DNA from: a bacterium
Lineage (GTDB): Bacteria > Planctomycetota > Planctomycetia > Planctomycetales > Planctomycetaceae
Length of the DNA: 64,000 nt
NCBI GenBank assembly: GCA_016125225.1
Contig: WGME01000014.1
Location: 124,001 to 188,000 of the forward strand
Direction: 5' to 3'
In this document: positions 1-64,000 of the stretch, piece after piece
Layout: each line of letters begins with the position of its first letter
Position numbering within the stretch: the first letter of the stretch is position 1
Program-made: the position numbers and the translations under genes
Notes under the pieces: generated by a model
Databases searched by the model: none
Seen by the model: only the letters and a program-made list of their open reading frames with translations
What the model was told of the DNA's origin: nothing

Positions 1-2
1 TG

Positions 3-962
3 GTCATTGCCATCATTGCGATCCTGATCGCTCTGTTACTTCCTGCGGTGCAGCAGGCCCGTGAAGCGGCCCGGCGGACCCAGTGCAAGAACAACCTGAA
101 GCAAATCGGGATCGGGATGCACAACTATCTCGATACTTACACCGTCTTTCCACCGGGAGGCACGTGGCCATTTCCCGTCAATGCGGCGGGTTCGGTTGGT
201 GGGCCGTTCTCACCGCAAGCCCGCCTGCTGCCCTATCTGGAGCAGGCGAATCTCTCGAATCTCATCGACTTCAGTCGCCCTTATGGCGATCAACCGACGG
301 TCTCCAAGGTGCGGATTGCCCCTTACATCTGTCCCAGCGAAGTGGAAGATCATCTGACTTCGAATGGGAATCACTGGCCGTTCAGTTATGCGGCCAACGC
401 CGGCACATGGTTCATTTTTGATGCTGCCACCCAGATGATTGGCGACGGGGCCTTCGGACAGAATTCGAAGTTCTCAACCAAGGACTTCACCGATGGCACA
501 ACGAATACTGTTGTGTTTTCTGAAGTGAAGGCCTTTCAGCCCTATGTCCGCCCGAATGCCGATCCGGCATCGATGGCAACCCCTTCCACACCCGCCGACA
601 TCGGGCTGGCTGCCGGACAAACGGTTCGTACCAGCGCACATACCGAATGGGTTGAAGGTCGATCTCCGCAATACAGTTTCACGACCACCTTCGGGCCAAA
701 TGTGCGTTTCCCTTACACCGACACGGCCACAGGCAATGTTCTGCCGAGTATCGATTACATCTCTCGGACGGAGGTAGGAGCCCCGACAACCGGCACCGGT
801 GCCCGCACCTATGCCGCAATCACCACCCGCAGTTTTCACACCCAGATTGTGAATAGCCTGCTATGCGACGGGTCGGTCCGAAGCATCTCCGAGAACATCG
901 ATTTCCTCGTGTGGCGATCACTCGGAACACGAGGCGGTGGAGAAGTGCTCAGCGAGTTCTAA
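3..962 (+). CDS. DUF1559 (prepilin-like, H-X9-DG) protein, 5'-truncated by window edge
   Basis: The frame is already open at base 3, so the true start lies outside the window; the GTG at 48 is internal. The first visible residues are the end of a type IV pilin-like hydrophobic helix ([22 protein letters not shown]), followed by the CKNNLKQIG segment typical of planctomycete DUF1559 proteins. The C-terminus has the hallmark H-X9-DG motif ([12 protein letters not shown]) shortly before the stop. About 319 residues are visible, close to the family's usual 300-360. These proteins are abundant in planctomycetes and probably processed by a prepilin peptidase and exposed at the envelope; the role is unknown. 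A second member lies at 62053-63129. Confidence 0.93.
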
Positions 963-983
963 ACTTTTCTCAGCGGTTACGAA

Positions 984-1010
984 GCGAGGCAACGTTCGGC
1001 GTTGCCTCGC
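984..1010. terminator. Perfect hairpin between convergent DUF1559 and ettA genes
   Basis: An 11-bp perfect stem (GCGAGGCAACG and its complement) encloses a TTCGG loop, between the stop of the DUF1559 gene and the stop of the convergent ettA gene. There is no good T-run, so if it terminates transcription it does so as a bidirectional hairpin. The right arm continues into GCCTCGCGGCTAA, a string that recurs at about 55036-55048, so it may instead belong to a dispersed repeat. Confidence 0.55.
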
Positions 1011-1039
1011 GGCTAAACGGTCAACGTACATCGGGTCGC

Positions 1040-2713
1040 TTATTTCACGAGTTTGCGGTACTTGATGCGGTGTGGGGTATCGGCATCGGAACCCAGGCGT
1101 TGTTTCCGCAGCGTCTCGTAAGACTGGTAGTTGCCTTCGTGCCAGACCACCGTGCTATCCCCTTCAAATGCGAGGATATGCGTGGCGACACGGTCGAGGA
1201 ACCAACGATCGTGGCTGATGACCACCGCACAGCCAGAGAAGCTTAGCAAGCCTTCTTCCAGAGCCCGCAGCGTATCGACATCGAGGTCGTTGGTCGGTTC
1301 GTCGAGCAGCAGGACGTTGCCGCCGACGGTGAGCGTTTTCGCCAGTAACAACCGGTTGCGTTCCCCCCCGGAGAGGAACTTCACCGGCTTCTGCTGGTCG
1401 GGGCCTTTGAAGTTGAACTTGCCGCAATAGGCACGGCTGTTGATCATCACACTGCCGTACTTCAGGTTATCGTTCCCCCCGGAGATGTTGTCGTAGACCG
1501 ACTTTTCATCGTCGAGGCTTTCGCGGTTCTGTTCGACATAGGCGACCTTTACCGTTTCACCGACGGTGACCTTGCCGCCATCGGGCGATTGCTCACCAAC
1601 AATCATGCGGAACAAAGTCGTCTTACCGGCCCCGTTCGGACCGATGATCCCCACAATTCCTGCGGGCGGCAGACGGAACGACAGGTTTTCGTAGAGAATT
1701 TTGTCGCCGAAGGCTTTGGCGACATTGTCGAAGATGACCACGGTATCGCCGAGACGCGGACCGGGGGGAATCTTCAGTTCAATCGTTTCATCGCGGCTTT
1801 CCTGTTCTTCCGCGACGAGCTTTTCGTAGGCCTGCAGTCGGGCCTTGCTCTTGGCCTGCCGGGCTTTCGGCGAGCTGCGGACCCATTCGAGTTCCTTCTC
1901 GATGGTCTTCTGCCGGGCTGATGCCGACTTTTCTTCCTTCCGTAAGCGTTCCTGTTTCTGCTCCAGCCAGGACGAGTAGTTGCCTTCCCACGGAATACCA
2001 CGGCCCTGGTCGAGTTCGAGAATCCACTGGCAACTGTTATCGAGGAAGTAACGATCGTGGGTCACGGCAACCACGGTCCCCTTGTACTCATGCAGATGGC
2101 GTTCGAGCCAACCGACCGACTCCGCATCAAGGTGGTTGGTCGGTTCGTCGAGCAGCAACAGGTCGGGAGCCTGCAGCAGCATCTTGCACAGAGCCACTCG
2201 ACGGCGTTCACCACCGGAGAGGGGACCAATCACCGCATCCATCGGGGGGAGACGCATGGCGTCCGCAGCGATTTCGAGTTCGCGATCGAGTTCCCATAAG
2301 TTCTGAACATCGATCTGCTCCTGAACCTTTCCCTGTTCTTCGATGAGAGCATCCATCTCATCCGCATCGGGGCCTTCACCGAAGCGGGCATTGATTTCGT
2401 CGTACCGTTTCAGAATCGCCCGTTTCTCGGCGACGGCTTCGTTCAGCTCGTCCATGACGGTGTGTTCGGGATTGAGCTTCGGCTCCTGCGGCACATACCC
2501 GGCAGTGAATCCGGCGGTCAGCTTCGCCGTCCCCATGAAATCCTTGTCGACACCCGCCATGATCTTCAGCAGCGTACTTTTCCCGGCCCCGTTCGGACCA
2601 AGGACGCCGATTTTCGCACCGGGGTAAAAGCTCAGCCAGATGCCTTTCAGAACCTCCTTTTTGTCGTGAAACTTGCGGAGGTCTTCCATCTGGAAAATGT
2701 AATGTTCGGCCAT
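1040..2713 (-). CDS. ettA: ABC-F translational throttle protein EttA
   Basis: 557 residues, matching the usual EttA length (about 555). It has two ABC ATPase domains in tandem and no membrane segments: Walker A GPNGAGKS at about residue 39 and GPNGAGKTT in the second half, signatures [11 protein letters not shown] and [11 protein letters not shown], and Walker [13 protein letters not shown] and [11 protein letters not shown]. The charged helical linker between the domains (about 240-310) fits the ABC-F interdomain P-site tRNA-interacting motif. EttA binds the ribosomal E site and gates the first peptide bonds according to ATP/ADP ratio. It is a cytoplasmic, monocistronic gene convergent with the DUF1559 gene. 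The ATG is the only good start, and no strong Shine-Dalgarno precedes it. Confidence 0.95.
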
Positions 2714-3067
2714 AGTTCTGGTGCTGCATTTCAGGCAATGGGCGGAAAAACTCGCTCACAGACGGGGAATCTCGACCGCGTCCGGCGATGAAAGGTCCGA
2801 TTGTACCGTTCGCGAACAGAATGTGGAGGGAGCCCGCCCACGGTCCAAACTGATCCCCAGAATGCACCCCGATGAATTCCCTTGAATCACGCGGCGTCGT
2901 TTCGGCGAAATGTGACAGAATCGAGAAGTTTGCAGAAGCAAAACGCAGAGTTCTCTCCTCCGCGCCAGAGAATCGCCGTTGACCTGGTCTGGGAAATCAC
3001 GATAATTTTGCGGTCGTTGCTTAATCGAAGCTCTGTGCGGCGATGGCGTGGCTCTGTTGGAACCTGC
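2714..3067. other. Intergenic region between divergent ettA and metal-efflux operon
   Basis: About 350 bases should hold the promoters of ettA (leftward) and the efflux operon (rightward). A longer open frame runs from 2882 into the His-rich gene, but its first 62 codons look non-coding (Arg/Ser-rich, no family features) and were excluded. I see no clear MerR-type or Fur-type operator, hairpin or RNA. Confidence 0.5.
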
Positions 3068-3532
3068 ATGTTTTCTCAGGTGACCAGTCTGTTGACCCTT
3101 ATTCCCATGCTGTTTCACAGCGTGATGGGTTGCTGCTGGCATCACGCGCACGACTCGGCAGGGGTGTCTGCCCCGCAATCTGTTGCAGTTGTCAGCCATT
3201 CCGGTCATGAGTCTCACCGACACATCGTACGAGGGCACGCTTGCTCGCATCATCATGGGCATCTTCATGAATCTTCGTCGGAGCCACCGGCCGATTCTGG
3301 TGCATCCGATCCTTGTCATGAAGATCGCTGCGTTTACACCTCGACTTCAGCGGCCATCCTGCCACAGGTGTATCAATCAGAGCTCCATTGGCGAACGCTC
3401 TCCAGTGGGGATTTCGCAGCCATTTTGAGCCCGCTCAACTGCGGAGTGACGAGTCGCATCGCAGTGACTCTGTTAGATGACGGGCGAACTGCCCTGCGGC
3501 GTCGTGCGCTAACTGCCATCTGGCAAGTCTAG
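3068..3532 (+). CDS. Small His-rich protein of metal-efflux operon
   Basis: 154 residues from the ATG at 3068; an upstream in-frame ATG at 2882 would add 62 residues of non-coding appearance. The N-terminus has a hydrophobic stretch (TSLLTLIPMLFHSVMGCCW), followed by His clusters (HHAHD, HSGHESHRH, HACSHHHGHLHES). It is probably a membrane- or periplasm-associated protein binding soft or transition metal ions. It is first in a run with the adaptor, the CusA/CzcA pump and a His-rich lipoprotein, so a metal-capture or sensing role is inferred from context. I recognise no named domain. Confidence 0.7.
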   Translation: MFSQVTSLLTLIPMLFHSVMGCCWHHAHDSAGVSAPQSVAVVSHSGHESHRHIVRGHACSHHHGHLHESSSEPPADSGASDPCHEDRCVYTSTSAAILPQVYQSELHWRTLSSGDFAAILSPLNCGVTSRIAVTLLDDGRTALRRRALTAIWQV

Positions 3533-3693
3533 CCGCCAATCTCAATTGTACGGCTAACAGACCGTGTCTTGGCTCGCAAGCAGTATCGACGCACAGGAAT
3601 TGCGCCGTTCGATACACGCTAACTGCGATCTCTAACCCACAAATCATTTTTCGAACTCACAGTGCGCATCACCTGCGCAGAGTGGAGTCTGCG

Positions 3694-5226
3694 ATGTCGT
3701 TCAGACCATCACTGCTACGGTTGTCGGCCGGCTGGCAATGGGCCATCGGCTTGTTGGTTGTCGTGGGGATCGCCGGAGCCTTGTCGAAACACTGGTGGCC
3801 CGCTACTCAAGCCTGGGTACAGGCCGCGATCAGTCGCCAGAAAAAGCCGACGTTACTCGACGAGCATGATCACGGCTCCAGCGGCGGCGAGCACGACATG
3901 CATGACCATGGCGATCACGGCCATGAACATGACGAGGCCAGCTCCTTGGAACTTTCTCAGCAGGCGCTGAGCAATATCGGCCTCACGGCAGACTATCTCA
4001 AGCCCCTTCAACTGGAGACGTTCAAACGAACGATTTCCGTGCCAGCGATCGTGGTGGAACGTCCCGGTCGCAGCCGTCTAGAAGTCTCCACACCTATGGC
4101 GGGCGTCATCACCCATGTGCATGCGGTCCGCGGCGAATCGGTCCAGCCCGGATCGCTGCTCTTCGAATTACGCATTACGGCCGATGAGCTGGTTTCCACG
4201 CAGACGGAGTTGCTGAAAACGATTGGCGACCTCGACGTCGAACAGCGCGAGATAGCCCGTTTGGAGATCGTTACCCAATCGGGAGCGGTTTCGCAAAAGA
4301 CTCTGCTGGAGCGGCAGTACGCCAAAGACAAACTGGAAGTGCTGCTGTCTGCTCAGAAGGAAGCGCTGCGGTTACAGGGCGTTTCAGAGCGACAGATCAA
4401 CGACATCGTCCAGCAACGGAAGTTGCTGCGGGATCTGAAAATTGTGGCTCCCTCACCTGATGATCACAACCACGATGATTGGCATCTGTCGAGCATCGCG
4501 GTCCGTCCCGCCTCGTTTTCCAAAGAAGATCATCACGCTGAGAAGCCTGAACCCGCCGACGGAACGCGTCAGGAGCTGACGCCGCTGATTCTCGAAGAGG
4601 TTCTGGTCCATAAGGGGGAAACGGTGGCCGCGGGGACCACCCTGGGGATCACCACAGATATGTCTGAGCTTTACATCGAAGGCCGGGCGTTTGAGCAGGA
4701 CATTGATCTGATTACGGCGGCGGCCACGCAGAACTGGAAGGTCTCCGCGGCTTTTGAGCGATCCGGCAAGCAGACCGAAATCGTGCCCGATCTGGAGTTA
4801 CTGTACTCGGCCAGCGGGATCGATCTCGATTCCCGGACACTGCGATTCTATGTTCGGCTGCCCAATCAGATCGTGCGCAGTGTCCCCTCACCCAACGGCT
4901 TGAAATTCGTGGAGTGGAAATACCGTCCGGGGCAACGCCTGCAACTCCGCGTCCCCGTGGAAGAGTGGAGCCGGCAGATCGTTCTGCCGGTTGAGGCGAT
5001 TGCTCAGGAAGGGGCGGAATCGTTTCTGTTCCAGCAGAACGGAACCCATTTCGATCGCATTCCCGTGCATGTGATCTATCGCGATCAATCCTACGTCGTC
5101 ATCAAAAATGATGGTTCCATTTTCCCGGGCGATGTCGTCGCCTGGCGGGGTGCCCATCAAATGCAGATGGCACTCAAAAACAAATCGGGCGGCGGGGTCG
5201 ATCCGCATGCGGGCCATAATCACTAG
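3694..5226 (+). CDS. Efflux RND transporter periplasmic adaptor (CzcB/CusB-like)
   Basis: 510 residues from ATG 3694, chosen because GGAG sits 6 nt upstream; a GTG at 3682 would add four residues. It has one N-terminal membrane helix (about 13-35), then a His/Asp-rich metal-binding stretch (DEHDHG, HDMHDHGDHGHEHDE). The membrane-fusion-protein core follows: a lipoyl-like half with STPMAGVITHVHAVRGESVQPG, a coiled-coil hairpin (TELLKTIGDLDVEQREIARL), and beta-barrel segments. A second His-rich loop lies near residue 260, and the C-terminus is DPHAGHNH. It would couple the CusA-like pump 14 nt downstream to an outer-membrane channel. No outer-membrane factor gene is adjacent. Confidence 0.92.
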   Translation: MSFRPSLLRLSAGWQWAIGLLVVVGIAGALSKHWWPATQAWVQAAISRQKKPTLLDEHDHGSSGGEHDMHDHGDHGHEHDEASSLELSQQALSNIGLTADYLKPLQLETFKRTISVPAIVVERPGRSRLEVSTPMAGVITHVHAVRGESVQPGSLLFELRITADELVSTQTELLKTIGDLDVEQREIARLEIVTQSGAVSQKTLLERQYAKDKLEVLLSAQKEALRLQGVSERQINDIVQQRKLLRDLKIVAPSPDDHNHDDWHLSSIAVRPASFSKEDHHAEKPEPADGTRQELTPLILEEVLVHKGETVAAGTTLGITTDMSELYIEGRAFEQDIDLITAAATQNWKVSAAFERSGKQTEIVPDLELLYSASGIDLDSRTLRFYVRLPNQIVRSVPSPNGLKFVEWKYRPGQRLQLRVPVEEWSRQIVLPVEAIAQEGAESFLFQQNGTHFDRIPVHVIYRDQSYVVIKNDGSIFPGDVVAWRGAHQMQMALKNKSGGGVDPHAGHNH

Positions 5227-5240
5227 GGGGAAGGCCCACG

Positions 5241-8200
5241 ATGCTGAATGCGATTATTCGATTTGCCCTGCGACAACAACTACTGGTGATTGCGCTCGCG
5301 GTCTTCCTGCTCGGGTATGGCACCTGGCAGGCGGCTCATTCCACCATTGATGTCTTTCCCGACCTCAATCGCCCGCGCGTGGTCATTATGACCGAAGCCC
5401 CGGGGTTGGCACCGGAAGAAGTCGAAACGCTGGTCACGTTCCCCATTGAAACTGCCATCAACGGGGCCAATGGCGTGCAGGCGGTGCGCAGTTCTTCCGG
5501 CATCGGAATCTCTGTGATCTATGTCGAATTCGACTGGGGCACCGATATCTATACCGACCGGCAGATTGTGATGGAGCGTCTGCAACTGGTGCAGGATCGG
5601 ATGCCGCCGGGTGTCAGTCCCACATTGGCCCCGATTTCGTCGATCATGGGTCAAATCCTGATGCTCGGCATGTGGAGCGATGACGATGCCACCGATCCTG
5701 TCGAACTGCGTACGCTGGCCGACTGGGTGGTCCGGCAGCGGCTGTTGACTATTCCCGGTGTCTCGCAGGTCTTCACGATGGGAGGCGGCCGCAAACAGTT
5801 TCAGGTTCAGGTCGATCCCGATGCATTACTGCACTATGGCGTCACTTTGCATCAGGTGAAGCAGGCGGTCGTCAACAGCAATCAGAACGCAACCGGGGGA
5901 TATCTCGACCAGCAAGGGCCAAACGAACTGCTGGTACGAGCGCTCGGCCGAATTCAGTCGATTGAAGATCTGCAGAAGGTCGTGATCACGATCCGCGAGG
6001 GTCGTCCGATCGCCTTGACGCATGTGGCGAAAATCGTGGAAGGCCCACAGTCGAAGCGGGGTGACAGCAGTGTTTTCGCGCGTACGGACAGGGATCAAGA
6101 AGGCTCTGCGGCAGAGGCCACTCAATCAGAAACTTCGACGGCTGAGGAAGCAGCTACCGAGCCATTCTCCGGCGGACCAGCCGTGGTCTTGACCATCAAT
6201 AAACAGCCCGGAGCCGATACCCGTGCCATTACCGACAGCATTCTAGCGGCAATCGACGAACTGCAATCGTCGTTGCCAGCCGACATTCACATTCGGCCTG
6301 TCTATTCGCAGAAAGAGTTCATCGATCGGGCGATCGAAAATGTGATTGAGGCCCTGCGCGATGGTGGCATTCTGGTGGTCATCATTCTGTTTCTGTTTCT
6401 GATGAACTTCCGGACCACGTTCATCACTCTGACCGCCATACCGCTCTCGCTGGTCATGACCGCCGTCGTCTTCGCCCTGTTCGGTCTGTCAATCAATACC
6501 ATGACACTGGGCGGATTGGCCGTAGCCATTGGCGAACTGGTCGACGATGCGATTGTCGATGTCGAGAACATCTTTCGCCGATTGAAAGAAAATCGTCACG
6601 CCGCCCAGCCCAGGCATCCGCTGCTGGTGGTCTTTCAAGCCAGCGTAGAGATTCGGAATTCGATTGTGTTCGGCACGATGATTGTGTGCTTGGTCTTCAT
6701 GCCGCTCTTCGCGTTGTCGGGCATGGAAGGCCGGCTGTTTACTCCGCTCGGTGTGGCCTACATTGTCTCCATCGTGTCATCCCTGCTGGTGTCGTTGACG
6801 GTGACGCCGATTCTGTCGTATTGGCTGCTGGCCAACGCACCGCTGATGGATCACGGGCAAGATGGCCTGTTGCTGCGGGCCTTGAAGTGGGTCGGTGCGA
6901 AGGTCATCCGCTTCAGCCTGGCCTGTCCGCATCTGAATCTGGCTGTCACCGTGCTGGCCGTTCTGATCGCAGGGTTGTTTGTGACGAACCTGGAGCAGGA
7001 TTTTCTTCCCCCGTTCAACGAAGGGGCCGTGCAATTGAATGTGGTGCTGCCCCCCGGCACGTCTCTTGCCACATCCAATGCCATCAACCGCAAAGTGGAA
7101 CAACGCCTGCTGAAGGTTCAGGACATTCACTCGTTCGTGCGACGCACCGGTCGGGCAGAACTCGATGAGCATGCCGAGGGCGTCAACATGAGTGAGTACA
7201 TTCTCGAACTGGACCCGAATTCGCCACGGGGTCGAGAGGTACAACTCGACGAAATTCGCGAAGCCATGGCCGATATTCCCGGCATTGTGACCGCCGTCGA
7301 ACAACCGATCGCTCACCTGATCTCGCATATGATTTCCGGCGTGAAGGCACAGGTCGGCATCAAAATTTATGGCGACGACCTGGACATGCTGCGCCGTCAA
7401 GCCGACCAGATGCTCGCCGTGATGCAGTCGGTCCCCGGTGTGCGAGATGCGATGGTCGAGCCGCAGGTGCTCATCCCGCAGTTGCGGATCGAAGTCGATC
7501 GCGATCAGTTGCTGCTGAACGGGCTGACGGTCGCCGATGTCAACGAATTCATCGAAACGGCCATGAACGGTCAGGTCGTCTCCGAAGTCCTGCTCGGACA
7601 GCGGCAATTTGATCTGCTGGTGCGGCTGGATGAAGGAGCCCGGGAAGATCTCGAAACGCTGAAACGGCTGACGATCGATCTGCCCGATGGGGGACAAGTC
7701 CCCTTGGAGTCCGTCGCCCGCATCTATCATTCCGGTGGACCGAACACCGTCAACCGGGAAAACGTCCGTCGCCGCGTGGTGCTGCAGTGCAATGTCTCTG
7801 ATCGCGGCGTGGTCGATGTGGTTCAGGAGATTCAAGCCAAAGTCGCCCCACTGATCTCACGATTGCCGGAAGGGTATTTCGTGGAATACAGCGGCCAGTT
7901 TGAAAGCCAGCAGTCGGCCAGCCGCATGATCGGGCTGCTGTTTGCCGTCTCGTTGATTGGCGTGTTTCTGGTCCTGTTCACGATGTTCCGTTCGGTCAAT
8001 CTGTCGTTGCAGGTGATGGCCGCGTTACCGATGGCCTTCATCGGTTCGGTCTTGGCCCTGGTGATGACCGGCCAGACGTTGACGATTGCGGCCATGGTCG
8101 GCTTCATCTCGCTCGCAGGGATTGCTTCCCGAAATGGCATTCTGCTGCTGAATCATTACCTGCATTTGGTGCAGTACGAAGGGGAAGGCTGGACACAGGA

Positions 8201-8552
8201 CATGATTGTCCGGGCGGGACTGGAACGGCTGGCTCCCGTGCTGATGACTGCTTTGACGTCGGGGATTGGCCTGGTCCCGCTGGTGCTCGCGGCTGACGAA
8301 CCCGGCAAAGAGATTCTGTATCCCGTCGCCACGGTGATTCTCGGCGGATTGATCAGTTCCACTCTGCTCGACTTCTTTGTGCACCCCGCGTTGTTTTGGC
8401 TCTTTGGCTTGAAATCTGCCGCCAAGGTCGTGAGTACGGCCCACACCGATGTGAGCCTCGATGACCTTTGGAAACATAATTCACAGGCTGCTGCCTACAG
8501 TCTCACTTCACTCGTCTCTCTCGGAATTTCCCTCGACCAAAGGATTGAATGA
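5241..8552 (+). CDS. CusA/CzcA-family heavy-metal RND efflux pump
   Basis: 1103 residues, the right size for a heavy-metal RND antiporter. The N-terminal helix (about 12-30) is followed by the conserved IDVFPDL and APGLAPEEVETLVTFPIE segments, the porter domain, and two blocks of membrane helices. The TM4 signature GELVDDAIVDVEN (about 433) carries the acidic residues of the HME proton relay. It exports divalent or monovalent metal cations using proton motive force; the substrate cannot be told from sequence. An Ala/Glu/Thr-rich insertion (about 277-308) is unusual. The gene overlaps the next one by ATGA, showing translational coupling. It is preceded by a purine-rich GGGGGAAGG. Confidence 0.95.
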   Translation: MLNAIIRFALRQQLLVIALAVFLLGYGTWQAAHSTIDVFPDLNRPRVVIMTEAPGLAPEEVETLVTFPIETAINGANGVQAVRSSSGIGISVIYVEFDWGTDIYTDRQIVMERLQLVQDRMPPGVSPTLAPISSIMGQILMLGMWSDDDATDPVELRTLADWVVRQRLLTIPGVSQVFTMGGGRKQFQVQVDPDALLHYGVTLHQVKQAVVNSNQNATGGYLDQQGPNELLVRALGRIQSIEDLQKVVITIREGRPIALTHVAKIVEGPQSKRGDSSVFARTDRDQEGSAAEATQSETSTAEEAATEPFSGGPAVVLTINKQPGADTRAITDSILAAIDELQSSLPADIHIRPVYSQKEFIDRAIENVIEALRDGGILVVIILFLFLMNFRTTFITLTAIPLSLVMTAVVFALFGLSINTMTLGGLAVAIGELVDDAIVDVENIFRRLKENRHAAQPRHPLLVVFQASVEIRNSIVFGTMIVCLVFMPLFALSGMEGRLFTPLGVAYIVSIVSSLLVSLTVTPILSYWLLANAPLMDHGQDGLLLRALKWVGAKVIRFSLACPHLNLAVTVLAVLIAGLFVTNLEQDFLPPFNEGAVQLNVVLPPGTSLATSNAINRKVEQRLLKVQDIHSFVRRTGRAELDEHAEGVNMSEYILELDPNSPRGREVQLDEIREAMADIPGIVTAVEQPIAHLISHMISGVKAQVGIKIYGDDLDMLRRQADQMLAVMQSVPGVRDAMVEPQVLIPQLRIEVDRDQLLLNGLTVADVNEFIETAMNGQVVSEVLLGQRQFDLLVRLDEGAREDLETLKRLTIDLPDGGQVPLESVARIYHSGGPNTVNRENVRRRVVLQCNVSDRGVVDVVQEIQAKVAPLISRLPEGYFVEYSGQFESQQSASRMIGLLFAVSLIGVFLVLFTMFRSVNLSLQVMAALPMAFIGSVLALVMTGQTLTIAAMVGFISLAGIASRNGILLLNHYLHLVQYEGEGWTQDMIVRAGLERLAPVLMTALTSGIGLVPLVLAADEPGKEILYPVATVILGGLISSTLLDFFVHPALFWLFGLKSAAKVVSTAHTDVSLDDLWKHNSQAAAYSLTSLVSLGISLDQRIE

Positions 8553-9115
8553 TGCGTCTTGAATCTATGCAGAACCCCCTGGTTGCTCTCCATGGGATGC
8601 TCACCGTATTGCTGCTCAGCGGGGTCCTTTCTGGCTGTAACGGTGCGCCATCTCCCAGCACTTCCGCTCCTCCACCTGCAGCCCACAGCGACGAACATGA
8701 CCATGGCCATGAACACGCTCATGCATCAGAAGGGCCGCATCATGGCGAACTGATTGAACTCGGCAACGAAGACTATCATGCCGAGATGGTGCATGGTGAT
8801 GCCGGCGAGATTACCGTTTATATCCTCGACAGTGCCGCCAAGAATCCTGTCCCGATTGAAGCCACGGAAATTACGATTAACCTGTCGCATGCTGGAGAAG
8901 CCGAGCAGTTTGCGCTAACCGCCGCCCCGCAGGACAGCGATCCCGCGGGGCAGTCCAGCCGGTTCACCCTGCAGGATGAACATCTGGCGAAAGATCTCGA
9001 TGATCATGACACAACGGCGAAACTGGTGCTGACCATCGCCGGCCAGCAATTCAACGGCAAGATCGAACATGATCATGACCATGCGGATCATGATCACGAT
9101 CATCCGGAGAAGTAA
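8549..9115 (+). CDS. His-rich lipoprotein of metal-efflux operon
   Basis: 188 residues. A signal peptide ends in a lipobox (LSGC), giving a mature protein that starts CNGAPSP and should be lipid-anchored. Two His/Asp/Glu-rich tracts flank a beta-rich middle: HSDEHDHGHEHAHASEGPHH near the N-terminus and EHDHDHADHDHDHPEK at the C-terminus. It starts inside the pump stop codon (ATGA), so it is the last gene of the operon. The likely role is periplasmic metal binding or delivery to the pump (inferred). No named catalytic domain is seen. Confidence 0.85.
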   Translation: MMRLESMQNPLVALHGMLTVLLLSGVLSGCNGAPSPSTSAPPPAAHSDEHDHGHEHAHASEGPHHGELIELGNEDYHAEMVHGDAGEITVYILDSAAKNPVPIEATEITINLSHAGEAEQFALTAAPQDSDPAGQSSRFTLQDEHLAKDLDDHDTTAKLVLTIAGQQFNGKIEHDHDHADHDHDHPEK

Positions 9116-9145
9116 CGGTCCCGCAATGAACGACTGTGATGATAA

Positions 9146-10540
9146 TCACACTTCAAAGCTGTCGCCGAAGCCGGGGATGATGGCCGGTTCATCGCAGACA
9201 TGGTCAATCAACTGCGCCAATGCCGTGGCGGCTGTTGGTTCTCCATGCACGATGAAGGCCCGGCCGATGCCCCGGTTGTTGGCGAAATGGTCGAACCACC
9301 ACTTGAAGTCTTCCGCATCGGCATGGGCCGATAGGCCGGAAAGGGCTTCGACATCGGCCTTGAGCGGCACTTCGTGGTCGAAAATCCGCAGGTAGGGCCG
9401 CCGTTCCTGAATCCGCCGCCCGAGAGTGTGGGCCGCCTGAAAGCCGATCAGCACGATGGTGTTGTTGGGATCACCCGCACCATGTTTCAGGTGATGCACC
9501 ACGCGGCCGCTTTCACACATGCCGCTGGAGGCAATGACGACAAACGGGTCGGTGAGCCGGTTGAGCGACGCACTTTCTGCAGCCGAACGGATATACCGTA
9601 AACCGGGGAACGAAAACGGATCGCGGTCGGTTTGCAGTTCCCGTTGCAGTTGGGCATCGAGCACATTGAGATGCCGTTTGTAGACCGACGTGATTTCGAG
9701 CGAGAGCGGACTATCAACGTAAACGGGAATGGAGGGCAGCCGTCCTTCATTGAACATGCGGTTCAAAAAGTAAACCAGCGTTTGTGTGCGTCCCAGGCTG
9801 AAAGCGGGAATGATGACACGGCCACGCCGCTCTGCAGCCTGATGAATGATCCGCTCCAGATGGACTTCGATGTCATGAGCTGCAGGGTGAATCCGGTCAC
9901 CATATGTGCTCTCGGTGATCAGCAGGTCGCAACCCTCCACCAACTGAGGGTCACGCAGCAGCGGGAGACCTCGGCGACCGAGATCGCCTGAGAATACCAC
10001 CCGCTTCCATTCCCCTTTGTCCTGAATCTCCAGTTCGGTAATGGCCGAACCGAGGATGTGGCCGGCGTCGCTGAATCGCAGCTTCACATCCGGAGCCAGA
10101 TAATGCCATTCGCCGTAGGAGATGGTTTCCATCAGCTTGACGGTACGCTCGGCATGACCTTCATCGTACAGCGGTTCGACAGAGGGATGATGCGGGCCCA
10201 GTTTTCGCCGGAGATAACGGGCATCTTCTTCCTGAATGCCGGCCGAATCGCGCAGCATCACACTGGCGACGTCGGCGGTTGCGGGAGTACAGAAAATCGG
10301 GCCGCGAAAGCCCGCCTTGTAAAGTCCGGGGAGATTGCCGCAATGGTCGGTGTGGGCGTGCGAAAGAATTACCGCATCGAGATGCTTCGGATCGCAGTGG
10401 AAGCGTTCATTCTTCGCCCGAGATTCGGCTCGATGTCCCTGAAACAAGCCACAATCAAAGAGAATCCGTCGGCCGTCGCATTCGAGCAAATGCTGACTAC
10501 CCGTGACCTCACCCGCCGCGCCATAGAATGTGATTTTCAT
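9146..10540 (-). CDS. Beta-CASP metallo-beta-lactamase-fold RNA-processing enzyme
   Basis: 464 residues from the Met of MKITFYGAAGEVTGS; 26 in-frame upstream codons lack family similarity. It has the MBL zinc motif HAHTDHCG, downstream SDAGHILGSA and SGDLGRRG, then the beta-CASP features AFSLGRTQ and SSGMCESGRVVHHL and the final VHGEP motif of the RNA-specificity domain. The family comprises CPSF-73-like endo/exoribonucleases; the substrate is unknown. It is cytoplasmic, with no signal sequence. It converges on the metal lipoprotein gene, and a TGTGAT-GATA-ATCACA hairpin overlaps its stop region. Confidence 0.93.
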   Translation of the reverse strand: MKITFYGAAGEVTGSQHLLECDGRRILFDCGLFQGHRAESRAKNERFHCDPKHLDAVILSHAHTDHCGNLPGLYKAGFRGPIFCTPATADVASVMLRDSAGIQEEDARYLRRKLGPHHPSVEPLYDEGHAERTVKLMETISYGEWHYLAPDVKLRFSDAGHILGSAITELEIQDKGEWKRVVFSGDLGRRGLPLLRDPQLVEGCDLLITESTYGDRIHPAAHDIEVHLERIIHQAAERRGRVIIPAFSLGRTQTLVYFLNRMFNEGRLPSIPVYVDSPLSLEITSVYKRHLNVLDAQLQRELQTDRDPFSFPGLRYIRSAAESASLNRLTDPFVVIASSGMCESGRVVHHLKHGAGDPNNTIVLIGFQAAHTLGRRIQERRPYLRIFDHEVPLKADVEALSGLSAHADAEDFKWWFDHFANNRGIGRAFIVHGEPTAATALAQLIDHVCDEPAIIPGFGDSFEV

Positions 10541-10624
10541 ACCCGACAGGATCGCAGATTGCCACGGTGCCGCCAAGTATGAATGCGGTCCAGTACCATC
10601 AATTTGTGACCGTCGCATCGGGTA

Positions 10625-11200
10625 TCAAGCATCAATTTCGTCGGGTTCACCCAGAACCTCATTCAGCAGGTCGGTCAATTGGCGTTCCGCCGCGAATTCA
10701 CGAATCGCATCGTTCTCGGCAGGATTGACGAGTTGCATCAGCTGTCGCACGTCACGTCGACTTTTGTGACTGCCCTTGCTGATCCAGATCAGCTTGGAGA
10801 GCACCAGGTCGCCACGTGATGCAATGGGAATTTGCAGCGTTGGTGTTAAGTTAACGCTGAGCGAACGTTTCAGTTCACCAGGGATGAGTTCCCGAGGATA
10901 AATGTCGAGTTTGACGCATTCCCGCACGTCGATCATCTGGAACATCCGACCTCGACTGACGGCATCTCGAATGACAGCGTCATCGACCAGCCAATCGCCC
11001 GATTGAACAGCTGACAGGAATTCTTCCAGACACCCCTGAAGTTGCTGGGGATCAACCACAAGGTCCGCATCCTGTGTCAGCCGCGGCTCGGCATAGTAGA
11101 CGCTTACGAGACCACCTGTCAGATGAAAGCGGATTCCCAACTGCCTGAGAAGCTCGGCGACCCGCGCAATCACGGGAAAGAAAACCTCAGGGCTGAACAT
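10625..11200 (-). CDS. AbiEii/DUF6036-like nucleotidyltransferase
   Basis: 191 residues. The N-terminal region has a nucleotidyltransferase-fold signature: a GG motif (HLTGGLVSVYYAEPR) followed by the DxD catalytic pair in TQDADLVVD. A later Lys/Arg segment (SRGDLVLSKLIWISKGSHKSRRDVRQL) resembles the DLxxLK region of AbiEii-like and minimal nucleotidyltransferases. It may transfer nucleotides to protein or RNA. It overlaps the upstream 79-residue gene by 14 nt, an arrangement like a toxin-antitoxin pair, but the catalytic function and toxicity are inferred only. Confidence 0.75.
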   Translation of the reverse strand: MFSPEVFFPVIARVAELLRQLGIRFHLTGGLVSVYYAEPRLTQDADLVVDPQQLQGCLEEFLSAVQSGDWLVDDAVIRDAVSRGRMFQMIDVRECVKLDIYPRELIPGELKRSLSVNLTPTLQIPIASRGDLVLSKLIWISKGSHKSRRDVRQLMQLVNPAENDAIREFAAERQLTDLLNEVLGEPDEIDA

Positions 11201-11426
11201 CGCGCAGTTTCCGTTCGATCAATGTTCGTGCCTGCAGGTCACCCTGGTACAATCTCATTGCGACTTCCCATCGCAGACGTTCCGTCGAGATATCGCCCAA
11301 TTGGTCACGTAGCTGTCGAGCGTAGAGATCACGAACCCAATGCAACAGAGAATGGGCGCGAGCCAATCTTTGAGCAGGCGTCATCGCATCAATGGATTGT
11401 TGATAGGCATCTTCAACCAGAGGCAT
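11187..11426 (-). CDS. Small partner protein of the nucleotidyltransferase
   Basis: 79 residues from the ATG at 11426, which has GGAAAG about 8 nt upstream; a longer frame begins at 11459. It is highly charged and mostly helical (QRLARAHSLLHWVRDLYARQLRDQ). It contains no DNA-binding motif I can name. Its 3' end overlaps the nucleotidyltransferase start by 14 nt, so the two are translationally coupled. The position and size fit an antitoxin or accessory subunit. Confidence 0.65.
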   Translation of the reverse strand: MPLVEDAYQQSIDAMTPAQRLARAHSLLHWVRDLYARQLRDQLGDISTERLRWEVAMRLYQGDLQARTLIERKLRDVQP

Positions 11427-11685
11427 CGTAACGACTTTCCGCGCGCCAACTGCGATCAAAGCTAGACGTGTTCCGGCGGCTGATTTTGCGCACGTCCCTT
11501 CCTGATTCTAGCAGGGTGCCAGCGAATCGGTAGGGCATCAATCATCAACACCCATGCAAGTTGGGGTTAAGCTGAGCAGCCTCCGCACAGATTTCCCTAT
11601 TGACGGCATAGTGAGATTGTGCGATGGAGTAGGGTTTCATCAAAACCGGTTCGCACTGAGGCGAGCCAGTGACGGGGGGGCAGGG

Positions 11686-12855
11686 ATGCACGTTTTCTTT
11701 TCCGTTGGCGAGCCCAGTGGCGATCAACACGCGGCGTGTTTGATTGACGAGTTGCGCCGTCGGCAGCCGAGTTTGCGGGTCACGGGTTATGGCGGCCCGT
11801 TGATGGAGCAGGCGGGCTGTCAGTTGCTCTTCCCGCTGACAAATATGGCAGTGATGGGTATTTTTGCGGTGATTCCCAAGCTCTGGGAATTTTACCAGCT
11901 CTATCGGAAAGCCAAAGATTACCTCGCCCGGCACAAGCCCGACGTGGTGGTGCTGGTCGATTTTCCCGGGTTCAATTTCTGGATCGCGAAAGCGGCCAAA
12001 GCCCAGGGAATCCCGGTCGCCTATTACATGCCGCCGCAACTGTGGGCCTGGGCACCGTGGCGCATCAGGAAGGTGCGCAAGTTTGTCGACTTGGTGCTCT
12101 CGGGGTTGCCGTTCGAAACGGAATGGTATGCCAAACGCGGCATTCCCGCCCTGTATGTCGGCCATCCGTTCTTTGACGAGGTCGCGGAACATCCGCTGGA
12201 TGCATCCTTCCTGCGGGAATGGACTCCGTCGCGTGGACGAACGGTGGCATTGCTGCCAGGCTCTCGCCGCCATGAAGTCGAACACAATTGGCCGCTGCTA
12301 CAGGAAGCGGCCAGACGACTCTACGCCCGGCATCCGAATACTCAGTTTCTGATTGCCAACTACAAGGAATCACAACGGCAGTGGTGTCAGAATGAGTACC
12401 GCAATTCCGGGGCCGAGGTTCCGCTGACGTTCTTTGTCGGAAAGACTTCCGAAATCATTCAACTGGCCGATTGCGCCATGATGGTCTCTGGCTCGGTCAG
12501 TCTCGAAATGCTGGCCCGTGGCACCCCCGCCACGGTGGTTTACTGTGCAGGACGCGTGACCTACCTGATTGGCCGCCTACTGGTCACTATCAAGTATTTC
12601 TCGCTGCCGAACCTGATCGCGAATCGCCCGTTGATGCCCGAGCACTTGTGTGTCGGCGACCCTGAACCCGCTATTCAGGCCCTCACTGCCGATGTCGACC
12701 GCTGGCTGAGCGATCCCGCCACGCTCACACAAATCCAGGCGGAGTTTGCCGAGCTGAAGCGATCAATCGGCGCGGCCGGCGCGACCAAGCGCGTCGCTGA
12801 AGTGATTGAGCATCGGTGGTTGATGCCTCCCGAAGATTTCGCAAAAGCGGCTTGA
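11686..12855 (+). CDS. lpxB: Lipid-A-disaccharide synthase
   Basis: 389 residues from ATG 11686, preceded by a G-rich Shine-Dalgarno (GGGGGGGCAGGG); the upstream 44 in-frame codons were rejected because MHVFFSVGEPSGDQHA is the conserved family start. Family segments include GEPSGD, YYMPPQLWAWAPWRIRK, LPGSRRHEVEHNWPLL and MMVSGSVSLEMLARGTP. It joins UDP-2,3-diacylglucosamine and lipid X to form the lipid A disaccharide at the inner membrane (GT19). Its presence supports an LPS-bearing outer membrane. The stop codon abuts the stop of the convergent zinc-ribbon gene with no intervening base. Confidence 0.95.
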   Translation: MHVFFSVGEPSGDQHAACLIDELRRRQPSLRVTGYGGPLMEQAGCQLLFPLTNMAVMGIFAVIPKLWEFYQLYRKAKDYLARHKPDVVVLVDFPGFNFWIAKAAKAQGIPVAYYMPPQLWAWAPWRIRKVRKFVDLVLSGLPFETEWYAKRGIPALYVGHPFFDEVAEHPLDASFLREWTPSRGRTVALLPGSRRHEVEHNWPLLQEAARRLYARHPNTQFLIANYKESQRQWCQNEYRNSGAEVPLTFFVGKTSEIIQLADCAMMVSGSVSLEMLARGTPATVVYCAGRVTYLIGRLLVTIKYFSLPNLIANRPLMPEHLCVGDPEPAIQALTADVDRWLSDPATLTQIQAEFAELKRSIGAAGATKRVAEVIEHRWLMPPEDFAKAA

Positions 12856-13518
12856 TTACGCTGCCCGGCGATCGCTTTGCTCAGCCTGCCCAGGCTGCTT
12901 ACGGCGCAGCAATTTGCGGAAGCGTTTCATTTCGCGGGCGATGTCTCGGCGGTGCTGTTCCAAACCATGCGAGACCAAAGTCACCACTCCCACAAACAGC
13001 AGCATCTGCCCGACGGTGGTCAATAACCAACCGGTGATGGCCTGCTGCATGGTCCCACCGAACTGGCTCACCACGATGAGTGCCGTTCCACAAGTTAACA
13101 GTAAGACACCCAAGTAGGCTGCCATTTGCCCGCCCACCGACACCCAGTTGCTCAAGGGTTCGATGTGACGAGGCATTCGTCGGATCGGCTGTTGCGGGAT
13201 GGGTTGACGGTCTTCGACTTGGTGCTCAGCTTCTGATTCATTAGAGAGCGACGGGTCGGTGATTTGTAAAGGTGTCGGTGGTGGGGCGATCCGTGAGGTG
13301 GCAGGACTTGATTTGGGGACACCGATACCTTCCGCCGACCAGCGAGCCAGGAGCTCTGTCGCATCGCGAGTGGTTGCAGAAGAGAGCCGCGGCCCCTGTG
13401 TGGGAACCGCCCCCGATGCAGCCAACCCCGTTTCGGTGCCACAACGGGCGCAATGCAGACGACGCTCGTCAGCCGAAAGTTCGGCGGCGACATCGGCCAG
13501 GCAGGTGGGGCACCACAT
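12856..13518 (-). CDS. Zinc-ribbon, two-TM membrane protein of unknown function
   Basis: 220 residues from the ATG at 13518 (MWCPTCLADVAAEL); a longer frame to 13836 would run through the recA promoter and is rejected. The N-terminal zinc ribbon uses CPTC and CARC. A Pro/Ser-rich linker follows, then two membrane helices (MAAYLGVLLLTCGTALIVV and WLLTTVGQMLLFVGVVTLV) and a strongly basic C-terminal tail (REMKRFRKLLRRK). It probably sits in the inner membrane. It is divergent from recA; nothing else indicates its job. Confidence 0.75.
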   Translation of the reverse strand: MWCPTCLADVAAELSADERRLHCARCGTETGLAASGAVPTQGPRLSSATTRDATELLARWSAEGIGVPKSSPATSRIAPPPTPLQITDPSLSNESEAEHQVEDRQPIPQQPIRRMPRHIEPLSNWVSVGGQMAAYLGVLLLTCGTALIVVSQFGGTMQQAITGWLLTTVGQMLLFVGVVTLVSHGLEQHRRDIAREMKRFRKLLRRKQPGQAEQSDRRAA

Positions 13519-13714
13519 AGCAATTCTCCACGACCCGGTCAGCAAAGGACCAGACCGATTCAAGTGGTAGCACCAGTCCCGATTCCCTATCAATCCCGAA
13601 TCAGCAGCAGCCTTTGCACTTAGCATCGCCGCCGAAAATTGCAGGTCGGCCGCCGATAGGGATCGGCAGAATTTGCATCGATGTGTGATTTTCGAGGAAG
13701 TGTGATAGCGACCC

Positions 13715-13743
13715 TTGAACCGACTACGGGTTCTGACTAGTAT
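13715..13743 (+). promoter_or_regulatory. recA promoter with internal inverted repeat
   Basis: TTGAAC (13715-13720) and TAGTAT (13738-13743) are spaced 17 nt apart, a good sigma70-type promoter about 85 nt upstream of the recA ATG. GAAC (13717-13720) and GTTC (13730-13733) form an inverted repeat overlapping the -35 and spacer, recalling LexA half-sites (GAAC/GTTC) but with a 9-nt gap. The rest of the 310-nt interval 13519-13829 shows no other structure I can support. Confidence 0.5.
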
Positions 13744-13829
13744 TCCTACGTCCACGCACCGGCTGGCGTTTTCGGCGCTCGCGTAGTGGACTATTGTCAA
13801 GACTTCATCGCAGAAGGATCGCCCCCACA

Positions 13830-14903
<1,074 letters not shown>

Positions 14904-15000
14904 CCGCGGAGGAAATTCCGCTACCCCGATGGCCGCAGAATCAGTAACCTGAAAGGCTGTTCGCAGTCGACACCGAGAGCCGATTTCGGGGGAGTTCCAC

Positions 15001-16551
15001 GTGCCTGATCCACACGATCTGCCAGGCAGCCGGCGCTGGTGCCACCAGTGCCGATGGGGAACTTTCCTGCTGTTCTGGTGCGGTCTTGCGCAGATCTGCC
15101 AAGGCCAAAGTCAGGATGGACTGGCTGCCGCCGTGGCGCTGGAGCAGTCGCTCACGCAATTGATTGAACAGGTCGAACCATCGGTGGTCAGCGTGGCCCG
15201 CTACCGTCCGCAACCGGGTGGCCTGTCTGCCCAGGTGGAGGGGCGATTCCTGCAACCGGGCATGGTTCCGACCATGGAAACCGCACGCGACCTGATTCCC
15301 AATCAGTTCGCCACAGGCATCATTATTGCCCCGAAAGACAGCGATGAGCGGTATGTTTTAACGACATATCATGCAGTGCGGGGTGCCCCCGTTTTCGGTC
15401 AGTCCGGAAGTGGGGATGGATCACGACTGGAAGTGGCCTTCACCTCGCGGCGTGTGTGTGCCGCAACGATCTATGCAGCCGACCCCCGCAGTGATCTCGC
15501 CGTTCTCCAAATCGACTGGCAATCAGCGGGGTTGCAACTCTCGCAATTGCGGCCACTGTCATGGAGTGAATCTCCCGAAGTCCGCAAGGGCCAACTGGTG
15601 GTCACGGTGGGGAATCCCTACTGGATCGCCCGCGATGGTTCCGCCAGTGCGGGATGGGCCATGGTCTCGAATCTGGCTCGTCGCCCCACATCGACCTCGC
15701 CAACGTTGCCCGGCCCGAAAACCCTCGACGGCCTGGGAGGCTTGATTCACCTCGATGCCCGGATCGCCGTCGGTTCCAGTGGTGCTCCCGTTGTGAATCT
15801 CAAGGGGCAACTGGTCGGGGTAACATCGTCCATCGCGGCCATCGATGGCTTTGAACGCTCCGGAGGCTTTGCCTTCCCGATGAACTCCACCACCGAATGG
15901 ATCGTGGAAACCTTGCTGCAAGGGTTTGAAGTGGAATACGGCTTTCTGGGTGTGACGCCGCGTTCCGAGTCACGCATCCCTCCCGGGCTTACCACTCAAC
16001 CCTCAGCCGCCCGGGTCGAATCGGTTCTCGACAACTCTCCCGCTCAAGAGGCCGGACTGCGTCTGGGTGATCTCGTTCTCTCAGTCGATGGTCAGACCGT
16101 CTATTCCGATCTCGATCTGATGAGAGAAGTGACGCTGCATCCGCCGGGTACCATCGTGAAGTTGACAGTCCTGCGGGGACTTCGTCCCGAGCCACGCACC
16201 GTCGCGGTGAAACTCGGGAAATGGCCGACGTCTGATGACGAGGCCATCATCGCCAGCCAGGAACGCTATCCCGCCTGGCGAGGTTTGACGCTGGATTACC
16301 CGACAGCCCGCCATCAATTCCTGGGAAGCCCACCGCACCTGCAACAGGCCGTTCTGATTCGAGCGGTCTCAGCGGACAGTGTCGCTCAGCGTGCCGGGCT
16401 TGAACCCGGCCTGTTCGTGGCCATGGTGAACCGCACGCGTGTGCAAACCCCTGACGAATTCACCGCCGCTGTCAAAGGTCTCACCGGTCCGGTGACCCTC
16501 ACGGTGATCCTCACGGATGACACCACGAAGACCGTGACGCTCGCCGAATAA
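15001..16551 (+). CDS. Secreted trypsin-like (HtrA/DegP-type) serine protease with PDZ domains
   Basis: 516 residues from GTG 15001, chosen because GGGGGAG lies 6-7 nt upstream and a signal sequence follows (WGTFLLFWCGLAQICQG). The catalytic triad is recognisable: His in TTYHAVRGA (about 122), Asp in DPRSDLAVLQ (about 164), Ser in VGSSGAPVVN (about 258). Two PDZ-like domains follow, with SVLDNSPAQEAGLRLGDLVLSVDG (first 15 residues diagnostic) and VSADSVAQRAGLEPG. It should act in the periplasm on misfolded or regulatory proteins. The active-site GSSGAP differs slightly from the usual GNSGGP. The gene may be cotranscribed with recA, 97 nt upstream. Confidence 0.9.
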   Translation: MPDPHDLPGSRRWCHQCRWGTFLLFWCGLAQICQGQSQDGLAAAVALEQSLTQLIEQVEPSVVSVARYRPQPGGLSAQVEGRFLQPGMVPTMETARDLIPNQFATGIIIAPKDSDERYVLTTYHAVRGAPVFGQSGSGDGSRLEVAFTSRRVCAATIYAADPRSDLAVLQIDWQSAGLQLSQLRPLSWSESPEVRKGQLVVTVGNPYWIARDGSASAGWAMVSNLARRPTSTSPTLPGPKTLDGLGGLIHLDARIAVGSSGAPVVNLKGQLVGVTSSIAAIDGFERSGGFAFPMNSTTEWIVETLLQGFEVEYGFLGVTPRSESRIPPGLTTQPSAARVESVLDNSPAQEAGLRLGDLVLSVDGQTVYSDLDLMREVTLHPPGTIVKLTVLRGLRPEPRTVAVKLGKWPTSDDEAIIASQERYPAWRGLTLDYPTARHQFLGSPPHLQQAVLIRAVSADSVAQRAGLEPGLFVAMVNRTRVQTPDEFTAAVKGLTGPVTLTVILTDDTTKTVTLAE

Positions 16552-16572
16552 CTCTCGGATCGCGTTATTCGG
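16544..16572. terminator. Inverted repeat spanning both convergent stop codons
   Basis: CCGAATAAC (16544-16552) and GTTATTCGG (16564-16572) form a perfect 9-bp stem with an 11-nt loop. Each arm contains the stop codon of one convergent gene (protease and apbE), so the hairpin is coding on both sides. It could act as a bidirectional terminator or 3'-end stabiliser. Confidence 0.5.
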
Positions 16573-17617
16573 TCTTCGGAGGTTCGGCACATTCCAACTC
16601 AGAAAAGTTCGCCGTCTCCGCAGTAACCACTCGGCCATCACGATCATCCCGTGTGACGAACAGGCCGTGAACGTCAGGAGTCTTCTGTAACAGAGCCAGT
16701 CCGGTTTGTGGCCCCAGTACACAGGCGGTGGTCGCGAGAGAATCGGCGACATGCCCCTGCTTGGCCACGACCGTGATACTGCAGCGCTGAGTCAGCCCCA
16801 GTCCGGTCCGTGGATCGACGATGTGCGAATACCGCGTTCCATCGATTTCCACAAACTGGAAGGCATCACCCGATGTGGAAACCGCCGCCTGTTGCAGGCA
16901 TAACCACCGCGAAGGAGTTTCGCTCCCGGCTTCCAAAGGAGCAATCCCGATCCGCCAACCCAACTGTCCCGGTGGGGCATCTCCCACGAAGAGATCACCC
17001 GCCACTGCCACCATGGATTGCCGAAAACCATGCTCCTGGAGCGAACGATAAGCAGCTTCGGCGGCATAGCCCTTGACGACACCACCGAAGTCCATTTGCA
17101 GATCGTTTCGCAGCAGGCTGACCGATTTCTCCGCGGGGTTCAATTGGTACCCATTTCGACCAACTCGCTCCAATGCCTCGGCCAGTTCCTGTGAATCGGG
17201 CAATTGATACCGCCGCCGGGCGCGTCGCCACAACTTGCTGACCGGGCCAATCGTCACGTCAAAGGCGCCTGCCGATTTCCGGGAGAGACCGTCGGCATAA
17301 TCCAGCACAAAATAAAGGTCCGGACTGATCGTGATAACTTGCCCGATCGCTGCTTCCCGGCAGAGCCGCATGGCTTCGCTTTCGGGATCGTAATCACTGA
17401 AAATCTGGTTCAATTCGGCAACGCGCGTATAGGCCAAACGGGCGGCGTCATTTGCGGCCGCTTCCGTGCCGCCGTATAGTGTCAGGGTGACATCGACCCC
17501 CATGTGAACCTCACGAAATGTCTGTTTCGTGGGATTCTGATCATCGGCTGTGGCCAGGCCGGACATGCACATGCACACGATGGCCATCACCTGTCGAGTC
17601 ACTCGCCTGATTCGCAT
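16565..17617 (-). CDS. apbE: FAD:protein FMN transferase
   Basis: 350 residues from ATG 17617, which has AAAGG 7 nt upstream; a start 9 codons earlier (17644) would overlap the divergent gene. A signal peptide ([15 protein letters not shown]) is followed by the ApbE fold: [47 protein letters not shown] and the metal-binding [10 protein letters not shown]. It uses FAD to attach FMN covalently to Thr/Ser of target flavoproteins such as Nqr/Rnf subunits. Location is periplasmic or lipid-anchored. No target flavoprotein is encoded nearby. It is divergent from the FGE-like gene with only 25 nt between starts. Confidence 0.92.
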
Positions 17618-17642
17618 GCTATGCCTTTGGAGTTTGAGACTC

Positions 17643-18713
17643 ATGACTTTCCGCCTCGGAATCTATCTTAGCGGTTCGCTCAGCGTTGTGCTGGGTATCA
17701 GCGTGGGAATGGCGGTTGCTGCCGAACAACCGGCTGATGCTGCTACCGAAAAAGAGATGCAGCCCTATACCGAACTGATCTCCGGCACCGACGTCAGCTT
17801 CAAGCTCGTGCCAATTCCCGGCGGGGAATTTGTGATGGGCAGCCCCGCTGGCGAGGAAGGCCGCAACGAAGATGAAGGCCCGCAGCACAAAGTCAAGCTG
17901 GAGCCATTCTGGATGGCCACCACGGAAATGACCTGGGATATCTATGATATCTGGTCGTTCAATCTCGATATTCAACGCCGCCAGATCGAAAACCTGGAGC
18001 CGACACAATTAGACAAAGTGGCCGATGGCGTGACCCGTCCGACAAAGCCCTACACCGATATGACCTTCGGCATGGGTCAGACCGGCTATCCCGCCATCTG
18101 CATGACGCAGCATGCCGCCAAGAAGTTCTGCGAATGGCTGTCGGCCAAAACCGGTCACTATTACCGTCTGCCGACCGAAGCCGAATGGGAATATGCCTGC
18201 CGCGCCGGAACCGCCACGGCCTATTCCTTCGGCGATAATGCCGACGACATCGACGACTATGCCTGGTACTACGACAACAGCAACGAAAAGTACCAGAAGG
18301 TCGGCCGCAAGAAGCCCAATCCGTGGGGTCTGTACGACATGCACGGCAATGTCTCGGAATGGTGCCTCGATAAATACGAGGCCGATTTCTACGCGAAGTT
18401 TGGCCCCGGGATGGTGGCCGAAAACCCGCTCTGCCTCCCGATGACCGAGCATCCGCGCGTGGCTCGTGGTGGTTCGTGGGATGACGATCCCCCGGTGCTG
18501 CGTAGTGCTTCGCGCATTGCTTCCTCCAAGGACTGGAAGCAACAAGATCCGCAGATTCCGCAAAGCGTGTGGTACATGACCGACGCCTTGCATGTCGGAT
18601 TCCGCGTGGTCCGTCCGTTGAAAGTCCCCACCAAGGAAGAACGCATCGCCAAGCAGTACGATGCCATTCTGCCTTCTGATGCTCGCGAAAAACCTCGATT
18701 CGACCTCGAATAA
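17643..18713 (+). CDS. SUMF1/FGE-fold secreted protein lacking the catalytic cysteines
   Basis: 356 residues from ATG 17643; the longer frame from 17550 would overlap apbE. A signal peptide ([21 protein letters not shown]) precedes a formylglycine-generating-enzyme fold: [58 protein letters not shown] and [11 protein letters not shown], ending HVGFRVVRP. Authentic aerobic FGEs carry two copper-binding cysteines just after RGGS; here that stretch is [12 protein letters not shown], with no Cys. It is therefore unlikely to make formylglycine and is better read as a SUMF1-fold binding or accessory protein. It resembles many secreted planctomycete paralogues. Confidence 0.85.
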
Positions 18714-18729
18714 TGAATGATTTCTGCGT

Positions 18730-18766
18730 ACCGGTGATCCCTGCTATTGGCAATGGGATCACCGGT
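18730..18766 (+). terminator. Strong hairpin after FGE-like gene
   Basis: ACCGGTGATCCC (18730-18741) pairs perfectly with GGGATCACCGGT (18755-18766) around a 13-nt loop that can itself form a TGC/GCA minihelix. No T-run follows. Its position 16 nt after the stop suggests a terminator or mRNA 3' structure. Confidence 0.5.
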
Positions 18767-18822
18767 CGCAACGCTTGCTACATCACCTGTCTGCTACTTG
18801 TCGCTTCAACTGGGAGTTGCTC

Positions 18823-20142
18823 ATGGAATCTGTTTCCAATACTGATCGACGGGATTTCCTGAAGACGTCTGCGGTCGCAGCCACTTCGGCCGCCGTCAGT
18901 CAGTTCACACTTTCTTCCGCGGTCTACGCCAGCGGTAACGACACCGTAAAAGTCGGTCTCGTTGGTTGCGGTGGTCGTGGCACCGGAGCCGCTTCGCAGG
19001 CCCTGTCGACCGAAGGCAACGTCAAGCTGACGGCTGTCGGCGATGCCTTTGAAAACCAGGCCAAGGGATCGATCAACAACCTCAAGAACAACCTGGGGGA
19101 AAAAGGCGATCGCGTCGATGTCAAAGACGACATGGTCTTCGTCGGCTTTGATGCCTATCAGAAGGTGATCGACAGCGGCGTCGATCTGGTCATTCTCGCT
19201 ACTCCGCCCGGCTTCCGTCCCATTCATTTTGAATACGCCGTGCGGGCCGGTAAGAACATCTTCATGGAAAAGCCGGTTGCCGTGGACGCCCCCGGTGTGC
19301 GGCAAGTGCTCGAAGCCAACAAGATTGCCAAAGAGAAGAAGCTCAAGGTGGGCGTGGGTCTGCAACGCCATCACCAGGCGGGCTATCTCGACACCATCAG
19401 CCGTTTGAAAGATGGCGTGATCGGCGACATTCTGGCATTGCGCGTCTACTGGAACAGCGGTGGCGTGTGGGACCCCCGCCTGCCGCGCGACAAAGCCAAG
19501 AGCGAAATGGAGTACCAGATGCGCAACTGGTACTACTACAACTGGCTGTGCGGCGACCACATCTGTGAACAGCACATCCATAACCTCGATGTCGGAAACT
19601 GGGTTAAGGGTGGCTACCCCGTGCGGGCAAACGGCATGGGTGGTCGGCAGGTCCGAGTCGATAAGAAGTACGGCCAGATCTACGATCATCACTATGTCGA
19701 ATACGAATTCGCCGATGGCAGCATGATGTACAGCCAGTGCCGTCATCAGCCCAACTGTTGGAACAGCGTTTCCGAACACGCCCACGGGGCTAAGGGAACC
19801 TGCGATATCAGTGCCTATCGCATTGCCGTCAATGGCGAAGACAAATGGCGTTCCGATGCCAAGGGCAAAGACCCCTACCAGCAGGAACACGACGATCTCT
19901 TCCATGCCATCCGCACGGGAGCCGATTACAACGAGGCGGACAATGGCGCGATGAGCACCATGACGGCGATCCTCGGCCGCATGTGCACCTACTCCGGCAA
20001 GGTCATCACCATGGAAGATGCTCTGGCATCGAACCTCAGCCTGATGCCGAAGGAATTCTCGTGGGAGGCCGATCCACCGGTGCTGCCGAACGAAGATGGC
20101 TACTATCCGATAGCCATTCCCGGCGTCACCAAAGTGCTGTAA
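18823..20142 (+). CDS. Tat-exported Gfo/Idh/MocA family oxidoreductase
   Basis: 439 residues from ATG 18823, with GGGAG 6 nt upstream. The N-terminus is a twin-arginine signal (DRRDFLKTSAVAATSAAVS), so it is folded with NAD(P) and exported by Tat; tatC is at 43454-44557. The Rossmann motif is VGLVGCGGRGTGA, and the family motif MEKPVAVD occurs near residue 150. A catalytic-domain stretch has CGDHICEQHIHNLD. Such proteins act on sugars or sugar-like substrates, and secreted ones are expanded in planctomycetes. The substrate is unknown. It has its own strong terminator downstream. Confidence 0.92.
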   Translation: MESVSNTDRRDFLKTSAVAATSAAVSQFTLSSAVYASGNDTVKVGLVGCGGRGTGAASQALSTEGNVKLTAVGDAFENQAKGSINNLKNNLGEKGDRVDVKDDMVFVGFDAYQKVIDSGVDLVILATPPGFRPIHFEYAVRAGKNIFMEKPVAVDAPGVRQVLEANKIAKEKKLKVGVGLQRHHQAGYLDTISRLKDGVIGDILALRVYWNSGGVWDPRLPRDKAKSEMEYQMRNWYYYNWLCGDHICEQHIHNLDVGNWVKGGYPVRANGMGGRQVRVDKKYGQIYDHHYVEYEFADGSMMYSQCRHQPNCWNSVSEHAHGAKGTCDISAYRIAVNGEDKWRSDAKGKDPYQQEHDDLFHAIRTGADYNEADNGAMSTMTAILGRMCTYSGKVITMEDALASNLSLMPKEFSWEADPPVLPNEDGYYPIAIPGVTKVL

Positions 20143-20167
20143 TTTCCATTTAGTGGAACGATAGCAG

Positions 20168-20200
20168 GAAGCCCGAAGAGTTGTTCTTCGGGCTTCTTTT
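20168..20200 (+). terminator. Rho-independent terminator
   Basis: A 12-bp perfect stem (GAAGCCCGAAGA with TCTTCGGGCTTC) and 5-nt loop are followed by TTTT, 26 nt after the stop of the Gfo/Idh/MocA gene. This is the clearest intrinsic terminator in the window. Confidence 0.9.
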
Positions 20201-20392
20201 GCGTTCGGTCGGGACGGTGTCCCACGAACTCGTAGAAAGCGATCTCGCAACAGGGTAGGGCACCAAGACAACGATATCGCCACGAATTGTCTGAGCAGAT
20301 GTCTATAACCTTGGCGTCCGGTGGACAATTCGAGAGAATGGTGTTTTAAAGCAACAACCGGTCGAATCCCTTTCGACCTTGAAGAACTGATG

Positions 20393-20749
20393 ATGCTCCG
20401 CACTCTGCTGAAGTCGAAAATCCACCGGGCCACCGTGACCGATGCCAACCTGCATTACGAGGGCAGCGTGACCATCGATTCGCATTTGATGGAACTCTCC
20501 GACATTTGTGAGTTTGAGCAGGTGCAGATTTACGACGTCAATAATGGCAACCGACTCACCACTTATGCCATTCCGGGTCCTCCGAACAGTGGCGTGATCT
20601 GCATCAACGGAGCTGCGGCCCATCTGGTGCATCCCGGCGATCTGATTATCATCTGCACCTATACGGCGTTGTCAGATGAGGAGCGAAAGGGCTTTCATCC
20701 ACGCGTGGTACACGTCGATCATCACAACCGCCATGCACCGGCGATGTAG
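20393..20749 (+). CDS. panD: Aspartate 1-decarboxylase (pyruvoyl-dependent)
   Basis: 118 residues from the second of two adjacent ATGs (20390/20393). Starting at 20393 puts the self-cleavage site at Gly24-Ser25 ([10 protein letters not shown]), the same numbering as the E. coli enzyme. The Lys9 region (KSKIHR) and the TTYAIPG segment are also conserved. The proenzyme cleaves itself to give a pyruvoyl group and converts L-aspartate to beta-alanine for pantothenate and CoA. The gene stands alone between two terminators, not in a pan operon. Confidence 0.95.
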
Positions 20750-20755
20750 TTGCTG

Positions 20756-20776
20756 CTCGGCAAAGTGTCTGCCGAG
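20756..20776. terminator. Short hairpin between convergent panD and AraC-family gene
   Basis: CTCGGCA and TGCCGAG form a 7-bp stem with a 7-nt loop immediately after panD and before the stop of the convergent regulator gene. It is a candidate bidirectional terminator; a T-run is weak. Confidence 0.45.
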
Positions 20777-20782
20777 TTCTCG

Positions 20783-21511
20783 TCATTTGGCCTGACGGTA
20801 CTGCGTCGGAGTCACTCCCGTGGTTTCACGAAAGTGTCGAGTGAAGGCACTCTGATCGGCATAGCCGCAATCGTGGGCAATCGTCGCGATCGCATCGCCC
20901 GTCTCACGCAGTCTTCGCCTGGCAGCATCAATGCGTATCTTGAGCAGCCATTGACCGGTCGTCAGTCCGAAGATCTGCCGCATCCGGCGATCTAGCTGGT
21001 ATCGCGACAGTTTGGCGAACTTTGCCATATCGGTGACAGACGAGCGCGTTTCCAGCCGTGCACTGACCCATTTGATGGCAGTGGCAATGTTCTGGTAATC
21101 CGCCTGACTGGCATCGGGCAACCGTAGATCCTGCGACACCCCCACCAGTCCCACGATGACGCCCTCACGGTCGCGTAGCGGCAACTTGGTCGTCAGGCAC
21201 CATCCCACATCCCACGAAGGGTAGATATGTAACTCCAGTTGGTTCAGCAACGGCTTGCCGGTCTGAATCACCTGCAAATCTTGCGCGACATAGGTTTCAC
21301 CAAACGGTGATCGATAGACATCGGCCGACGTTTTCCCCAGCAACTGCATTTTGTCCCGCAGGCCACAGCGTTCCGCCAATGTGGCATTGACCACGACATA
21401 CTGCCCCTGGACATTTTTCATGAAGAACACAATGTCTGGCAGTTGATCGAACAGCAATTCCCCGGTGAAGGGCTCGGCGAGTTGCGTCAGTATCTGGTCC
21501 CAGGATGGCAT
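20783..21511 (-). CDS. PAS-sensor AraC-family transcriptional regulator
   Basis: 242 residues from the ATG at 21511 (a TTG three codons earlier is possible). The N-terminal half is a PAS-like sensor (DQLPDIVFFMKNVQGQYVVVN, then LVGVSQDLR). The C-terminal half is an AraC/XylS double helix-turn-helix with the family signature IATIAHDCGYADQSAFTRHF and VTPTQYR. It is transcribed divergently from the hydroxyproline-type catabolic operon with a 156-nt shared promoter region, so it is the likely local activator, perhaps sensing an amino-acid ligand through PAS (inferred). Confidence 0.88.
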   Translation of the reverse strand: MPSWDQILTQLAEPFTGELLFDQLPDIVFFMKNVQGQYVVVNATLAERCGLRDKMQLLGKTSADVYRSPFGETYVAQDLQVIQTGKPLLNQLELHIYPSWDVGWCLTTKLPLRDREGVIVGLVGVSQDLRLPDASQADYQNIATAIKWVSARLETRSSVTDMAKFAKLSRYQLDRRMRQIFGLTTGQWLLKIRIDAARRRLRETGDAIATIAHDCGYADQSAFTRHFRETTGVTPTQYRQAK

Positions 21512-21667
21512 GGCAGGCAAAGGTTACGGGTCGGGAACTCGGGCTGATTATGCGCAAATTCAACCCGTTCACGCGCAGAGACGCAAGACGGAGCCCTGTG
21601 GAGCGTGTCATACTACGTACCTCGTGAGACCAGATTCCGCGAATCCACCAGCCAGATGGGGGCCTGC

Positions 21668-22615
21668 ATGACGCCGTCCGCACAGATTTTCCGGGGCTGT
21701 ATGCCCGCGCTGATGACACCCTGTCGGCCTGATCGCACACCAGATTTTGACTCCCTGGTGCAGACGGGCAAAGAGTTAATCGCGGCGGGCATGCGGGCCG
21801 TGGTTTACTGTGGATCGATGGGCGACTGGCCATTACTGACCGATGCCCAGCGGCAGACCGGCGTAGAGCGGTTGGTGAAGGCCGGGCTGCCGGTCATCGT
21901 CGGAACAGGGGCTCAGAATTCTCGATTGGCTGCTGAACACGCTGCTCATGCCCGATCGGTGGGGGCGGCCGGACTGATGCTGATTCCCCGAGTGCTGTCC
22001 CGGGGCAGTTCCACGGCGGCTCAGCGGGCTCACTTTTCTGCGTGTCTGTCGGCGGGCGGAAATCTTCCGGCCGTCATCTATAACAGTCCTTACTACGGCT
22101 TTCAGACGCGGGCCGAACTCTTTCGCGAACTACGACGCGATCATGCCAATCTCGTCGGTTTCAAAGAATTCGGCGGAGCGGCCTCGCTTGATTATGCGGC
22201 GGAGCATATCACCTCGGGTGATCCGGGCCTCGCGTTGATGGTCGGTGTCGATACACAGGTGTATCACGGATTCGTAAAGTGTGGAGCCGTGGGGGCAATC
22301 ACCGGCATCGGAAATGCCTTGCCGAAACCCGTGCTGCGATTGATGGCTTTGTGTCAACAGGCGGCGACGGGCGATCCCCAAGCCCGCACCAGGGCCCAGG
22401 AGCTCGATGAAGCCCTGATGGTTCTCTCGCGGTTCGATGAGGGGGCCGATCTGGTGCTGTACTACAAGTATCTGATGGTGCTCGAAGGCCATCCTGAGTA
22501 CGAACTGCATCTGCACGAAACCGACACCCTGTCACCCACCCAACGTGAGTTCGCCCATCAGCAGTGGCAACTCTTCAAGACCTGGTGGAGCCAGTGGCCG
22601 GGAGCGGCGGTATGA
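21668..22615 (+). CDS. Dihydrodipicolinate synthase-family lyase/deaminase
   Basis: 315 residues from ATG 21668, with a GGGGG Shine-Dalgarno; an earlier in-frame start at 21605 is less likely. It is a class I aldolase TIM barrel with the Schiff-base Lys in LVGFKEFGG and the catalytic Tyr in VIYNSPYYG. In hydroxyproline pathways a DHDPS-like enzyme deaminates 1-pyrroline-4-hydroxy-2-carboxylate to 2-oxoglutarate semialdehyde. That assignment follows from its coupling (4-nt overlap) to an epimerase and an FAD dehydrogenase. It is not the lysine-pathway DapA by context. Confidence 0.88.
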   Translation: MTPSAQIFRGCMPALMTPCRPDRTPDFDSLVQTGKELIAAGMRAVVYCGSMGDWPLLTDAQRQTGVERLVKAGLPVIVGTGAQNSRLAAEHAAHARSVGAAGLMLIPRVLSRGSSTAAQRAHFSACLSAGGNLPAVIYNSPYYGFQTRAELFRELRRDHANLVGFKEFGGAASLDYAAEHITSGDPGLALMVGVDTQVYHGFVKCGAVGAITGIGNALPKPVLRLMALCQQAATGDPQARTRAQELDEALMVLSRFDEGADLVLYYKYLMVLEGHPEYELHLHETDTLSPTQREFAHQQWQLFKTWWSQWPGAAV

Positions 22616-23577
22616 CAACACGCGCATCCAAAATCGTGGTGATCGACTCGCATACCGAAGGTGAACCGACGCGAGTGGTGATCTCGGGTGGCCCCGATTT
22701 GGGAACCGGGCCGTTGTCATCCCGGGTCCAGCGGTTTCGGGAAGCGGCCGATGATTTCCGTCGAACGGTCATTCTGGAGCCGCGTGGCTCGGATGCCCTG
22801 GTCGGAGCGCTCCTGGTCCCGCCCACCGATCCGAGTTGTGTCACCGGCGTGATTTTCTTCAACAATGCCGCGTATCTGGGAATGTGTGGTCACGGCATGA
22901 TTGGCGTGGCCGTTACCTTGGGGTATCTCAGCCGTATCACGGCGGGGACACATCGGATCGAAACGCCCGTCGGGGTGGTTGAGGTCCAGTTAATCGAACC
23001 CAACTTGGTATCGATCGAGAACGTGCCCAGTTACCGGTACCGCTCTCAGGTCTCGGTGAATGTCGAATCTCTCGGTGTGGTCACCGGCGACATTGCCTGG
23101 GGTGGCAACTGGTTCTTTCTGGTGAGCGAATCTCCGTTCCCCTTGCGATTCGAGAACATTCGCCAGTTGAACGATGCCAGCGATCTGGTTCGATCTGCCT
23201 TGAGTAAGGCCGGAATCACCGGAAAGGATGGGGCGGAAATCGATCACATCGAATTCTTTGGTCCACCGAGTTCCCCGGGAGCGCACAGCCGAAATTTCGT
23301 TTATTGCCCCGGCGGAGCCTACGATCGCTCGCCCTGTGGAACCGGCACCAGTGCCAAGCTGGCGTGCCTGGCTGCGGACGAAAAGCTCTCCGCTGGAGAA
23401 CCATGGATTCAGGAGAGCATCATCGGCAGCCGCTTCACTGGCACCTATCGTAGGAACGCCGCCGGAGAGATCATCCCGACCATCACCGGCCGGGCTTTTA
23501 TCTGCAGCGAAGCGCATCTCGTCAGGCAATCCGGCGATCCGTTTGTGGCGGGCATTACAGGCCAGGGACTGACATGA
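22612..23577 (+). CDS. 4-hydroxyproline epimerase (proline racemase family)
   Basis: 321 residues from ATG 22612, overlapping the previous stop by ATGA. Both catalytic cysteines of the two-base racemase mechanism are present: Cys in LGMCGHGMIG and Cys in DRSPCGTGTSAKLA. That excludes the Thr-bearing 3-hydroxyproline dehydratases. The DSHTEGEPTRVV start is also characteristic. It interconverts trans-4-hydroxy-L-proline and cis-4-hydroxy-D-proline, the first step of the pathway. It lacks a signal sequence and should be cytoplasmic. Confidence 0.92.
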   Translation: MTTRASKIVVIDSHTEGEPTRVVISGGPDLGTGPLSSRVQRFREAADDFRRTVILEPRGSDALVGALLVPPTDPSCVTGVIFFNNAAYLGMCGHGMIGVAVTLGYLSRITAGTHRIETPVGVVEVQLIEPNLVSIENVPSYRYRSQVSVNVESLGVVTGDIAWGGNWFFLVSESPFPLRFENIRQLNDASDLVRSALSKAGITGKDGAEIDHIEFFGPPSSPGAHSRNFVYCPGGAYDRSPCGTGTSAKLACLAADEKLSAGEPWIQESIIGSRFTGTYRRNAAGEIIPTITGRAFICSEAHLVRQSGDPFVAGITGQGLT

Positions 23578-24836
23578 GCGAAGGGGCAGCCATCGATGAT
23601 GTGCTGGTGGTCGGTTCGGGAATCATCGGGATTGCCTGTGCTCACTACTTGAATCAGGCCGGGTTGAAAGTCACCGTCATCGACCGGGCCACCATTGGCA
23701 GCGGGTGTTCTCACGGCAATTGCGGTTACATCTGCCCCAGCCATGTGCTGCCATTGACGGAACCCGGCGCGATCAGCACGGCGTTCAAATCGCTGTTCCA
23801 GCCCCGCAGTCCGTTTCGAGTGCAGCCGCGTTTCAGTCCCGCCTTGTGGAACTGGATGTGGCAGTTCGCCCGCCGGTGTCATCATGCGCAAATGCTCTCA
23901 GCCGGACGCCATTTGCAAGCCATTCTCGATTCGTCGCTGCAGGAATATCGCCGCCTGATCGCGGAGACTGCGCTTGAATGCGAATGGACCGAAAATGGAT
24001 TGCTGTATGTTCTGCAGACCTCGCATGGCATGGCTGAGTTCGCTAAGACCGACCGACTGCTGACCACGGAATTCGGTGTGCAGGCCCGGCGGTTCGAGGG
24101 TTCGGAATTGACCACATTGGAACCCGCCCTCAAACCGGGACTCGCGGGGGCGTTTCATTACCCCGGCGATATTTCCATCCGCCCGGATCTGCTCAACGCC
24201 AACTGGGCTCAATGGCTGCAGCAGAGCGGGGTGAAGTTCGTCGAAAACTGTGAGTTGGTCTCGCTCCGGAGAACAGCCGGGGCGATCAGCAGCCTGTTGA
24301 CGTCACAAGGAGAACTGCGGGCCGACCGTGTGGTCTTCGCCACGGGAGCACTCAGTGCCCGCTTGTCCGAAACATTGAACTGCCGCATCCCCATCGAACC
24401 GGGGAAAGGGTATTCGGTGACAATGACTCGCCCCCGCATCTGTCCACGCTATCCGATGCTGTTTCCGGAGCATCGCGTGGGTGTCTCACCATTCAAAACA
24501 GGATACCGGTTGGGGTCGATGATGGAATTCGCGGGATTCAATACATCGATTCCTGATCATCGTATCCAGCAGTTGCGTGACTCGGCCCGACCTTATCTGT
24601 TAGAACCATTTGCCGACGGCGAACTGGAACGCTGGTACGGCTGGCGACCAATGACCTGGGACAGCCTGCCGATCATCGGCCGGGTACCACGTCTGGCCAA
24701 TGCCTACCTGGCCACCGGCCATAATATGCTGGGGGTGAGTCTCGCCACCGCCACAGGGCGACTGATTCGCGAATTGCTGTTGAAAGAAACACCCCATATC
24801 GATCCGGTGGCATTCTCGCCCAATCGATTTCTTTAG
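23574..24836 (+). CDS. FAD-dependent D-amino-acid (hydroxyproline) dehydrogenase
   Basis: 420 residues; the start overlaps the epimerase stop (ATGA). A DAO/DadA-type FAD fold begins with VVGSGIIGIACAHYL and VIDRATIGSGCSHGN. C-terminal motifs WYGWRPMTWDSLPIIGRVP and LATGHNMLGVSLATATG are typical of D-amino-acid dehydrogenases. In context it should oxidise cis-4-hydroxy-D-proline to 1-pyrroline-4-hydroxy-2-carboxylate, passing electrons to the respiratory chain. The substrate is inferred from neighbours. Confidence 0.9.
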   Translation: MSEGAAIDDVLVVGSGIIGIACAHYLNQAGLKVTVIDRATIGSGCSHGNCGYICPSHVLPLTEPGAISTAFKSLFQPRSPFRVQPRFSPALWNWMWQFARRCHHAQMLSAGRHLQAILDSSLQEYRRLIAETALECEWTENGLLYVLQTSHGMAEFAKTDRLLTTEFGVQARRFEGSELTTLEPALKPGLAGAFHYPGDISIRPDLLNANWAQWLQQSGVKFVENCELVSLRRTAGAISSLLTSQGELRADRVVFATGALSARLSETLNCRIPIEPGKGYSVTMTRPRICPRYPMLFPEHRVGVSPFKTGYRLGSMMEFAGFNTSIPDHRIQQLRDSARPYLLEPFADGELERWYGWRPMTWDSLPIIGRVPRLANAYLATGHNMLGVSLATATGRLIRELLLKETPHIDPVAFSPNRFL

Positions 24837-24850
24837 CTGAGTGAGTTTTC

Positions 24851-26659
24851 ATGGTGCGACAAAGAGTGCTGCTGTTGGGCTTGATGGTCTTGTCCTGCGT
24901 GACTTCAGGATGGACAGCCGACTTGCCAGATGCGGCGGCCCAGGTCAAAGCGGCTCGAGCCATTCTCGATCCCTGGCAGGAGAAGTACGCGGCTCCGGTC
25001 GACCGGTATCTGCATATCGTCTGCTGGACGCCGTCCGATCGGGAATTCCCAGCGGATTATAAGGGCCGCCTCACCCGTATGTTGCAGCACATTCAGGCTT
25101 TCTATGCCCAGGAAATGGAACGCCACGGCTTTGATCAGCGCAGCATCCGATTGCAGTTGAACGATCAGCAGCAAGTCGTGATTCATGAAGTGCGGGGAAC
25201 ACATCCCACCAGTCACTACGCCAAAAATTCGGGGAGCGAAATCCGTAAGGAGTGCCTGCCCGTGCTGGAACAGGCGGGGATTCACGCCGATAATGAAACC
25301 ATTGCCATCTTCTGCAATCTCGCCCAGTGGGATGCCGAGAAGCTCACCTTCACTCATGAATCGCCTTACTATGCCGGGGGAAGTTATCGGCAAGGGACGG
25401 CCTGGCAATTGGATTCCCCCGAACTCGATTCGAACAATCTTCCATTGAAGACACCCATGATGCGCGATGGCCAGTACGGCCGGATTTCGCTGGGAAAACA
25501 CAATTCGATCTTCATCGGTGGGATGGCTCACGAATTCGGCCATGCCCTTGGATTGCCACACTGTGTCGAACGGCCCGATGAAGCCGTTCGCGGTTCGGCG
25601 TTGATGGGTTCCGGCAATCGGACCTATGGCGATGAACTGCGTGAAGAAGGCCGGGGCAGTTTTCTCACGTTGGCTCATGCCCTGCGACTCGCATCGCATC
25701 CGCAGTTTTCGGGGCGACTCGAACAACAGTCACGCAAGCCTGAGGCAACCGTGACCAATATCGCCGTCAAAGCCGTCGGCAAGTCGATCACAGTATCGGG
25801 CGTCGTGAAGGGTAACCCGCCGGTGTATGCCGTCGTGGCGTACTTCGATCCCGCTGGCAACAGCGATTACAACGCCACGACCGCGACCGCCGTGCCCGAC
25901 CGCCAGGGACGTTTTGAACTGCAGACTGATGCCCTCACCAAAGACCGCAGTGGCGATCTGCGACTTTGCCTGCTGCATGCCAACGGAGCGGTGACCGATT
26001 CCCGCCTGCAACCCCAGCTCAAGTATCCTTACGCCGTGGCGGCGGATGGAACGCCTGACCTGTCAACGATCGAGATGCGGTTGGCGTTGGCTCCTCTGAT
26101 TCAGGCTTTGAATCAACGCGATCAGGAACGGGCCCAGCGGCTCGCACGGAATTTGAAGTCTCCGGAAGCCCAGGCCATCGCGCACAAACTGATCTCACCG
26201 GAATCGCGCACAGAAACCCCGGCAGAGTTTTCCGGAACAGGGAACGTGATCGAACTCACACATTTCAAACTCACCTCAGAAAAAGTGGGTTGGATTCGTC
26301 CCAGTTACGACCGTCTCCCGGATAACGCTGTTCTGCTGGAAGCCGACGGGCGCATTTTCGCGACCGGAATCTATGCCCACGCTCCCGCACAACACGAATA
26401 TGCACTGGCGGGTAAGTGGTCGAAACTAACGGGGCAGGCCGCCTTAGCGGGAGGACATGGGGGAACTGTGCAATTCGAAATCCACGGCGATGGCCGTGAA
26501 CTATGGAAGTCGCCGGTGATCTCCGCGAATCAACGGGTCCCCTTCGATGTCGATCTCACCGGAGTCCAGAAACTAGAACTGATCACGTCGACCACCCCAG
26601 ACGGTGCGGGGGATGATTGGGGCCTATGGCTGGAACCGCAATTGCATCGCCAGGATTGA
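24851..26659 (+). CDS. Secreted metzincin-like zinc protease with NPCBM-type C-terminal domain
   Basis: 602 residues, starting 14 nt after the dehydrogenase stop, so probably in the same operon. A signal peptide (LLLGLMVLSCVTSGWTA) precedes a protease domain with the extended zinc motif HEFGHALGLPH (about residue 226) and a possible Met-turn (SALMGSGNRT). After a beta-rich middle, the C-terminal 140 residues resemble the NPCBM/NEW2 carbohydrate-binding fold. It should be extracellular or periplasmic. The location next to hydroxyproline genes suggests it could help release hydroxyproline-rich peptides; this is inference only. Confidence 0.8.
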   Translation: MVRQRVLLLGLMVLSCVTSGWTADLPDAAAQVKAARAILDPWQEKYAAPVDRYLHIVCWTPSDREFPADYKGRLTRMLQHIQAFYAQEMERHGFDQRSIRLQLNDQQQVVIHEVRGTHPTSHYAKNSGSEIRKECLPVLEQAGIHADNETIAIFCNLAQWDAEKLTFTHESPYYAGGSYRQGTAWQLDSPELDSNNLPLKTPMMRDGQYGRISLGKHNSIFIGGMAHEFGHALGLPHCVERPDEAVRGSALMGSGNRTYGDELREEGRGSFLTLAHALRLASHPQFSGRLEQQSRKPEATVTNIAVKAVGKSITVSGVVKGNPPVYAVVAYFDPAGNSDYNATTATAVPDRQGRFELQTDALTKDRSGDLRLCLLHANGAVTDSRLQPQLKYPYAVAADGTPDLSTIEMRLALAPLIQALNQRDQERAQRLARNLKSPEAQAIAHKLISPESRTETPAEFSGTGNVIELTHFKLTSEKVGWIRPSYDRLPDNAVLLEADGRIFATGIYAHAPAQHEYALAGKWSKLTGQAALAGGHGGTVQFEIHGDGRELWKSPVISANQRVPFDVDLTGVQKLELITSTTPDGAGDDWGLWLEPQLHRQD

Positions 26660-26713
26660 TCGTTGAGTTGAGTCCTTGCGTTCTTTCAAGCTTCGGTCTG
26701 CCGCATCAAAAGA

Positions 26714-27559
26714 CTATTTCGTGGTTTTGACTGGCAGGCAGTGCTTCTCAATGAACTCGACAATCGGCGTGGAGTCATCCAGTCCGTGGGGATGGTGACC
26801 CACGCCGGGTTTGGCGATGAGGGTGATCGAGCCGCCCAGTTGACGGTAGCGCTCGGCGATCACGCCGGTATTCTCGTCCCAAGGCACCACGTCATCGGCA
26901 TCGCCATACACATGCAGCAGCGGTACCTTCGCCGCCGCTAACGGTGCCAGTTGATCGACCGGGTTTTTCGTGTAGGCCAAGGCTTCCTCATCGTTCTGGA
27001 AGCCGTAGGTTTCGAGGACGAGTTTCCAATCGCGCGGGCTCCCTTTGCCCTTGCCACGTCCACCGGGCCAGCTCTTAAAGTCGCAAACGGGGGCATCGCC
27101 ATAGATGCAGGCGACTTTCTTGGGATTCGCGATGGCCCAGTTGTAGCAGTACAACCCGCCGCGACTGAGTCCCACCAGTGCTACCTTCGGCGACAGGCCA
27201 AATCGCCGCGTGACGTCCGCGTAACAGGCATTCCAATTGGCGACGGCGGTCGGCGATCCCAATTGGTCGGGCACGCGCAGATAGACAATGTGAAAGCCCC
27301 GCTTCAGCAGTTCGATATCCGGGGCTGGCTTGTGCCCGAAAAACTCCCCATGCCAGACCCAGGGACGGTCTTCCGCAGGAACTTCCGGAGCCACGATCAG
27401 CACGGCCTTGCCATCGATTTCAAAATCGTAGCGCCGAAACCCATGCCAATCGGTTGCGGTGCCGGGGTATTCGATCGGCGGCGCGGTCCGCCCCGACTGT
27501 CCTGAAAAAACCAGGAGACCAGCAAACAGAAAACCACGAATCCATCGGCGAGCAGACAT
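26714..27559 (-). CDS. Secreted alpha/beta hydrolase (prolyl-oligopeptidase-like)
   Basis: 281 residues. A signal peptide (FLFAGLLVFSGQSGRTA) precedes an alpha/beta hydrolase fold. The nucleophile Ser lies in VGLSRGGLY, the acid in HVYGDADDVVP and the His in GVGHHPHGL. Such proteins are common in planctomycetes as putative esterases or peptidases. It converges on the metzincin gene and is a single gene. Confidence 0.85.
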   Translation of the reverse strand: MSARRWIRGFLFAGLLVFSGQSGRTAPPIEYPGTATDWHGFRRYDFEIDGKAVLIVAPEVPAEDRPWVWHGEFFGHKPAPDIELLKRGFHIVYLRVPDQLGSPTAVANWNACYADVTRRFGLSPKVALVGLSRGGLYCYNWAIANPKKVACIYGDAPVCDFKSWPGGRGKGKGSPRDWKLVLETYGFQNDEEALAYTKNPVDQLAPLAAAKVPLLHVYGDADDVVPWDENTGVIAERYRQLGGSITLIAKPGVGHHPHGLDDSTPIVEFIEKHCLPVKTTK

Positions 27560-27913
27560 CTGTGGAGCACCTTTAACAGATCGAAATCGTTACATGTGAA
27601 GATACCATGTGTGCTCACTCCGCGAAATCACAGCCGAATGACGCCACGCATAACAGCAATCCGGCTGCAACTGAACGGTCTCTCAGCAGGAATTCTGGAT
27701 CGCGGTCGACCACGGCAGAGGGCTGATGATAGTTGCTGCCGAGCACACGCGATAGAATGACTCGCACGATCGCCTGGGGACGGCTGCATTCCACAGGTTG
27801 ACGTTGTTGCCTGCGACCGCGGGAAATGCAGCCACCTTGTGGAGTCAATGCCCCGACATTTCGGGTGCGTCCGGGGTGGGGTTTTGGCCCACTGCGGAGT
27901 ACGGAGCGCATGG
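27560..27913. other. Divergent intergenic region with a possible structured leader
   Basis: Divergent upstream region of the hydrolase (leftward) and the decarboxylase (rightward). GGCTGCATT (27782-27790) pairs with AATGCAGCC (27825-27833), enclosing a CAGG/CCTG inner pairing; a CCCGA-CATT-TCGGG hairpin follows downstream before the ATG. This could be a structured 5' leader of the decarboxylase mRNA. No known riboswitch consensus was recognised. Confidence 0.35.
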
Positions 27914-30184
27914 ATGAAGTTTCGATTTCCCATCGTCATCATCGACGAGGACTTCCGTTCTGAAAACGCCTCGGGTCTGGGAATTCGCGCCCTCGCGGGA
28001 GCCATCGAGCAGGAAGGCATGGAAGTGCTCGGTGTCACCAATTACGGTGACCTTTCGCAGTTTGCCCAGCAGCAAAGCCGGGCCTCGGCGTTTATTCTGT
28101 CGATCGACGACGAAGACGTGCTGGGCGGCTCCGATATCGACCCCGCCATCGTCAAGCTGCGCAAGTTCATTTCCGAAATCCGCTTCCGGAACGCGGAAAT
28201 CCCCATTTATCTCTATGGGGAAACGCGAACGTCGCACCATATCCCGAACGATATTCTCCGTGAACTGCACGGCTTCATTCACATGTTCGAAGATACGCCG
28301 GAGTTCGTGGCCCGGCATATCATTCGCGAAGCCAAATCGTATCTCGATAGCCTGTCGCCCCCATTTTTCCGAGCCTTGGTGCATTACGCGCAAGATGGCT
28401 CATATTCCTGGCATTGCCCGGGCCACTCTGGCGGCGTCGCGTTTCTGAAAAGTCCGGTCGGCCAGATGTTTCACCAGTTCTTTGGTGAGAACATGCTGCG
28501 AGCCGACGTGTGTAACGCGGTCGAAGAACTGGGGCAGTTGCTCGATCACACGGGGCCGGTCGCCGCCTCGGAACGGAATGCCGCCCGAATTTTCAATGCC
28601 GACCATTGCTTCTTTGTGACGAATGGAACCTCGACCTCAAACAAGATGGTCTGGCACTCGACGGTCGCGTCGGGGGACATCGTGGTGGTGGACCGCAACT
28701 GCCACAAATCGATTCTGCACTCGATCATCATGACCGGGGCCGTCCCCGTCTTCCTGATGCCCACGCGGAACCATCTCGGCATCATCGGCCCCATTCCCCT
28801 GGATGAATTCCGGCCGGAAAACATTCAGGCCAAGATCGAGGCCAACCCGTTTGCCCGGGAAGCCCAGGCGAAGAATCCGAATCGCAAACCCCGCATTCTG
28901 ACCATCACGCAAAGTACCTACGACGGCATCATTTACAACGTTGAAACGTTGAAGCAACTTCTCGATGGCAAGATTGGCACCCTGCATTTTGACGAGGCCT
29001 GGCTGCCGCATGCGGCCTTCCACGAGTTCTATCGCGACATGCACGCCATCGGCAAAGATCGCCCGCGACCTAAAGAGTCGATGATCTTTGCCACGCATTC
29101 CACGCATAAACTGCTGGCTGGCATTTCGCAGGCGTCACAGATTCTCGTGCGAGAATCGGAGACGCAGAAGCTCGATCGCCACATTTTTAACGAAGCCTAC
29201 CTGATGCACACTTCGACGTCGCCGCAGTACGCCATCATCGCTTCCTGCGATGTGGCCGCTGCGATGATGGAACCGCCGGGGGGCACATCGCTGGTCGAAG
29301 AATCGATTCTTGAAGCGATGAATTTCCGCCGAGCGATGCGGAAGGTTGACGACGAATGGGGCCAGGACTGGTGGTTCCAGGTCTGGGGCCCCGATCGCCT
29401 CGCACAGGAAGGCATGGGTCATCGCGATGACTGGCTGCTGCAGACGAATGAATCGTGGCATGGTTTCGGGAACATCGCTCCCGGCTTCAACATGCTCGAC
29501 CCCATCAAGGCGACCTTGATCACCCCCGGCCTCGATGTCTCCGGGCAATTCGCCGAGTCGGGCATCCCCGCATCAATCGTCACCCGCTACCTCGCGGAGC
29601 ACGGCGTGATCGTGGAAAAGACCGGGCTCTATTCGTTCTTCATCATGTTCACCATCGGCATCACCAAAGGCCGGTGGAATACCCTGGTGAGTGCCCTGCA
29701 ACAGTTCAAAGACGACTATGATAAGAACCACAAGATGTGGCGCATCCTGCCGGAATTTGTGGCTCAATATCCCAAGTACGAGCAGATTGGCCTGCGCGAT
29801 CTCTGCCAGCAGATTCACGACACCTACAAGACTAACGATGTCGCGCGGGTGACGACCGAGATGTATCTGTCGGTGACACAACCCACCATGAAACCTTCCG
29901 ATGCCTTTGATCGCATGGCTCACCGGGACATTGATCGCGTGGAAATCGATCAGCTGGATGGTCGTACCACGGCGGTGTTGCTAACGCCATATCCGCCCGG
30001 CATTCCGTTGCTGATTCCCGGCGAACGGTTCAATACCACCATCGTGGAATACCTGAAGTTTGCCCGAGCCTTCAATGAACGCTTCCCCGGGTTTGATACC
30101 GACATTCATGGTCTGGTGGAAGAAACCGAGCGCGGCCAGAAGCGGTACTATGTCGACTGCATCCGGCAAAACGGCAAGCACTAA
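27914..30184 (+). CDS. PLP-dependent Orn/Lys/Arg decarboxylase (major group, AdiA-length)
   Basis: 756 residues from ATG 27914, with GGAG about 8 nt upstream; 25 earlier in-frame codons were dropped. It has the N-terminal flavodoxin-like wing domain, then the fold-I PLP domain with WHCPGHSGGVAF, FFVTNGTSTSNKMV, VDRNCHKSILH and the Schiff-base Lys in ATHSTHKLLAG. The length matches the E. coli arginine decarboxylase AdiA (about 756) better than LdcC or SpeC (about 712), so arginine is the likeliest substrate (to agmatine), but sequence alone does not settle it. Role: acid resistance or polyamine synthesis, in the cytoplasm. Confidence 0.92.
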   Translation: MKFRFPIVIIDEDFRSENASGLGIRALAGAIEQEGMEVLGVTNYGDLSQFAQQQSRASAFILSIDDEDVLGGSDIDPAIVKLRKFISEIRFRNAEIPIYLYGETRTSHHIPNDILRELHGFIHMFEDTPEFVARHIIREAKSYLDSLSPPFFRALVHYAQDGSYSWHCPGHSGGVAFLKSPVGQMFHQFFGENMLRADVCNAVEELGQLLDHTGPVAASERNAARIFNADHCFFVTNGTSTSNKMVWHSTVASGDIVVVDRNCHKSILHSIIMTGAVPVFLMPTRNHLGIIGPIPLDEFRPENIQAKIEANPFAREAQAKNPNRKPRILTITQSTYDGIIYNVETLKQLLDGKIGTLHFDEAWLPHAAFHEFYRDMHAIGKDRPRPKESMIFATHSTHKLLAGISQASQILVRESETQKLDRHIFNEAYLMHTSTSPQYAIIASCDVAAAMMEPPGGTSLVEESILEAMNFRRAMRKVDDEWGQDWWFQVWGPDRLAQEGMGHRDDWLLQTNESWHGFGNIAPGFNMLDPIKATLITPGLDVSGQFAESGIPASIVTRYLAEHGVIVEKTGLYSFFIMFTIGITKGRWNTLVSALQQFKDDYDKNHKMWRILPEFVAQYPKYEQIGLRDLCQQIHDTYKTNDVARVTTEMYLSVTQPTMKPSDAFDRMAHRDIDRVEIDQLDGRTTAVLLTPYPPGIPLLIPGERFNTTIVEYLKFARAFNERFPGFDTDIHGLVEETERGQKRYYVDCIRQNGKH

Positions 30185-30218
30185 TCGTAGCCAACGCGGC
30201 ATCGGCGGCGATGTATCA

Positions 30219-31241
30219 TCAGACACGAATCACAATCTTTCCGAAGTGATCGCCACTGGCTAGATATTCATAGGCGGCGGGAGTTTCTGCGAACGAAAAT
30301 TCCCGATCGATTACCGGGTGAATCTGGTGCGTTGTCATGAACGCCATGAGGTGTTCAAAGTCGGTTCGCGAACCGACATAGATTCCATCGAATCTCGCAT
30401 TTTTGGCCACCAACGGAAACAGGCTGCATGACGGGGCACCGAAGCCGGTCAAGACGCCGATGAGGGCAATTTGCCCTGAGGCAGAAACCGACTTCAACGA
30501 TTTCTCCAAGGTGCCCGGCCCACCAACTTCCATCACGTGGTCAACTCCTTGGTGTCCGGTCATCTGCCAGACTTCCTTCTCCCAGTCTGGGGTCGCGCTG
30601 TAATTGATCGTCTGCCAGGCGCCGAGTTCCCGTGCGCGTACCAGCTTTTCATCACGGCTGGAGGTGATGATGACTCGAGCACCAGCGGCCGTGGCGAGTT
30701 GCAATACGAAGACTGACACGCCGCCGGTTCCCAAGGCCAAAACCGTGGCGTCGCGCTGCAGTTGGCCGCGAACGAACAGGGATTGCCAGGCCGTCACCGC
30801 CGCACAAGGTAACGTGGCGGCCTCTGCATCCGAGAGATAATCAGGGATGCGGACCATTCCGGTGGCCGACAACAATACGTGCTCGGCCAGCATGCCATCA
30901 ATGGTGCCGCCGAGATCGTGCTGATGATGACGGACCTCAAACGGGCCGGACTCCCAGGTCTGGAAGAAACTCCCACACACGCGATCGCCGGGCGTCCAGT
31001 TGCTGACACCCGGACCGCAGGCCACGACCACGCCGGCACCGTCCGAGGCTGGAATCCGCCCCGTCACATTTCGCCCCGCGGTATTCCGCAGATTGATCAG
31101 ATCGCGATAGTTCAGCGACACCGCATGCACCCGCACCAGGACTTCCCCAGCGCCAGGAACGGGTCGTGGTCGCGTAGTTTGTTCGAGCCGATACGCCTGT
31201 CCTTCGGGTTGCAATTGCCAGATGCGATCGAGATCGGTCAT
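30219..31241 (-). CDS. Zinc-independent MDR (quinone-oxidoreductase-like) NAD(P)H reductase
   Basis: 340 residues. The GroES-like domain lacks the catalytic zinc Cys (VSLNYRDLINLR replaces the usual CxxD site) and the structural-zinc Cys cluster. The Rossmann domain has VLALGTGGVSVFVLQLA. This fits NADPH:quinone reductase or enoyl-reductase-like MDR proteins. It follows the 1127-residue gene by 40 nt on the same strand and could be cotranscribed. It converges on the decarboxylase gene. Confidence 0.88.
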   Translation of the reverse strand: MTDLDRIWQLQPEGQAYRLEQTTRPRPVPGAGEVLVRVHAVSLNYRDLINLRNTAGRNVTGRIPASDGAGVVVACGPGVSNWTPGDRVCGSFFQTWESGPFEVRHHQHDLGGTIDGMLAEHVLLSATGMVRIPDYLSDAEAATLPCAAVTAWQSLFVRGQLQRDATVLALGTGGVSVFVLQLATAAGARVIITSSRDEKLVRARELGAWQTINYSATPDWEKEVWQMTGHQGVDHVMEVGGPGTLEKSLKSVSASGQIALIGVLTGFGAPSCSLFPLVAKNARFDGIYVGSRTDFEHLMAFMTTHQIHPVIDREFSFAETPAAYEYLASGDHFGKIVIRV

Positions 31242-31281
31242 GGGTCAGCCTTCACTCAAGATGCGCTGCAAATCTGAACGT

Positions 31282-34200
31282 CTACGGGCGTGTTAACATC
31301 ACGGGAACATCGGCCAGTAGCGGCGAGGGCAAGGGGTCATGCTGCTCGGCATCCCAATAAGCAATCCAGTCTGCCAAAGGGACCGGATGCAAGGCGAAGA
31401 TCAAAGCGTTCGCGGGAACGGGTTCTAATCCGGCCACACGAGCAATCGATTTGGGACGCGGTACAATCGTAGGCCGTTCTTCCAGGGAATACGTCAACTC
31501 CGCATCGTAGGAAGGAGTGGGCCAGACAATCAGCCCGACTTCGCTGATATCATACGGATGCGGCGGGTTGCCGAACTGCTGTTCGATATGTTCCCGAACC
31601 AGATCGACGGCGGCAAACTTGTACAACCCCTGCAGGGCTGTGGCCAGAACCTGCTTCTGATCTGCTGTTAATGCCCGCACCCAAGATGGGATCTGAACCC
31701 CGGCCACCAGCCAGCCCGATTGCTCGGCAAAGGTAATCCGCAGGGCATCGGCCTGATCCGCACGACCAATCCGCACCGAGATTCGATTGGTGGAAAGATC
31801 GACCCCTTGAATTGACAACGGCACATCCTGCAACCGGCGCGAAAGCCGCAGCAGTAATAGCAATTCCCGATCGACAAAATGGACGATCGACGCGGCTTCA
31901 TGATGTAGACGCTCATCATACTTTGCGGAGCGATTGATATCGGGTTGTATCTGTGATTTACGAGCCACTCGCCGACGACGGGCGAACAGTTTGGGAATCG
32001 TTCCGGAATGAAACCCCGGCGTTAACAGTCGCAACACGGTTTCGCCATGATGCCCGACCACGCTGGGTTCCAGATTGGTGGGACGGTTGGCGGCATAGGC
32101 CCGCCAGTTCTCTTTGAGTTCCCAGGCGAGGAAACCAAAGATCCCCGGTATGCAGGTTACGACAGCGGTCGCAATGGCTTTCGCGGTAATGGGGTCGGTG
32201 AAGGTATCGAGCAGCGTTGCAAAGTATAGGACCGACGGCAGTAGCAGTTTGTGCGAGACCGTCACCACCGGGAAATGTTTGATCGGATTGATCTGCGGTT
32301 CAATCAGCAGTGTCACGCAGAAACGGATGACACCATGAACCACGTTCCAGACCAGACCCAGCACCGCTTTCACACCCAGCATGATCTGCGATTCCCCGGT
32401 GCGGAATCGGAGCCATTCATCCACGCTGTAGAGCACACGTTCCAGAGCGTCCATCACCTGCCGAAAGACATCGATCACCAGATTGAGCAGGCCAATCACG
32501 ACGGTGACGCGAAACCGGTGCCATAACTTGCCGAGCGCTTCCCAAATCAACTCTTCGGAATCTCGCCCGACACGCGAGTTGAGCAGCAGGAGATTTACCA
32601 GCAGGACGCCGGCCGCCAGCCAGCCATTAAAGGCCGTGTACATGCCCATCGCCGGCAGCACTTTCCACAGTACCAACGTCAGCAGTAACGGGCTGAGAAG
32701 GTAGCGTCGAAACAACAGTGCCGGCACGCTGCGTAGAAACCAGGCCATCCCCGGCAAGCGATAGAGGAATCGTGGTACATCGACCAGCAAACCGTGCACG
32801 AGCAGCCACGTTGAATGCAATACGACAGCACACATCTGTCGCAAAAATGGCCAATGGATCAATCCCAGCAGGATAATTCCCAGCCCCAGCATCGCCGTAT
32901 GACTGTAGAGCTGCAGCTTATGACCATGCAGGAAATGGTTGATTTCTTCCCAAAGCAGTTGCAGCCCCTTGAGCATCACAAACGCTCCCCCGAAGGGAAG
33001 AGCGATATATTGTGTGATCAAGCGTCCCGGGTGCGTGCCAAAAAAGAGCGAGGTCATCCGCTGCAGCCAGCGGAGATAGAACGGCCCGCGCAGATAGACA
33101 CCATCCAGCCCTGTCGCCAAATGCCGATCAGCCCGTAGCAACCGATCACCCGATAAGAATTCCTGCACGTTGGGGACATCGGAGAGCTTCAATTGTCCAC
33201 GCGAGACACTGTCGCGCAGATTTCCCAAGGTGACGAATCCCCGATCGACCACGGCATCAAGCAATTCGTCCTGCATTTTTGAGAGTGCGGCTTGCTCGAC
33301 GACCGATTGAGGTTGGAACCCCGCGGTTTGCAAGGCGTCCAGCAGTTGCGGAGCGAGCTGGCGGCGTAAGAGTTCCTCCGCTTGCTCCGCCGCATGATGC
33401 AGCAACTCGGCCAGTTCCCGTCGATGTTCGCGGTCCATCCGCACCGCGCTGATGCGCTTGATTGCCCGGCGCAAATGCTTGGTCACCAGCACCAGTTTGA
33501 GATCGGGAAGTGGTCGACGTAACGGTTGCTTTCCGCGCGACCAGATCCAACCGGCAAGATCGACCCGGTAAGTTTCTCGCTCTGAATCCACGCAGACATT
33601 TTGTAGGTCGTACAACAGCCGGGCATTTGCGTTCCAGAAACCTCGTTCCGCGGAAACCAGCAGGCAGTCACACATGGCCTGCCAGCGCTCGGTTTCTTCC
33701 TGATCAAATTCCAGGGCGCGCTGCAGACGCACGGCGAAGAGGGCCACATCGGCTTCGATCTGATTGGCAATCTCCGTCATCGCCAGGGGAGGGGCCACCT
33801 GGCGTGCCCGGCGGCAATACACAGCCGCTCGCATTGTGTTGCCTTGCGCCCGCAACCTGGCGGCTGATTTGATCAACCAGCGATACCGCCACCGTGACGG
33901 GCGATGAACCGCTGGAGTCGCGGGTAATAACTCTCCCTGCCGTGCGATCTCTTCGGCCGAGGTTGCGGAACGTGTGGAGTTCAACTCGATCGGGCGCGTG
34001 GCCTCCAGCCATTTCAAAGTATCACAATCGTCGCGCAGCAGCTTGACGACCGTACCGGGATCGTTGAGCGAGGGAAAATAGATGGGAATCAGATCCGGCG
34101 CGAAGGCCTGCAATTCCGCAAAGACGCTGCCAAATTCCGCATAAACCAGCCGCGCATCTTCGGGATGGGTGAGATAGCCTTCCTGCTTTAGAACGGTGCG

Positions 34201-34665
34201 AATCTCGTCGAACTGTTCCTGACCCAACAAGTCAATGCGGTGCCGAAGTTGGGCCAGTGTCATATACCGAGGCGACGTCCGCTCCTGCAGAATGGCATCG
34301 AGCTTGGCATGGTAAACCATCCGCCAGTAGTAGCGGGCCAGTGATTCCGCCGTGAAAGCATCCAGCCGATCTTCTTCCGGCCGGGCAATCAGCAAGGCTC
34401 GATCAGGCACCAGGGCGGTCGATTCCACGCCGAGTTCATCGATGGCAACCAGCCACAGCAGACGATCGCGGGAGATGACATAAGTTTTGCGGTGCGGGAC
34501 TCGATTCCACGGGTTGGTGATTTCCAGTTCGTTCCGCAAGACCCGCCGTAAGACACGGGGCAAGACGAAGAACACGCTGGGGTCGCGTTCTCGAAATCGC
34601 TCTTCAAGCTCCCTGACCCAGGACGCAGAATCTGCAAGTCCGGGGCGATCGATCTGTGCGGTCAA
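31282..34665 (-). CDS. Uncharacterised 1127-residue multi-pass membrane protein
   Basis: 1127 residues from a TTG start with AGGA 7 nt upstream; no suitable ATG lies nearby. The first ~560 residues are soluble, Arg/Glu-rich and helical. Several membrane segments follow between about 560 and 850 (for example TAMLGLGIILLGLIHWPFL, SPLLLTLVLWKVLPAMGM, VIGLLNLVIDVF and VVTCIPGIFGFLAWEL), then a soluble, basic C-terminal ~270 residues. I recognise no catalytic motif or known domain. It is the second gene after the RCK/RyR protein (164 nt upstream) and may function with it at the inner membrane. Confidence 0.75.
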   Translation of the reverse strand: MTAQIDRPGLADSASWVRELEERFRERDPSVFFVLPRVLRRVLRNELEITNPWNRVPHRKTYVISRDRLLWLVAIDELGVESTALVPDRALLIARPEEDRLDAFTAESLARYYWRMVYHAKLDAILQERTSPRYMTLAQLRHRIDLLGQEQFDEIRTVLKQEGYLTHPEDARLVYAEFGSVFAELQAFAPDLIPIYFPSLNDPGTVVKLLRDDCDTLKWLEATRPIELNSTRSATSAEEIARQGELLPATPAVHRPSRWRYRWLIKSAARLRAQGNTMRAAVYCRRARQVAPPLAMTEIANQIEADVALFAVRLQRALEFDQEETERWQAMCDCLLVSAERGFWNANARLLYDLQNVCVDSERETYRVDLAGWIWSRGKQPLRRPLPDLKLVLVTKHLRRAIKRISAVRMDREHRRELAELLHHAAEQAEELLRRQLAPQLLDALQTAGFQPQSVVEQAALSKMQDELLDAVVDRGFVTLGNLRDSVSRGQLKLSDVPNVQEFLSGDRLLRADRHLATGLDGVYLRGPFYLRWLQRMTSLFFGTHPGRLITQYIALPFGGAFVMLKGLQLLWEEINHFLHGHKLQLYSHTAMLGLGIILLGLIHWPFLRQMCAVVLHSTWLLVHGLLVDVPRFLYRLPGMAWFLRSVPALLFRRYLLSPLLLTLVLWKVLPAMGMYTAFNGWLAAGVLLVNLLLLNSRVGRDSEELIWEALGKLWHRFRVTVVIGLLNLVIDVFRQVMDALERVLYSVDEWLRFRTGESQIMLGVKAVLGLVWNVVHGVIRFCVTLLIEPQINPIKHFPVVTVSHKLLLPSVLYFATLLDTFTDPITAKAIATAVVTCIPGIFGFLAWELKENWRAYAANRPTNLEPSVVGHHGETVLRLLTPGFHSGTIPKLFARRRRVARKSQIQPDINRSAKYDERLHHEAASIVHFVDRELLLLLRLSRRLQDVPLSIQGVDLSTNRISVRIGRADQADALRITFAEQSGWLVAGVQIPSWVRALTADQKQVLATALQGLYKFAAVDLVREHIEQQFGNPPHPYDISEVGLIVWPTPSYDAELTYSLEERPTIVPRPKSIARVAGLEPVPANALIFALHPVPLADWIAYWDAEQHDPLPSPLLADVPVMLTRP

Positions 34666-34829
34666 AGTGGTTTCCTGCCAACCAGAGTCCGGTATCGGTC
34701 CTGCATTTCGCGTCTCGACCGAACTGTCGCACGATCACAACGCAGGCCCTGCGCGCAGCCTAACATCGTTGACAATTTTTGTGTACTCGACTTTGCACTC
34801 CGCGAGATGAGGCGGCAGCTAATCACCAC

Positions 34830-36854
34830 TCATTCCGTCCGCTTGGGGGCAATAGCATCACGGATGACACACATCTGATCCGAATTCAACACCCGAAAAA
34901 TGGTAAGCACCTGCGTGCGGTCTTTGTCTCGTTCCTCTTCAGAGAGAAATTGCCAGGGCACGAGTTGTGGCCGCTGCTTCCCGGCCTCATCTCGCACCGG
35001 GCCCCACCGCCAACCATCGAGCAGGCGATCTGCCATCCAGCGGTTGTGTTCCATTTTGGCAAGCAGCTCGATTTCCTCGGGTTCCGGACGCTCAACGATT
35101 CGTGAGGTTTCTGCCGCAGATAAACGGGAGCGGGACACATGCCGCATCTTCAACGAATGAAGTTTGATCAAAGCATGGAGTGCGGCCGATTCGTTGGCTT
35201 GTCGATAAGTAGTCGCGAGCCGTTCCCAATCGGCGCAGGAGCCAATTCGATCGGTTCCACAGTAATGGGACTGGTAGTCCTGGTGAAACTGCTTGGCCAA
35301 CTGCTCCTGATTGGCATGCGACAGGGTATTCAATCTCACGGATTTCTCGTAACTGCCGAACGGGATCGCCAGTGGTCGTTGAGAGTCTTGAGCGTGGATG
35401 GTTGACAGAAATTTCGAAAAAGCTGGCTGCTTTGCCAGCCGCAAGTACACCGGAACGGGGCGGGCATGCACGCGAGACATCCGTTCCGAGAGTTGCATGG
35501 CCACATCAAAGCTCTGACGATCTTCGGGCAGACTGATCACAATCACCGGCTGAACATGCGGATCGGCCAGTGACGCATCCCAGCCTCCCCAGAAGGATTC
35601 ATCGACGGGATACCCGGGGCTATCCGCAAACGTCAGGTTTACAACATATTCAACGGCATGGGATACTACGCCAGCAGAATCTTGCGTTTGCCAGTAGGGG
35701 AGCGGTCGCAAACGATGCGCGCCCCATTCATCAACCGCGCGAGATATGTGAACGGATTCTTGCGATGAATCGGCAGGAGCAGGCCCCAATGTTCCATGTC
35801 GGGCCAGGCAACGATTCCGCACAGCATCGGCTTGTGGCAAGGCGACCACGACCCGTGTTCGACGGCAATTTCGGAAATGGGCTAATGCACCAATTTGCAG
35901 CGTCAGTTCTTCCGCGAATGCCTCGCCCCCAAGAATAAACACGAGCAGAGTGTCGTCGGACGTCTGCGGGGCATGCTGTACCAGATGATCCAGCACAAAT
36001 TGCTGGGCGATGTTCCTCAAAACACTGAAGGGGCGAAGATCGATACCACTGGCACGGGCCTGCTGAGAGGCATGCTTGAAGACGGCTTCACAGAGTGCGG
36101 TATCATGCAGTTGCACAAAGCACTGTCTCATCTCAGACGCCGGTGGCTGTGTCGATTCGGCTTCGGCAATGGTCTGCACGTCATTCAACCAGTCGAAGAC
36201 GATTTCGATGTTAACGTCGTCGCTGCCGGTGCAGACGAACATCCGGCGGGCTTGCGGGAAATTCGTTCGCGTTTGCAGATAGACATCGGTCGCATCGCCG
36301 GCGATCACCAGAACCCCCAGCCGCCGCCACTCCATCACGGCCGGATGATCGGCATCGCGTTCAATCACAACTAACCGCGGACACCAGTATTCGAAGAATT
36401 GCCAGCGGGATCGTCGATGGGTCGTCGCACGCAAGTCTTTCACCAGTTGCTGACCCACATCTCCCAGCCCGCAGACAATATCGTGCTGGTCTGCCATCCG
36501 CAGGCGAAAGGCCGTGAACGAATCGGCAAACACTTTCCGAATTCCGGCCCAGACGGTCAGCACAAAAAAAATGACCGCAGACATTCGGGCTAGTTTGAGC
36601 GAGAGGAAATCTTCACGAACTTCGGGCAGGCTAGCTTCCAGGATGAAGAGCTGCACGATCTGATAAACGCCACGGTCGACTTCGCGTTCGATTTGCACAT
36701 AGGCGATGACACCAAACAGAATGGTCAGCCCGGCAAAGTAGAGCTTCGGAAACTCGCGAAAGAGTCGGAAATTCATCGCCAGAATATTCCGCAGTTCGCG
36801 CGCTCGCCGCTGCCACCAGGAAAGCGGTTGCGGTTGTGTCATCTGAACCGGCAT
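34830..36854 (-). CDS. Membrane-anchored RCK/TrkA-N protein with C-terminal RyR domain
   Basis: 674 residues, with GGAAAG upstream of the ATG. Two N-terminal helices (KLYFAGLTILFGVIAYVQI and MSAVIFFVLTVWAGI) are followed by an NAD-binding RCK_N domain (IVCGLGDVGQQLVKDL, VVIERD, VIAGDATD). A second, degenerate Rossmann segment has LLVFILGGEAFAEEL. The last ~140 residues are a RyR (ryanodine receptor repeat) domain with HQDYQSHY and the hallmark EHNRWMADRLLDGWRWGP. No K-channel filter (TVGYG-like) lies between the two helices, so it is a membrane-anchored sensor rather than an obvious channel. Prokaryotic RyR domains are proposed ligand sensors in nucleotide-linked systems. Confidence 0.82.
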   Translation of the reverse strand: MPVQMTQPQPLSWWQRRARELRNILAMNFRLFREFPKLYFAGLTILFGVIAYVQIEREVDRGVYQIVQLFILEASLPEVREDFLSLKLARMSAVIFFVLTVWAGIRKVFADSFTAFRLRMADQHDIVCGLGDVGQQLVKDLRATTHRRSRWQFFEYWCPRLVVIERDADHPAVMEWRRLGVLVIAGDATDVYLQTRTNFPQARRMFVCTGSDDVNIEIVFDWLNDVQTIAEAESTQPPASEMRQCFVQLHDTALCEAVFKHASQQARASGIDLRPFSVLRNIAQQFVLDHLVQHAPQTSDDTLLVFILGGEAFAEELTLQIGALAHFRNCRRTRVVVALPQADAVRNRCLARHGTLGPAPADSSQESVHISRAVDEWGAHRLRPLPYWQTQDSAGVVSHAVEYVVNLTFADSPGYPVDESFWGGWDASLADPHVQPVIVISLPEDRQSFDVAMQLSERMSRVHARPVPVYLRLAKQPAFSKFLSTIHAQDSQRPLAIPFGSYEKSVRLNTLSHANQEQLAKQFHQDYQSHYCGTDRIGSCADWERLATTYRQANESAALHALIKLHSLKMRHVSRSRLSAAETSRIVERPEPEEIELLAKMEHNRWMADRLLDGWRWGPVRDEAGKQRPQLVPWQFLSEEERDKDRTQVLTIFRVLNSDQMCVIRDAIAPKRTE

Positions 36855-36882
36855 GCGTCACTTTCCATGAGAATCAAAGGCA

Positions 36883-36901
36883 CGAGTTCGCTTCGAACTC
36901 G
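36883..36901. repeat. Palindrome in the RCK/RyR-DUF2079 divergent region
   Basis: CGAGTTCG-CTT-CGAACTCG is a perfect 8-bp inverted repeat with a 3-nt centre, lying 29-47 bases upstream of the RCK/RyR start codon and within the divergent promoter region. A homodimeric regulator could bind it; its protein partner is unknown. Confidence 0.4.
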
Positions 36902-37020
36902 ACAGCGGGACAGGCGTATCGTGAGGGGTTCCTGAGAATTCGGCAACCACGGGCCATTCGCGTGTGGTCATTTCTGGTGGAATCTGTCCGCCATACCGGC
37001 TGAGCACTCTGGATGGGTCG

Positions 37021-39213
37021 ATGGGCGTTGGTAAGGCGGACCGGTATGATGCACTTCGTTCCTGTGAAAGGTTGATTGGATTGGTTTCGCCTGCCCGCAC
37101 AACGTCTGGTTCCGTCACAGGTCCGCCCTGGTGGATGGTCGCGGGCGGTCTGATCTTCGGCGGCATGCTGCTGATAACCACGCTTCAATCCTGGCTGAGC
37201 CAGTCTGCCACCGCGACGGCTATCCTCAGTCCTCCAACTTACCGACATCTGCTGGAGTCAGTGGGGAATACGACGACGGAGCGGATTGGATCAACAGAAT
37301 TTCACACCGTTCCGTGGGCGAGTTTGGCATTTTGGACTGTTGGTGGAATGGCCTTCCTAGTGGCAGCCGGTGCCGCCGGGCTTTGTGTCGGCACTTCCTC
37401 GGCATTACGACTGCGGCTGGTGAAACAATGGAGCCTGGCCGTCGGGTGTGCGGCCATAGCGATCGGACTCTGGGACTGGGCCTGGTTAGCCGCTTCTCTG
37501 ATGGCTGGCGAATTCGGCCAAGCCCTGACCATCGCGATCATTCCCTTCTGGCTGGCGGTGTGTTTCGCAGGCCTGGCAACAACCTGGCTGATGCTGCGTG
37601 GCGGCGTGCCGCATTCCCCGTCCGCCGCAGAACCCACCATCCCCACCTGGCCCCGCAGACCGCTTCTCGGTCTGATGCTGGTGTATCTCGCGTGCTTCGT
37701 ATCGATGAACTGGTGCTTGTGGTTCAACCTCTACCTGCCGCATGGTGACTCCGCGATGTACGAAGAGCACCTGTGGAATTTGCTGCATGGCAAAGGCTTT
37801 CGAAGCTACCTCGATCAGGGGCTGTTTCTGGGAGAGCATTTGCAGATCGTCCATCTCGGCCTGATCCCGGTGTATCTGATCTGGCCCTCGCACCTGCTCC
37901 TGGAGTTGTGTGAATCGTGCTGTCTGGCTTTGGGGGCGTTGCCGGTGGCTTGGATGACGTGGCGACATTCCCATTCCCGCACGGCAGCACTGGCCATTGC
38001 GGCGGCTTATTTGCTCTACACACCCACCCAGTTTCTGGATATCGAAATTGATTTGAAGACGTTTCGACCTGAAGCGTTTGGTATCCCGTTGTTACTCTTC
38101 ACGCTCGATCAACTCGATCGCGGCCGTTGGTGGGGAGTCATGTGCGGTGTGCTGGCTTGCCTGACCGTGAAGGAAGATGTGTCGCTGATCCTGACTCCGC
38201 TCGGATTCTGGATCGCAGCGACCACCTGGCGAGCGACTCGTAAACCAGATCCGGTGAATGCCCTGCATGGTCGACGCTGGCTGCTGACGGGGATCGGGCT
38301 GGCCCTCTTTGGGCTTTTGTATCTCTGGCTCGCCACACGCGTCATCATGCCCTATTTCCGGCCGGGGCAGGAGATTCATTATGCCAGTTACTTCAGCCGG
38401 CTTGGCGAGTCTCCGGAAGCGATTGTGCGGACCGTGCTCACGCGACCCGGTTATGTCTTAGGGGAAGTCGCGAACCTGCAGACGTTGCTCTATGCACTGG
38501 CGTTGCTCGTTCCCGTTGCGGGTGCGGCACTCGCATCTCCGGGACGGCTGGCTGTCGGTCTACCGTTATTCGGGATTCTCTGTCTGAATGAACTGGCCCG
38601 CGATCCTCGACATCAGTTTCATGCGTGGCTGGTGCCCATCGTTTTCTGGGCAGTTGCCTGCGGTTTCCCCAATTTTTGTGGCCTGATCGGTCGTGTGATG
38701 TCGGCCGCAACGCAGTCGACTTGGAAGAACGAGTCGACTGTGCGTCTGGGTGCCCATGCCATCTGGACATCCGCATTCGCCACGGGTTTGTTCTTCAGTT
38801 TGAGCCCCTTTGGCATCCCATTTTGGGACCCCGGTTCCCACTGGTCGTGGCAACATCTCTATCGTTTGAATGACCGCGGACCAAACTTCGTCAAAGTCCA
38901 GCAGGCGATTCCACCGTCGAGTCGAGTGGCCAGTACCGACTTTGTGCACCCCCGTTTCACCCATTACGATCGCAGTTACGACTACAGCCAGTATCTCCGG
39001 CGCGTCAGTGGATACGAGCACCGTGTTCCGGACGATACGGATTACATCGTGATCGATGCCACTCATCCTTACAGCCAGATGCACCAACCGGCCGACGTGC
39101 CCGAGTTTCATGAGTCCGACCGTTGGGAACTCCTGCCGATTGACACCGGCGGGCATTTCATCGTGTTGCAGCGAAAGCATCGAGAGACGGGCACGGCGAT
39201 GTCAGATCAATGA
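37021..39213 (+). CDS. DUF2079 multi-pass membrane protein
   Basis: 730 residues from ATG 37021, which has GGATGGG about 5-10 nt upstream; GTG 36964 in the same frame would add 19 residues. It has many hydrophobic helices (for example VMACGLIF-like segments near the start and LALAIAAAYLLYTPTQFLD). The DUF2079 hallmark GDSAMYEEHLWNLLHGKGFRS lies near residue 250 (first part diagnostic), followed by GEHLQIVHLGLIPVYLIWP. The fold resembles GT-C glycosyltransferases such as the dolichyl-phosphate mannosyltransferase group, but activity is unproven. It could glycosylate exported products at the inner membrane. Confidence 0.85.
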   Translation: MGVGKADRYDALRSCERLIGLVSPARTTSGSVTGPPWWMVAGGLIFGGMLLITTLQSWLSQSATATAILSPPTYRHLLESVGNTTTERIGSTEFHTVPWASLAFWTVGGMAFLVAAGAAGLCVGTSSALRLRLVKQWSLAVGCAAIAIGLWDWAWLAASLMAGEFGQALTIAIIPFWLAVCFAGLATTWLMLRGGVPHSPSAAEPTIPTWPRRPLLGLMLVYLACFVSMNWCLWFNLYLPHGDSAMYEEHLWNLLHGKGFRSYLDQGLFLGEHLQIVHLGLIPVYLIWPSHLLLELCESCCLALGALPVAWMTWRHSHSRTAALAIAAAYLLYTPTQFLDIEIDLKTFRPEAFGIPLLLFTLDQLDRGRWWGVMCGVLACLTVKEDVSLILTPLGFWIAATTWRATRKPDPVNALHGRRWLLTGIGLALFGLLYLWLATRVIMPYFRPGQEIHYASYFSRLGESPEAIVRTVLTRPGYVLGEVANLQTLLYALALLVPVAGAALASPGRLAVGLPLFGILCLNELARDPRHQFHAWLVPIVFWAVACGFPNFCGLIGRVMSAATQSTWKNESTVRLGAHAIWTSAFATGLFFSLSPFGIPFWDPGSHWSWQHLYRLNDRGPNFVKVQQAIPPSSRVASTDFVHPRFTHYDRSYDYSQYLRRVSGYEHRVPDDTDYIVIDATHPYSQMHQPADVPEFHESDRWELLPIDTGGHFIVLQRKHRETGTAMSDQ

Positions 39214-39225
39214 TCTGACATCGCC
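39195..39225. repeat. Near-perfect 31-nt palindrome over the DUF2079 stop codon
   Basis: GGCGATGTCAGATCA and its exact complement flank a single central A; the pairing extends one base further (C39194-G39226). It covers the last codons and stop of the DUF2079 gene and ends 23 nt before the hpt start. No T-run follows. It could act as a terminator-like hairpin, an RNase processing site, or an operator. Confidence 0.55.
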
Positions 39226-39248
39226 GGTACAATCGCAGGGGACAGGCG

Positions 39249-39785
39249 TTGCGAACTTTGCTGACAGAATCAGAAATTGCCGACCGTGTCCGCATGTTGG
39301 GACAGCAGATTACCGGCGACTATCAGGGGCAACCTCTGCTCGTGGTCGGCGTGCTGCACGGCAGTGTGGTGCTGGTCGCCGACCTGATCAGATCGATCGC
39401 CACGCCCCATCAGATGGCCTTTGTGCGTGCCAGCAGTTATCGCGGCAGCACCACGGTTCATGGTGAACTGGTCACGACTCTCGATGGCCTGCCCGATGTC
39501 AGCGGTCGGCATGTGCTGCTGATCGACGATATCTTCGATACCGGCCGGACACTGGAACGACTGAGTCAGGAAATCCGTGCGAGACAGCCCGCGTCATTAC
39601 GGGCAGCGGTGTTGCTGTGGAAACGAGAACGGCAAGAGGTTGCCAGCCAACCCGATTACTTCGCCTTCGAGATTCCGGACGAATTCGTCGTCGGCTATGG
39701 TCTTGACTACAACGGCGACTATCGACATTTGCCTTACATTGCCGTGCTGGAAGCGGATGATCTGGCAACCCCTTCGTCCAACTAG
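39249..39785 (+). CDS. hpt: Hypoxanthine phosphoribosyltransferase
   Basis: 178 residues from a TTG start, with a purine-rich AGGGGACAGG just upstream; the N-terminal sequence LTESEIADRVRMLGQQI fits the family at this start. The PRPP-binding loop is HVLLIDDIFDTGRT, with an upstream VGVLHGSVVLVADL and a downstream VVGYGLDYNGDYRHLPYIA. It salvages hypoxanthine and guanine to IMP and GMP. It follows the DUF2079 gene after a long palindrome. Confidence 0.95.
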   Translation: MRTLLTESEIADRVRMLGQQITGDYQGQPLLVVGVLHGSVVLVADLIRSIATPHQMAFVRASSYRGSTTVHGELVTTLDGLPDVSGRHVLLIDDIFDTGRTLERLSQEIRARQPASLRAAVLLWKRERQEVASQPDYFAFEIPDEFVVGYGLDYNGDYRHLPYIAVLEADDLATPSSN

Positions 39786-39800
39786 CAAGGCTGCCGACGG

Positions 39801-40628
39801 TCACTCACGAACTTCCACCACCCCGGCTGCAAAACGTATCAATGGTGCGGTCGAGACATTCACTAACGTCGTTGGACTCGGTGGCAAGGCATCCAGTCGA
39901 GGAAAATCCGTTTTCGTAAGCACTGTGCCAAAGGTCGCTGGCCACATCACGGCCACAAATTTCCCATCGCGGGTAGGAAGTTCGATCAGTGGCAGGGCAG
40001 AACTGCGAAGATCAAGTGTGACATTCAAGGACGGGCAGAACAGCCGCAGGGTTTCGTCAACCGCGACCGCCCGCAGCTCGCAATGAGATGCCGTCTGGCA
40101 AATGAGCTGCCATTCAAACTGGCGTTCGAGATTCGTGACGGTTACCGGACCGCCGAGTGCCGCCGCCACCTCAAGGGTATGGGCATTGACACCGGGCAAG
40201 CTCATGCGTTCCATCCAGCGCTGATCGCGCTCGCTCAACGGTCCGCGATTCTGGCTGCTCAGTTCCCAGACCGCGAGGCAGTCTTCGATCGACAGCGGTG
40301 TCGGAGGGGCCTTTGTGATCACCACATTCCCAGTCAAAACGATCTGACTCGGCTGGGGCATCGAGCAAGTCGCAGAGGGAACGTCACAGGGATCAGCCGA
40401 GGCCCAAGAGACCACGCCGCCAGTAGTGGCTGTCTGCATGCGCTGTACGTCACGCAAGGTGACAGTCGCCCGGGGGCCAGTGATACAGGCCGGCAGCACA
40501 GGACACGCTGCGTCATCGGCGGGCAAAAAGGCCGGCGGATTCGTGGCCGAAAGTCGCTGACTGGAGCTGCAACAGGCCAGCATCAAACCCAGATACCACA
40601 CTTTGCGACCTGCAAGAATCGTCATCAT
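39801..40628 (-). CDS. Hypothetical secreted protein
   Basis: 275 residues. Two adjacent ATGs (40628/40625) lie behind GAGG; the second has better spacing. The N-terminus is a signal-like segment with a Cys pair (WYLGLMLACCSSSQ) that may be a lipobox. The rest has several Cys in the first half (DDAACPVLPACITGP, ADPCDVPSATCSMP) and an otherwise ordinary composition. No known domain was recognised. It converges on hpt with 15 nt between stops, and lies 118 nt downstream of the HEAT lipoprotein gene on the same strand. Confidence 0.7.
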   Translation of the reverse strand: MMTILAGRKVWYLGLMLACCSSSQRLSATNPPAFLPADDAACPVLPACITGPRATVTLRDVQRMQTATTGGVVSWASADPCDVPSATCSMPQPSQIVLTGNVVITKAPPTPLSIEDCLAVWELSSQNRGPLSERDQRWMERMSLPGVNAHTLEVAAALGGPVTVTNLERQFEWQLICQTASHCELRAVAVDETLRLFCPSLNVTLDLRSSALPLIELPTRDGKFVAVMWPATFGTVLTKTDFPRLDALPPSPTTLVNVSTAPLIRFAAGVVEVRE

Positions 40629-40746
40629 GGCCTCGCGAACGATGGGTCAGCGTTGACGGATTTGAGATGTGAACCGGCGCGCGGCGGGTTGTATCTCAAG
40701 TCGTCCGAGGTGGCCAGATCAGATTCGGCGAATTCCGCCGCAGGCC

Positions 40747-41622
40747 TCAGGGAGTCGTTTGGGCACTGGCCGGAATCGCTGTTCCGTCGTCAGTGGCCGT
40801 CATCGGGTCAAGCAGCCGCAAAGAAAACAAAGCGGCATTTTTGACATCGGCGTCTTCATCCTGCAGCAGTTTCTGAAGTTCAGGCAGGCTACTGCGAGCC
40901 GGAGTCCCGATACGTCCCAGAGTCGCCGCCGCCGTTTGCCGGATCTGAGGATTCTCCGCCGTCAGTGCGGCGGTGATGGTCGGAATGAGGTCAGCGGCCA
41001 GTTCAGGCACATTTCCCAATGCGAAGAGGGCCGTGATTCGCAGGTTTTCTTCTGGTTCGGAGAGGAGTTCCCCTAAGACAGCCACGGCTTCTTGCGGCGG
41101 CTTTTCAAAAGTCGTGAGCAAAGCGGCGGCATTGACGCGAATGAAGGGCGAGGGATCGGTCAGCAATGGCAGCAGCGCCCCGCGTGCGGCAGAGGCTTCC
41201 GGCCCCAACTGCGCGAGATACATCACGGAAAGTTCCCGTGCCATTGACCGCTCATCGGAGAGATAGGGGATGAGTGCCGGAACCATGTCGGTTCCAAGTT
41301 CCAGCAGACCGGCCTCCGCGGTGGCCCAGTCATCGGGTTGATCACTTTGTGCTGCTGTCAGCAGGCGTTGAAACGCCTTATCCGCCCGTTGAGTGGAAGC
41401 CGACGGGCCCATGTCTGCAGGGGGGGCGAGAGGCACGGGTACCGGCTGCAGTTCCTGTCCCGATTCCGATGCGGTCGCCAGACGGAGAGGAGCACGCGCG
41501 GCGGCCGGGACGGCTGAGGAGGGGGCAGGGGCTTTTGTGACAGGTGCCGGCGTGGAGTTCTCTCCACATCCTGCGAGCACTGCCAGGCAAACCAAACTGC
41601 CGATGCCGGAAACGTTCCGCAT
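40747..41622 (-). CDS. HEAT-repeat lipoprotein
   Basis: 291 residues; GGAGAAGGA precedes the ATG. The signal peptide ends in a lipobox (LAGC). A Pro/Ala-rich linker to about residue 80 is followed by about five HEAT/PBS-like helical repeats, for example MVPALIPYLSDERSMARE, GALLPLLTDPSPFIRVN and SLPELQKLLQDEDADVKN. Such lipoproteins act as periplasmic or outer-membrane scaffolds; partners are unknown. It probably shares a transcript with the next gene downstream. Confidence 0.85.
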   Translation of the reverse strand: MRNVSGIGSLVCLAVLAGCGENSTPAPVTKAPAPSSAVPAAARAPLRLATASESGQELQPVPVPLAPPADMGPSASTQRADKAFQRLLTAAQSDQPDDWATAEAGLLELGTDMVPALIPYLSDERSMARELSVMYLAQLGPEASAARGALLPLLTDPSPFIRVNAAALLTTFEKPPQEAVAVLGELLSEPEENLRITALFALGNVPELAADLIPTITAALTAENPQIRQTAAATLGRIGTPARSSLPELQKLLQDEDADVKNAALFSLRLLDPMTATDDGTAIPASAQTTP

Positions 41623-41725
41623 GATTCCTTCTCCTGTCCACGGCCGAACTGATCGCGCGACAATGTACGCGGACAGGAGAATCGACTCAATGCGAGTTCC
41701 GCTCTCATGCCATCAATGCCGGATG

Positions 41726-43075
41726 TCAGATGACGACATCTTCCACGGGAAGCCCGGTTTCCTGCGGAGTACTTCGCGCAAGCAAGGCCGTCCCCACCAC
41801 CAGCGGCCCCACCCGTCCCAGAAACATCAGGCCGATGATGACCAGTTTTCCACAAACGGAAAGCTGGCCCGTCATTCCGCGACTGAGGCCTACCGTTCCA
41901 AGGGCGGAAATGCATTCGAAGGCCTGATCAGCCGGTGGAGAGGCATCGACCAGCGTCAAAGAATAGATGCCGACGCACAGCGTTAAACCATAAAATGCGG
42001 CGTTGGCTGTCGCGGCCCGCAGTCGTTGAACCGGAATGGCCCGCCGAAAGAATGTCGCCGTCTGACGACCACGCAACACGGCCAGCATCTCGCTCCCCAA
42101 GGCTGTCATCGTGGTGGTTTTGAGGCCGCCCCCCGTTCCGCTGGGCGAGGCGCCGATCACCATCAACAGCATCAGCAGAACGAGAGTGGCATCCGACAGG
42201 CCGCTGATCGGAACCGTGTTAAAACCGACGGTTGTGCTGGCCGACATTACCTGAAATCCCGCAGACATCCATCGAGAGGTCCACGGCAATTCGTATCCCT
42301 GGGGTTCGTCGAGGGCGTAAAGCACGGTTCCGCCGAGGCTCAGGATCAGCGTGCTCCACAGAATAATTCTGGTGGTCAAAGTCGCCGTGACTTCTCGTCG
42401 TGTCAGGCTCTCCCAGAGATCGTGCAGCACAATGAACCCGATGGCACCGATGTAACTCAATACGGCAATCACCAGATTCAGGGCGACATCGTCGCTGTAG
42501 TCTTCGAGGCTGTTGTTGAACAACCCGAAGCCGGCGGTACAGAACGCACTGACGGAATGAAACAGGCTGCACCACAACGGTTGCGACACCTGATGGGCTG
42601 CAAAGCGCGGGTAAAGACAAAGGGCGCCTATGAACTCGATGGCGAATGTGAAGCAGCACACCATCTTCAGGAATCGGAGCGGCTGAAAGCCTTCCGGAAG
42701 AGCGAGCGTGCTGGTGACCATGCGATTTCGCAGAGGCGATAATTGTCCTGACACTGCCAGCACTGTAAACGAACTCAGAGTCATGTAACCGAGTCCACCG
42801 AGCTGGATCAGCGACAGCACGACCAGTTCTCCCCAGAAGCTGTAGCTATCGGAGGTGCTGACGGTGACTAATCCCGTCGTGGACACAGCCGAAACCGCCG
42901 TAAACAGATGATCGATTGCCTGCGGTTGCGGATCGGACTGACAGATTGGCAGACACAACGCCAGCCACCCCAGCAACATGTAGGAGGCGTAACCGAGAAT
43001 GAGCAACTGCACGCTGCTGCAACGATCGAGAAAGGCGGCCGCGCGGACGGCCAGCCGAGACCACAGGCGTTTCAT
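41726..43075 (-). CDS. TrkH/KtrB-type potassium transporter subunit
   Basis: 449 residues from ATG 43075, preceded by GAGGGG at 5 nt; a longer frame to 43267 was rejected because it runs through the riboswitch-bearing leader. It has four P-loops, each with a Gly at the filter: AVSTTGLVTV, FCTAGFGLF, ASTTVGFNTV and LGTVGLSRG. It imports K+ (or Na+) and normally needs an RCK-type regulatory partner (TrkA/KtrA), none of which is adjacent. The leader carries a c-di-AMP riboswitch signature, so expression is likely reduced when c-di-AMP is high. Confidence 0.93.
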   Translation of the reverse strand: MKRLWSRLAVRAAAFLDRCSSVQLLILGYASYMLLGWLALCLPICQSDPQPQAIDHLFTAVSAVSTTGLVTVSTSDSYSFWGELVVLSLIQLGGLGYMTLSSFTVLAVSGQLSPLRNRMVTSTLALPEGFQPLRFLKMVCCFTFAIEFIGALCLYPRFAAHQVSQPLWCSLFHSVSAFCTAGFGLFNNSLEDYSDDVALNLVIAVLSYIGAIGFIVLHDLWESLTRREVTATLTTRIILWSTLILSLGGTVLYALDEPQGYELPWTSRWMSAGFQVMSASTTVGFNTVPISGLSDATLVLLMLLMVIGASPSGTGGGLKTTTMTALGSEMLAVLRGRQTATFFRRAIPVQRLRAATANAAFYGLTLCVGIYSLTLVDASPPADQAFECISALGTVGLSRGMTGQLSVCGKLVIIGLMFLGRVGPLVVGTALLARSTPQETGLPVEDVVI

Positions 43076-43140
43076 GGAAACCCCTCGCATTGGCGCACGC
43101 ACAGACCCATCGACCGATAGTATGGACGACAGAGGCTGTG

Positions 43141-43166
43141 GGCATGGTTCGTTGGGAGACCATGCC
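43141..43166 (-). promoter_or_regulatory. Hairpin between riboswitch and TrkH start (possible expression platform)
   Basis: GGCATGGT and ACCATGCC form a perfect 8-bp stem with a 10-nt loop about 66 nt upstream of the start codon, downstream of the riboswitch aptamer in the transcript. It lacks a T-run, so it is not a classical intrinsic terminator; it could be part of an expression platform acting by another route. A shorter CGCGA/TCGCG hairpin (43170-43182) lies beside it. Confidence 0.35.
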
Positions 43167-43206
43167 GGTCGCGAACATCGCGAGGTCAGAGGGTCGCCCT
43201 TCCAAA

Positions 43207-43354
43207 GGGCCTGCGAGGTTAGCTGTCGGGCTGGGCCTTGGAAGTGGCCTGAACAACGGTTACCCACCGTTCTACGCCCCGTCCTGATGTGACCATCAGG
43301 AAGTTGGGTCCCCCGCGCTCAACTTGAGGAAGCAAATTGAGCCTCGGCTGCTGG
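43207..43354 (-). promoter_or_regulatory. c-di-AMP riboswitch (ydaO/yuaA leader) upstream of TrkH
   Basis: Read on the minus strand, the leader has the conserved blocks of the ydaO/yuaA motif in order: GCCGAG at the 5' side, a GCTCAA...TTGAGC stem, GGGGGACCCA (43305-43314), a CCTGATG-GTCA-CATCAGG hairpin (43283-43300), GGGGCGTA, GGGTAACCG, and GACAGCTAACCTCGCAGGC (43209-43227). The last block and GGGGGACCCA are near-identical to the B. subtilis ydaO sequence as I remember it. The terminal GCC/GGC pair closes P1. Such aptamers bind c-di-AMP and usually switch off K+-uptake or cell-wall genes. The gene downstream is a K+ transporter, as expected. Confidence 0.87.
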
Positions 43355-43359
43355 CGACT

Positions 43360-43387
43360 ATTTTACCAAGGCGTCCAATCTTGTCGA
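43360..43387 (-). promoter_or_regulatory. Promoter driving the riboswitch leader
   Basis: On the minus strand TCGACA (43382-43387) and TAAAAT (43360-43365) are separated by 16 nt, five and four to five matches to the sigma70 boxes. Transcription starting 6-8 nt downstream would begin at about 43353, at the 5' edge of the aptamer. It lies in the 96 nt between the tatC stop and the aptamer. Confidence 0.55.
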
Positions 43388-43453
43388 GTGAATTTACGCA
43401 AGACGCTATCCTGCCAATCACTTACAAACTGGACATGAACCCAAATCATGCGG

Positions 43454-44557
43454 TTATGCCGGGACAATCGAATCGATTTCTGATTTTTCGCGGGTCATCT
43501 CGCACAAGATGATTCCCAACTCATACAGACCGACCATCGGCCCCATCATCAGTAGCATGCTGAACGGGTCGGGAGTCGGCGTCAGCAGCATCGCCAGGAA
43601 GGCGATGGCCAGAATGGCCAGCCGGCGTTTTTCCCGGTAGTCGGGAACCTGAAAAACGTTGATCTTGTTCAGGAACAGCATCACCAGAGGCAACTGAAAA
43701 CTGACGCCAAATAACAGCGGCATCAGCACGGCGAAGTTAATCCATTCCGAGATGCGAATCTGCGCGGTAATCCCCATCCGCACATTGAAACCCAACAGGA
43801 AATTGAGCACGGGCGGGAACACAAAGAAGAAGCAGAACGCCGCCCCACCGAGAAACAAGCCGATGCTGATGGGCAGGTAGGTGTAAACGTACTTTCGCTC
43901 ATGGGGATAGAGTCCCACAGCGACAAACAGCCAGAGCTGATAAATCACCCAGGGGCTTGCCAGAATCAGGCCGGAGATCATCGACACCTTCACATAAGTC
44001 ATGAAGGCTTCCTGCACATTCAAGGTGATCGGATCATCCAGCCGCTTGAGTTCCTTGCGAAAGCCGGCGAAATCGTCCGATCGGGCATCCAGCACAATGG
44101 AATGCTCTTTCAAGGCATCCGTTGGTGCCGCAATGGCCGACGGGATCAGTTCATGAAGTTGGGCGACCAGTTCGTAGGCATTGACCGACAAGGTAACGGT
44201 CTTCTGCAAGGTCGAGCCATCGGAACTCGAGCTGATTGTCGCTCCCGGTTTTTCGTCACCACCACTGCCCATCGCATCCGGGTAAAACTGATTTTTGATG
44301 GTGCCCCAGACTGTCTCGAAGAAATTGAAACCCTTGACGTCATCCGTGACCATGTTCTTCTTGATGGTCAGGCTGTATTTGTTCAGAGCATCATCGATCG
44401 GCTGGCGAATGATCTTGATGATGTACTCACCGCAGGCCATCGTGATGACCACGGCGATTGCCAGCCCCAGCAGGGCGCGAATGAGGTGAATCCGCAACTC
44501 TTCGAGGTGCTCTCCGAAGGTCATCACGGAATCGTCAAACAGGTCTTTTTTGGCCAT
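43454..44557 (-). CDS. tatC: Twin-arginine translocase subunit TatC with enlarged periplasmic loop
   Basis: 367 residues; typical TatC is about 250. The family start FGEHLEELRIHLIRAL and the later segments PWVIYQLWLFVAVGLYPHERK, FPPVLNFLLGF and LLTPTPDPFSMLLMMGP are present. About 110-130 extra residues, including a Gly/Ser-rich stretch (GSGGDEKPGATISSSSDGS), lie in the first periplasmic loop between TM1 and TM2. It forms the receptor for twin-arginine signal peptides, and the Tat-type oxidoreductase at 18823-20142 is a likely client. tatA/B are not nearby. Confidence 0.93.
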   Translation of the reverse strand: MAKKDLFDDSVMTFGEHLEELRIHLIRALLGLAIAVVITMACGEYIIKIIRQPIDDALNKYSLTIKKNMVTDDVKGFNFFETVWGTIKNQFYPDAMGSGGDEKPGATISSSSDGSTLQKTVTLSVNAYELVAQLHELIPSAIAAPTDALKEHSIVLDARSDDFAGFRKELKRLDDPITLNVQEAFMTYVKVSMISGLILASPWVIYQLWLFVAVGLYPHERKYVYTYLPISIGLFLGGAAFCFFFVFPPVLNFLLGFNVRMGITAQIRISEWINFAVLMPLLFGVSFQLPLVMLFLNKINVFQVPDYREKRRLAILAIAFLAMLLTPTPDPFSMLLMMGPMVGLYELGIILCEMTREKSEIDSIVPA

Positions 44558-44896
44558 GATGTCAGCCCCGTGGCTGCCTCACACATCGTCACCGAAATTT
44601 CCGGGCAACCACGTCCGTCGACAACATCACCGCAAAGTATCCTGCGGGAAGCTGAAGGAGCAGGCAGAAATGTCGGGCCGCAACCACCAGTCACGGTCGT
44701 GTCGCGGTGTCCACTCGGTGAGGCCGGCAGGGGGCTGCGTGGCAAGAGCGGCAGACGTGTATTGTAGGCAAGATTGCACAGACGTCAATTCGACCTGCGT
44801 TCGAACTGGCCAGACCGTATAGACGGAGGACTTGTGTCAGCCGCACAAAACCCGTTCAATACCAACACCTTTGGAAATCGACTTCGGGAGAGAAGC
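44558..44896. other. Intergenic region between divergent tatC and LamG-like gene
   Basis: 339 bases between two divergent start codons. It should contain promoters for both. A TATAGA (44818-44823) lies 74 nt upstream of the rightward gene, without a clear -35 box. I see no RNA, repeat or operator worth claiming. Confidence 0.45.
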
Positions 44897-45580
44897 ATGC
44901 GATTCTTAGCGATTTGCCTCGTGTCCTGCCTGACGCTGAATCTGGCTGTGGCCGACGAACCACCTGCCACGGTCATGGGGTTGCCGCTGCTGTATCAGGA
45001 TGATTTTTCCGCACCCGACACCAGCCGGTGGGAGCCCAGCGACCCGAACGCCTGGAAATTGATCGACAAGAATGGTAATCAGGTGTTCCAGCAGTTCGCC
45101 CAAAGCAAGGTCCAAACACCGGTTCGCTCACCGTTTAACCGTTGCATTCTGAAAGATGTGATCGTCGGCGACTTTGTGCTCGACCTGAAATTCCAGTCGA
45201 CAGCCCGCGATTACCCGCACCGTAGCCTGTGCCTGTTTTTTGGCTATCAGGACCCTGCCCATATGTATTATGTCCACTTCGGCCAGAAGACCGACGACCA
45301 TGCCAATCAGATTTTCATCGTCAATAACGAGCCGCGTACCAAGATTTCGACCAAAACGACCCCTGGCACGCCGTGGGATAACGAATGGCACCGGGCTCGC
45401 ATCGTCCGAAAAGTCGAATCCGGTCTGATCGAAGTCTTTTTTGATGACCTGGAAACCCCGGTGATGACAGCGACCGACAAAACGTTCACTTGGGGACAGA
45501 TCGGAATCGGTTCGTTTGACGACACCGGTAATTTCGATGACATTCGGCTCTACGGCACCGCAGTCACTAAGCCGGAATGA
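44897..45580 (+). CDS. Secreted concanavalin-like (DUF1080/LamG-type) protein
   Basis: 227 residues from ATG 44897, with GGGAGAG 5 nt upstream; a frame from 44774 was rejected. A signal peptide (FLAICLVSCLTLNLAVA) is followed by a beta-rich domain: YQDDFSAPDTSRWEPSD, DLKFQSTARDYPHRSLCLFFGYQD, HRARIVRKVESGLIEVFFDD and GQIGIGSFDDTGNFDDIRLYG. This pattern matches the jelly-roll of planctomycete DUF1080/LamG proteins that bind glycans. No catalytic residue can be assigned. Confidence 0.75.
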   Translation: MRFLAICLVSCLTLNLAVADEPPATVMGLPLLYQDDFSAPDTSRWEPSDPNAWKLIDKNGNQVFQQFAQSKVQTPVRSPFNRCILKDVIVGDFVLDLKFQSTARDYPHRSLCLFFGYQDPAHMYYVHFGQKTDDHANQIFIVNNEPRTKISTKTTPGTPWDNEWHRARIVRKVESGLIEVFFDDLETPVMTATDKTFTWGQIGIGSFDDTGNFDDIRLYGTAVTKPE

Positions 45581-45632
45581 GTACCGCTGCCTGACCGAAC
45601 GGTGCTGTCGTCACGCTCCAACCTGAAGCCGC

Positions 45633-45661
45633 TTGACGGTTTGGGGCGCGTCCTTTTATAC
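45633..45661 (+). promoter_or_regulatory. Sigma70-like promoter upstream of YfgM-like gene
   Basis: TTGACG (45633-45638) and TTATAC (45656-45661) are separated by exactly 17 nt, close to consensus, with the start codon 59 nt downstream. It lies after the stop of the preceding gene. Confidence 0.6.
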
Positions 45662-45719
45662 TTCGCCGCTTGCCTGACCCCGAGAATTGGTCGAACTTCA
45701 CCGTCGTTGAAATGGTCTC

Positions 45720-46547
45720 ATGGACGCCCAACACCGACATCAACTGCAACATAACGCCTTGCAAGATCTTACGTTGCAGACCGTTCCTTGGCTGGAAAAG
45801 TACGGCAAAACGCTGGTGATCGGCGTCGTTTCCGTGCTGCTGCTTGTTGTCGCCGGTGCGGTCTGGCTCTCATCGGCCGATGCCACCCATGAAGCCGCGT
45901 GGACGAAACTCTCGACCGCCACGACCGTGGATGAATTCGGGCTGGTTTCCGACAGTTATCCAGGCACGCTGGCCGGTGTTTGGGCTCAGCTTCGCAGTGC
46001 AGAATTGACCTTGGAATCGGGCATCGCGGCAATGTTTACCGACCGCGAGTTGGCCCTGGCTGACCTCAAGAGTTCGCGCGAAAACTTTGAAGCCGTGCTG
46101 AAGTCCTCGATCAGCCTGCCAGACAACATTCGGGAACGGGCCATGCTCGGGTTAGCCCGTTGTCTGGAAGCCACATGCGACGGCCAGACGGAACCTGTGA
46201 TTGAGGCCTACCAGAAGCTCAACGAGCAATTCCCGAATTCTGCCTACAAGAAAGTGGTCGAAGATAAAATAGTAACGCTGAAATCGGCTGACGCGGCTGA
46301 GTTCTACGCCTGGTTCCACGAGCAAACGCCCAAACCGGCGGCTTTCCCGCGTCCGAATGACGGTGGTGGAACGCTGCCGGGCGGAAATCCGTTTGAGTTC
46401 CCGATTGCCCCGGCGAAACCGGCTGAAGAATCGACAACACCGACCGAGGAAACACCGGCGGAAGCCGCGAAACCGGAGTCGACAGAAACCCCGTCCGATC
46501 CACCAGCGACGGAAGCCACCCCCGAAGCTCCGGCCCAGCCCGAGTAG
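45720..46547 (+). CDS. YfgM/TPR-like membrane-anchored protein with acidic Pro-rich tail
   Basis: 275 residues. An N-terminal cytoplasmic segment is followed by one membrane helix (TLVIGVVSVLLLVVAGAVWL, about 30-50) and a periplasmic TPR-like helical domain (SSRENFEAVLKSSISLPDNIRERAMLGLARCLE, diagnostic region). The last ~60 residues are Pro/Ala/Glu/Thr-rich and low complexity. It resembles YfgM-type membrane chaperone partners. It is 53 nt upstream of rluD, likely one operon, with its own promoter. Confidence 0.75.
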   Translation: MDAQHRHQLQHNALQDLTLQTVPWLEKYGKTLVIGVVSVLLLVVAGAVWLSSADATHEAAWTKLSTATTVDEFGLVSDSYPGTLAGVWAQLRSAELTLESGIAAMFTDRELALADLKSSRENFEAVLKSSISLPDNIRERAMLGLARCLEATCDGQTEPVIEAYQKLNEQFPNSAYKKVVEDKIVTLKSADAAEFYAWFHEQTPKPAAFPRPNDGGGTLPGGNPFEFPIAPAKPAEESTTPTEETPAEAAKPESTETPSDPPATEATPEAPAQPE

Positions 46548-46600
46548 TCCTCTCGTCTGACAGGAATGGATCGGTCACTGCGATCCAGTTGTGTGTCCAC

Positions 46601-47620
46601 ATGGCGGAATTTGAACTCGAACCGCCACCACCGGGCGATCCCACACAGGAAACCATTCGGCTGGTCGTCGAATCGCGGGCTCATGGCTGGCGGGTCGATC
46701 ACTATCTCAGTCGGTTGTACCCCAACTTCAGCCGCGGTGCATTTCAAAGGGCGATCGATGAGCAGGCCGTCAAAGTCAACGGTCTGGTCGTCAAAACATC
46801 ACGACGCCTGCGCGTCAATGATTGCATTGAATTCCATCTCCCCGAGCAGGCCGATCAATCGGTCGTCCCGGAAGACATTCCACTCGATGTGATGTACGAC
46901 GATGAATGGCTGATTGTGATCAACAAGCAAGCCAACATGATTGTCCATCCAGGCCGCGGCAACTACCGGGGCACACTCACCGGGGCGTTGCAGTTTCATT
47001 TCGATAAGCTCAGCGATGTCGCGGGAAAACATCGCGCTGGGATCGTGCATCGTCTTGACCGTGACACCAGCGGGGTTCTGGTGGTCGCGAAAGACAACGT
47101 CGTCCACGGGCATCTCAGTTCGCAGTTCGAGCAACGCACCGTCGAAAAAGAATATCGGGCGCTCGTCTGGGGCGAAGTCGGTTTTGATCGCGATTACCTC
47201 GAAACGCATGTGCGAGTCAGTCTGCGGAACCGCGAGCGCATGATGGTGTGTGCCCCCGGCACCAACAGTCGCCATGCTGCCACTTACTATGAAGTGATCG
47301 AACGCTTTCGCGGCTTCAGCTGGATGCGTTTGTGCCCGCAGACCGGCCGGACGCACCAGCTCCGCGTCCATATGCACCACATCGGGCATCCCATCGTCGC
47401 CGACAAGTTGTACGAAGGCCGCAACTCGCTAAAACTATCCGACCTGGTCGAAGGTGTGTCGGAGGAGCAGGACACGACGTTCATCCACCGGCAGGCACTG
47501 CATGCATTGAAGCTCTGCTTCGATCACCCCATCACCGGGAAACGAATGGAATTCGAAGCTCCGATCGCCCCCGATATTCTCGCGGCTCTCGAAGCGGTCA
47601 AGCAACACCGCCGCAAATAG
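46601..47620 (+). CDS. rluD: RluD-family 23S rRNA pseudouridine synthase
   Basis: 339 residues from ATG 46601 (a GTG at 46589 is in frame). An S4 RNA-binding domain (RVDHYLSRLYPNFSRGAFQ) precedes the catalytic domain with the invariant Asp in GIVHRLDRDTSGVL. The domain ends with LCPQTGRTHQLRVHM and HPIVADKLYEG. It converts uridines of helix 69 of 23S rRNA to pseudouridine. The RluA/C/D subtype is the best fit rather than proven. It converges on uvrA with 7 nt between stops. Confidence 0.92.
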   Translation: MAEFELEPPPPGDPTQETIRLVVESRAHGWRVDHYLSRLYPNFSRGAFQRAIDEQAVKVNGLVVKTSRRLRVNDCIEFHLPEQADQSVVPEDIPLDVMYDDEWLIVINKQANMIVHPGRGNYRGTLTGALQFHFDKLSDVAGKHRAGIVHRLDRDTSGVLVVAKDNVVHGHLSSQFEQRTVEKEYRALVWGEVGFDRDYLETHVRVSLRNRERMMVCAPGTNSRHAATYYEVIERFRGFSWMRLCPQTGRTHQLRVHMHHIGHPIVADKLYEGRNSLKLSDLVEGVSEEQDTTFIHRQALHALKLCFDHPITGKRMEFEAPIAPDILAALEAVKQHRRK

Positions 47621-47635
47621 CACTCGCTTATTTGC
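47613..47635. terminator. Inverted repeat over the rluD and uvrA stop codons
   Basis: GCAAATA (47613-47619) pairs with TATTTGC (47629-47635) around a 9-nt loop, covering both convergent stop codons. With only 7 bp, three of them G/C, it would be a weak hairpin. Confidence 0.35.
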
Positions 47636-50600
47636 TCAAGGACTGCAGGAAGTCTTTGAGCTTCGAATTCAAGAGCTGCTTCATGGTCGTGAACTTCAGC
47701 GACACGATATCCTGCCCGTCGCTGCCGCCGCTGATTTCTGGGTCTTCGCCGATGTCAGCGACACGCCCGAGTGAGACCGAACCCTGGCTGACCGGAAGTG
47801 CCAGTTCAATGTTCGCCGGCCGCTTGGTAACAACGGTTGCCAGTCTCTGTTTGCCCTGCTTGTAATTGACGAGCACCTTGCCCGACCAGTCGACCGTCGC
47901 CGTCGGCCAGATATCGTCCAACAGTGTGAACAAGGCTTCCAGCGTTTCGACATCCCAAGCGACTTTGCCTTTCAGAAATCCTTTCCGCATCACATGCCAT
48001 TTGCGGCCGAGTTTTTTCCACGGCGTGAGATCGTCGAGGTTCAGTTTCTCCGGATTCGCCGCTTCAAAATAGGCATCCACCGCCTCTTTCAGGAACCGTT
48101 CAAAGGCCGGAGTGGCAATGTCGTCTTCATCGATCACGGCGACATTCACTTCCTGCCACGGACCGGAAGCCTTGTTGACACGGACCCGCGGCTGACGGCC
48201 ATTCACCGGAATGTCTTCCAGTGCATCCCACTCCTTCAACTGCAACTGCTCGGCGAGACTCTCCGTTTCAAAGCGGCCCTTCGGCACATGGAACCGCAAT
48301 GTGAGCGCCCATTCATCCCCGGTCATCGCATGCAGGAACCAACCGGCGGACTTGTTCTTCGTGCCCACCATTTCAACCACGCTGCGGGCATTCCAGTTCG
48401 GCGGCGCGAAACCGTCGTTCTCCTCCAGCGTATCAATCACTTTCCGCAGCATCTCACCTGACCACCGCGGCCGTTGCCCATTGTGAGCCACCCGGTCTTG
48501 GGTGTGCCATTTCGGCCCATCAACTTCCCAGGGCATCTTCGCGTTCTTGCCAAGCTGCGAGACGTCAATATCTCCCTTGCGCCGCGACATCGCCGCCGAG
48601 GCATCGAAGGCTTCCCGATCTCCCCGCCGCCCGGCATTCAATACCGGGGCGAGGCATTTGGCGGTCAGCGACGGCATGCGTTGAGAGTTAAGAGTTGAGG
48701 GTTGAGAGTCTTTGCTTTTTGCACTGGGCACTTGGCTCTTAGCACTTAACGCTACCACCTCTTCCGGAGTCCCTTCGGCGACGATCCAGCCCCCTTCGCT
48801 GCCAGCATGCGGACCGAGGTCGATGATCCAGTCGGCCGTCTTGATCACATCGAGGTTATGCTCGATCACTACGACGGTGTTCCCGGCATCGACAAGGCTG
48901 TTCAATATCTTCAGCAGCTTGCGGATGTCATCGAAGTGCAGGCCGGTCGTGGGTTCATCGAGGAGATAGAGCGTCTGCCCCGATTGCGGCCGTGCCAACT
49001 CGGCGGCGAGTTTCACCCGCTGGGCTTCACCGCCCGACAGCGTGGGGGCCGATTGTCCCAGGGTGAGATAATCGAGACCGATGGCCGCCAGCACCGATAA
49101 CGGCCCGCGAATTTTCGGAATATTATCGAAGAGTTCGAGGGCCTGGCCGATCGACATCTCCAGCACGTCGGCGATCGACTTGTTGCGGTACTTCACGGCG
49201 AGCGTTTCGGCGTTGTATCGCTTGCCACGGCAGTCATCGCATTCGACCCACACATCAGGCAGGAAGTGCATTTCGATGCATTTCTGGCCGTTGCCTTCGC
49301 AGGTTTCACAGCGACCGCCGGGACGGTTAAAACTGAATCGCGCGGGGCGATAACCCCGTACTTTGGCATCGGGCAGACGCGCGAACAGTTCACGGATTTC
49401 CTCGAAGACGCCGGTGTATGTGGCCGGGTTGGAGGCGGGCGTGCTGCCCAGCGGTTGCTGATCGACAACAATGAGTTTACTGAGATGTTCGATCCCCAGC
49501 AGATCATCATACGGACCCGGTTGATCGCTGGTGCGATGCAGTTTTCGCGCGATGGCTTTCGCCAGCGTTTCCTGAATGAGCGAACTTTTGCCCGATCCGG
49601 AAACCCCCGTCACGGCCGTGAGTGTGCCGAGCGGAATGCGCAGATCAACATTTCGCAGATTGTTTGAGCGGGCACCGAGCAGTTCGATCCAGCCGCCACC
49701 GGGGGTTTCCGGCAGCGAGCGGGGGATGTCAGTTCCCTGATTGTGCTCGCCACTCGCAGTCGACTTGGAAGTATTACGTTTTACGGATTTCGCCGGTGCG
49801 TTCTTTGTCTTCGATGTCGGTTCAGGGGGCTTACGCCCCCCGCTCGCTATCGACATTCGTCGTTCCGACGGAATGACAATCTGTTCGCGGTCGGATAGAA
49901 ACTTGCCGGTGAGCGAATCATCCCGCTTCAGAATCTCGGCCGGCTTCCCTTGAGCAGTAATCGTGCCCCCGAAGCGACCCGCCCACGGTCCGAAATCGTA
50001 TAGACGATCGGCGGCTTCCAGGACTTCGCGATCATGTTCAACCATCACGATGGTGTTACCCAGATCTCGAAGCCGTTGCAGGGCATTCAGCAACCGGCCA
50101 TTGTCGCTGGGATGCAGGCCAATCGTCGGCTCATCGAGGACGTACAGAATGCCCGTGAGTGCTCGGCCAATTTGCCCCGCCAGCCGGATGCGTTGGGTCT
50201 CTCCACCCGAGAGCGTCGGCAAAGGTCGACCGAGCGTGAGATAGTGCAGGCCGACATCAACTAGGAACGACAGTCGGCTGGTGGCTTCCGTGAGCAGATC
50301 GCCAGCAACCTTCTTCTGTGCTGCGGTGAATTTCAGCTTCGTGAGGAAGTCGAGCGCCGCCGATAACGGCAGATCGCAAACCTGCTTCAGCGTCTTGCCC
50401 TGCATCCGGACGGCGGCCGCATCATCCCGCAAGCGGCTGCCCCCACATGTCGTGCAGGGGACTTCGCCGATCAATTCGTACAACTGCTGACGGTAGTGGA
50501 ACGAAACCCGCGATGCTTCTTCGATCGCCGGGTACAGCCCCTTGTACTGAAACGAAAACCCCGACAAGCGGGGGGCATGAGCCCCCTGAATGGATGATCC

Positions 50601-53600
50601 ACCCATCGCAAGTTTGGACGTTTTCCTTGCCGTGGATTTCGGTGTTGCTGTTTTTTTCTTTGATGTCGATTCCGAGACCTGCGGCCCGCTGTTCGCGGAG
50701 ATCCATTTGTCGCCGCTGCCGTAGAGCACCAATCGCTGGTGCTGGGCGTCTAACTGTGAAAAAGGGACATTCAATGGCAAATCGAATTCGCGTGACAGGG
50801 AGTGCAGCATCTGGCGAAAGAGAGGCCGTGATGCCGGGTCGGGCCAGACCGCGACGGCTCCTTCTTCCAGCGTGCGGGTCGGGTCGGAAATCAAGGCGGC
50901 CAGATTGGTCCCCTGCTGTGTCCCTAAGCCTTCACACGAGGGGCACCAGCCGAGTGGGCTGTTGAACGAAAAATTCTGCGGCGACAGTTCCTCGAAACTC
51001 CGGCCGCATTGCTGACAGGCTCGGAAGAGGCTGAACGGCGTCACCTTCCATTCGGGTTCCGGCCGCGCTTCATCGACCAAGGCGGCACGAATCACACCTT
51101 GCCCGAGATCAAATGCGGTTTCGATGGAATCCGCCAGGCGAGACCGTGACATCGTGCCAATGGTCACCCGATCGATGACGATCTCCACGTTGTGCTTGCG
51201 GCGGCGATCGATCTCCGGGACTTCATCGAGCGTATGAGTCTGGCCATCAACCCGCACGCGGCGGAAGCCCTGTTCCTTCAGGCGTTCCCACAACTTGGCA
51301 TACTGCTGGCCGACCGTGACTTCCTGCGGTGCGAGGATCAGCAGGCGTGATTCCGGCGGATAGGCCTGCAGCTTTTCGATCACATCATCAACCGTTTGTG
51401 TTTCGACGGCGATATGACAATCGGGGCAGTGCGGCGTGCCCAGTCGGGCATAGAGAATACGTAGGTAATCATAGATTTCGGTGACGGTGCCGATGGTGCT
51501 GCGGGGCGTGCTGCCGACTGTCTTCTGCTCGATGGCGATCGCTGGTTGCAGGCCGTGGATGTACTCGACCTTCGGCTTGGGCATCTGTCCGAGAAACTGC
51601 CGGGCATAGCTCGACAGCGATTCGACATACCGGCGTTGCCCCTCGGCATAGAGCGTATCCATGGCGAGCGAACTTTTGCCGCTGCCACTGGGACCGCAGA
51701 AAACCGACATCTTTTCGCGCGGGATTTCGATGTCGACGTGTTGCAGGTTGTGCTGAGCCGCCCCTTTGACCACGACGTTCTCGCGGGCCGACTGATTCTT
51801 CTCCAGGGCGGAAGCCGTTTGCCAGCGCGGTCCGGAAAGATCGGGCAGCGCACGCGCCGCACTCTTTGGGGTTTTCTTCGTTTCTTTCTTCGGCGTGGCC
51901 AACTCAGGCAATCGCATGGCCCGCCGCAACGCCTGACCCGTGTAAGAATGCGGGCAGGCGGCGATGTCTGCCGGCGTGCCTGTCGCGATGATCTCGCCGC
52001 CGCCGCTGCCCCCTTCGGGACCGAGATCGATAATCCAGTCGGCCGTCTTAATCACATCGAGATTGTGCTCCACCACGATGACGGTATTGCCCACATCGAC
52101 GAAGCCGTGCAGCACGCGCAGCAGATGCTCAATATCGACGAAGTGCAATCCGGTCGTCGGTTCATCGAGGATGTAGAGCGTCTTGCCAGTCGATCGCTTG
52201 CCGAGTTCTTTGGCGAGCTTCACGCGTTGGGCTTCACCACCTGACAGCGTGGGCGAGGGCTGACCGAGCTTGATGTAATCCAGGCCGACATCGTGCAATG
52301 TTTGCAACAACTGTTTGATCTTGGGAATCGCGGCGAAGTGCTCAAGTGCTTCCTGCACGTCCATGTTGAGCACTTCGGAAATGTTCTTTCCCTTGAAGCG
52401 GACTTCCAACGTTTCCTTGTTGAAGCGACGGCCCTGACAGACGGGGCAAGTGACCCAGATATCGGCGAGGAAGTCCATCTCCAGCTTATTGGCCCCGTTT
52501 CCTTCACACGCCTCGCAACGGCCTCCTTCAACATTGAAACTGAACCGGCCGGGCTGAAAACCGCGCTGTTTCGACTCGGGCAATTTCGTATAGAGATCGC
52601 GGATCAGGTCGAACAGTTTCACATAAGTCGCCGGGTTCGACCGTGGCGTGCGACCGATCGGGGATTGATCGATGTCGATCGCCTTGTCGATCAACTCCAG
52701 TCCGGTGAGGCTGTCGTGCTCGCCGGGATGACCATCCCCTTTGTTGATGTCACGGTTCAACACTTGCCAGAGAATGTCATTGATGAGTGAGCTTTTGCCG
52801 CTGCCACTCACCCCCGTGATGCAGATGAACTTGCCAAGTGGAAAGTTCGTGGTGACGTTTTTCAGGTTGTGATGCCGGGCACCGGAGATGGTGAGTTGAG
52901 GGTTGAGGATTGAGGGTTGAGGGTCAGGAGTTTTTCTCCGGGCTTTACTTTGAACCCTCAACGCTGAACTCTCAACGTCTTTCAATTCAGGGGACTCACG
53001 TCCCCCGCTCGCTGGTCGCGATTTGATGATGTCGATGGTCCGGCGACCCGACAGGAAGGCTCCGGTCACGCTTTCCTCGGCGGCTTTGACGTTCTCGACC
53101 GAACCTTCGGCGACGATCTTCCCGCCGCGCACGCCGGGACCGGGGCCGAAGTCGACAATGTAATCGGCGGCGTGCATTGTCTCGTCATCATGTTCGACGA
53201 CGATCACCGTATTGCCCTGATCTCGCAGATCCTGCAGCGAGCCGAGCAGCATGGTGTTATCGCGGGGGTGCAGACCGATCGAGGGTTCATCGAGAATGTA
53301 AACCACACCGACCAGACCACAGCCAATTTGACCGGCCAGCCGAATCCGCTGGCTTTCACCACCAGAGAGTGTCGGGGCCGTGCGATCCAACGTGAGATAA
53401 TCGAGTCCACACCGCAGCAGGAACCCCAGTCGCCCGCGGATCTCTTTCAGGATTTCATCGGCGATGAGATGTTCGGTGTCACTCAATGCGAGATCGCCGA
53501 AGAACGCGGCGGCCTCGGCAATGCTGAGGGCACAGACGTCCGGCAGCGACAACGCGCCACGATCTGCGGATGTCACGCGGTAGCTCATCGCCTGGGCATT

Positions 53601-54923
53601 GAACCGGGCTCCATGACAGGTGGTGCAGCCGGTGAACTCCATGTACTTTTCGAGCTGTTTCCGCCGCATCGGGTTCTTGGACTTGCGGTACTCTTCGACG
53701 AGTTCGGGAATTAATCCGGCGAACTTGCCCGTATGTTTCCACACGCCGCCGCGATGCTTGTAACCGAACGTGATCACGCGGTCGCCGAGACCGTACAGAA
53801 ACTTCTGCTGCGCCTCCGCTGACAAATTTTGCCAGGGTGTTTTGAGAATCGAGCGCTCCGGCAGTCCGAGTTCCTTCTCGATGGTTTTGGTCACGCCGTC
53901 ATAGATGTGTTTCCGCCAACGGCCAAGGCTCGACCATTTGCCCAGCAGTTCAAAGGCCCCCTTGGCGATGCTGATGGTCGGGTCGGCCAGGATGCGATCA
54001 AGCCGGAAATCGTGCCGCATGCCGAGGCCATTGCAGTCGAGGCACATCCCGAGCGGGCTGTTGAAGCTGAAGAGTTGTGGCGAAGGCGGTTCGTAGCTGA
54101 TGCCGCAGTGCGTGCAGGCATACGCGCTCGAAAACAGTTGGTCCTGGTTGAGAGTTGAGGGTTGAGAGTCGAGAGTGGGGTCCTGTTCCAGCGAATTTCC
54201 GCGCACTTCGCGAGATATGATCAGTTTGCCATCGGCAAGATTCAACGCCTGTTCGACCGCTTCGGCCGTTCTCGCGCGGGGCGTCTTACCCGCAATGAGA
54301 CGATCGACCACCAGATCGATCGTGTGCCGCATCTGCTTATCGAGCTTCAGGTCGCTGTCGAGTTGCACGACATCGCCATCGACCCGGGCTCGCAGATAAC
54401 CCTGCTTAAGCAGATCAGCGAAGAGGTCTTTGAACTCTCCTTTTTGCCGTTGCACCAGCGGAGCCAGCACCGAGAAGCGGGTCCCGTCGGGAAGTCGCAA
54501 GACCTGCTCGACAATCTGCTCACGTGATTGGGCGGTGATCGGCCGCCCGCACTGGTAACACGCCGCCTCGCCGATGCGGGCATACAGCACCCGCAAGTAA
54601 TCAAAAATTTCGGTGATGGTGCCGACGGTGCTGCGGGGATTTTTACCGGCCGTCTTCTGCTGAATGGAAATCGAGGGAGCGAGGCCGGTGATGGCATCGA
54701 CATCGGGCTTCGGCATCTGACCCAGAAACTGTCGGGCATAGCTCGACAGCGATTCGACGTACCGGCGTTGCCCTTCGGCATAGAGCGTGTCAAAGGCCAG
54801 TGAGCTTTTGCCCGACCCGCTGACGCCGGTCATCACGATGAGTTTGTTGCGGGGCAGCGTCAACGAAACATTCTGCAGGTTATGTTCGCGGGCACCGCGA
54901 ATGACGATCGGGGAATCGGTCAT
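47628..54923 (-). CDS. uvrA: Tandem (duplicated) UvrA excinuclease subunit with C-terminal extension
   Basis: 2431 residues, against about 940 for ordinary UvrA. Residues ~1-1000 and ~1045-2055 are two complete UvrA copies, each with two ABC modules (four Walker A motifs GVSGSGKSS or GPSGSGKSS and four LSGGE signatures) and Cys zinc modules ([35 protein letters not shown]). This gives a pseudo-dimer in one chain. The last ~350 residues are not UvrA. UvrA recognises bulky DNA lesions and loads UvrB. Chlamydial UvrA is also a fused duplication. The frame is unbroken, and short repeats have been inserted in frame at its linkers. Confidence 0.95.
48680..48752 (-). repeat. GTTGAGRGTTGAG tandem element, in-frame in uvrA (copy 1)
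   Basis: The block 48680-48710 has tandem GTTGAGAGTTAAGAGTTGAGG units and shares a 20-nt core with copy 3. It is followed by GCACT/CTTAGCACTT repeats to 48752. It encodes about residues 2058-2082 ([22 protein letters not shown]), exactly at the boundary between the second UvrA copy and the C-terminal extension. Confidence 0.75.
49821..49848. repeat. Palindromic repeat in uvrA (copy A)
   Basis: TTCAGGGGGCTTACGCCCCCC is followed by GCTCGCT. The GGGGG...CCCCC palindrome closes on TTACG. It falls in the linker between the two ABC modules of the second UvrA copy (about residues 1692-1701, [10 protein letters not shown]), and is read in frame. Confidence 0.75.
50567..50590. repeat. Palindromic repeat in uvrA (copy B, inverted)
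   Basis: This is the reverse complement of the copy A element: AGCGGGGGGCATGAGCCCCCTGAA. It encodes about residues 1445-1453 in a Gly/Ser-rich insertion ([15 protein letters not shown]) of the first ABC module of the second UvrA copy; the first copy lacks this insertion. Confidence 0.72.
52891..52977. repeat. GTTGAGGG tandem element with inverted arm in uvrA (copy 2)
   Basis: The left arm (52891-52923) is GTTGAGGG-type tandem units; the right arm (52951-52977) carries the complementary CCCTCAACG and CTCTCAACG units, so the element is an inverted repeat. It is coding (about residues 649-678, with [12 protein letters not shown]) in the linker between the two ABC modules of the first UvrA copy. 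Confidence 0.72.
52986..53013. repeat. Palindromic repeat in uvrA (copy C)
   Basis: TTCAGGGGACTCACGTCCCCCGCTCGCT keeps the same ends and palindrome as copy A, with compensating changes in the stem. It is coding (about residues 637-647, [11 protein letters not shown]), beside the tandem element copy 2 in the same linker. First 20 bases are enough to recognise it. Confidence 0.72.
54147..54176 (-). repeat. GTTGAG tandem element in uvrA (copy 3)
   Basis: GTTGAGAGTTGAGGGTTGAG units with the same 20-nt core as copy 1. It encodes about residues 250-259 ([10 protein letters not shown]) in the loop before the CTHCG zinc module of the first UvrA copy. Confidence 0.72.
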
Positions 54924-55049
54924 CGAGCGTAGGTTTCTACTTGAAAAGCGGACAACTCCATCTGTACAGGCGAGTATAGAAGCCCCCTATAAGGCGGCAA
55001 GTGTACGGTGTGAATTTTCACTTCTGGAGAGACGGGCGATGCCTCGCGG

Positions 55050-56435
55050 CTAAGGAAATTGTATTTGGAGCGCGAGGGACTTCACGTCGGTCATGGCGAT
55101 GGTGTCGCGTTCGATGGCTCGGTTGGAGGAAATGAAGACCGGGCCTTCGGTCGATTCTTTTCCCGGCGTCGGCAAACGGCCGTGGCTCCCTTTCACGATT
55201 GACGCATCCAGGCCGATGACGTCCATGTAGTACCGGAAACCCAGGAACTTCTGGGCGAGTCGCCGGGCCACGCGGAGTTGGGGCAGCATCATCTGCGGAT
55301 CGACGAACAATTCGACCGGGTCGTAACCGGGCTTGCGATGGATATCGACGGTGCGGGCGTAGTCCGGGGCGACGGCGTCATCCAGCCAGAAGTAGTACGT
55401 GAACCACGAATCTTCGGCCGCGATGGCCACGAGATCCCCGGAGCGTTCATGATCCAAACCGAACTGCCGCTGCTCGGTGCGATCAAAGACACCATCGACA
55501 CCGTCGGTCATCGACAGGAGCAGTTTCACGGCCTTCAAATCTTCCGGTCGTTGCACATAGACATGGGCAATCTGATGATCGGCGACCGCAAACGCCCGCG
55601 AAGCACCGCAATCGAGCGTTTCCCAACCCAAGGCTTCTTTGCGGACGGTGAGATACCCATGTTGTCGCAGAACGCGGTTGATATGCACGGCCCGCGAGAC
55701 CGGCGTGATCGCATACTCGGAGAGTACGATCACATCCATGCCGAGTTCCTGAGCCACCGCGATTAGCTTGCCCGCTTCGGTATCGATCAATCGGATGTCT
55801 TCTGCCACTTTCGGATCGTTCGGCCCCAACCGCTGCAGGTTGTAATCGAGGTGGGGCAGATAGACGAGGCTCAATGACGGCCGATGTTTCCGCAGGACGT
55901 CGACACTGGCATCGGCGATCCAACGTGAACTGGTAATGTCAGCTCCCGGTCCCCAGAATTTAAACAGCGGGAAGACGCCATACTTCGCCTGCAGTTCATC
56001 CTTGAGTCCAGCCGGTTGACTGTACGAGTCCATGATCTTACGGCCATCGGCGGGATAGCTCGGCCGAGGCGTCATCGAGTAGTTGACTGCCGCATACATG
56101 TTGTACCACCAGAACATTTTCGCGGTGGTGTAGGCGGGGTCGCGTTGCTTGCCGACATCGTAGATCCGTTCGCCCTTCACGAGATGGTTGGACTGCCGCC
56201 ACAACCACACCTCGGCGAGATCGCGAAAGTACCAGCCATTGGCGACGATGCCATGCTCGCGGGGCAAAGTTCCCGTCAGGATGGTCGACTGAGTGGAACA
56301 GGTCACGGCGGGCAGCACCGTGCCCATCGGCCGCGCGAACCCCTGAGTCGCGAGACTCTGCAGATGGGGCGTGTTCGGGCCAAGCATGTCATGTGTCAGG
56401 CCCACGACATTCACAATCAGCAGCGGTTTTGTCAT
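55050..56435 (-). CDS. Alkaline-phosphatase-superfamily nucleotide pyrophosphatase/phosphodiesterase
   Basis: 461 residues from the ATG at 56435 (MTKPLLIVNVVGLTHDM); 35 in-frame upstream codons lack similarity. The family Thr nucleophile lies in TVLPAVTCSTQSTILTGT, with LVYLPHLDYNLQRLG and VIVLSEYAITPV as later metal-ligand regions. It is cytoplasmic (no signal sequence). It would hydrolyse phosphodiester or pyrophosphate bonds; the substrate is not assignable. It is divergent from the small LigD-like gene with 126 nt between. Confidence 0.85.
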   Translation of the reverse strand: MTKPLLIVNVVGLTHDMLGPNTPHLQSLATQGFARPMGTVLPAVTCSTQSTILTGTLPREHGIVANGWYFRDLAEVWLWRQSNHLVKGERIYDVGKQRDPAYTTAKMFWWYNMYAAVNYSMTPRPSYPADGRKIMDSYSQPAGLKDELQAKYGVFPLFKFWGPGADITSSRWIADASVDVLRKHRPSLSLVYLPHLDYNLQRLGPNDPKVAEDIRLIDTEAGKLIAVAQELGMDVIVLSEYAITPVSRAVHINRVLRQHGYLTVRKEALGWETLDCGASRAFAVADHQIAHVYVQRPEDLKAVKLLLSMTDGVDGVFDRTEQRQFGLDHERSGDLVAIAAEDSWFTYYFWLDDAVAPDYARTVDIHRKPGYDPVELFVDPQMMLPQLRVARRLAQKFLGFRYYMDVIGLDASIVKGSHGRLPTPGKESTEGPVFISSNRAIERDTIAMTDVKSLALQIQFP

Positions 56436-56561
56436 GCTGAGGATGATGGCGTGAGCCGCAGGGAAGGGCAAGGTTGTGCGAGCCGTATCGAGCCAAGTGT
56501 CGAGTGCTGAGTGGAGAGTGCCTTTCCTGAATCCTGACACCTCTTACCTGATTCCTCTGAC

Positions 56562-56900
56562 ATGCGTTTCGCCATCCTGACTCACGATCACCCGTTCCTG
56601 CATTGGGACTTGCTGCTGGAAGCGGGGCCGGTGTGCCGGACTTGGCGGCTGTTGTCATCGCCCGAAGACGTGAGGCCGATCGTTGCGGAAGCCATTCCCG
56701 ATCATCGGCTGAAGTATCTGGACTATGAGGGACCTGTCAGCGGGAATCGCGGGGCGGTGACCCGCTGGGATGGGGGGAAAATGGTCTGGCTCACGTCCAC
56801 ATCCACTTATGTTCACGTCATCGTCCAGGGAACCCGCTGGCAGGGAAAGTTGTCTTTGCACGCACCCGATCGACAGAATCACTGGATTCTGCAGCGATAA
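56562..56900 (+). CDS. Stand-alone LigD 3'-phosphoesterase-like protein
   Basis: 112 residues. The core FAILTHDHPFLHWDLLLEAGPV mirrors the phosphoesterase signature of LigD, HDxxxLHxDLRLE (first part diagnostic), with His and Asp ligands, and LKYLDYEGPVSGNRG resembles the fold's second metal region. Elsewhere this domain trims 3'-phosphate/ribose ends in NHEJ; here it stands alone, without ligase or polymerase domains. Repair function is inferred. Confidence 0.7.
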   Translation: MRFAILTHDHPFLHWDLLLEAGPVCRTWRLLSSPEDVRPIVAEAIPDHRLKYLDYEGPVSGNRGAVTRWDGGKMVWLTSTSTYVHVIVQGTRWQGKLSLHAPDRQNHWILQR

Positions 56901-57096
56901 ACTGCAGCGGTTATAACGGTCGCAGGAAATTCGCGGGTCGTGACAGGGTCAGCCTGTCTGGCGACCTCAGTTTCGTTGCATCCCCCGCGATTTTAACGCC
57001 GATTCCACAGACGCCGATTGTCCGGCTTTTCCCGGTCGCGCTACAATAGTGTCAAACCAGGCAATTACGGCCAACTTGTCCGCTCAGGAATGCAAC

Positions 57097-58032
57097 ATGG
57101 CTACCGACATCCGCTTGAAGGAACGCCTTCCCGATCTCACCGATCGCATTGTGGATTCGTACCAGGAATGTTGTGGCATTCACCACTTGGGACATTGCCC
57201 GCTCCCCAGCTTCGACGCCGTGGTAGGGATCGCCCAGGACCTCAAGGAAATTCTCTACCCCGGTTACCAAAAGCGGCAGAACCTGCACATGGGCAATGTC
57301 GTTTACCATGTGGGAGACCTGGTCGACAGTCTGCACGACCGCCTCACGCAGCAACTCGCGCGGGCACTCCGGCACGATTTCCGCCGCCGTCACGGCAAGG
57401 AATGCGGCGAAAATGAACTGCCCGATTTCGAAGCGCTGGGGCAGGAAAAGGCGGTCAGCTTTCTCGATACCATTCCCCAAATGCGACGCACATTAGCACT
57501 CGATGTCCAGGCCGCTTTCGATGGTGATCCGGCTGCTGGGGATCTCGACGAGATCATTTTCTGCTATCCTGGACTCGAAGCGATCACAATTCATCGCATC
57601 GGCCATGAGTTGCATCAACTCGGCATCCCGCTCATTCCCCGCATGCTGTCGGAATGGGCTCACAGTCGCACGGGGATTGATATCCACCCCGGTGCAACGA
57701 TCGGCCATTCGTTCTTCATCGACCACGGGACTGGCGTGGTAATCGGTGCGACTTGCGAAATCGCCGAGCATGTGAAGCTCTATCAGGGCGTGACGCTCGG
57801 TGCCCGCAGTTTCGCGAAAGATGAAAGTGGCAATCTGGTCCGGACAACCAAGCGGCATCCGACGATTGAAAGCCATGTAGTCATCTATGCCAATGCCACG
57901 GTGCTGGGCGGCGACACAATCATCGGCAGTCACTCGACGATTGGAGCAAGTGTGTCGCTGTATGAAAGTGTGCCTCCGCACACGATCGTGATGCTTGAAA
58001 AACCGTCGTTACGGTTCCGTCAGGCCAGTTGA
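57097..58032 (+). CDS. cysE: Serine O-acetyltransferase
   Basis: 311 residues from ATG 57097, with AGGA 7 nt upstream; the frame continues upstream to 57049. The N-terminal helical region is followed by a left-handed beta-helix of hexapeptide repeats: [42 protein letters not shown] and [19 protein letters not shown]. The catalytic Asp/His pair of SAT/EpsC enzymes is present. It acetylates L-serine with acetyl-CoA as the first step of cysteine synthesis. It has its own start and no neighbouring cys gene. Confidence 0.92.
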
Positions 58033-58044
58033 ACGACCGGCAGG

Positions 58045-59649
58045 CTACTGAGCGACCCGCGTGCGACCATCGGCGATGATCTTATCGAGTTGCGACTGCA
58101 GCCGCTGCAGAACCTCCGGATGATCTGCGGCCACATCGTGCTGCTCGCCCGGGTCCTTAGTCAGGTCATACAGATGATCGCCCTGAGCCGGTCGTTCATT
58201 GACGACGTTTTTGTTCTGCACGCGGGCCTTTTGGCGAACCAGTTTCCAATTCCCAGAGCGTAAGCCAAAGTTCCCGCCGCCATTGTCTTGTTGCAACAAC
58301 GTTTCCCGACCTTTGGCCCCCGGTTGATTGAGCAACGCGGGCAGGAAATTTTCACTGTCGAGACAGGCATCGACGGGTAACGTCTGCCCCGTCAACGCGG
58401 CCATGCTGGCTGGCAGATCAATCGTGCAGACCATCTGGTCCGATTCCCCGGGTGCGATGCGGCCCTTCCACCGGGTGATGAACGGCGTGCGCGTGCCTCC
58501 TTCGTAAACACTGTATTTGCCGCCTCGGTAGGGACCGGCGGGTTTGTGATGGCCGAGCTTTTCCACGGCATCATCTCGATAACCGTCATCGAGGACGGGA
58601 CCATTGTCGGAACAGAACACCACCAGCGTGTTCTCAGCGAGTTGCAATCGATCCAGTGCATCCATCAACGCGCCGACACACCAGTCGATTTCCAGAATGC
58701 AGTCACCTCGCGGACCAAGCCCGCTCTTTCCTTGAAAGCGTTCGTGGGCAATGCGGGGCACATGGATATCGTGGGCGGCAAAGTAGAGAAAAAACGGCTG
58801 GTTTCGATGCGTTTCCATCCAGGCAATCGATTTCTGCACCCAAGTGTCAGCGAGATCCTCATCCCGAAAACGAGCTTTCATGCCGCCGGTGTAATAACCG
58901 ATGCGGCTGATGCCATTGTGAATAGTGCCGTTATGTCCCACGCTCCAATCCATCTTGAGCGAACTGCGGTGCGACATTCCCGTGGGATGATCGCCACTCG
59001 GTTGCATGTTCCCGACCCACAGCGGGTCGGCCGGATCGAGATTCGGCACGCGATGATCCTGCACGAAGACTTGCGGAACGCGGTCGTTCGTGGTCGGGAG
59101 CAGAAAGCAGTGATCGAATCCGATTTCCAGCGGTCCGGGTTTGAGTTCACCGTTCCAGTCGGGCGAACCTTCTCCGAGTCCCAGATGCCACTTGCCGATA
59201 GCTGCCGTGGCATAGCCTGCCTGCTTCAAAACGGACGCAATGGTTTCCGTGCCGGGCTTGATAACCGCCGGGGCATTGGGAGCGGCAATGCCCGTTCCCT
59301 TCACGCGAAACGCATAGGTTCCCGTCAGCAGAGAAAACCGGGTCGGAGTACACGTCGCGGCTGAACAATAGCCACTCGTGAACCGGCACCCTTCCGCCGC
59401 CAACCGGTCAATCTGCGGTGTTTCCACCGCACTGTACCCGCTGTAGGAAACATCTCCGTAGCCGAGATCATCCGCGATAATCACCACGATGTTGGGGGGA
59501 CGAACCGTTGAGCTAGATTGCGCATCAGCATGCTTGTGAGTCGTCAGATAGATGGCCGTGAGCGTTAGACAGAGTGCAGCCATTTTCTGCAGGGAGTGGC
59601 CGATCGATTGGCGTCTGGGCATGGACATTGTAATGGGAAGGACGGACAT
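58045..59649 (-). CDS. Secreted sulfatase
   Basis: 534 residues from ATG 59649, which has GGAG 7 nt upstream; two further in-frame ATGs follow and a longer frame to 59766 was rejected. A signal segment (MAALCLTLTAIYLTT) is followed by PPNIVVIIADDLGYGDVS, the fGly consensus C-T-P-T-R in SAATCTPTRFSLLTG, and GKWHLGLGEGSP. It should hydrolyse sulfate esters of polysaccharides or other substrates outside the cytoplasm, after Cys-to-formylglycine conversion. The FGE-like protein at 17643 lacks catalytic Cys and is unlikely to be its maturase. It converges on cysE, 12 nt between stops. Confidence 0.93.
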   Translation of the reverse strand: MSVLPITMSMPRRQSIGHSLQKMAALCLTLTAIYLTTHKHADAQSSSTVRPPNIVVIIADDLGYGDVSYSGYSAVETPQIDRLAAEGCRFTSGYCSAATCTPTRFSLLTGTYAFRVKGTGIAAPNAPAVIKPGTETIASVLKQAGYATAAIGKWHLGLGEGSPDWNGELKPGPLEIGFDHCFLLPTTNDRVPQVFVQDHRVPNLDPADPLWVGNMQPSGDHPTGMSHRSSLKMDWSVGHNGTIHNGISRIGYYTGGMKARFRDEDLADTWVQKSIAWMETHRNQPFFLYFAAHDIHVPRIAHERFQGKSGLGPRGDCILEIDWCVGALMDALDRLQLAENTLVVFCSDNGPVLDDGYRDDAVEKLGHHKPAGPYRGGKYSVYEGGTRTPFITRWKGRIAPGESDQMVCTIDLPASMAALTGQTLPVDACLDSENFLPALLNQPGAKGRETLLQQDNGGGNFGLRSGNWKLVRQKARVQNKNVVNERPAQGDHLYDLTKDPGEQHDVAADHPEVLQRLQSQLDKIIADGRTRVAQ

Positions 59650-60200
59650 GCAACGGCTCCAGGTGGCTGCTAGAACAAGAACGCAATTCGAGAGTATTGA
59701 ATGTGTTGTGGCCAAGGTCAATCTTCGGCAGTGCCCTTCTGGAATCGCGATTTCATCGGATGCCAAACGAAAGTCATGGTGTCAGTCGCAGCGTTAGGTA
59801 TGATGCTGATTCGTGTCCGATTTGCTGCCGCTGCACCAAGAATAGTTGTTTCCCCAAGTTTCAATAATCACATTTCTGGGAAAGACCCTGCCCGATCTTT
59901 CTCGCACAACATTGGCAAGACGGCCAAAGTCGAACATTGCATGGGTTTGCTGGAGGGGATTGCCTTCCGTGAGATTGAATTGCGCTGTTGCCACTGGTTC
60001 TTGCACTTGGCATATAGTAGAACCTGCGTCTCTTATTGGTATTCGAATATTTGCTGACGGGCATCTGCGACCCGTTCGACCACAGGCGTGACAACTGCCT
60101 GCCGTCTTCTGTTTCGATTGATTTCATCCATGTGTTAGCCGTTGAGAGCCTTTGCCAGCGCACTTTTCAGTGGTTGCTGTCGGGGAGATTGTTGGAAGTC
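59650..60200. other. Intergenic region between divergent sulfatase and TPR gene
   Basis: 551 bases. TTGCCA (59988-59993) and TATAGT (60013-60018), spaced 19 nt, are a weak promoter candidate. A longer open frame extends from the TPR gene up to 60036, but it contains no family similarity there. No RNA gene or repeat is evident. Confidence 0.4.
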
Positions 60201-61406
60201 ATGGGGTTTGGGATGCGACGCATCGCCGTTGCCGTCATTTTGCTGAGCCTGATCGGTATGGCGTGCTGGTGGGGTTGGCAGCATTTCACTAGCCAATCAG
60301 CTCAGTCCCGGTACACGGCCGCAACAGCCAGTCAGAATTGGTCGGCCGCTCAAGAAGCGGCTGAAAAATGGGCCGACCTCGAGCCGGAATCGGTCGATGC
60401 CTGGTTAGCCGTTGCGGAGGCCTGCCGACGGAATGGTCAATTCGCTCTCACGGCTGATGCATTAGGGCGCCTACCCGATGATGATCCGCGGACGTTAACC
60501 TCGCTGGCCTTGCGTGGCGATTTATTGCTGTCGGAATTGCGACAACCACAAGCGGCTATCGAGAACTGGCAACGGATGCTGCGCATCGCTCCGCATGCCA
60601 ACCTGGCGCACCAACGGCTGATATACGTCTATGCCATGTTGTTGAAGCGGTCACTGCTCCAGCAGCAGATTTATGCAGCCATCGAGAATCACAGCGAACC
60701 TCCCGAAGCCTATGTTTACTTGTGTGCCTTACAAGGGCTGCAGTTCTCGGATGGTCTGATCAAATGCTATGACTGGCTGCGGGCTTGCCCTGACGATCGG
60801 AATCTCGAAATTGCCGTTGCGGTTTATGCCGCACGTTCCACGCCTTCCCGGACACAGGCCATGTTCGGGCTGAAGGGGGTTGTGCCAGGTGACATGTCCT
60901 TGATTCGCACCTGCCGGGAAAAATATCCCGATAGTCTCGAGGTTCTCTCTGTTTTTGTGGACCTCGCGATCTATGACGGCGACGTCGATGAGGTCGCACG
61001 ACTCCTGGCTGATGTCGAAGATAGCGCTAACGTTGATAGCCGGTTTTGCCGCTATCATGGCTGGGTGGAGTTGAACCGCAAGCAACCGAAGGCAGCCGTG
61101 GAATGGGGACAGAAAGCCATAGCGATTAACCCGCTGGACTGGAAGTCACGCCATCTGCTGTCCGATGCCGAGCGTCTGGCCGGATTCGCTGAGGACGCAG
61201 CCCGCAATTCCGAATTGGCAGCTCGCGGAAAAATTCTTGAAAGGCGCTGTCTCGAATTGCCCAATGGTTCGGCTGCTTCCGACGAATTGCTGGAGGACAT
61301 TCTGCAGTACGGCCGCGACTGTGGTGACAATTGGGTCGAACGTGGTCTGACCGAACGATTGACACCGACTCGATCGCGAAACACATACAACTCGTTGCCT
61401 GAGTGA
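60201..61406 (+). CDS. TPR-repeat protein
   Basis: 401 residues from ATG 60201, with GGAAG 5 nt upstream. One N-terminal membrane helix or signal anchor (IAVAVILLSLIGMACWWGW) precedes a periplasmic array of TPR-like helical pairs (QEAAEKWADLEPESVDAWLAVAEACRRN and SALRGDLLLSELRQPQAAIENW style units; the tail includes HGWVELNRKQPKAAVEWGQKAI). It is the first gene of a run with a lipoprotein, a DUF1559 protein and an FG-GAP/CRTAC1 protein, as commonly seen in planctomycetes. Function unknown. Confidence 0.85.
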   Translation: MGFGMRRIAVAVILLSLIGMACWWGWQHFTSQSAQSRYTAATASQNWSAAQEAAEKWADLEPESVDAWLAVAEACRRNGQFALTADALGRLPDDDPRTLTSLALRGDLLLSELRQPQAAIENWQRMLRIAPHANLAHQRLIYVYAMLLKRSLLQQQIYAAIENHSEPPEAYVYLCALQGLQFSDGLIKCYDWLRACPDDRNLEIAVAVYAARSTPSRTQAMFGLKGVVPGDMSLIRTCREKYPDSLEVLSVFVDLAIYDGDVDEVARLLADVEDSANVDSRFCRYHGWVELNRKQPKAAVEWGQKAIAINPLDWKSRHLLSDAERLAGFAEDAARNSELAARGKILERRCLELPNGSAASDELLEDILQYGRDCGDNWVERGLTERLTPTRSRNTYNSLPE

Positions 61407-61532
61407 AGTCGTTGCGAATTATCTGACAACTCTGACCAACAAATTGGCTTGCATCGGCCGATAATGATCGGTACTGTAAGCCCATCACTTCGCAGATTCT
61501 TCTTGTTATCATCATCTCTGAGGTTCCCTGGC

Positions 61533-61961
61533 ATGATTTGGCGGAGTTTCGCAGCATTTCCCCTTCTAGGTCTCACACTGATCTCAATTCTTGGTTGTGG
61601 TGGTGGAGATAGTGGTCCGACGCTGTATCCCGTCACTGGTAAGCTGACCAAAGGTGGCCAGCCGTTTTCTGGGGTAACCGTAACCCTTTCGCCCACTGAA
61701 GGCAAAGGCAGCGTGGGGTTAATTGCCACCACGAAAGACGATGGCACCTTCGACATTATTACGCCGCAAGGTGGCCGCGGTGCTCCGGAAGGAACCTATC
61801 GCGTAGTCCTGTCGAAAACCGTCGAAGTCGACTACTCCAATCCAAAGGCCAAACCGACGGCCTCTGAAGACATTCCCAAAAAACTTCAATCGGCTCAATC
61901 GAGCGATCAGGTGATTGATGTGAAAAAAGGTGGTCCGAATACCATCGAGATTGCGCTGTAG
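61533..61961 (+). CDS. Small lipoprotein with carboxypeptidase-regulatory-like fold
   Basis: 142 residues from ATG 61533 (GAGG 11 nt upstream); an earlier start at 61449 was rejected. A lipobox (ILGC) ends the signal peptide, so the mature protein begins CGGGDSG. The body resembles a CarboxypepD_reg-like or Ig-like beta sandwich: YPVTGKLTKGGQPFSGVTVTL, TTKDDGTFDIITPQG, GTYRVVLSKT. This architecture is very common beside DUF1559 genes in planctomycetes. Likely outer-membrane or periplasmic, function unknown. Confidence 0.85.
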   Translation: MIWRSFAAFPLLGLTLISILGCGGGDSGPTLYPVTGKLTKGGQPFSGVTVTLSPTEGKGSVGLIATTKDDGTFDIITPQGGRGAPEGTYRVVLSKTVEVDYSNPKAKPTASEDIPKKLQSAQSSDQVIDVKKGGPNTIEIAL

Positions 61962-62052
61962 TTCCAGTCTATTTGTTATCCCGTCATTGATGTTTGATTG
62001 CAGGATTTCGGTTCCTGACAGTTCGTTTGTTCTCTATTCTTAGGAGATTTCT

Positions 62053-63129
62053 ATGTCTCGCTGGCCGTGGTGGAGCCGGATGCGCAGGGCATTCACGCTC
62101 ATTGAATTGTTGGTGGTGATCGCGATTATTGCGATCCTGATTGCGCTGCTGTTACCAGCCGTTCAGCAGGCGCGCGAAGCGGCACGTCGGACTCAATGCC
62201 GCAACAACCTGAAACAAATCGGGTTGGCTATGCACAACTATCACGACAACTTCCAGCAGTTCCCGCAGAACTTCGATCCGACCCGCAATCGATTCGATGA
62301 TGCCTCTGGCGGACGCAATCGCACGGGGATTTCCTGGATCACCGCTTCGTTGCCATACTTCGACCAAGCCCCGCTGTTCAGCAAGGCGAATTTCTTGAAT
62401 CCATTCGATTGGAATGGCTCCAGCTACGGCACCAACAATCGTTACGGCATGGACAACCAAGAAGCACAAACCATTCGCGTGACCATCCTTCCGGCTTTGA
62501 TGTGCCCCAGCAATCCGCAACCGCCACGTCGCGACGGTGCAGCGGTTTACGACGGCAACGGCTGGAATGGTAACAGTCGCAACATGAACGGTGCCCGTAC
62601 CGATTACCAAGGCAACATGGGTTACGTCTGGACTGGTTGGAAAGACTGTGGCCCTGACTGGCCGCAATCGGCCGGTGCCGGTGGTGGCGCCCCGTGGGTC
62701 ACCCCCGACCAGTTGCACAACGAAAACCTGGATAACCTGCAACGCGTCGTGGGTGTTTTCTGGTGGATGGGTACCGCGGGCATTTCGCATATTGTCGACG
62801 GTACGTCGAACACTGTGGCGGTCTTCGAAAACCATGCCTGGAATGAATCAAAGCGGTTTGCCGCGGAACCAAACAAAACCGGTCTGTGGTTCTCGCCGCT
62901 TGGTACCATTGATTCACTCTTCAAGCCAATCAACTTCGACTCGGCTGTAGTCGCTGGTGGCAACGGTGGTGATGATACCCGTTGTACGAACTGGAGCAGT
63001 ACCCATGTCGGCGGGGCTCACGCCCTGATGTGTGATGGGGCTGTAAAGTTCGTCAGCCAGAACATCGATCAGAACATTCAGCGGGCCATCGCCACCCGAG
63101 CCGGCGGCGAAACTACGGGCGAATTCTAA
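62053..63129 (+). CDS. DUF1559 (prepilin-like, H-X9-DG) protein
   Basis: 358 residues from ATG 62053, with TTAGGAG 6 nt upstream. The N-terminus is a complete type IV pilin-like signal: [19 protein letters not shown] (cleavage after the Ala expected). It continues with [22 protein letters not shown] and closes with the H-X9-DG motif [12 protein letters not shown]. It is probably processed by a prepilin peptidase and assembled at or outside the envelope. It matches the partial gene at the window start. Confidence 0.95.
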
Positions 63130-63177
63130 CCCGCATGGGTTTTTGATTCTGCCCTGATGATCCGTTGAAATGGAAGG

Positions 63178-63224
63178 CGGGTCTCTGCTGTGCGCTGGAG
63201 CAGAGACCCGTTCTTTATTTCTTT
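63178..63224 (+). terminator. Rho-independent terminator after DUF1559 gene
   Basis: CGGGTCTCTGCT (63178-63189) and AGCAGAGACCCG (63199-63210) form a 12-bp stem with a 9-nt loop, followed by a T-rich tail (TTCTTTATTTCTTT). It ends the DUF1559 transcript before the FG-GAP gene. Confidence 0.85.
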
Positions 63225-63325
63225 GGGTGACAAACTTTATCGCCCTTAGATCAGCGATTGCCAGCCGCTATTCGCATTCCACGTCGACTCGATTCCCTTC
63301 AGAACTCACCTCGGAAATGGCACCT

Positions 63326-64000
63326 ATGATCGCCCCCGTTCGTTACGGGTGTCTGGTCGCATGTTGTATTTGTACCGGTTGCCAACCCACCATATCAGTA
63401 GCGCCGCCAACCATTAGTCAGGCTTCCAATTCACCGCCGATCCCAGTTGAGACAGTGTTGCCGATAAAGTCCAAGGTCGTTGCCGCCCCCCAACAGCTAT
63501 CACCAATTCAGTTCGTCGATGTGCATGCAGACCTCGGCTTGGAATTTCAATTTGATAACGGTGCCAACGGACGAGCCTTGATGCCTGAATCGTTGGGGGC
63601 GGGAGGAGGCTGGTTCGATCTGGAACGCGATGGTCGGCCCGATCTGTATCTCGTACAAGGTGGCAACCCGACGGAAACTCCCTGTCATTCCGAAGGCGAT
63701 CGCGTTTTTCGGAATCTGCCGGGGCGGTTTATCGATGTCACAGACTCGACACGCCGAATTGATATGGGACATGGACAGGGTCTTGCTGTCGGCGATTTCG
63801 ACAACGATGGCTTTGATGATGTGCTGGTGACCAATGTCGGTCCCGATGTGCTCCTGAGAAATCTCGGCGACGGCACATTCGAAGATGTCTCCGTGATCGC
63901 CGGAGTAGGCGACCCCCGTTGGGGGAGCAGTGCGGCTTGGGCGGATCTCGATAATGATGGCGATCTCGACTTGTTCGTCTGCAACTACCTGAAGTACGAC
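63326..64000 (+). CDS. CRTAC1/FG-GAP (VCBS-repeat) secreted protein, 3'-truncated by window edge
   Basis: The ATG at 63326 opens a frame that runs to the window end without a stop (225 codons). The N-terminus is signal-like and Cys-rich (CLVACCICTGCQP), a possible lipobox. FG-GAP/VCBS calcium-binding repeats follow: DLERDGRPDLYLV, DFDNDGFDDVLVTN and DLDNDGDLDLFVC. Such proteins in planctomycetes usually end in an ASPIC/UnbV domain, expected outside the window. It is the last gene of the TPR-lipoprotein-DUF1559 run. Confidence 0.88.
   Translation, partial: MIAPVRYGCLVACCICTGCQPTISVAPPTISQASNSPPIPVETVLPIKSKVVAAPQQLSPIQFVDVHADLGLEFQFDNGANGRALMPESLGAGGGWFDLERDGRPDLYLVQGGNPTETPCHSEGDRVFRNLPGRFIDVTDSTRRIDMGHGQGLAVGDFDNDGFDDVLVTNVGPDVLLRNLGDGTFEDVSVIAGVGDPRWGSSAAWADLDNDGDLDLFVCNYLKYD

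Follow-up and report, generated by a model that had tools for sequence, protein, structure and literature searches.

A probable ydaO/yuaA-class c-di-AMP riboswitch in the leader of a planctomycete ktrB gene

Work on c-di-AMP signalling has been carried out mainly in the Firmicutes and Actinobacteria, and the ydaO/yuaA riboswitch family takes its name in part from the leader of yuaA (ktrA). A ydaO/yuaA riboswitch mediates the repression of both KtrAB and KimA in B. subtilis (PMC7857571, PMC7288161). Corynebacterium has a c-di-AMP riboswitch that lacks a terminator and acts on translation, and the paper on it presents riboswitches for c-di-AMP as off-switches (PMC9960051). The class, its ligand, its gene linkage and its pseudoknot are already known; the locus described here is a good new example, and the pairing recurs across the phylum. 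We found no paper on c-di-AMP riboswitches in Planctomycetes in a search that covered mainly the openly accessible literature.

The window (the whole 64-kb stretch of DNA that was analyzed) belongs to a planctomycete genome of 6.35 Mb. It was scanned using Infernal and the Rfam RF00379 model (c-di-AMP, ydaO/yuaA; gathering score 38 bits). The features of the locus, in window coordinates, are:

41726..43075, minus strand: K+ transporter gene of the ktrB/trkH family, 449 aa (PF02386, E 2.2e-49; best solved relatives KtrB, E 8e-64)
43081..43088, minus strand: GCGAGGGG, Shine-Dalgarno-like; the complementary CCTCGC occurs once within the aptamer (43218-43213) and once beyond its downstream end (43185-43180)
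43141..43183, minus strand: two leader hairpins, TCGCGATGTTCGCGA and GGCATGGT...ACCATGCC, predicted by folding, without a U-run behind them
43193..43359, minus strand: c-di-AMP riboswitch aptamer, RF00379 (57.1 bits, E 1.3e-10)
43196..43210, minus strand: inverted repeat GCCCTTTGGAAGGGC, a potential competitor of P1 and pseudoknot pairing (local hairpin when the 3' part is folded alone)
43199..43205, minus strand: pseudoknot 3' strand TTGGAAG, just after P1 (covaries with the 5' strand over 59 loci)
43209..43227, minus strand: core element GACAGCTAACCTCGCAGGC (RF00379 alignment)
43238..43244, minus strand: pseudoknot 5' strand CTTCCAA, in a hairpin loop (complementarity over 59 loci)
43257..43265, minus strand: GGGTAACCG, apical part of a variable hairpin
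43273..43280, minus strand: core element GGGGCGTA, consensus GGGGUGAA (RF00379 alignment)
43305..43314, minus strand: core element GGGGGACCCA (RF00379 alignment; identical letters in the crystallised RNA 4QLM, PMC5393176)
43346..43348, minus strand: P1 5' strand GCC, paired with GGC 43209-43211 (RF00379 alignment)
43360..43387, minus strand: sigma-70-type promoter TCGACA-16-TAAAAT, the -10 ending 10 nt before P1
43454..44557, minus strand: tatC (PF00902), upstream neighbour, outside the system

The initial annotation had placed a ydaO/yuaA aptamer on the minus strand at 43205-43390, and the scan gave a significant match there that covered all 134 positions of the model and scored well above the gathering score. 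The aptamer is real, although its span was shifted: Rfam matches 43193-43359, with 43199 as the last position of the pseudoknot strand. It was the sole Rfam family match above cutoff within the window and the single RF00379 match in the genome, with a score in the lower portion of the range for the phylum. The four motifs on which the annotation was based were all present; GGGGGACCCA, GGGGCGTA and GACAGCTAACCTCGCAGGC are core elements, while GGGTAACCG has no diagnostic value since it lies in the variable hairpin. The outermost P1 pair is an A.C mismatch in the window; in most relatives from the family, too, this position is occupied by a non-standard pair. A mir-790 match on the opposite strand (cmscan) was far under its cutoff and was dismissed. 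A closing helix around the whole aptamer (GTCGCC/GGCGAC) can be drawn in the window but was given no weight, having no counterpart in the orthologous leader L040 and most relatives.

When compared with the crystallised ydaO RNA (4QLM/4QLN; PMC5393176), the window has the same GCGGGGGACCCA and CAGCTAACCTCGCA, and its pseudoknot CUUCCAA/UUGGAAG has the layout of CUCCUUCG/CGAAGGAG in that RNA (the 4QLM pairing was read from the sequence in PMC5393176). The stretch joining the hairpin stem to the pseudoknot strand is one nucleotide shorter in the window, and the junction reads GGGGCGUAG where the crystallised RNA has GGGGCGAAU. With the B. subtilis ktrAB/kimA leaders (RF00379), it has in common the aptamer core, the pseudoknot between hairpin loop and post-P1 strand, and a Ktr-type K+ transporter downstream. 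It differs from them in having no intrinsic terminator and no ktrA adjacent to ktrB, and two of its aptamer hairpins carry larger variable inserts.

The pseudoknot lies outside the RF00379 alignment scoring, so that the support it gives is separate from the 57.1-bit score. In the window alone, its 7 bp are a length reached by 1.5% of shuffled tails, which is modest, and we take the strength of the pseudoknot from a set of 59 loci drawn from the window genome, its family and its phylum. The longest Watson-Crick run between loop and tail averaged 5.71 over these loci, as against 4.20 +/- 0.11 with shuffled tails (maximum 4.47) and 4.46 +/- 0.13 with permuted partners (maximum 4.83). At least 6 bp were found in 37 of the 59 loci, where 4.2 were expected. 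The two strands also covaried, with compensatory forms CTTCCAA/TTGGAAG, CTTTCAA/TTGAAAG, CTCTTCG/CGAAGAG and CCTGAA/TTCAGG in the set. An aptamer in a named Gemmataceae MAG (L116) has the CTTTCAA/TTGAAAG form that is common in the family of the window genome, which fits a planctomycete origin of the window. A comparison of neighbouring genes gave no link between the window and this MAG.

We also observed aptamers in which the 3' strand of the pseudoknot lies about 20-50 nt farther downstream (L035, L036, L037, L038, L039, L041, L057, and L116 4409-4505). These have a hairpin-forming insert after P1 and keep the CTTTCAA/TTGAAAG-type pairing; genes of a Band_7 cluster stand downstream of several of them.

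The promoter proposed earlier for the 5' edge of the aptamer was found at 43387-43360. The motif occurred once (0.1 +/- 0.3 expected from shuffles), and its spacing recurs in relatives. Among the 58 loci with enough upstream sequence, nine had a promoter-like pair within 150 nt upstream, and all nine ended 10-17 nt before P1, a zone in which shuffles had 0.44 such pairs on average. This indicates that transcripts of the class start at the aptamer edge, with the start in the window predicted near 43353.

The gene 118 nt downstream on the same strand was initially annotated as a TrkH K+ importer. It is indeed a K+ uptake gene of the Trk/Ktr domain family, but KtrB-like and not TrkH proper: ktrB is the better name, since the closest solved relatives are Ktr subunit B and a KtrA homologue is encoded elsewhere in the genome (a KtrA/KtrC-like protein at G000:C6, 227 aa, TrkA_N plus TrkA_C). 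The E. coli-type TrkH equivalog of NCBIfam was rejected (25.8 bits, cutoff 866), and the TrkH-family subfamily model TIGR00933 scored 283.4 bits, under its cutoff of 331.15. With a KtrB-like gene downstream, the pairing is of the same kind as in the yuaA (ktrA) leader. Translation probably begins at ATG 43075, preceded by GCGAGGGG, in agreement with the ortholog in G410. This start was favoured over GTG 43267, which lies inside the aptamer and whose open reading frame is spurious in its 5' part.

Riboswitch-linked KtrBs in several other families of the phylum showed 46-56% identity to the window KtrB. Among the TrkH-type proteins of 41 genomes of its own family, only that of G410 was equally close (56%), the others being at most 39% identical, and the G410 gene also stands behind an aptamer (L040). 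This pattern indicates that the aptamer and this KtrB clade travel together. The KtrB/TrkH-type protein used as bait in named genomes gave no match. The full-length RF00379 match with its covarying pseudoknot, the promoter that borders it, the K+ transporter gene closely downstream and the recurrence of this linkage make it very probable that a ydaO/yuaA-class c-di-AMP riboswitch forms the 5' leader of the ktrB mRNA.

By analogy with B. subtilis ktrAB/kimA and the terminator-less nlpC riboswitch of Corynebacterium, we consider an off-switch likely, in which c-di-AMP lowers KtrB synthesis. High K+ would raise c-di-AMP, the ligand would stabilise P1 and the pseudoknot, and the ligand-bound leader would give less KtrB. 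We searched the ktrB leader for an intrinsic terminator and found none, so control at translation start or by Rho would be likelier than intrinsic termination. The C. glutamicum nlpC riboswitch (PMC9960051) likewise has no canonical terminator, and its ribosome-binding site also has a complement in a CTCC-type segment; it controls a cell-wall peptidase rather than ktrB, and its translational action is known from reporters, whereas that of the ktrB leader is suggested by comparison. In the ktrB leader GCGAGGGG is complementary to the CCTCGC segments, and the GCCCTTTGGAAGGGC repeat is a possible switching hairpin, as judged from folding. When locked and free aptamers were folded, the Shine-Dalgarno pairing was unchanged and no switch was visible; in either ensemble of the fold model, the ribosome-binding site was paired to the beginning of the coding sequence.

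The same complementarity could also serve a c-di-AMP-binding on-switch, with CCTCGCA (43218-43212) masking the TGCGAGG of the ribosome-binding site as long as no ligand is bound and the ligand freeing the site. CCTCGCA is the exact 7-nt complement of TGCGAGG (43089-43083), and the orthologous leader L040 has a comparable CTCCGT/ACGGAG match. However, some complementarity is to be expected of purine-rich ribosome-binding sites, the CCTCGCA/TGCGAGG pairing was absent from the predicted ensemble, high c-di-AMP is a signal of K+ sufficiency, and the class is described as off-switches (PMC9960051). We regard an on-switch as unlikely.

The genome encodes a single DAC-domain protein (81.4 bits against a cutoff of 27), the predicted diadenylate cyclase that the initial annotation called for. 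It is a 454-aa fusion with an N-terminal PTS EIIA-type domain (PTS_EIIA_2-DacZ_P-DAC):

G000:C27:1101579-1102940 (L002 559-1920): EIIA-DacZ-DAC cyclase, from domain matches

Full-length relatives of the fusion occur in seven of the 41 family genomes, the window genome included. The catalytic DGA is kept and RHR reads RHQ, as in most fusions; most unfused family members have RHW. It is plausible that the protein is an active cyclase, and it would be the source of c-di-AMP in the off-switch model. A DHH-DHHA1 protein is also encoded in the genome and could be a phosphodiesterase.

In the window a U takes the place of the first A of GGGGUGAAU; roughly half of the 59 loci, this one among them, lack that A, which is a caveat on the ligand pocket. 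This change, the RHQ of the genome's only cyclase, and a congener with two riboswitches and only a divergent DAC domain would all fit an aptamer that answers a related ligand in this lineage, for example another cyclic dinucleotide. We consider this very improbable, as the window agrees with the c-di-AMP class in its core segments and in the linkage to a K+ gene, the second A of the GGGGUGAAU junction is retained, and DAC domains occur in 361 of 392 sampled phylum genomes (92%). The congener (G411, same genus, two RF00379 matches) has no DacZ-type cyclase; its sole DAC protein, L259 (G411:C1:320313-320627), is a divergent DACNG-DACNH-DAC protein with RYN for RHR. A decayed or chance match without function, to which a score in the lower part of the phylum range might point, is hardly credible given the full-length match at E 1.3e-10, the intact and covarying pseudoknot, and the conserved promoter spacing and linkage to a distinct KtrB clade.

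The locus had been proposed to extend the class to planctomycetes. The aptamer is present there but is not singular: RF00379 matches were found in at least 45 of the 392 phylum genomes sampled (a lower bound, as the filters were strict), in the named Gemmataceae MAG (L116), and in records of Verrucomicrobia, Acidobacteria (Pyrinomonadaceae), Chloroflexi, Armatimonadetes, Nitrospirae and Eremiobacterota. The downstream proteins of the set were mainly for K+ uptake, with 18 in a KtrB/TrkH cluster, 19 in a KimA/APC-like cluster (one representative matching KimA, PDB 6s3k, at 4.6e-54) and two Kup. A Band_7/SPFH cluster had eight members, one representative of which was confirmed, and there were singletons, one of them a PTS EIIA. 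Because the longest ORF was taken as the downstream gene, a small number of the singletons may be misassigned.

We tentatively suggest, as one possibility, that a c-di-AMP/K+ regulon particular to the phylum exists, with riboswitches before genes for KtrB, KimA-like, Kup and Band_7 (SPFH) proteins. In some of these riboswitches an inserted hairpin displaces the pseudoknot strand, and in the window lineage the EIIA-fused cyclase would feed the regulon. If so, this cyclase would link phosphotransferase state to K+ uptake. The loci make a c-di-AMP-controlled K+ regulon directly testable in another large phylum, and the 59 offer natural aptamer variants (displaced pseudoknot strand, altered junction bases) for structure-function work.

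Separately, in L060 (G188:C125), an RF00379 match at 38.1 bits precedes a PTS EIIA gene that stands alone, so that the riboswitch class is tied to EIIA proteins a second time. At a distance of about 5 kb from ktrB, the window encodes a TrkA_N protein with a C-terminal RyR domain (34833-36854, minus strand). A 2431-aa ORF at 47628-54923 (minus strand) looks like two UvrA units in-frame with a C-terminal extension.
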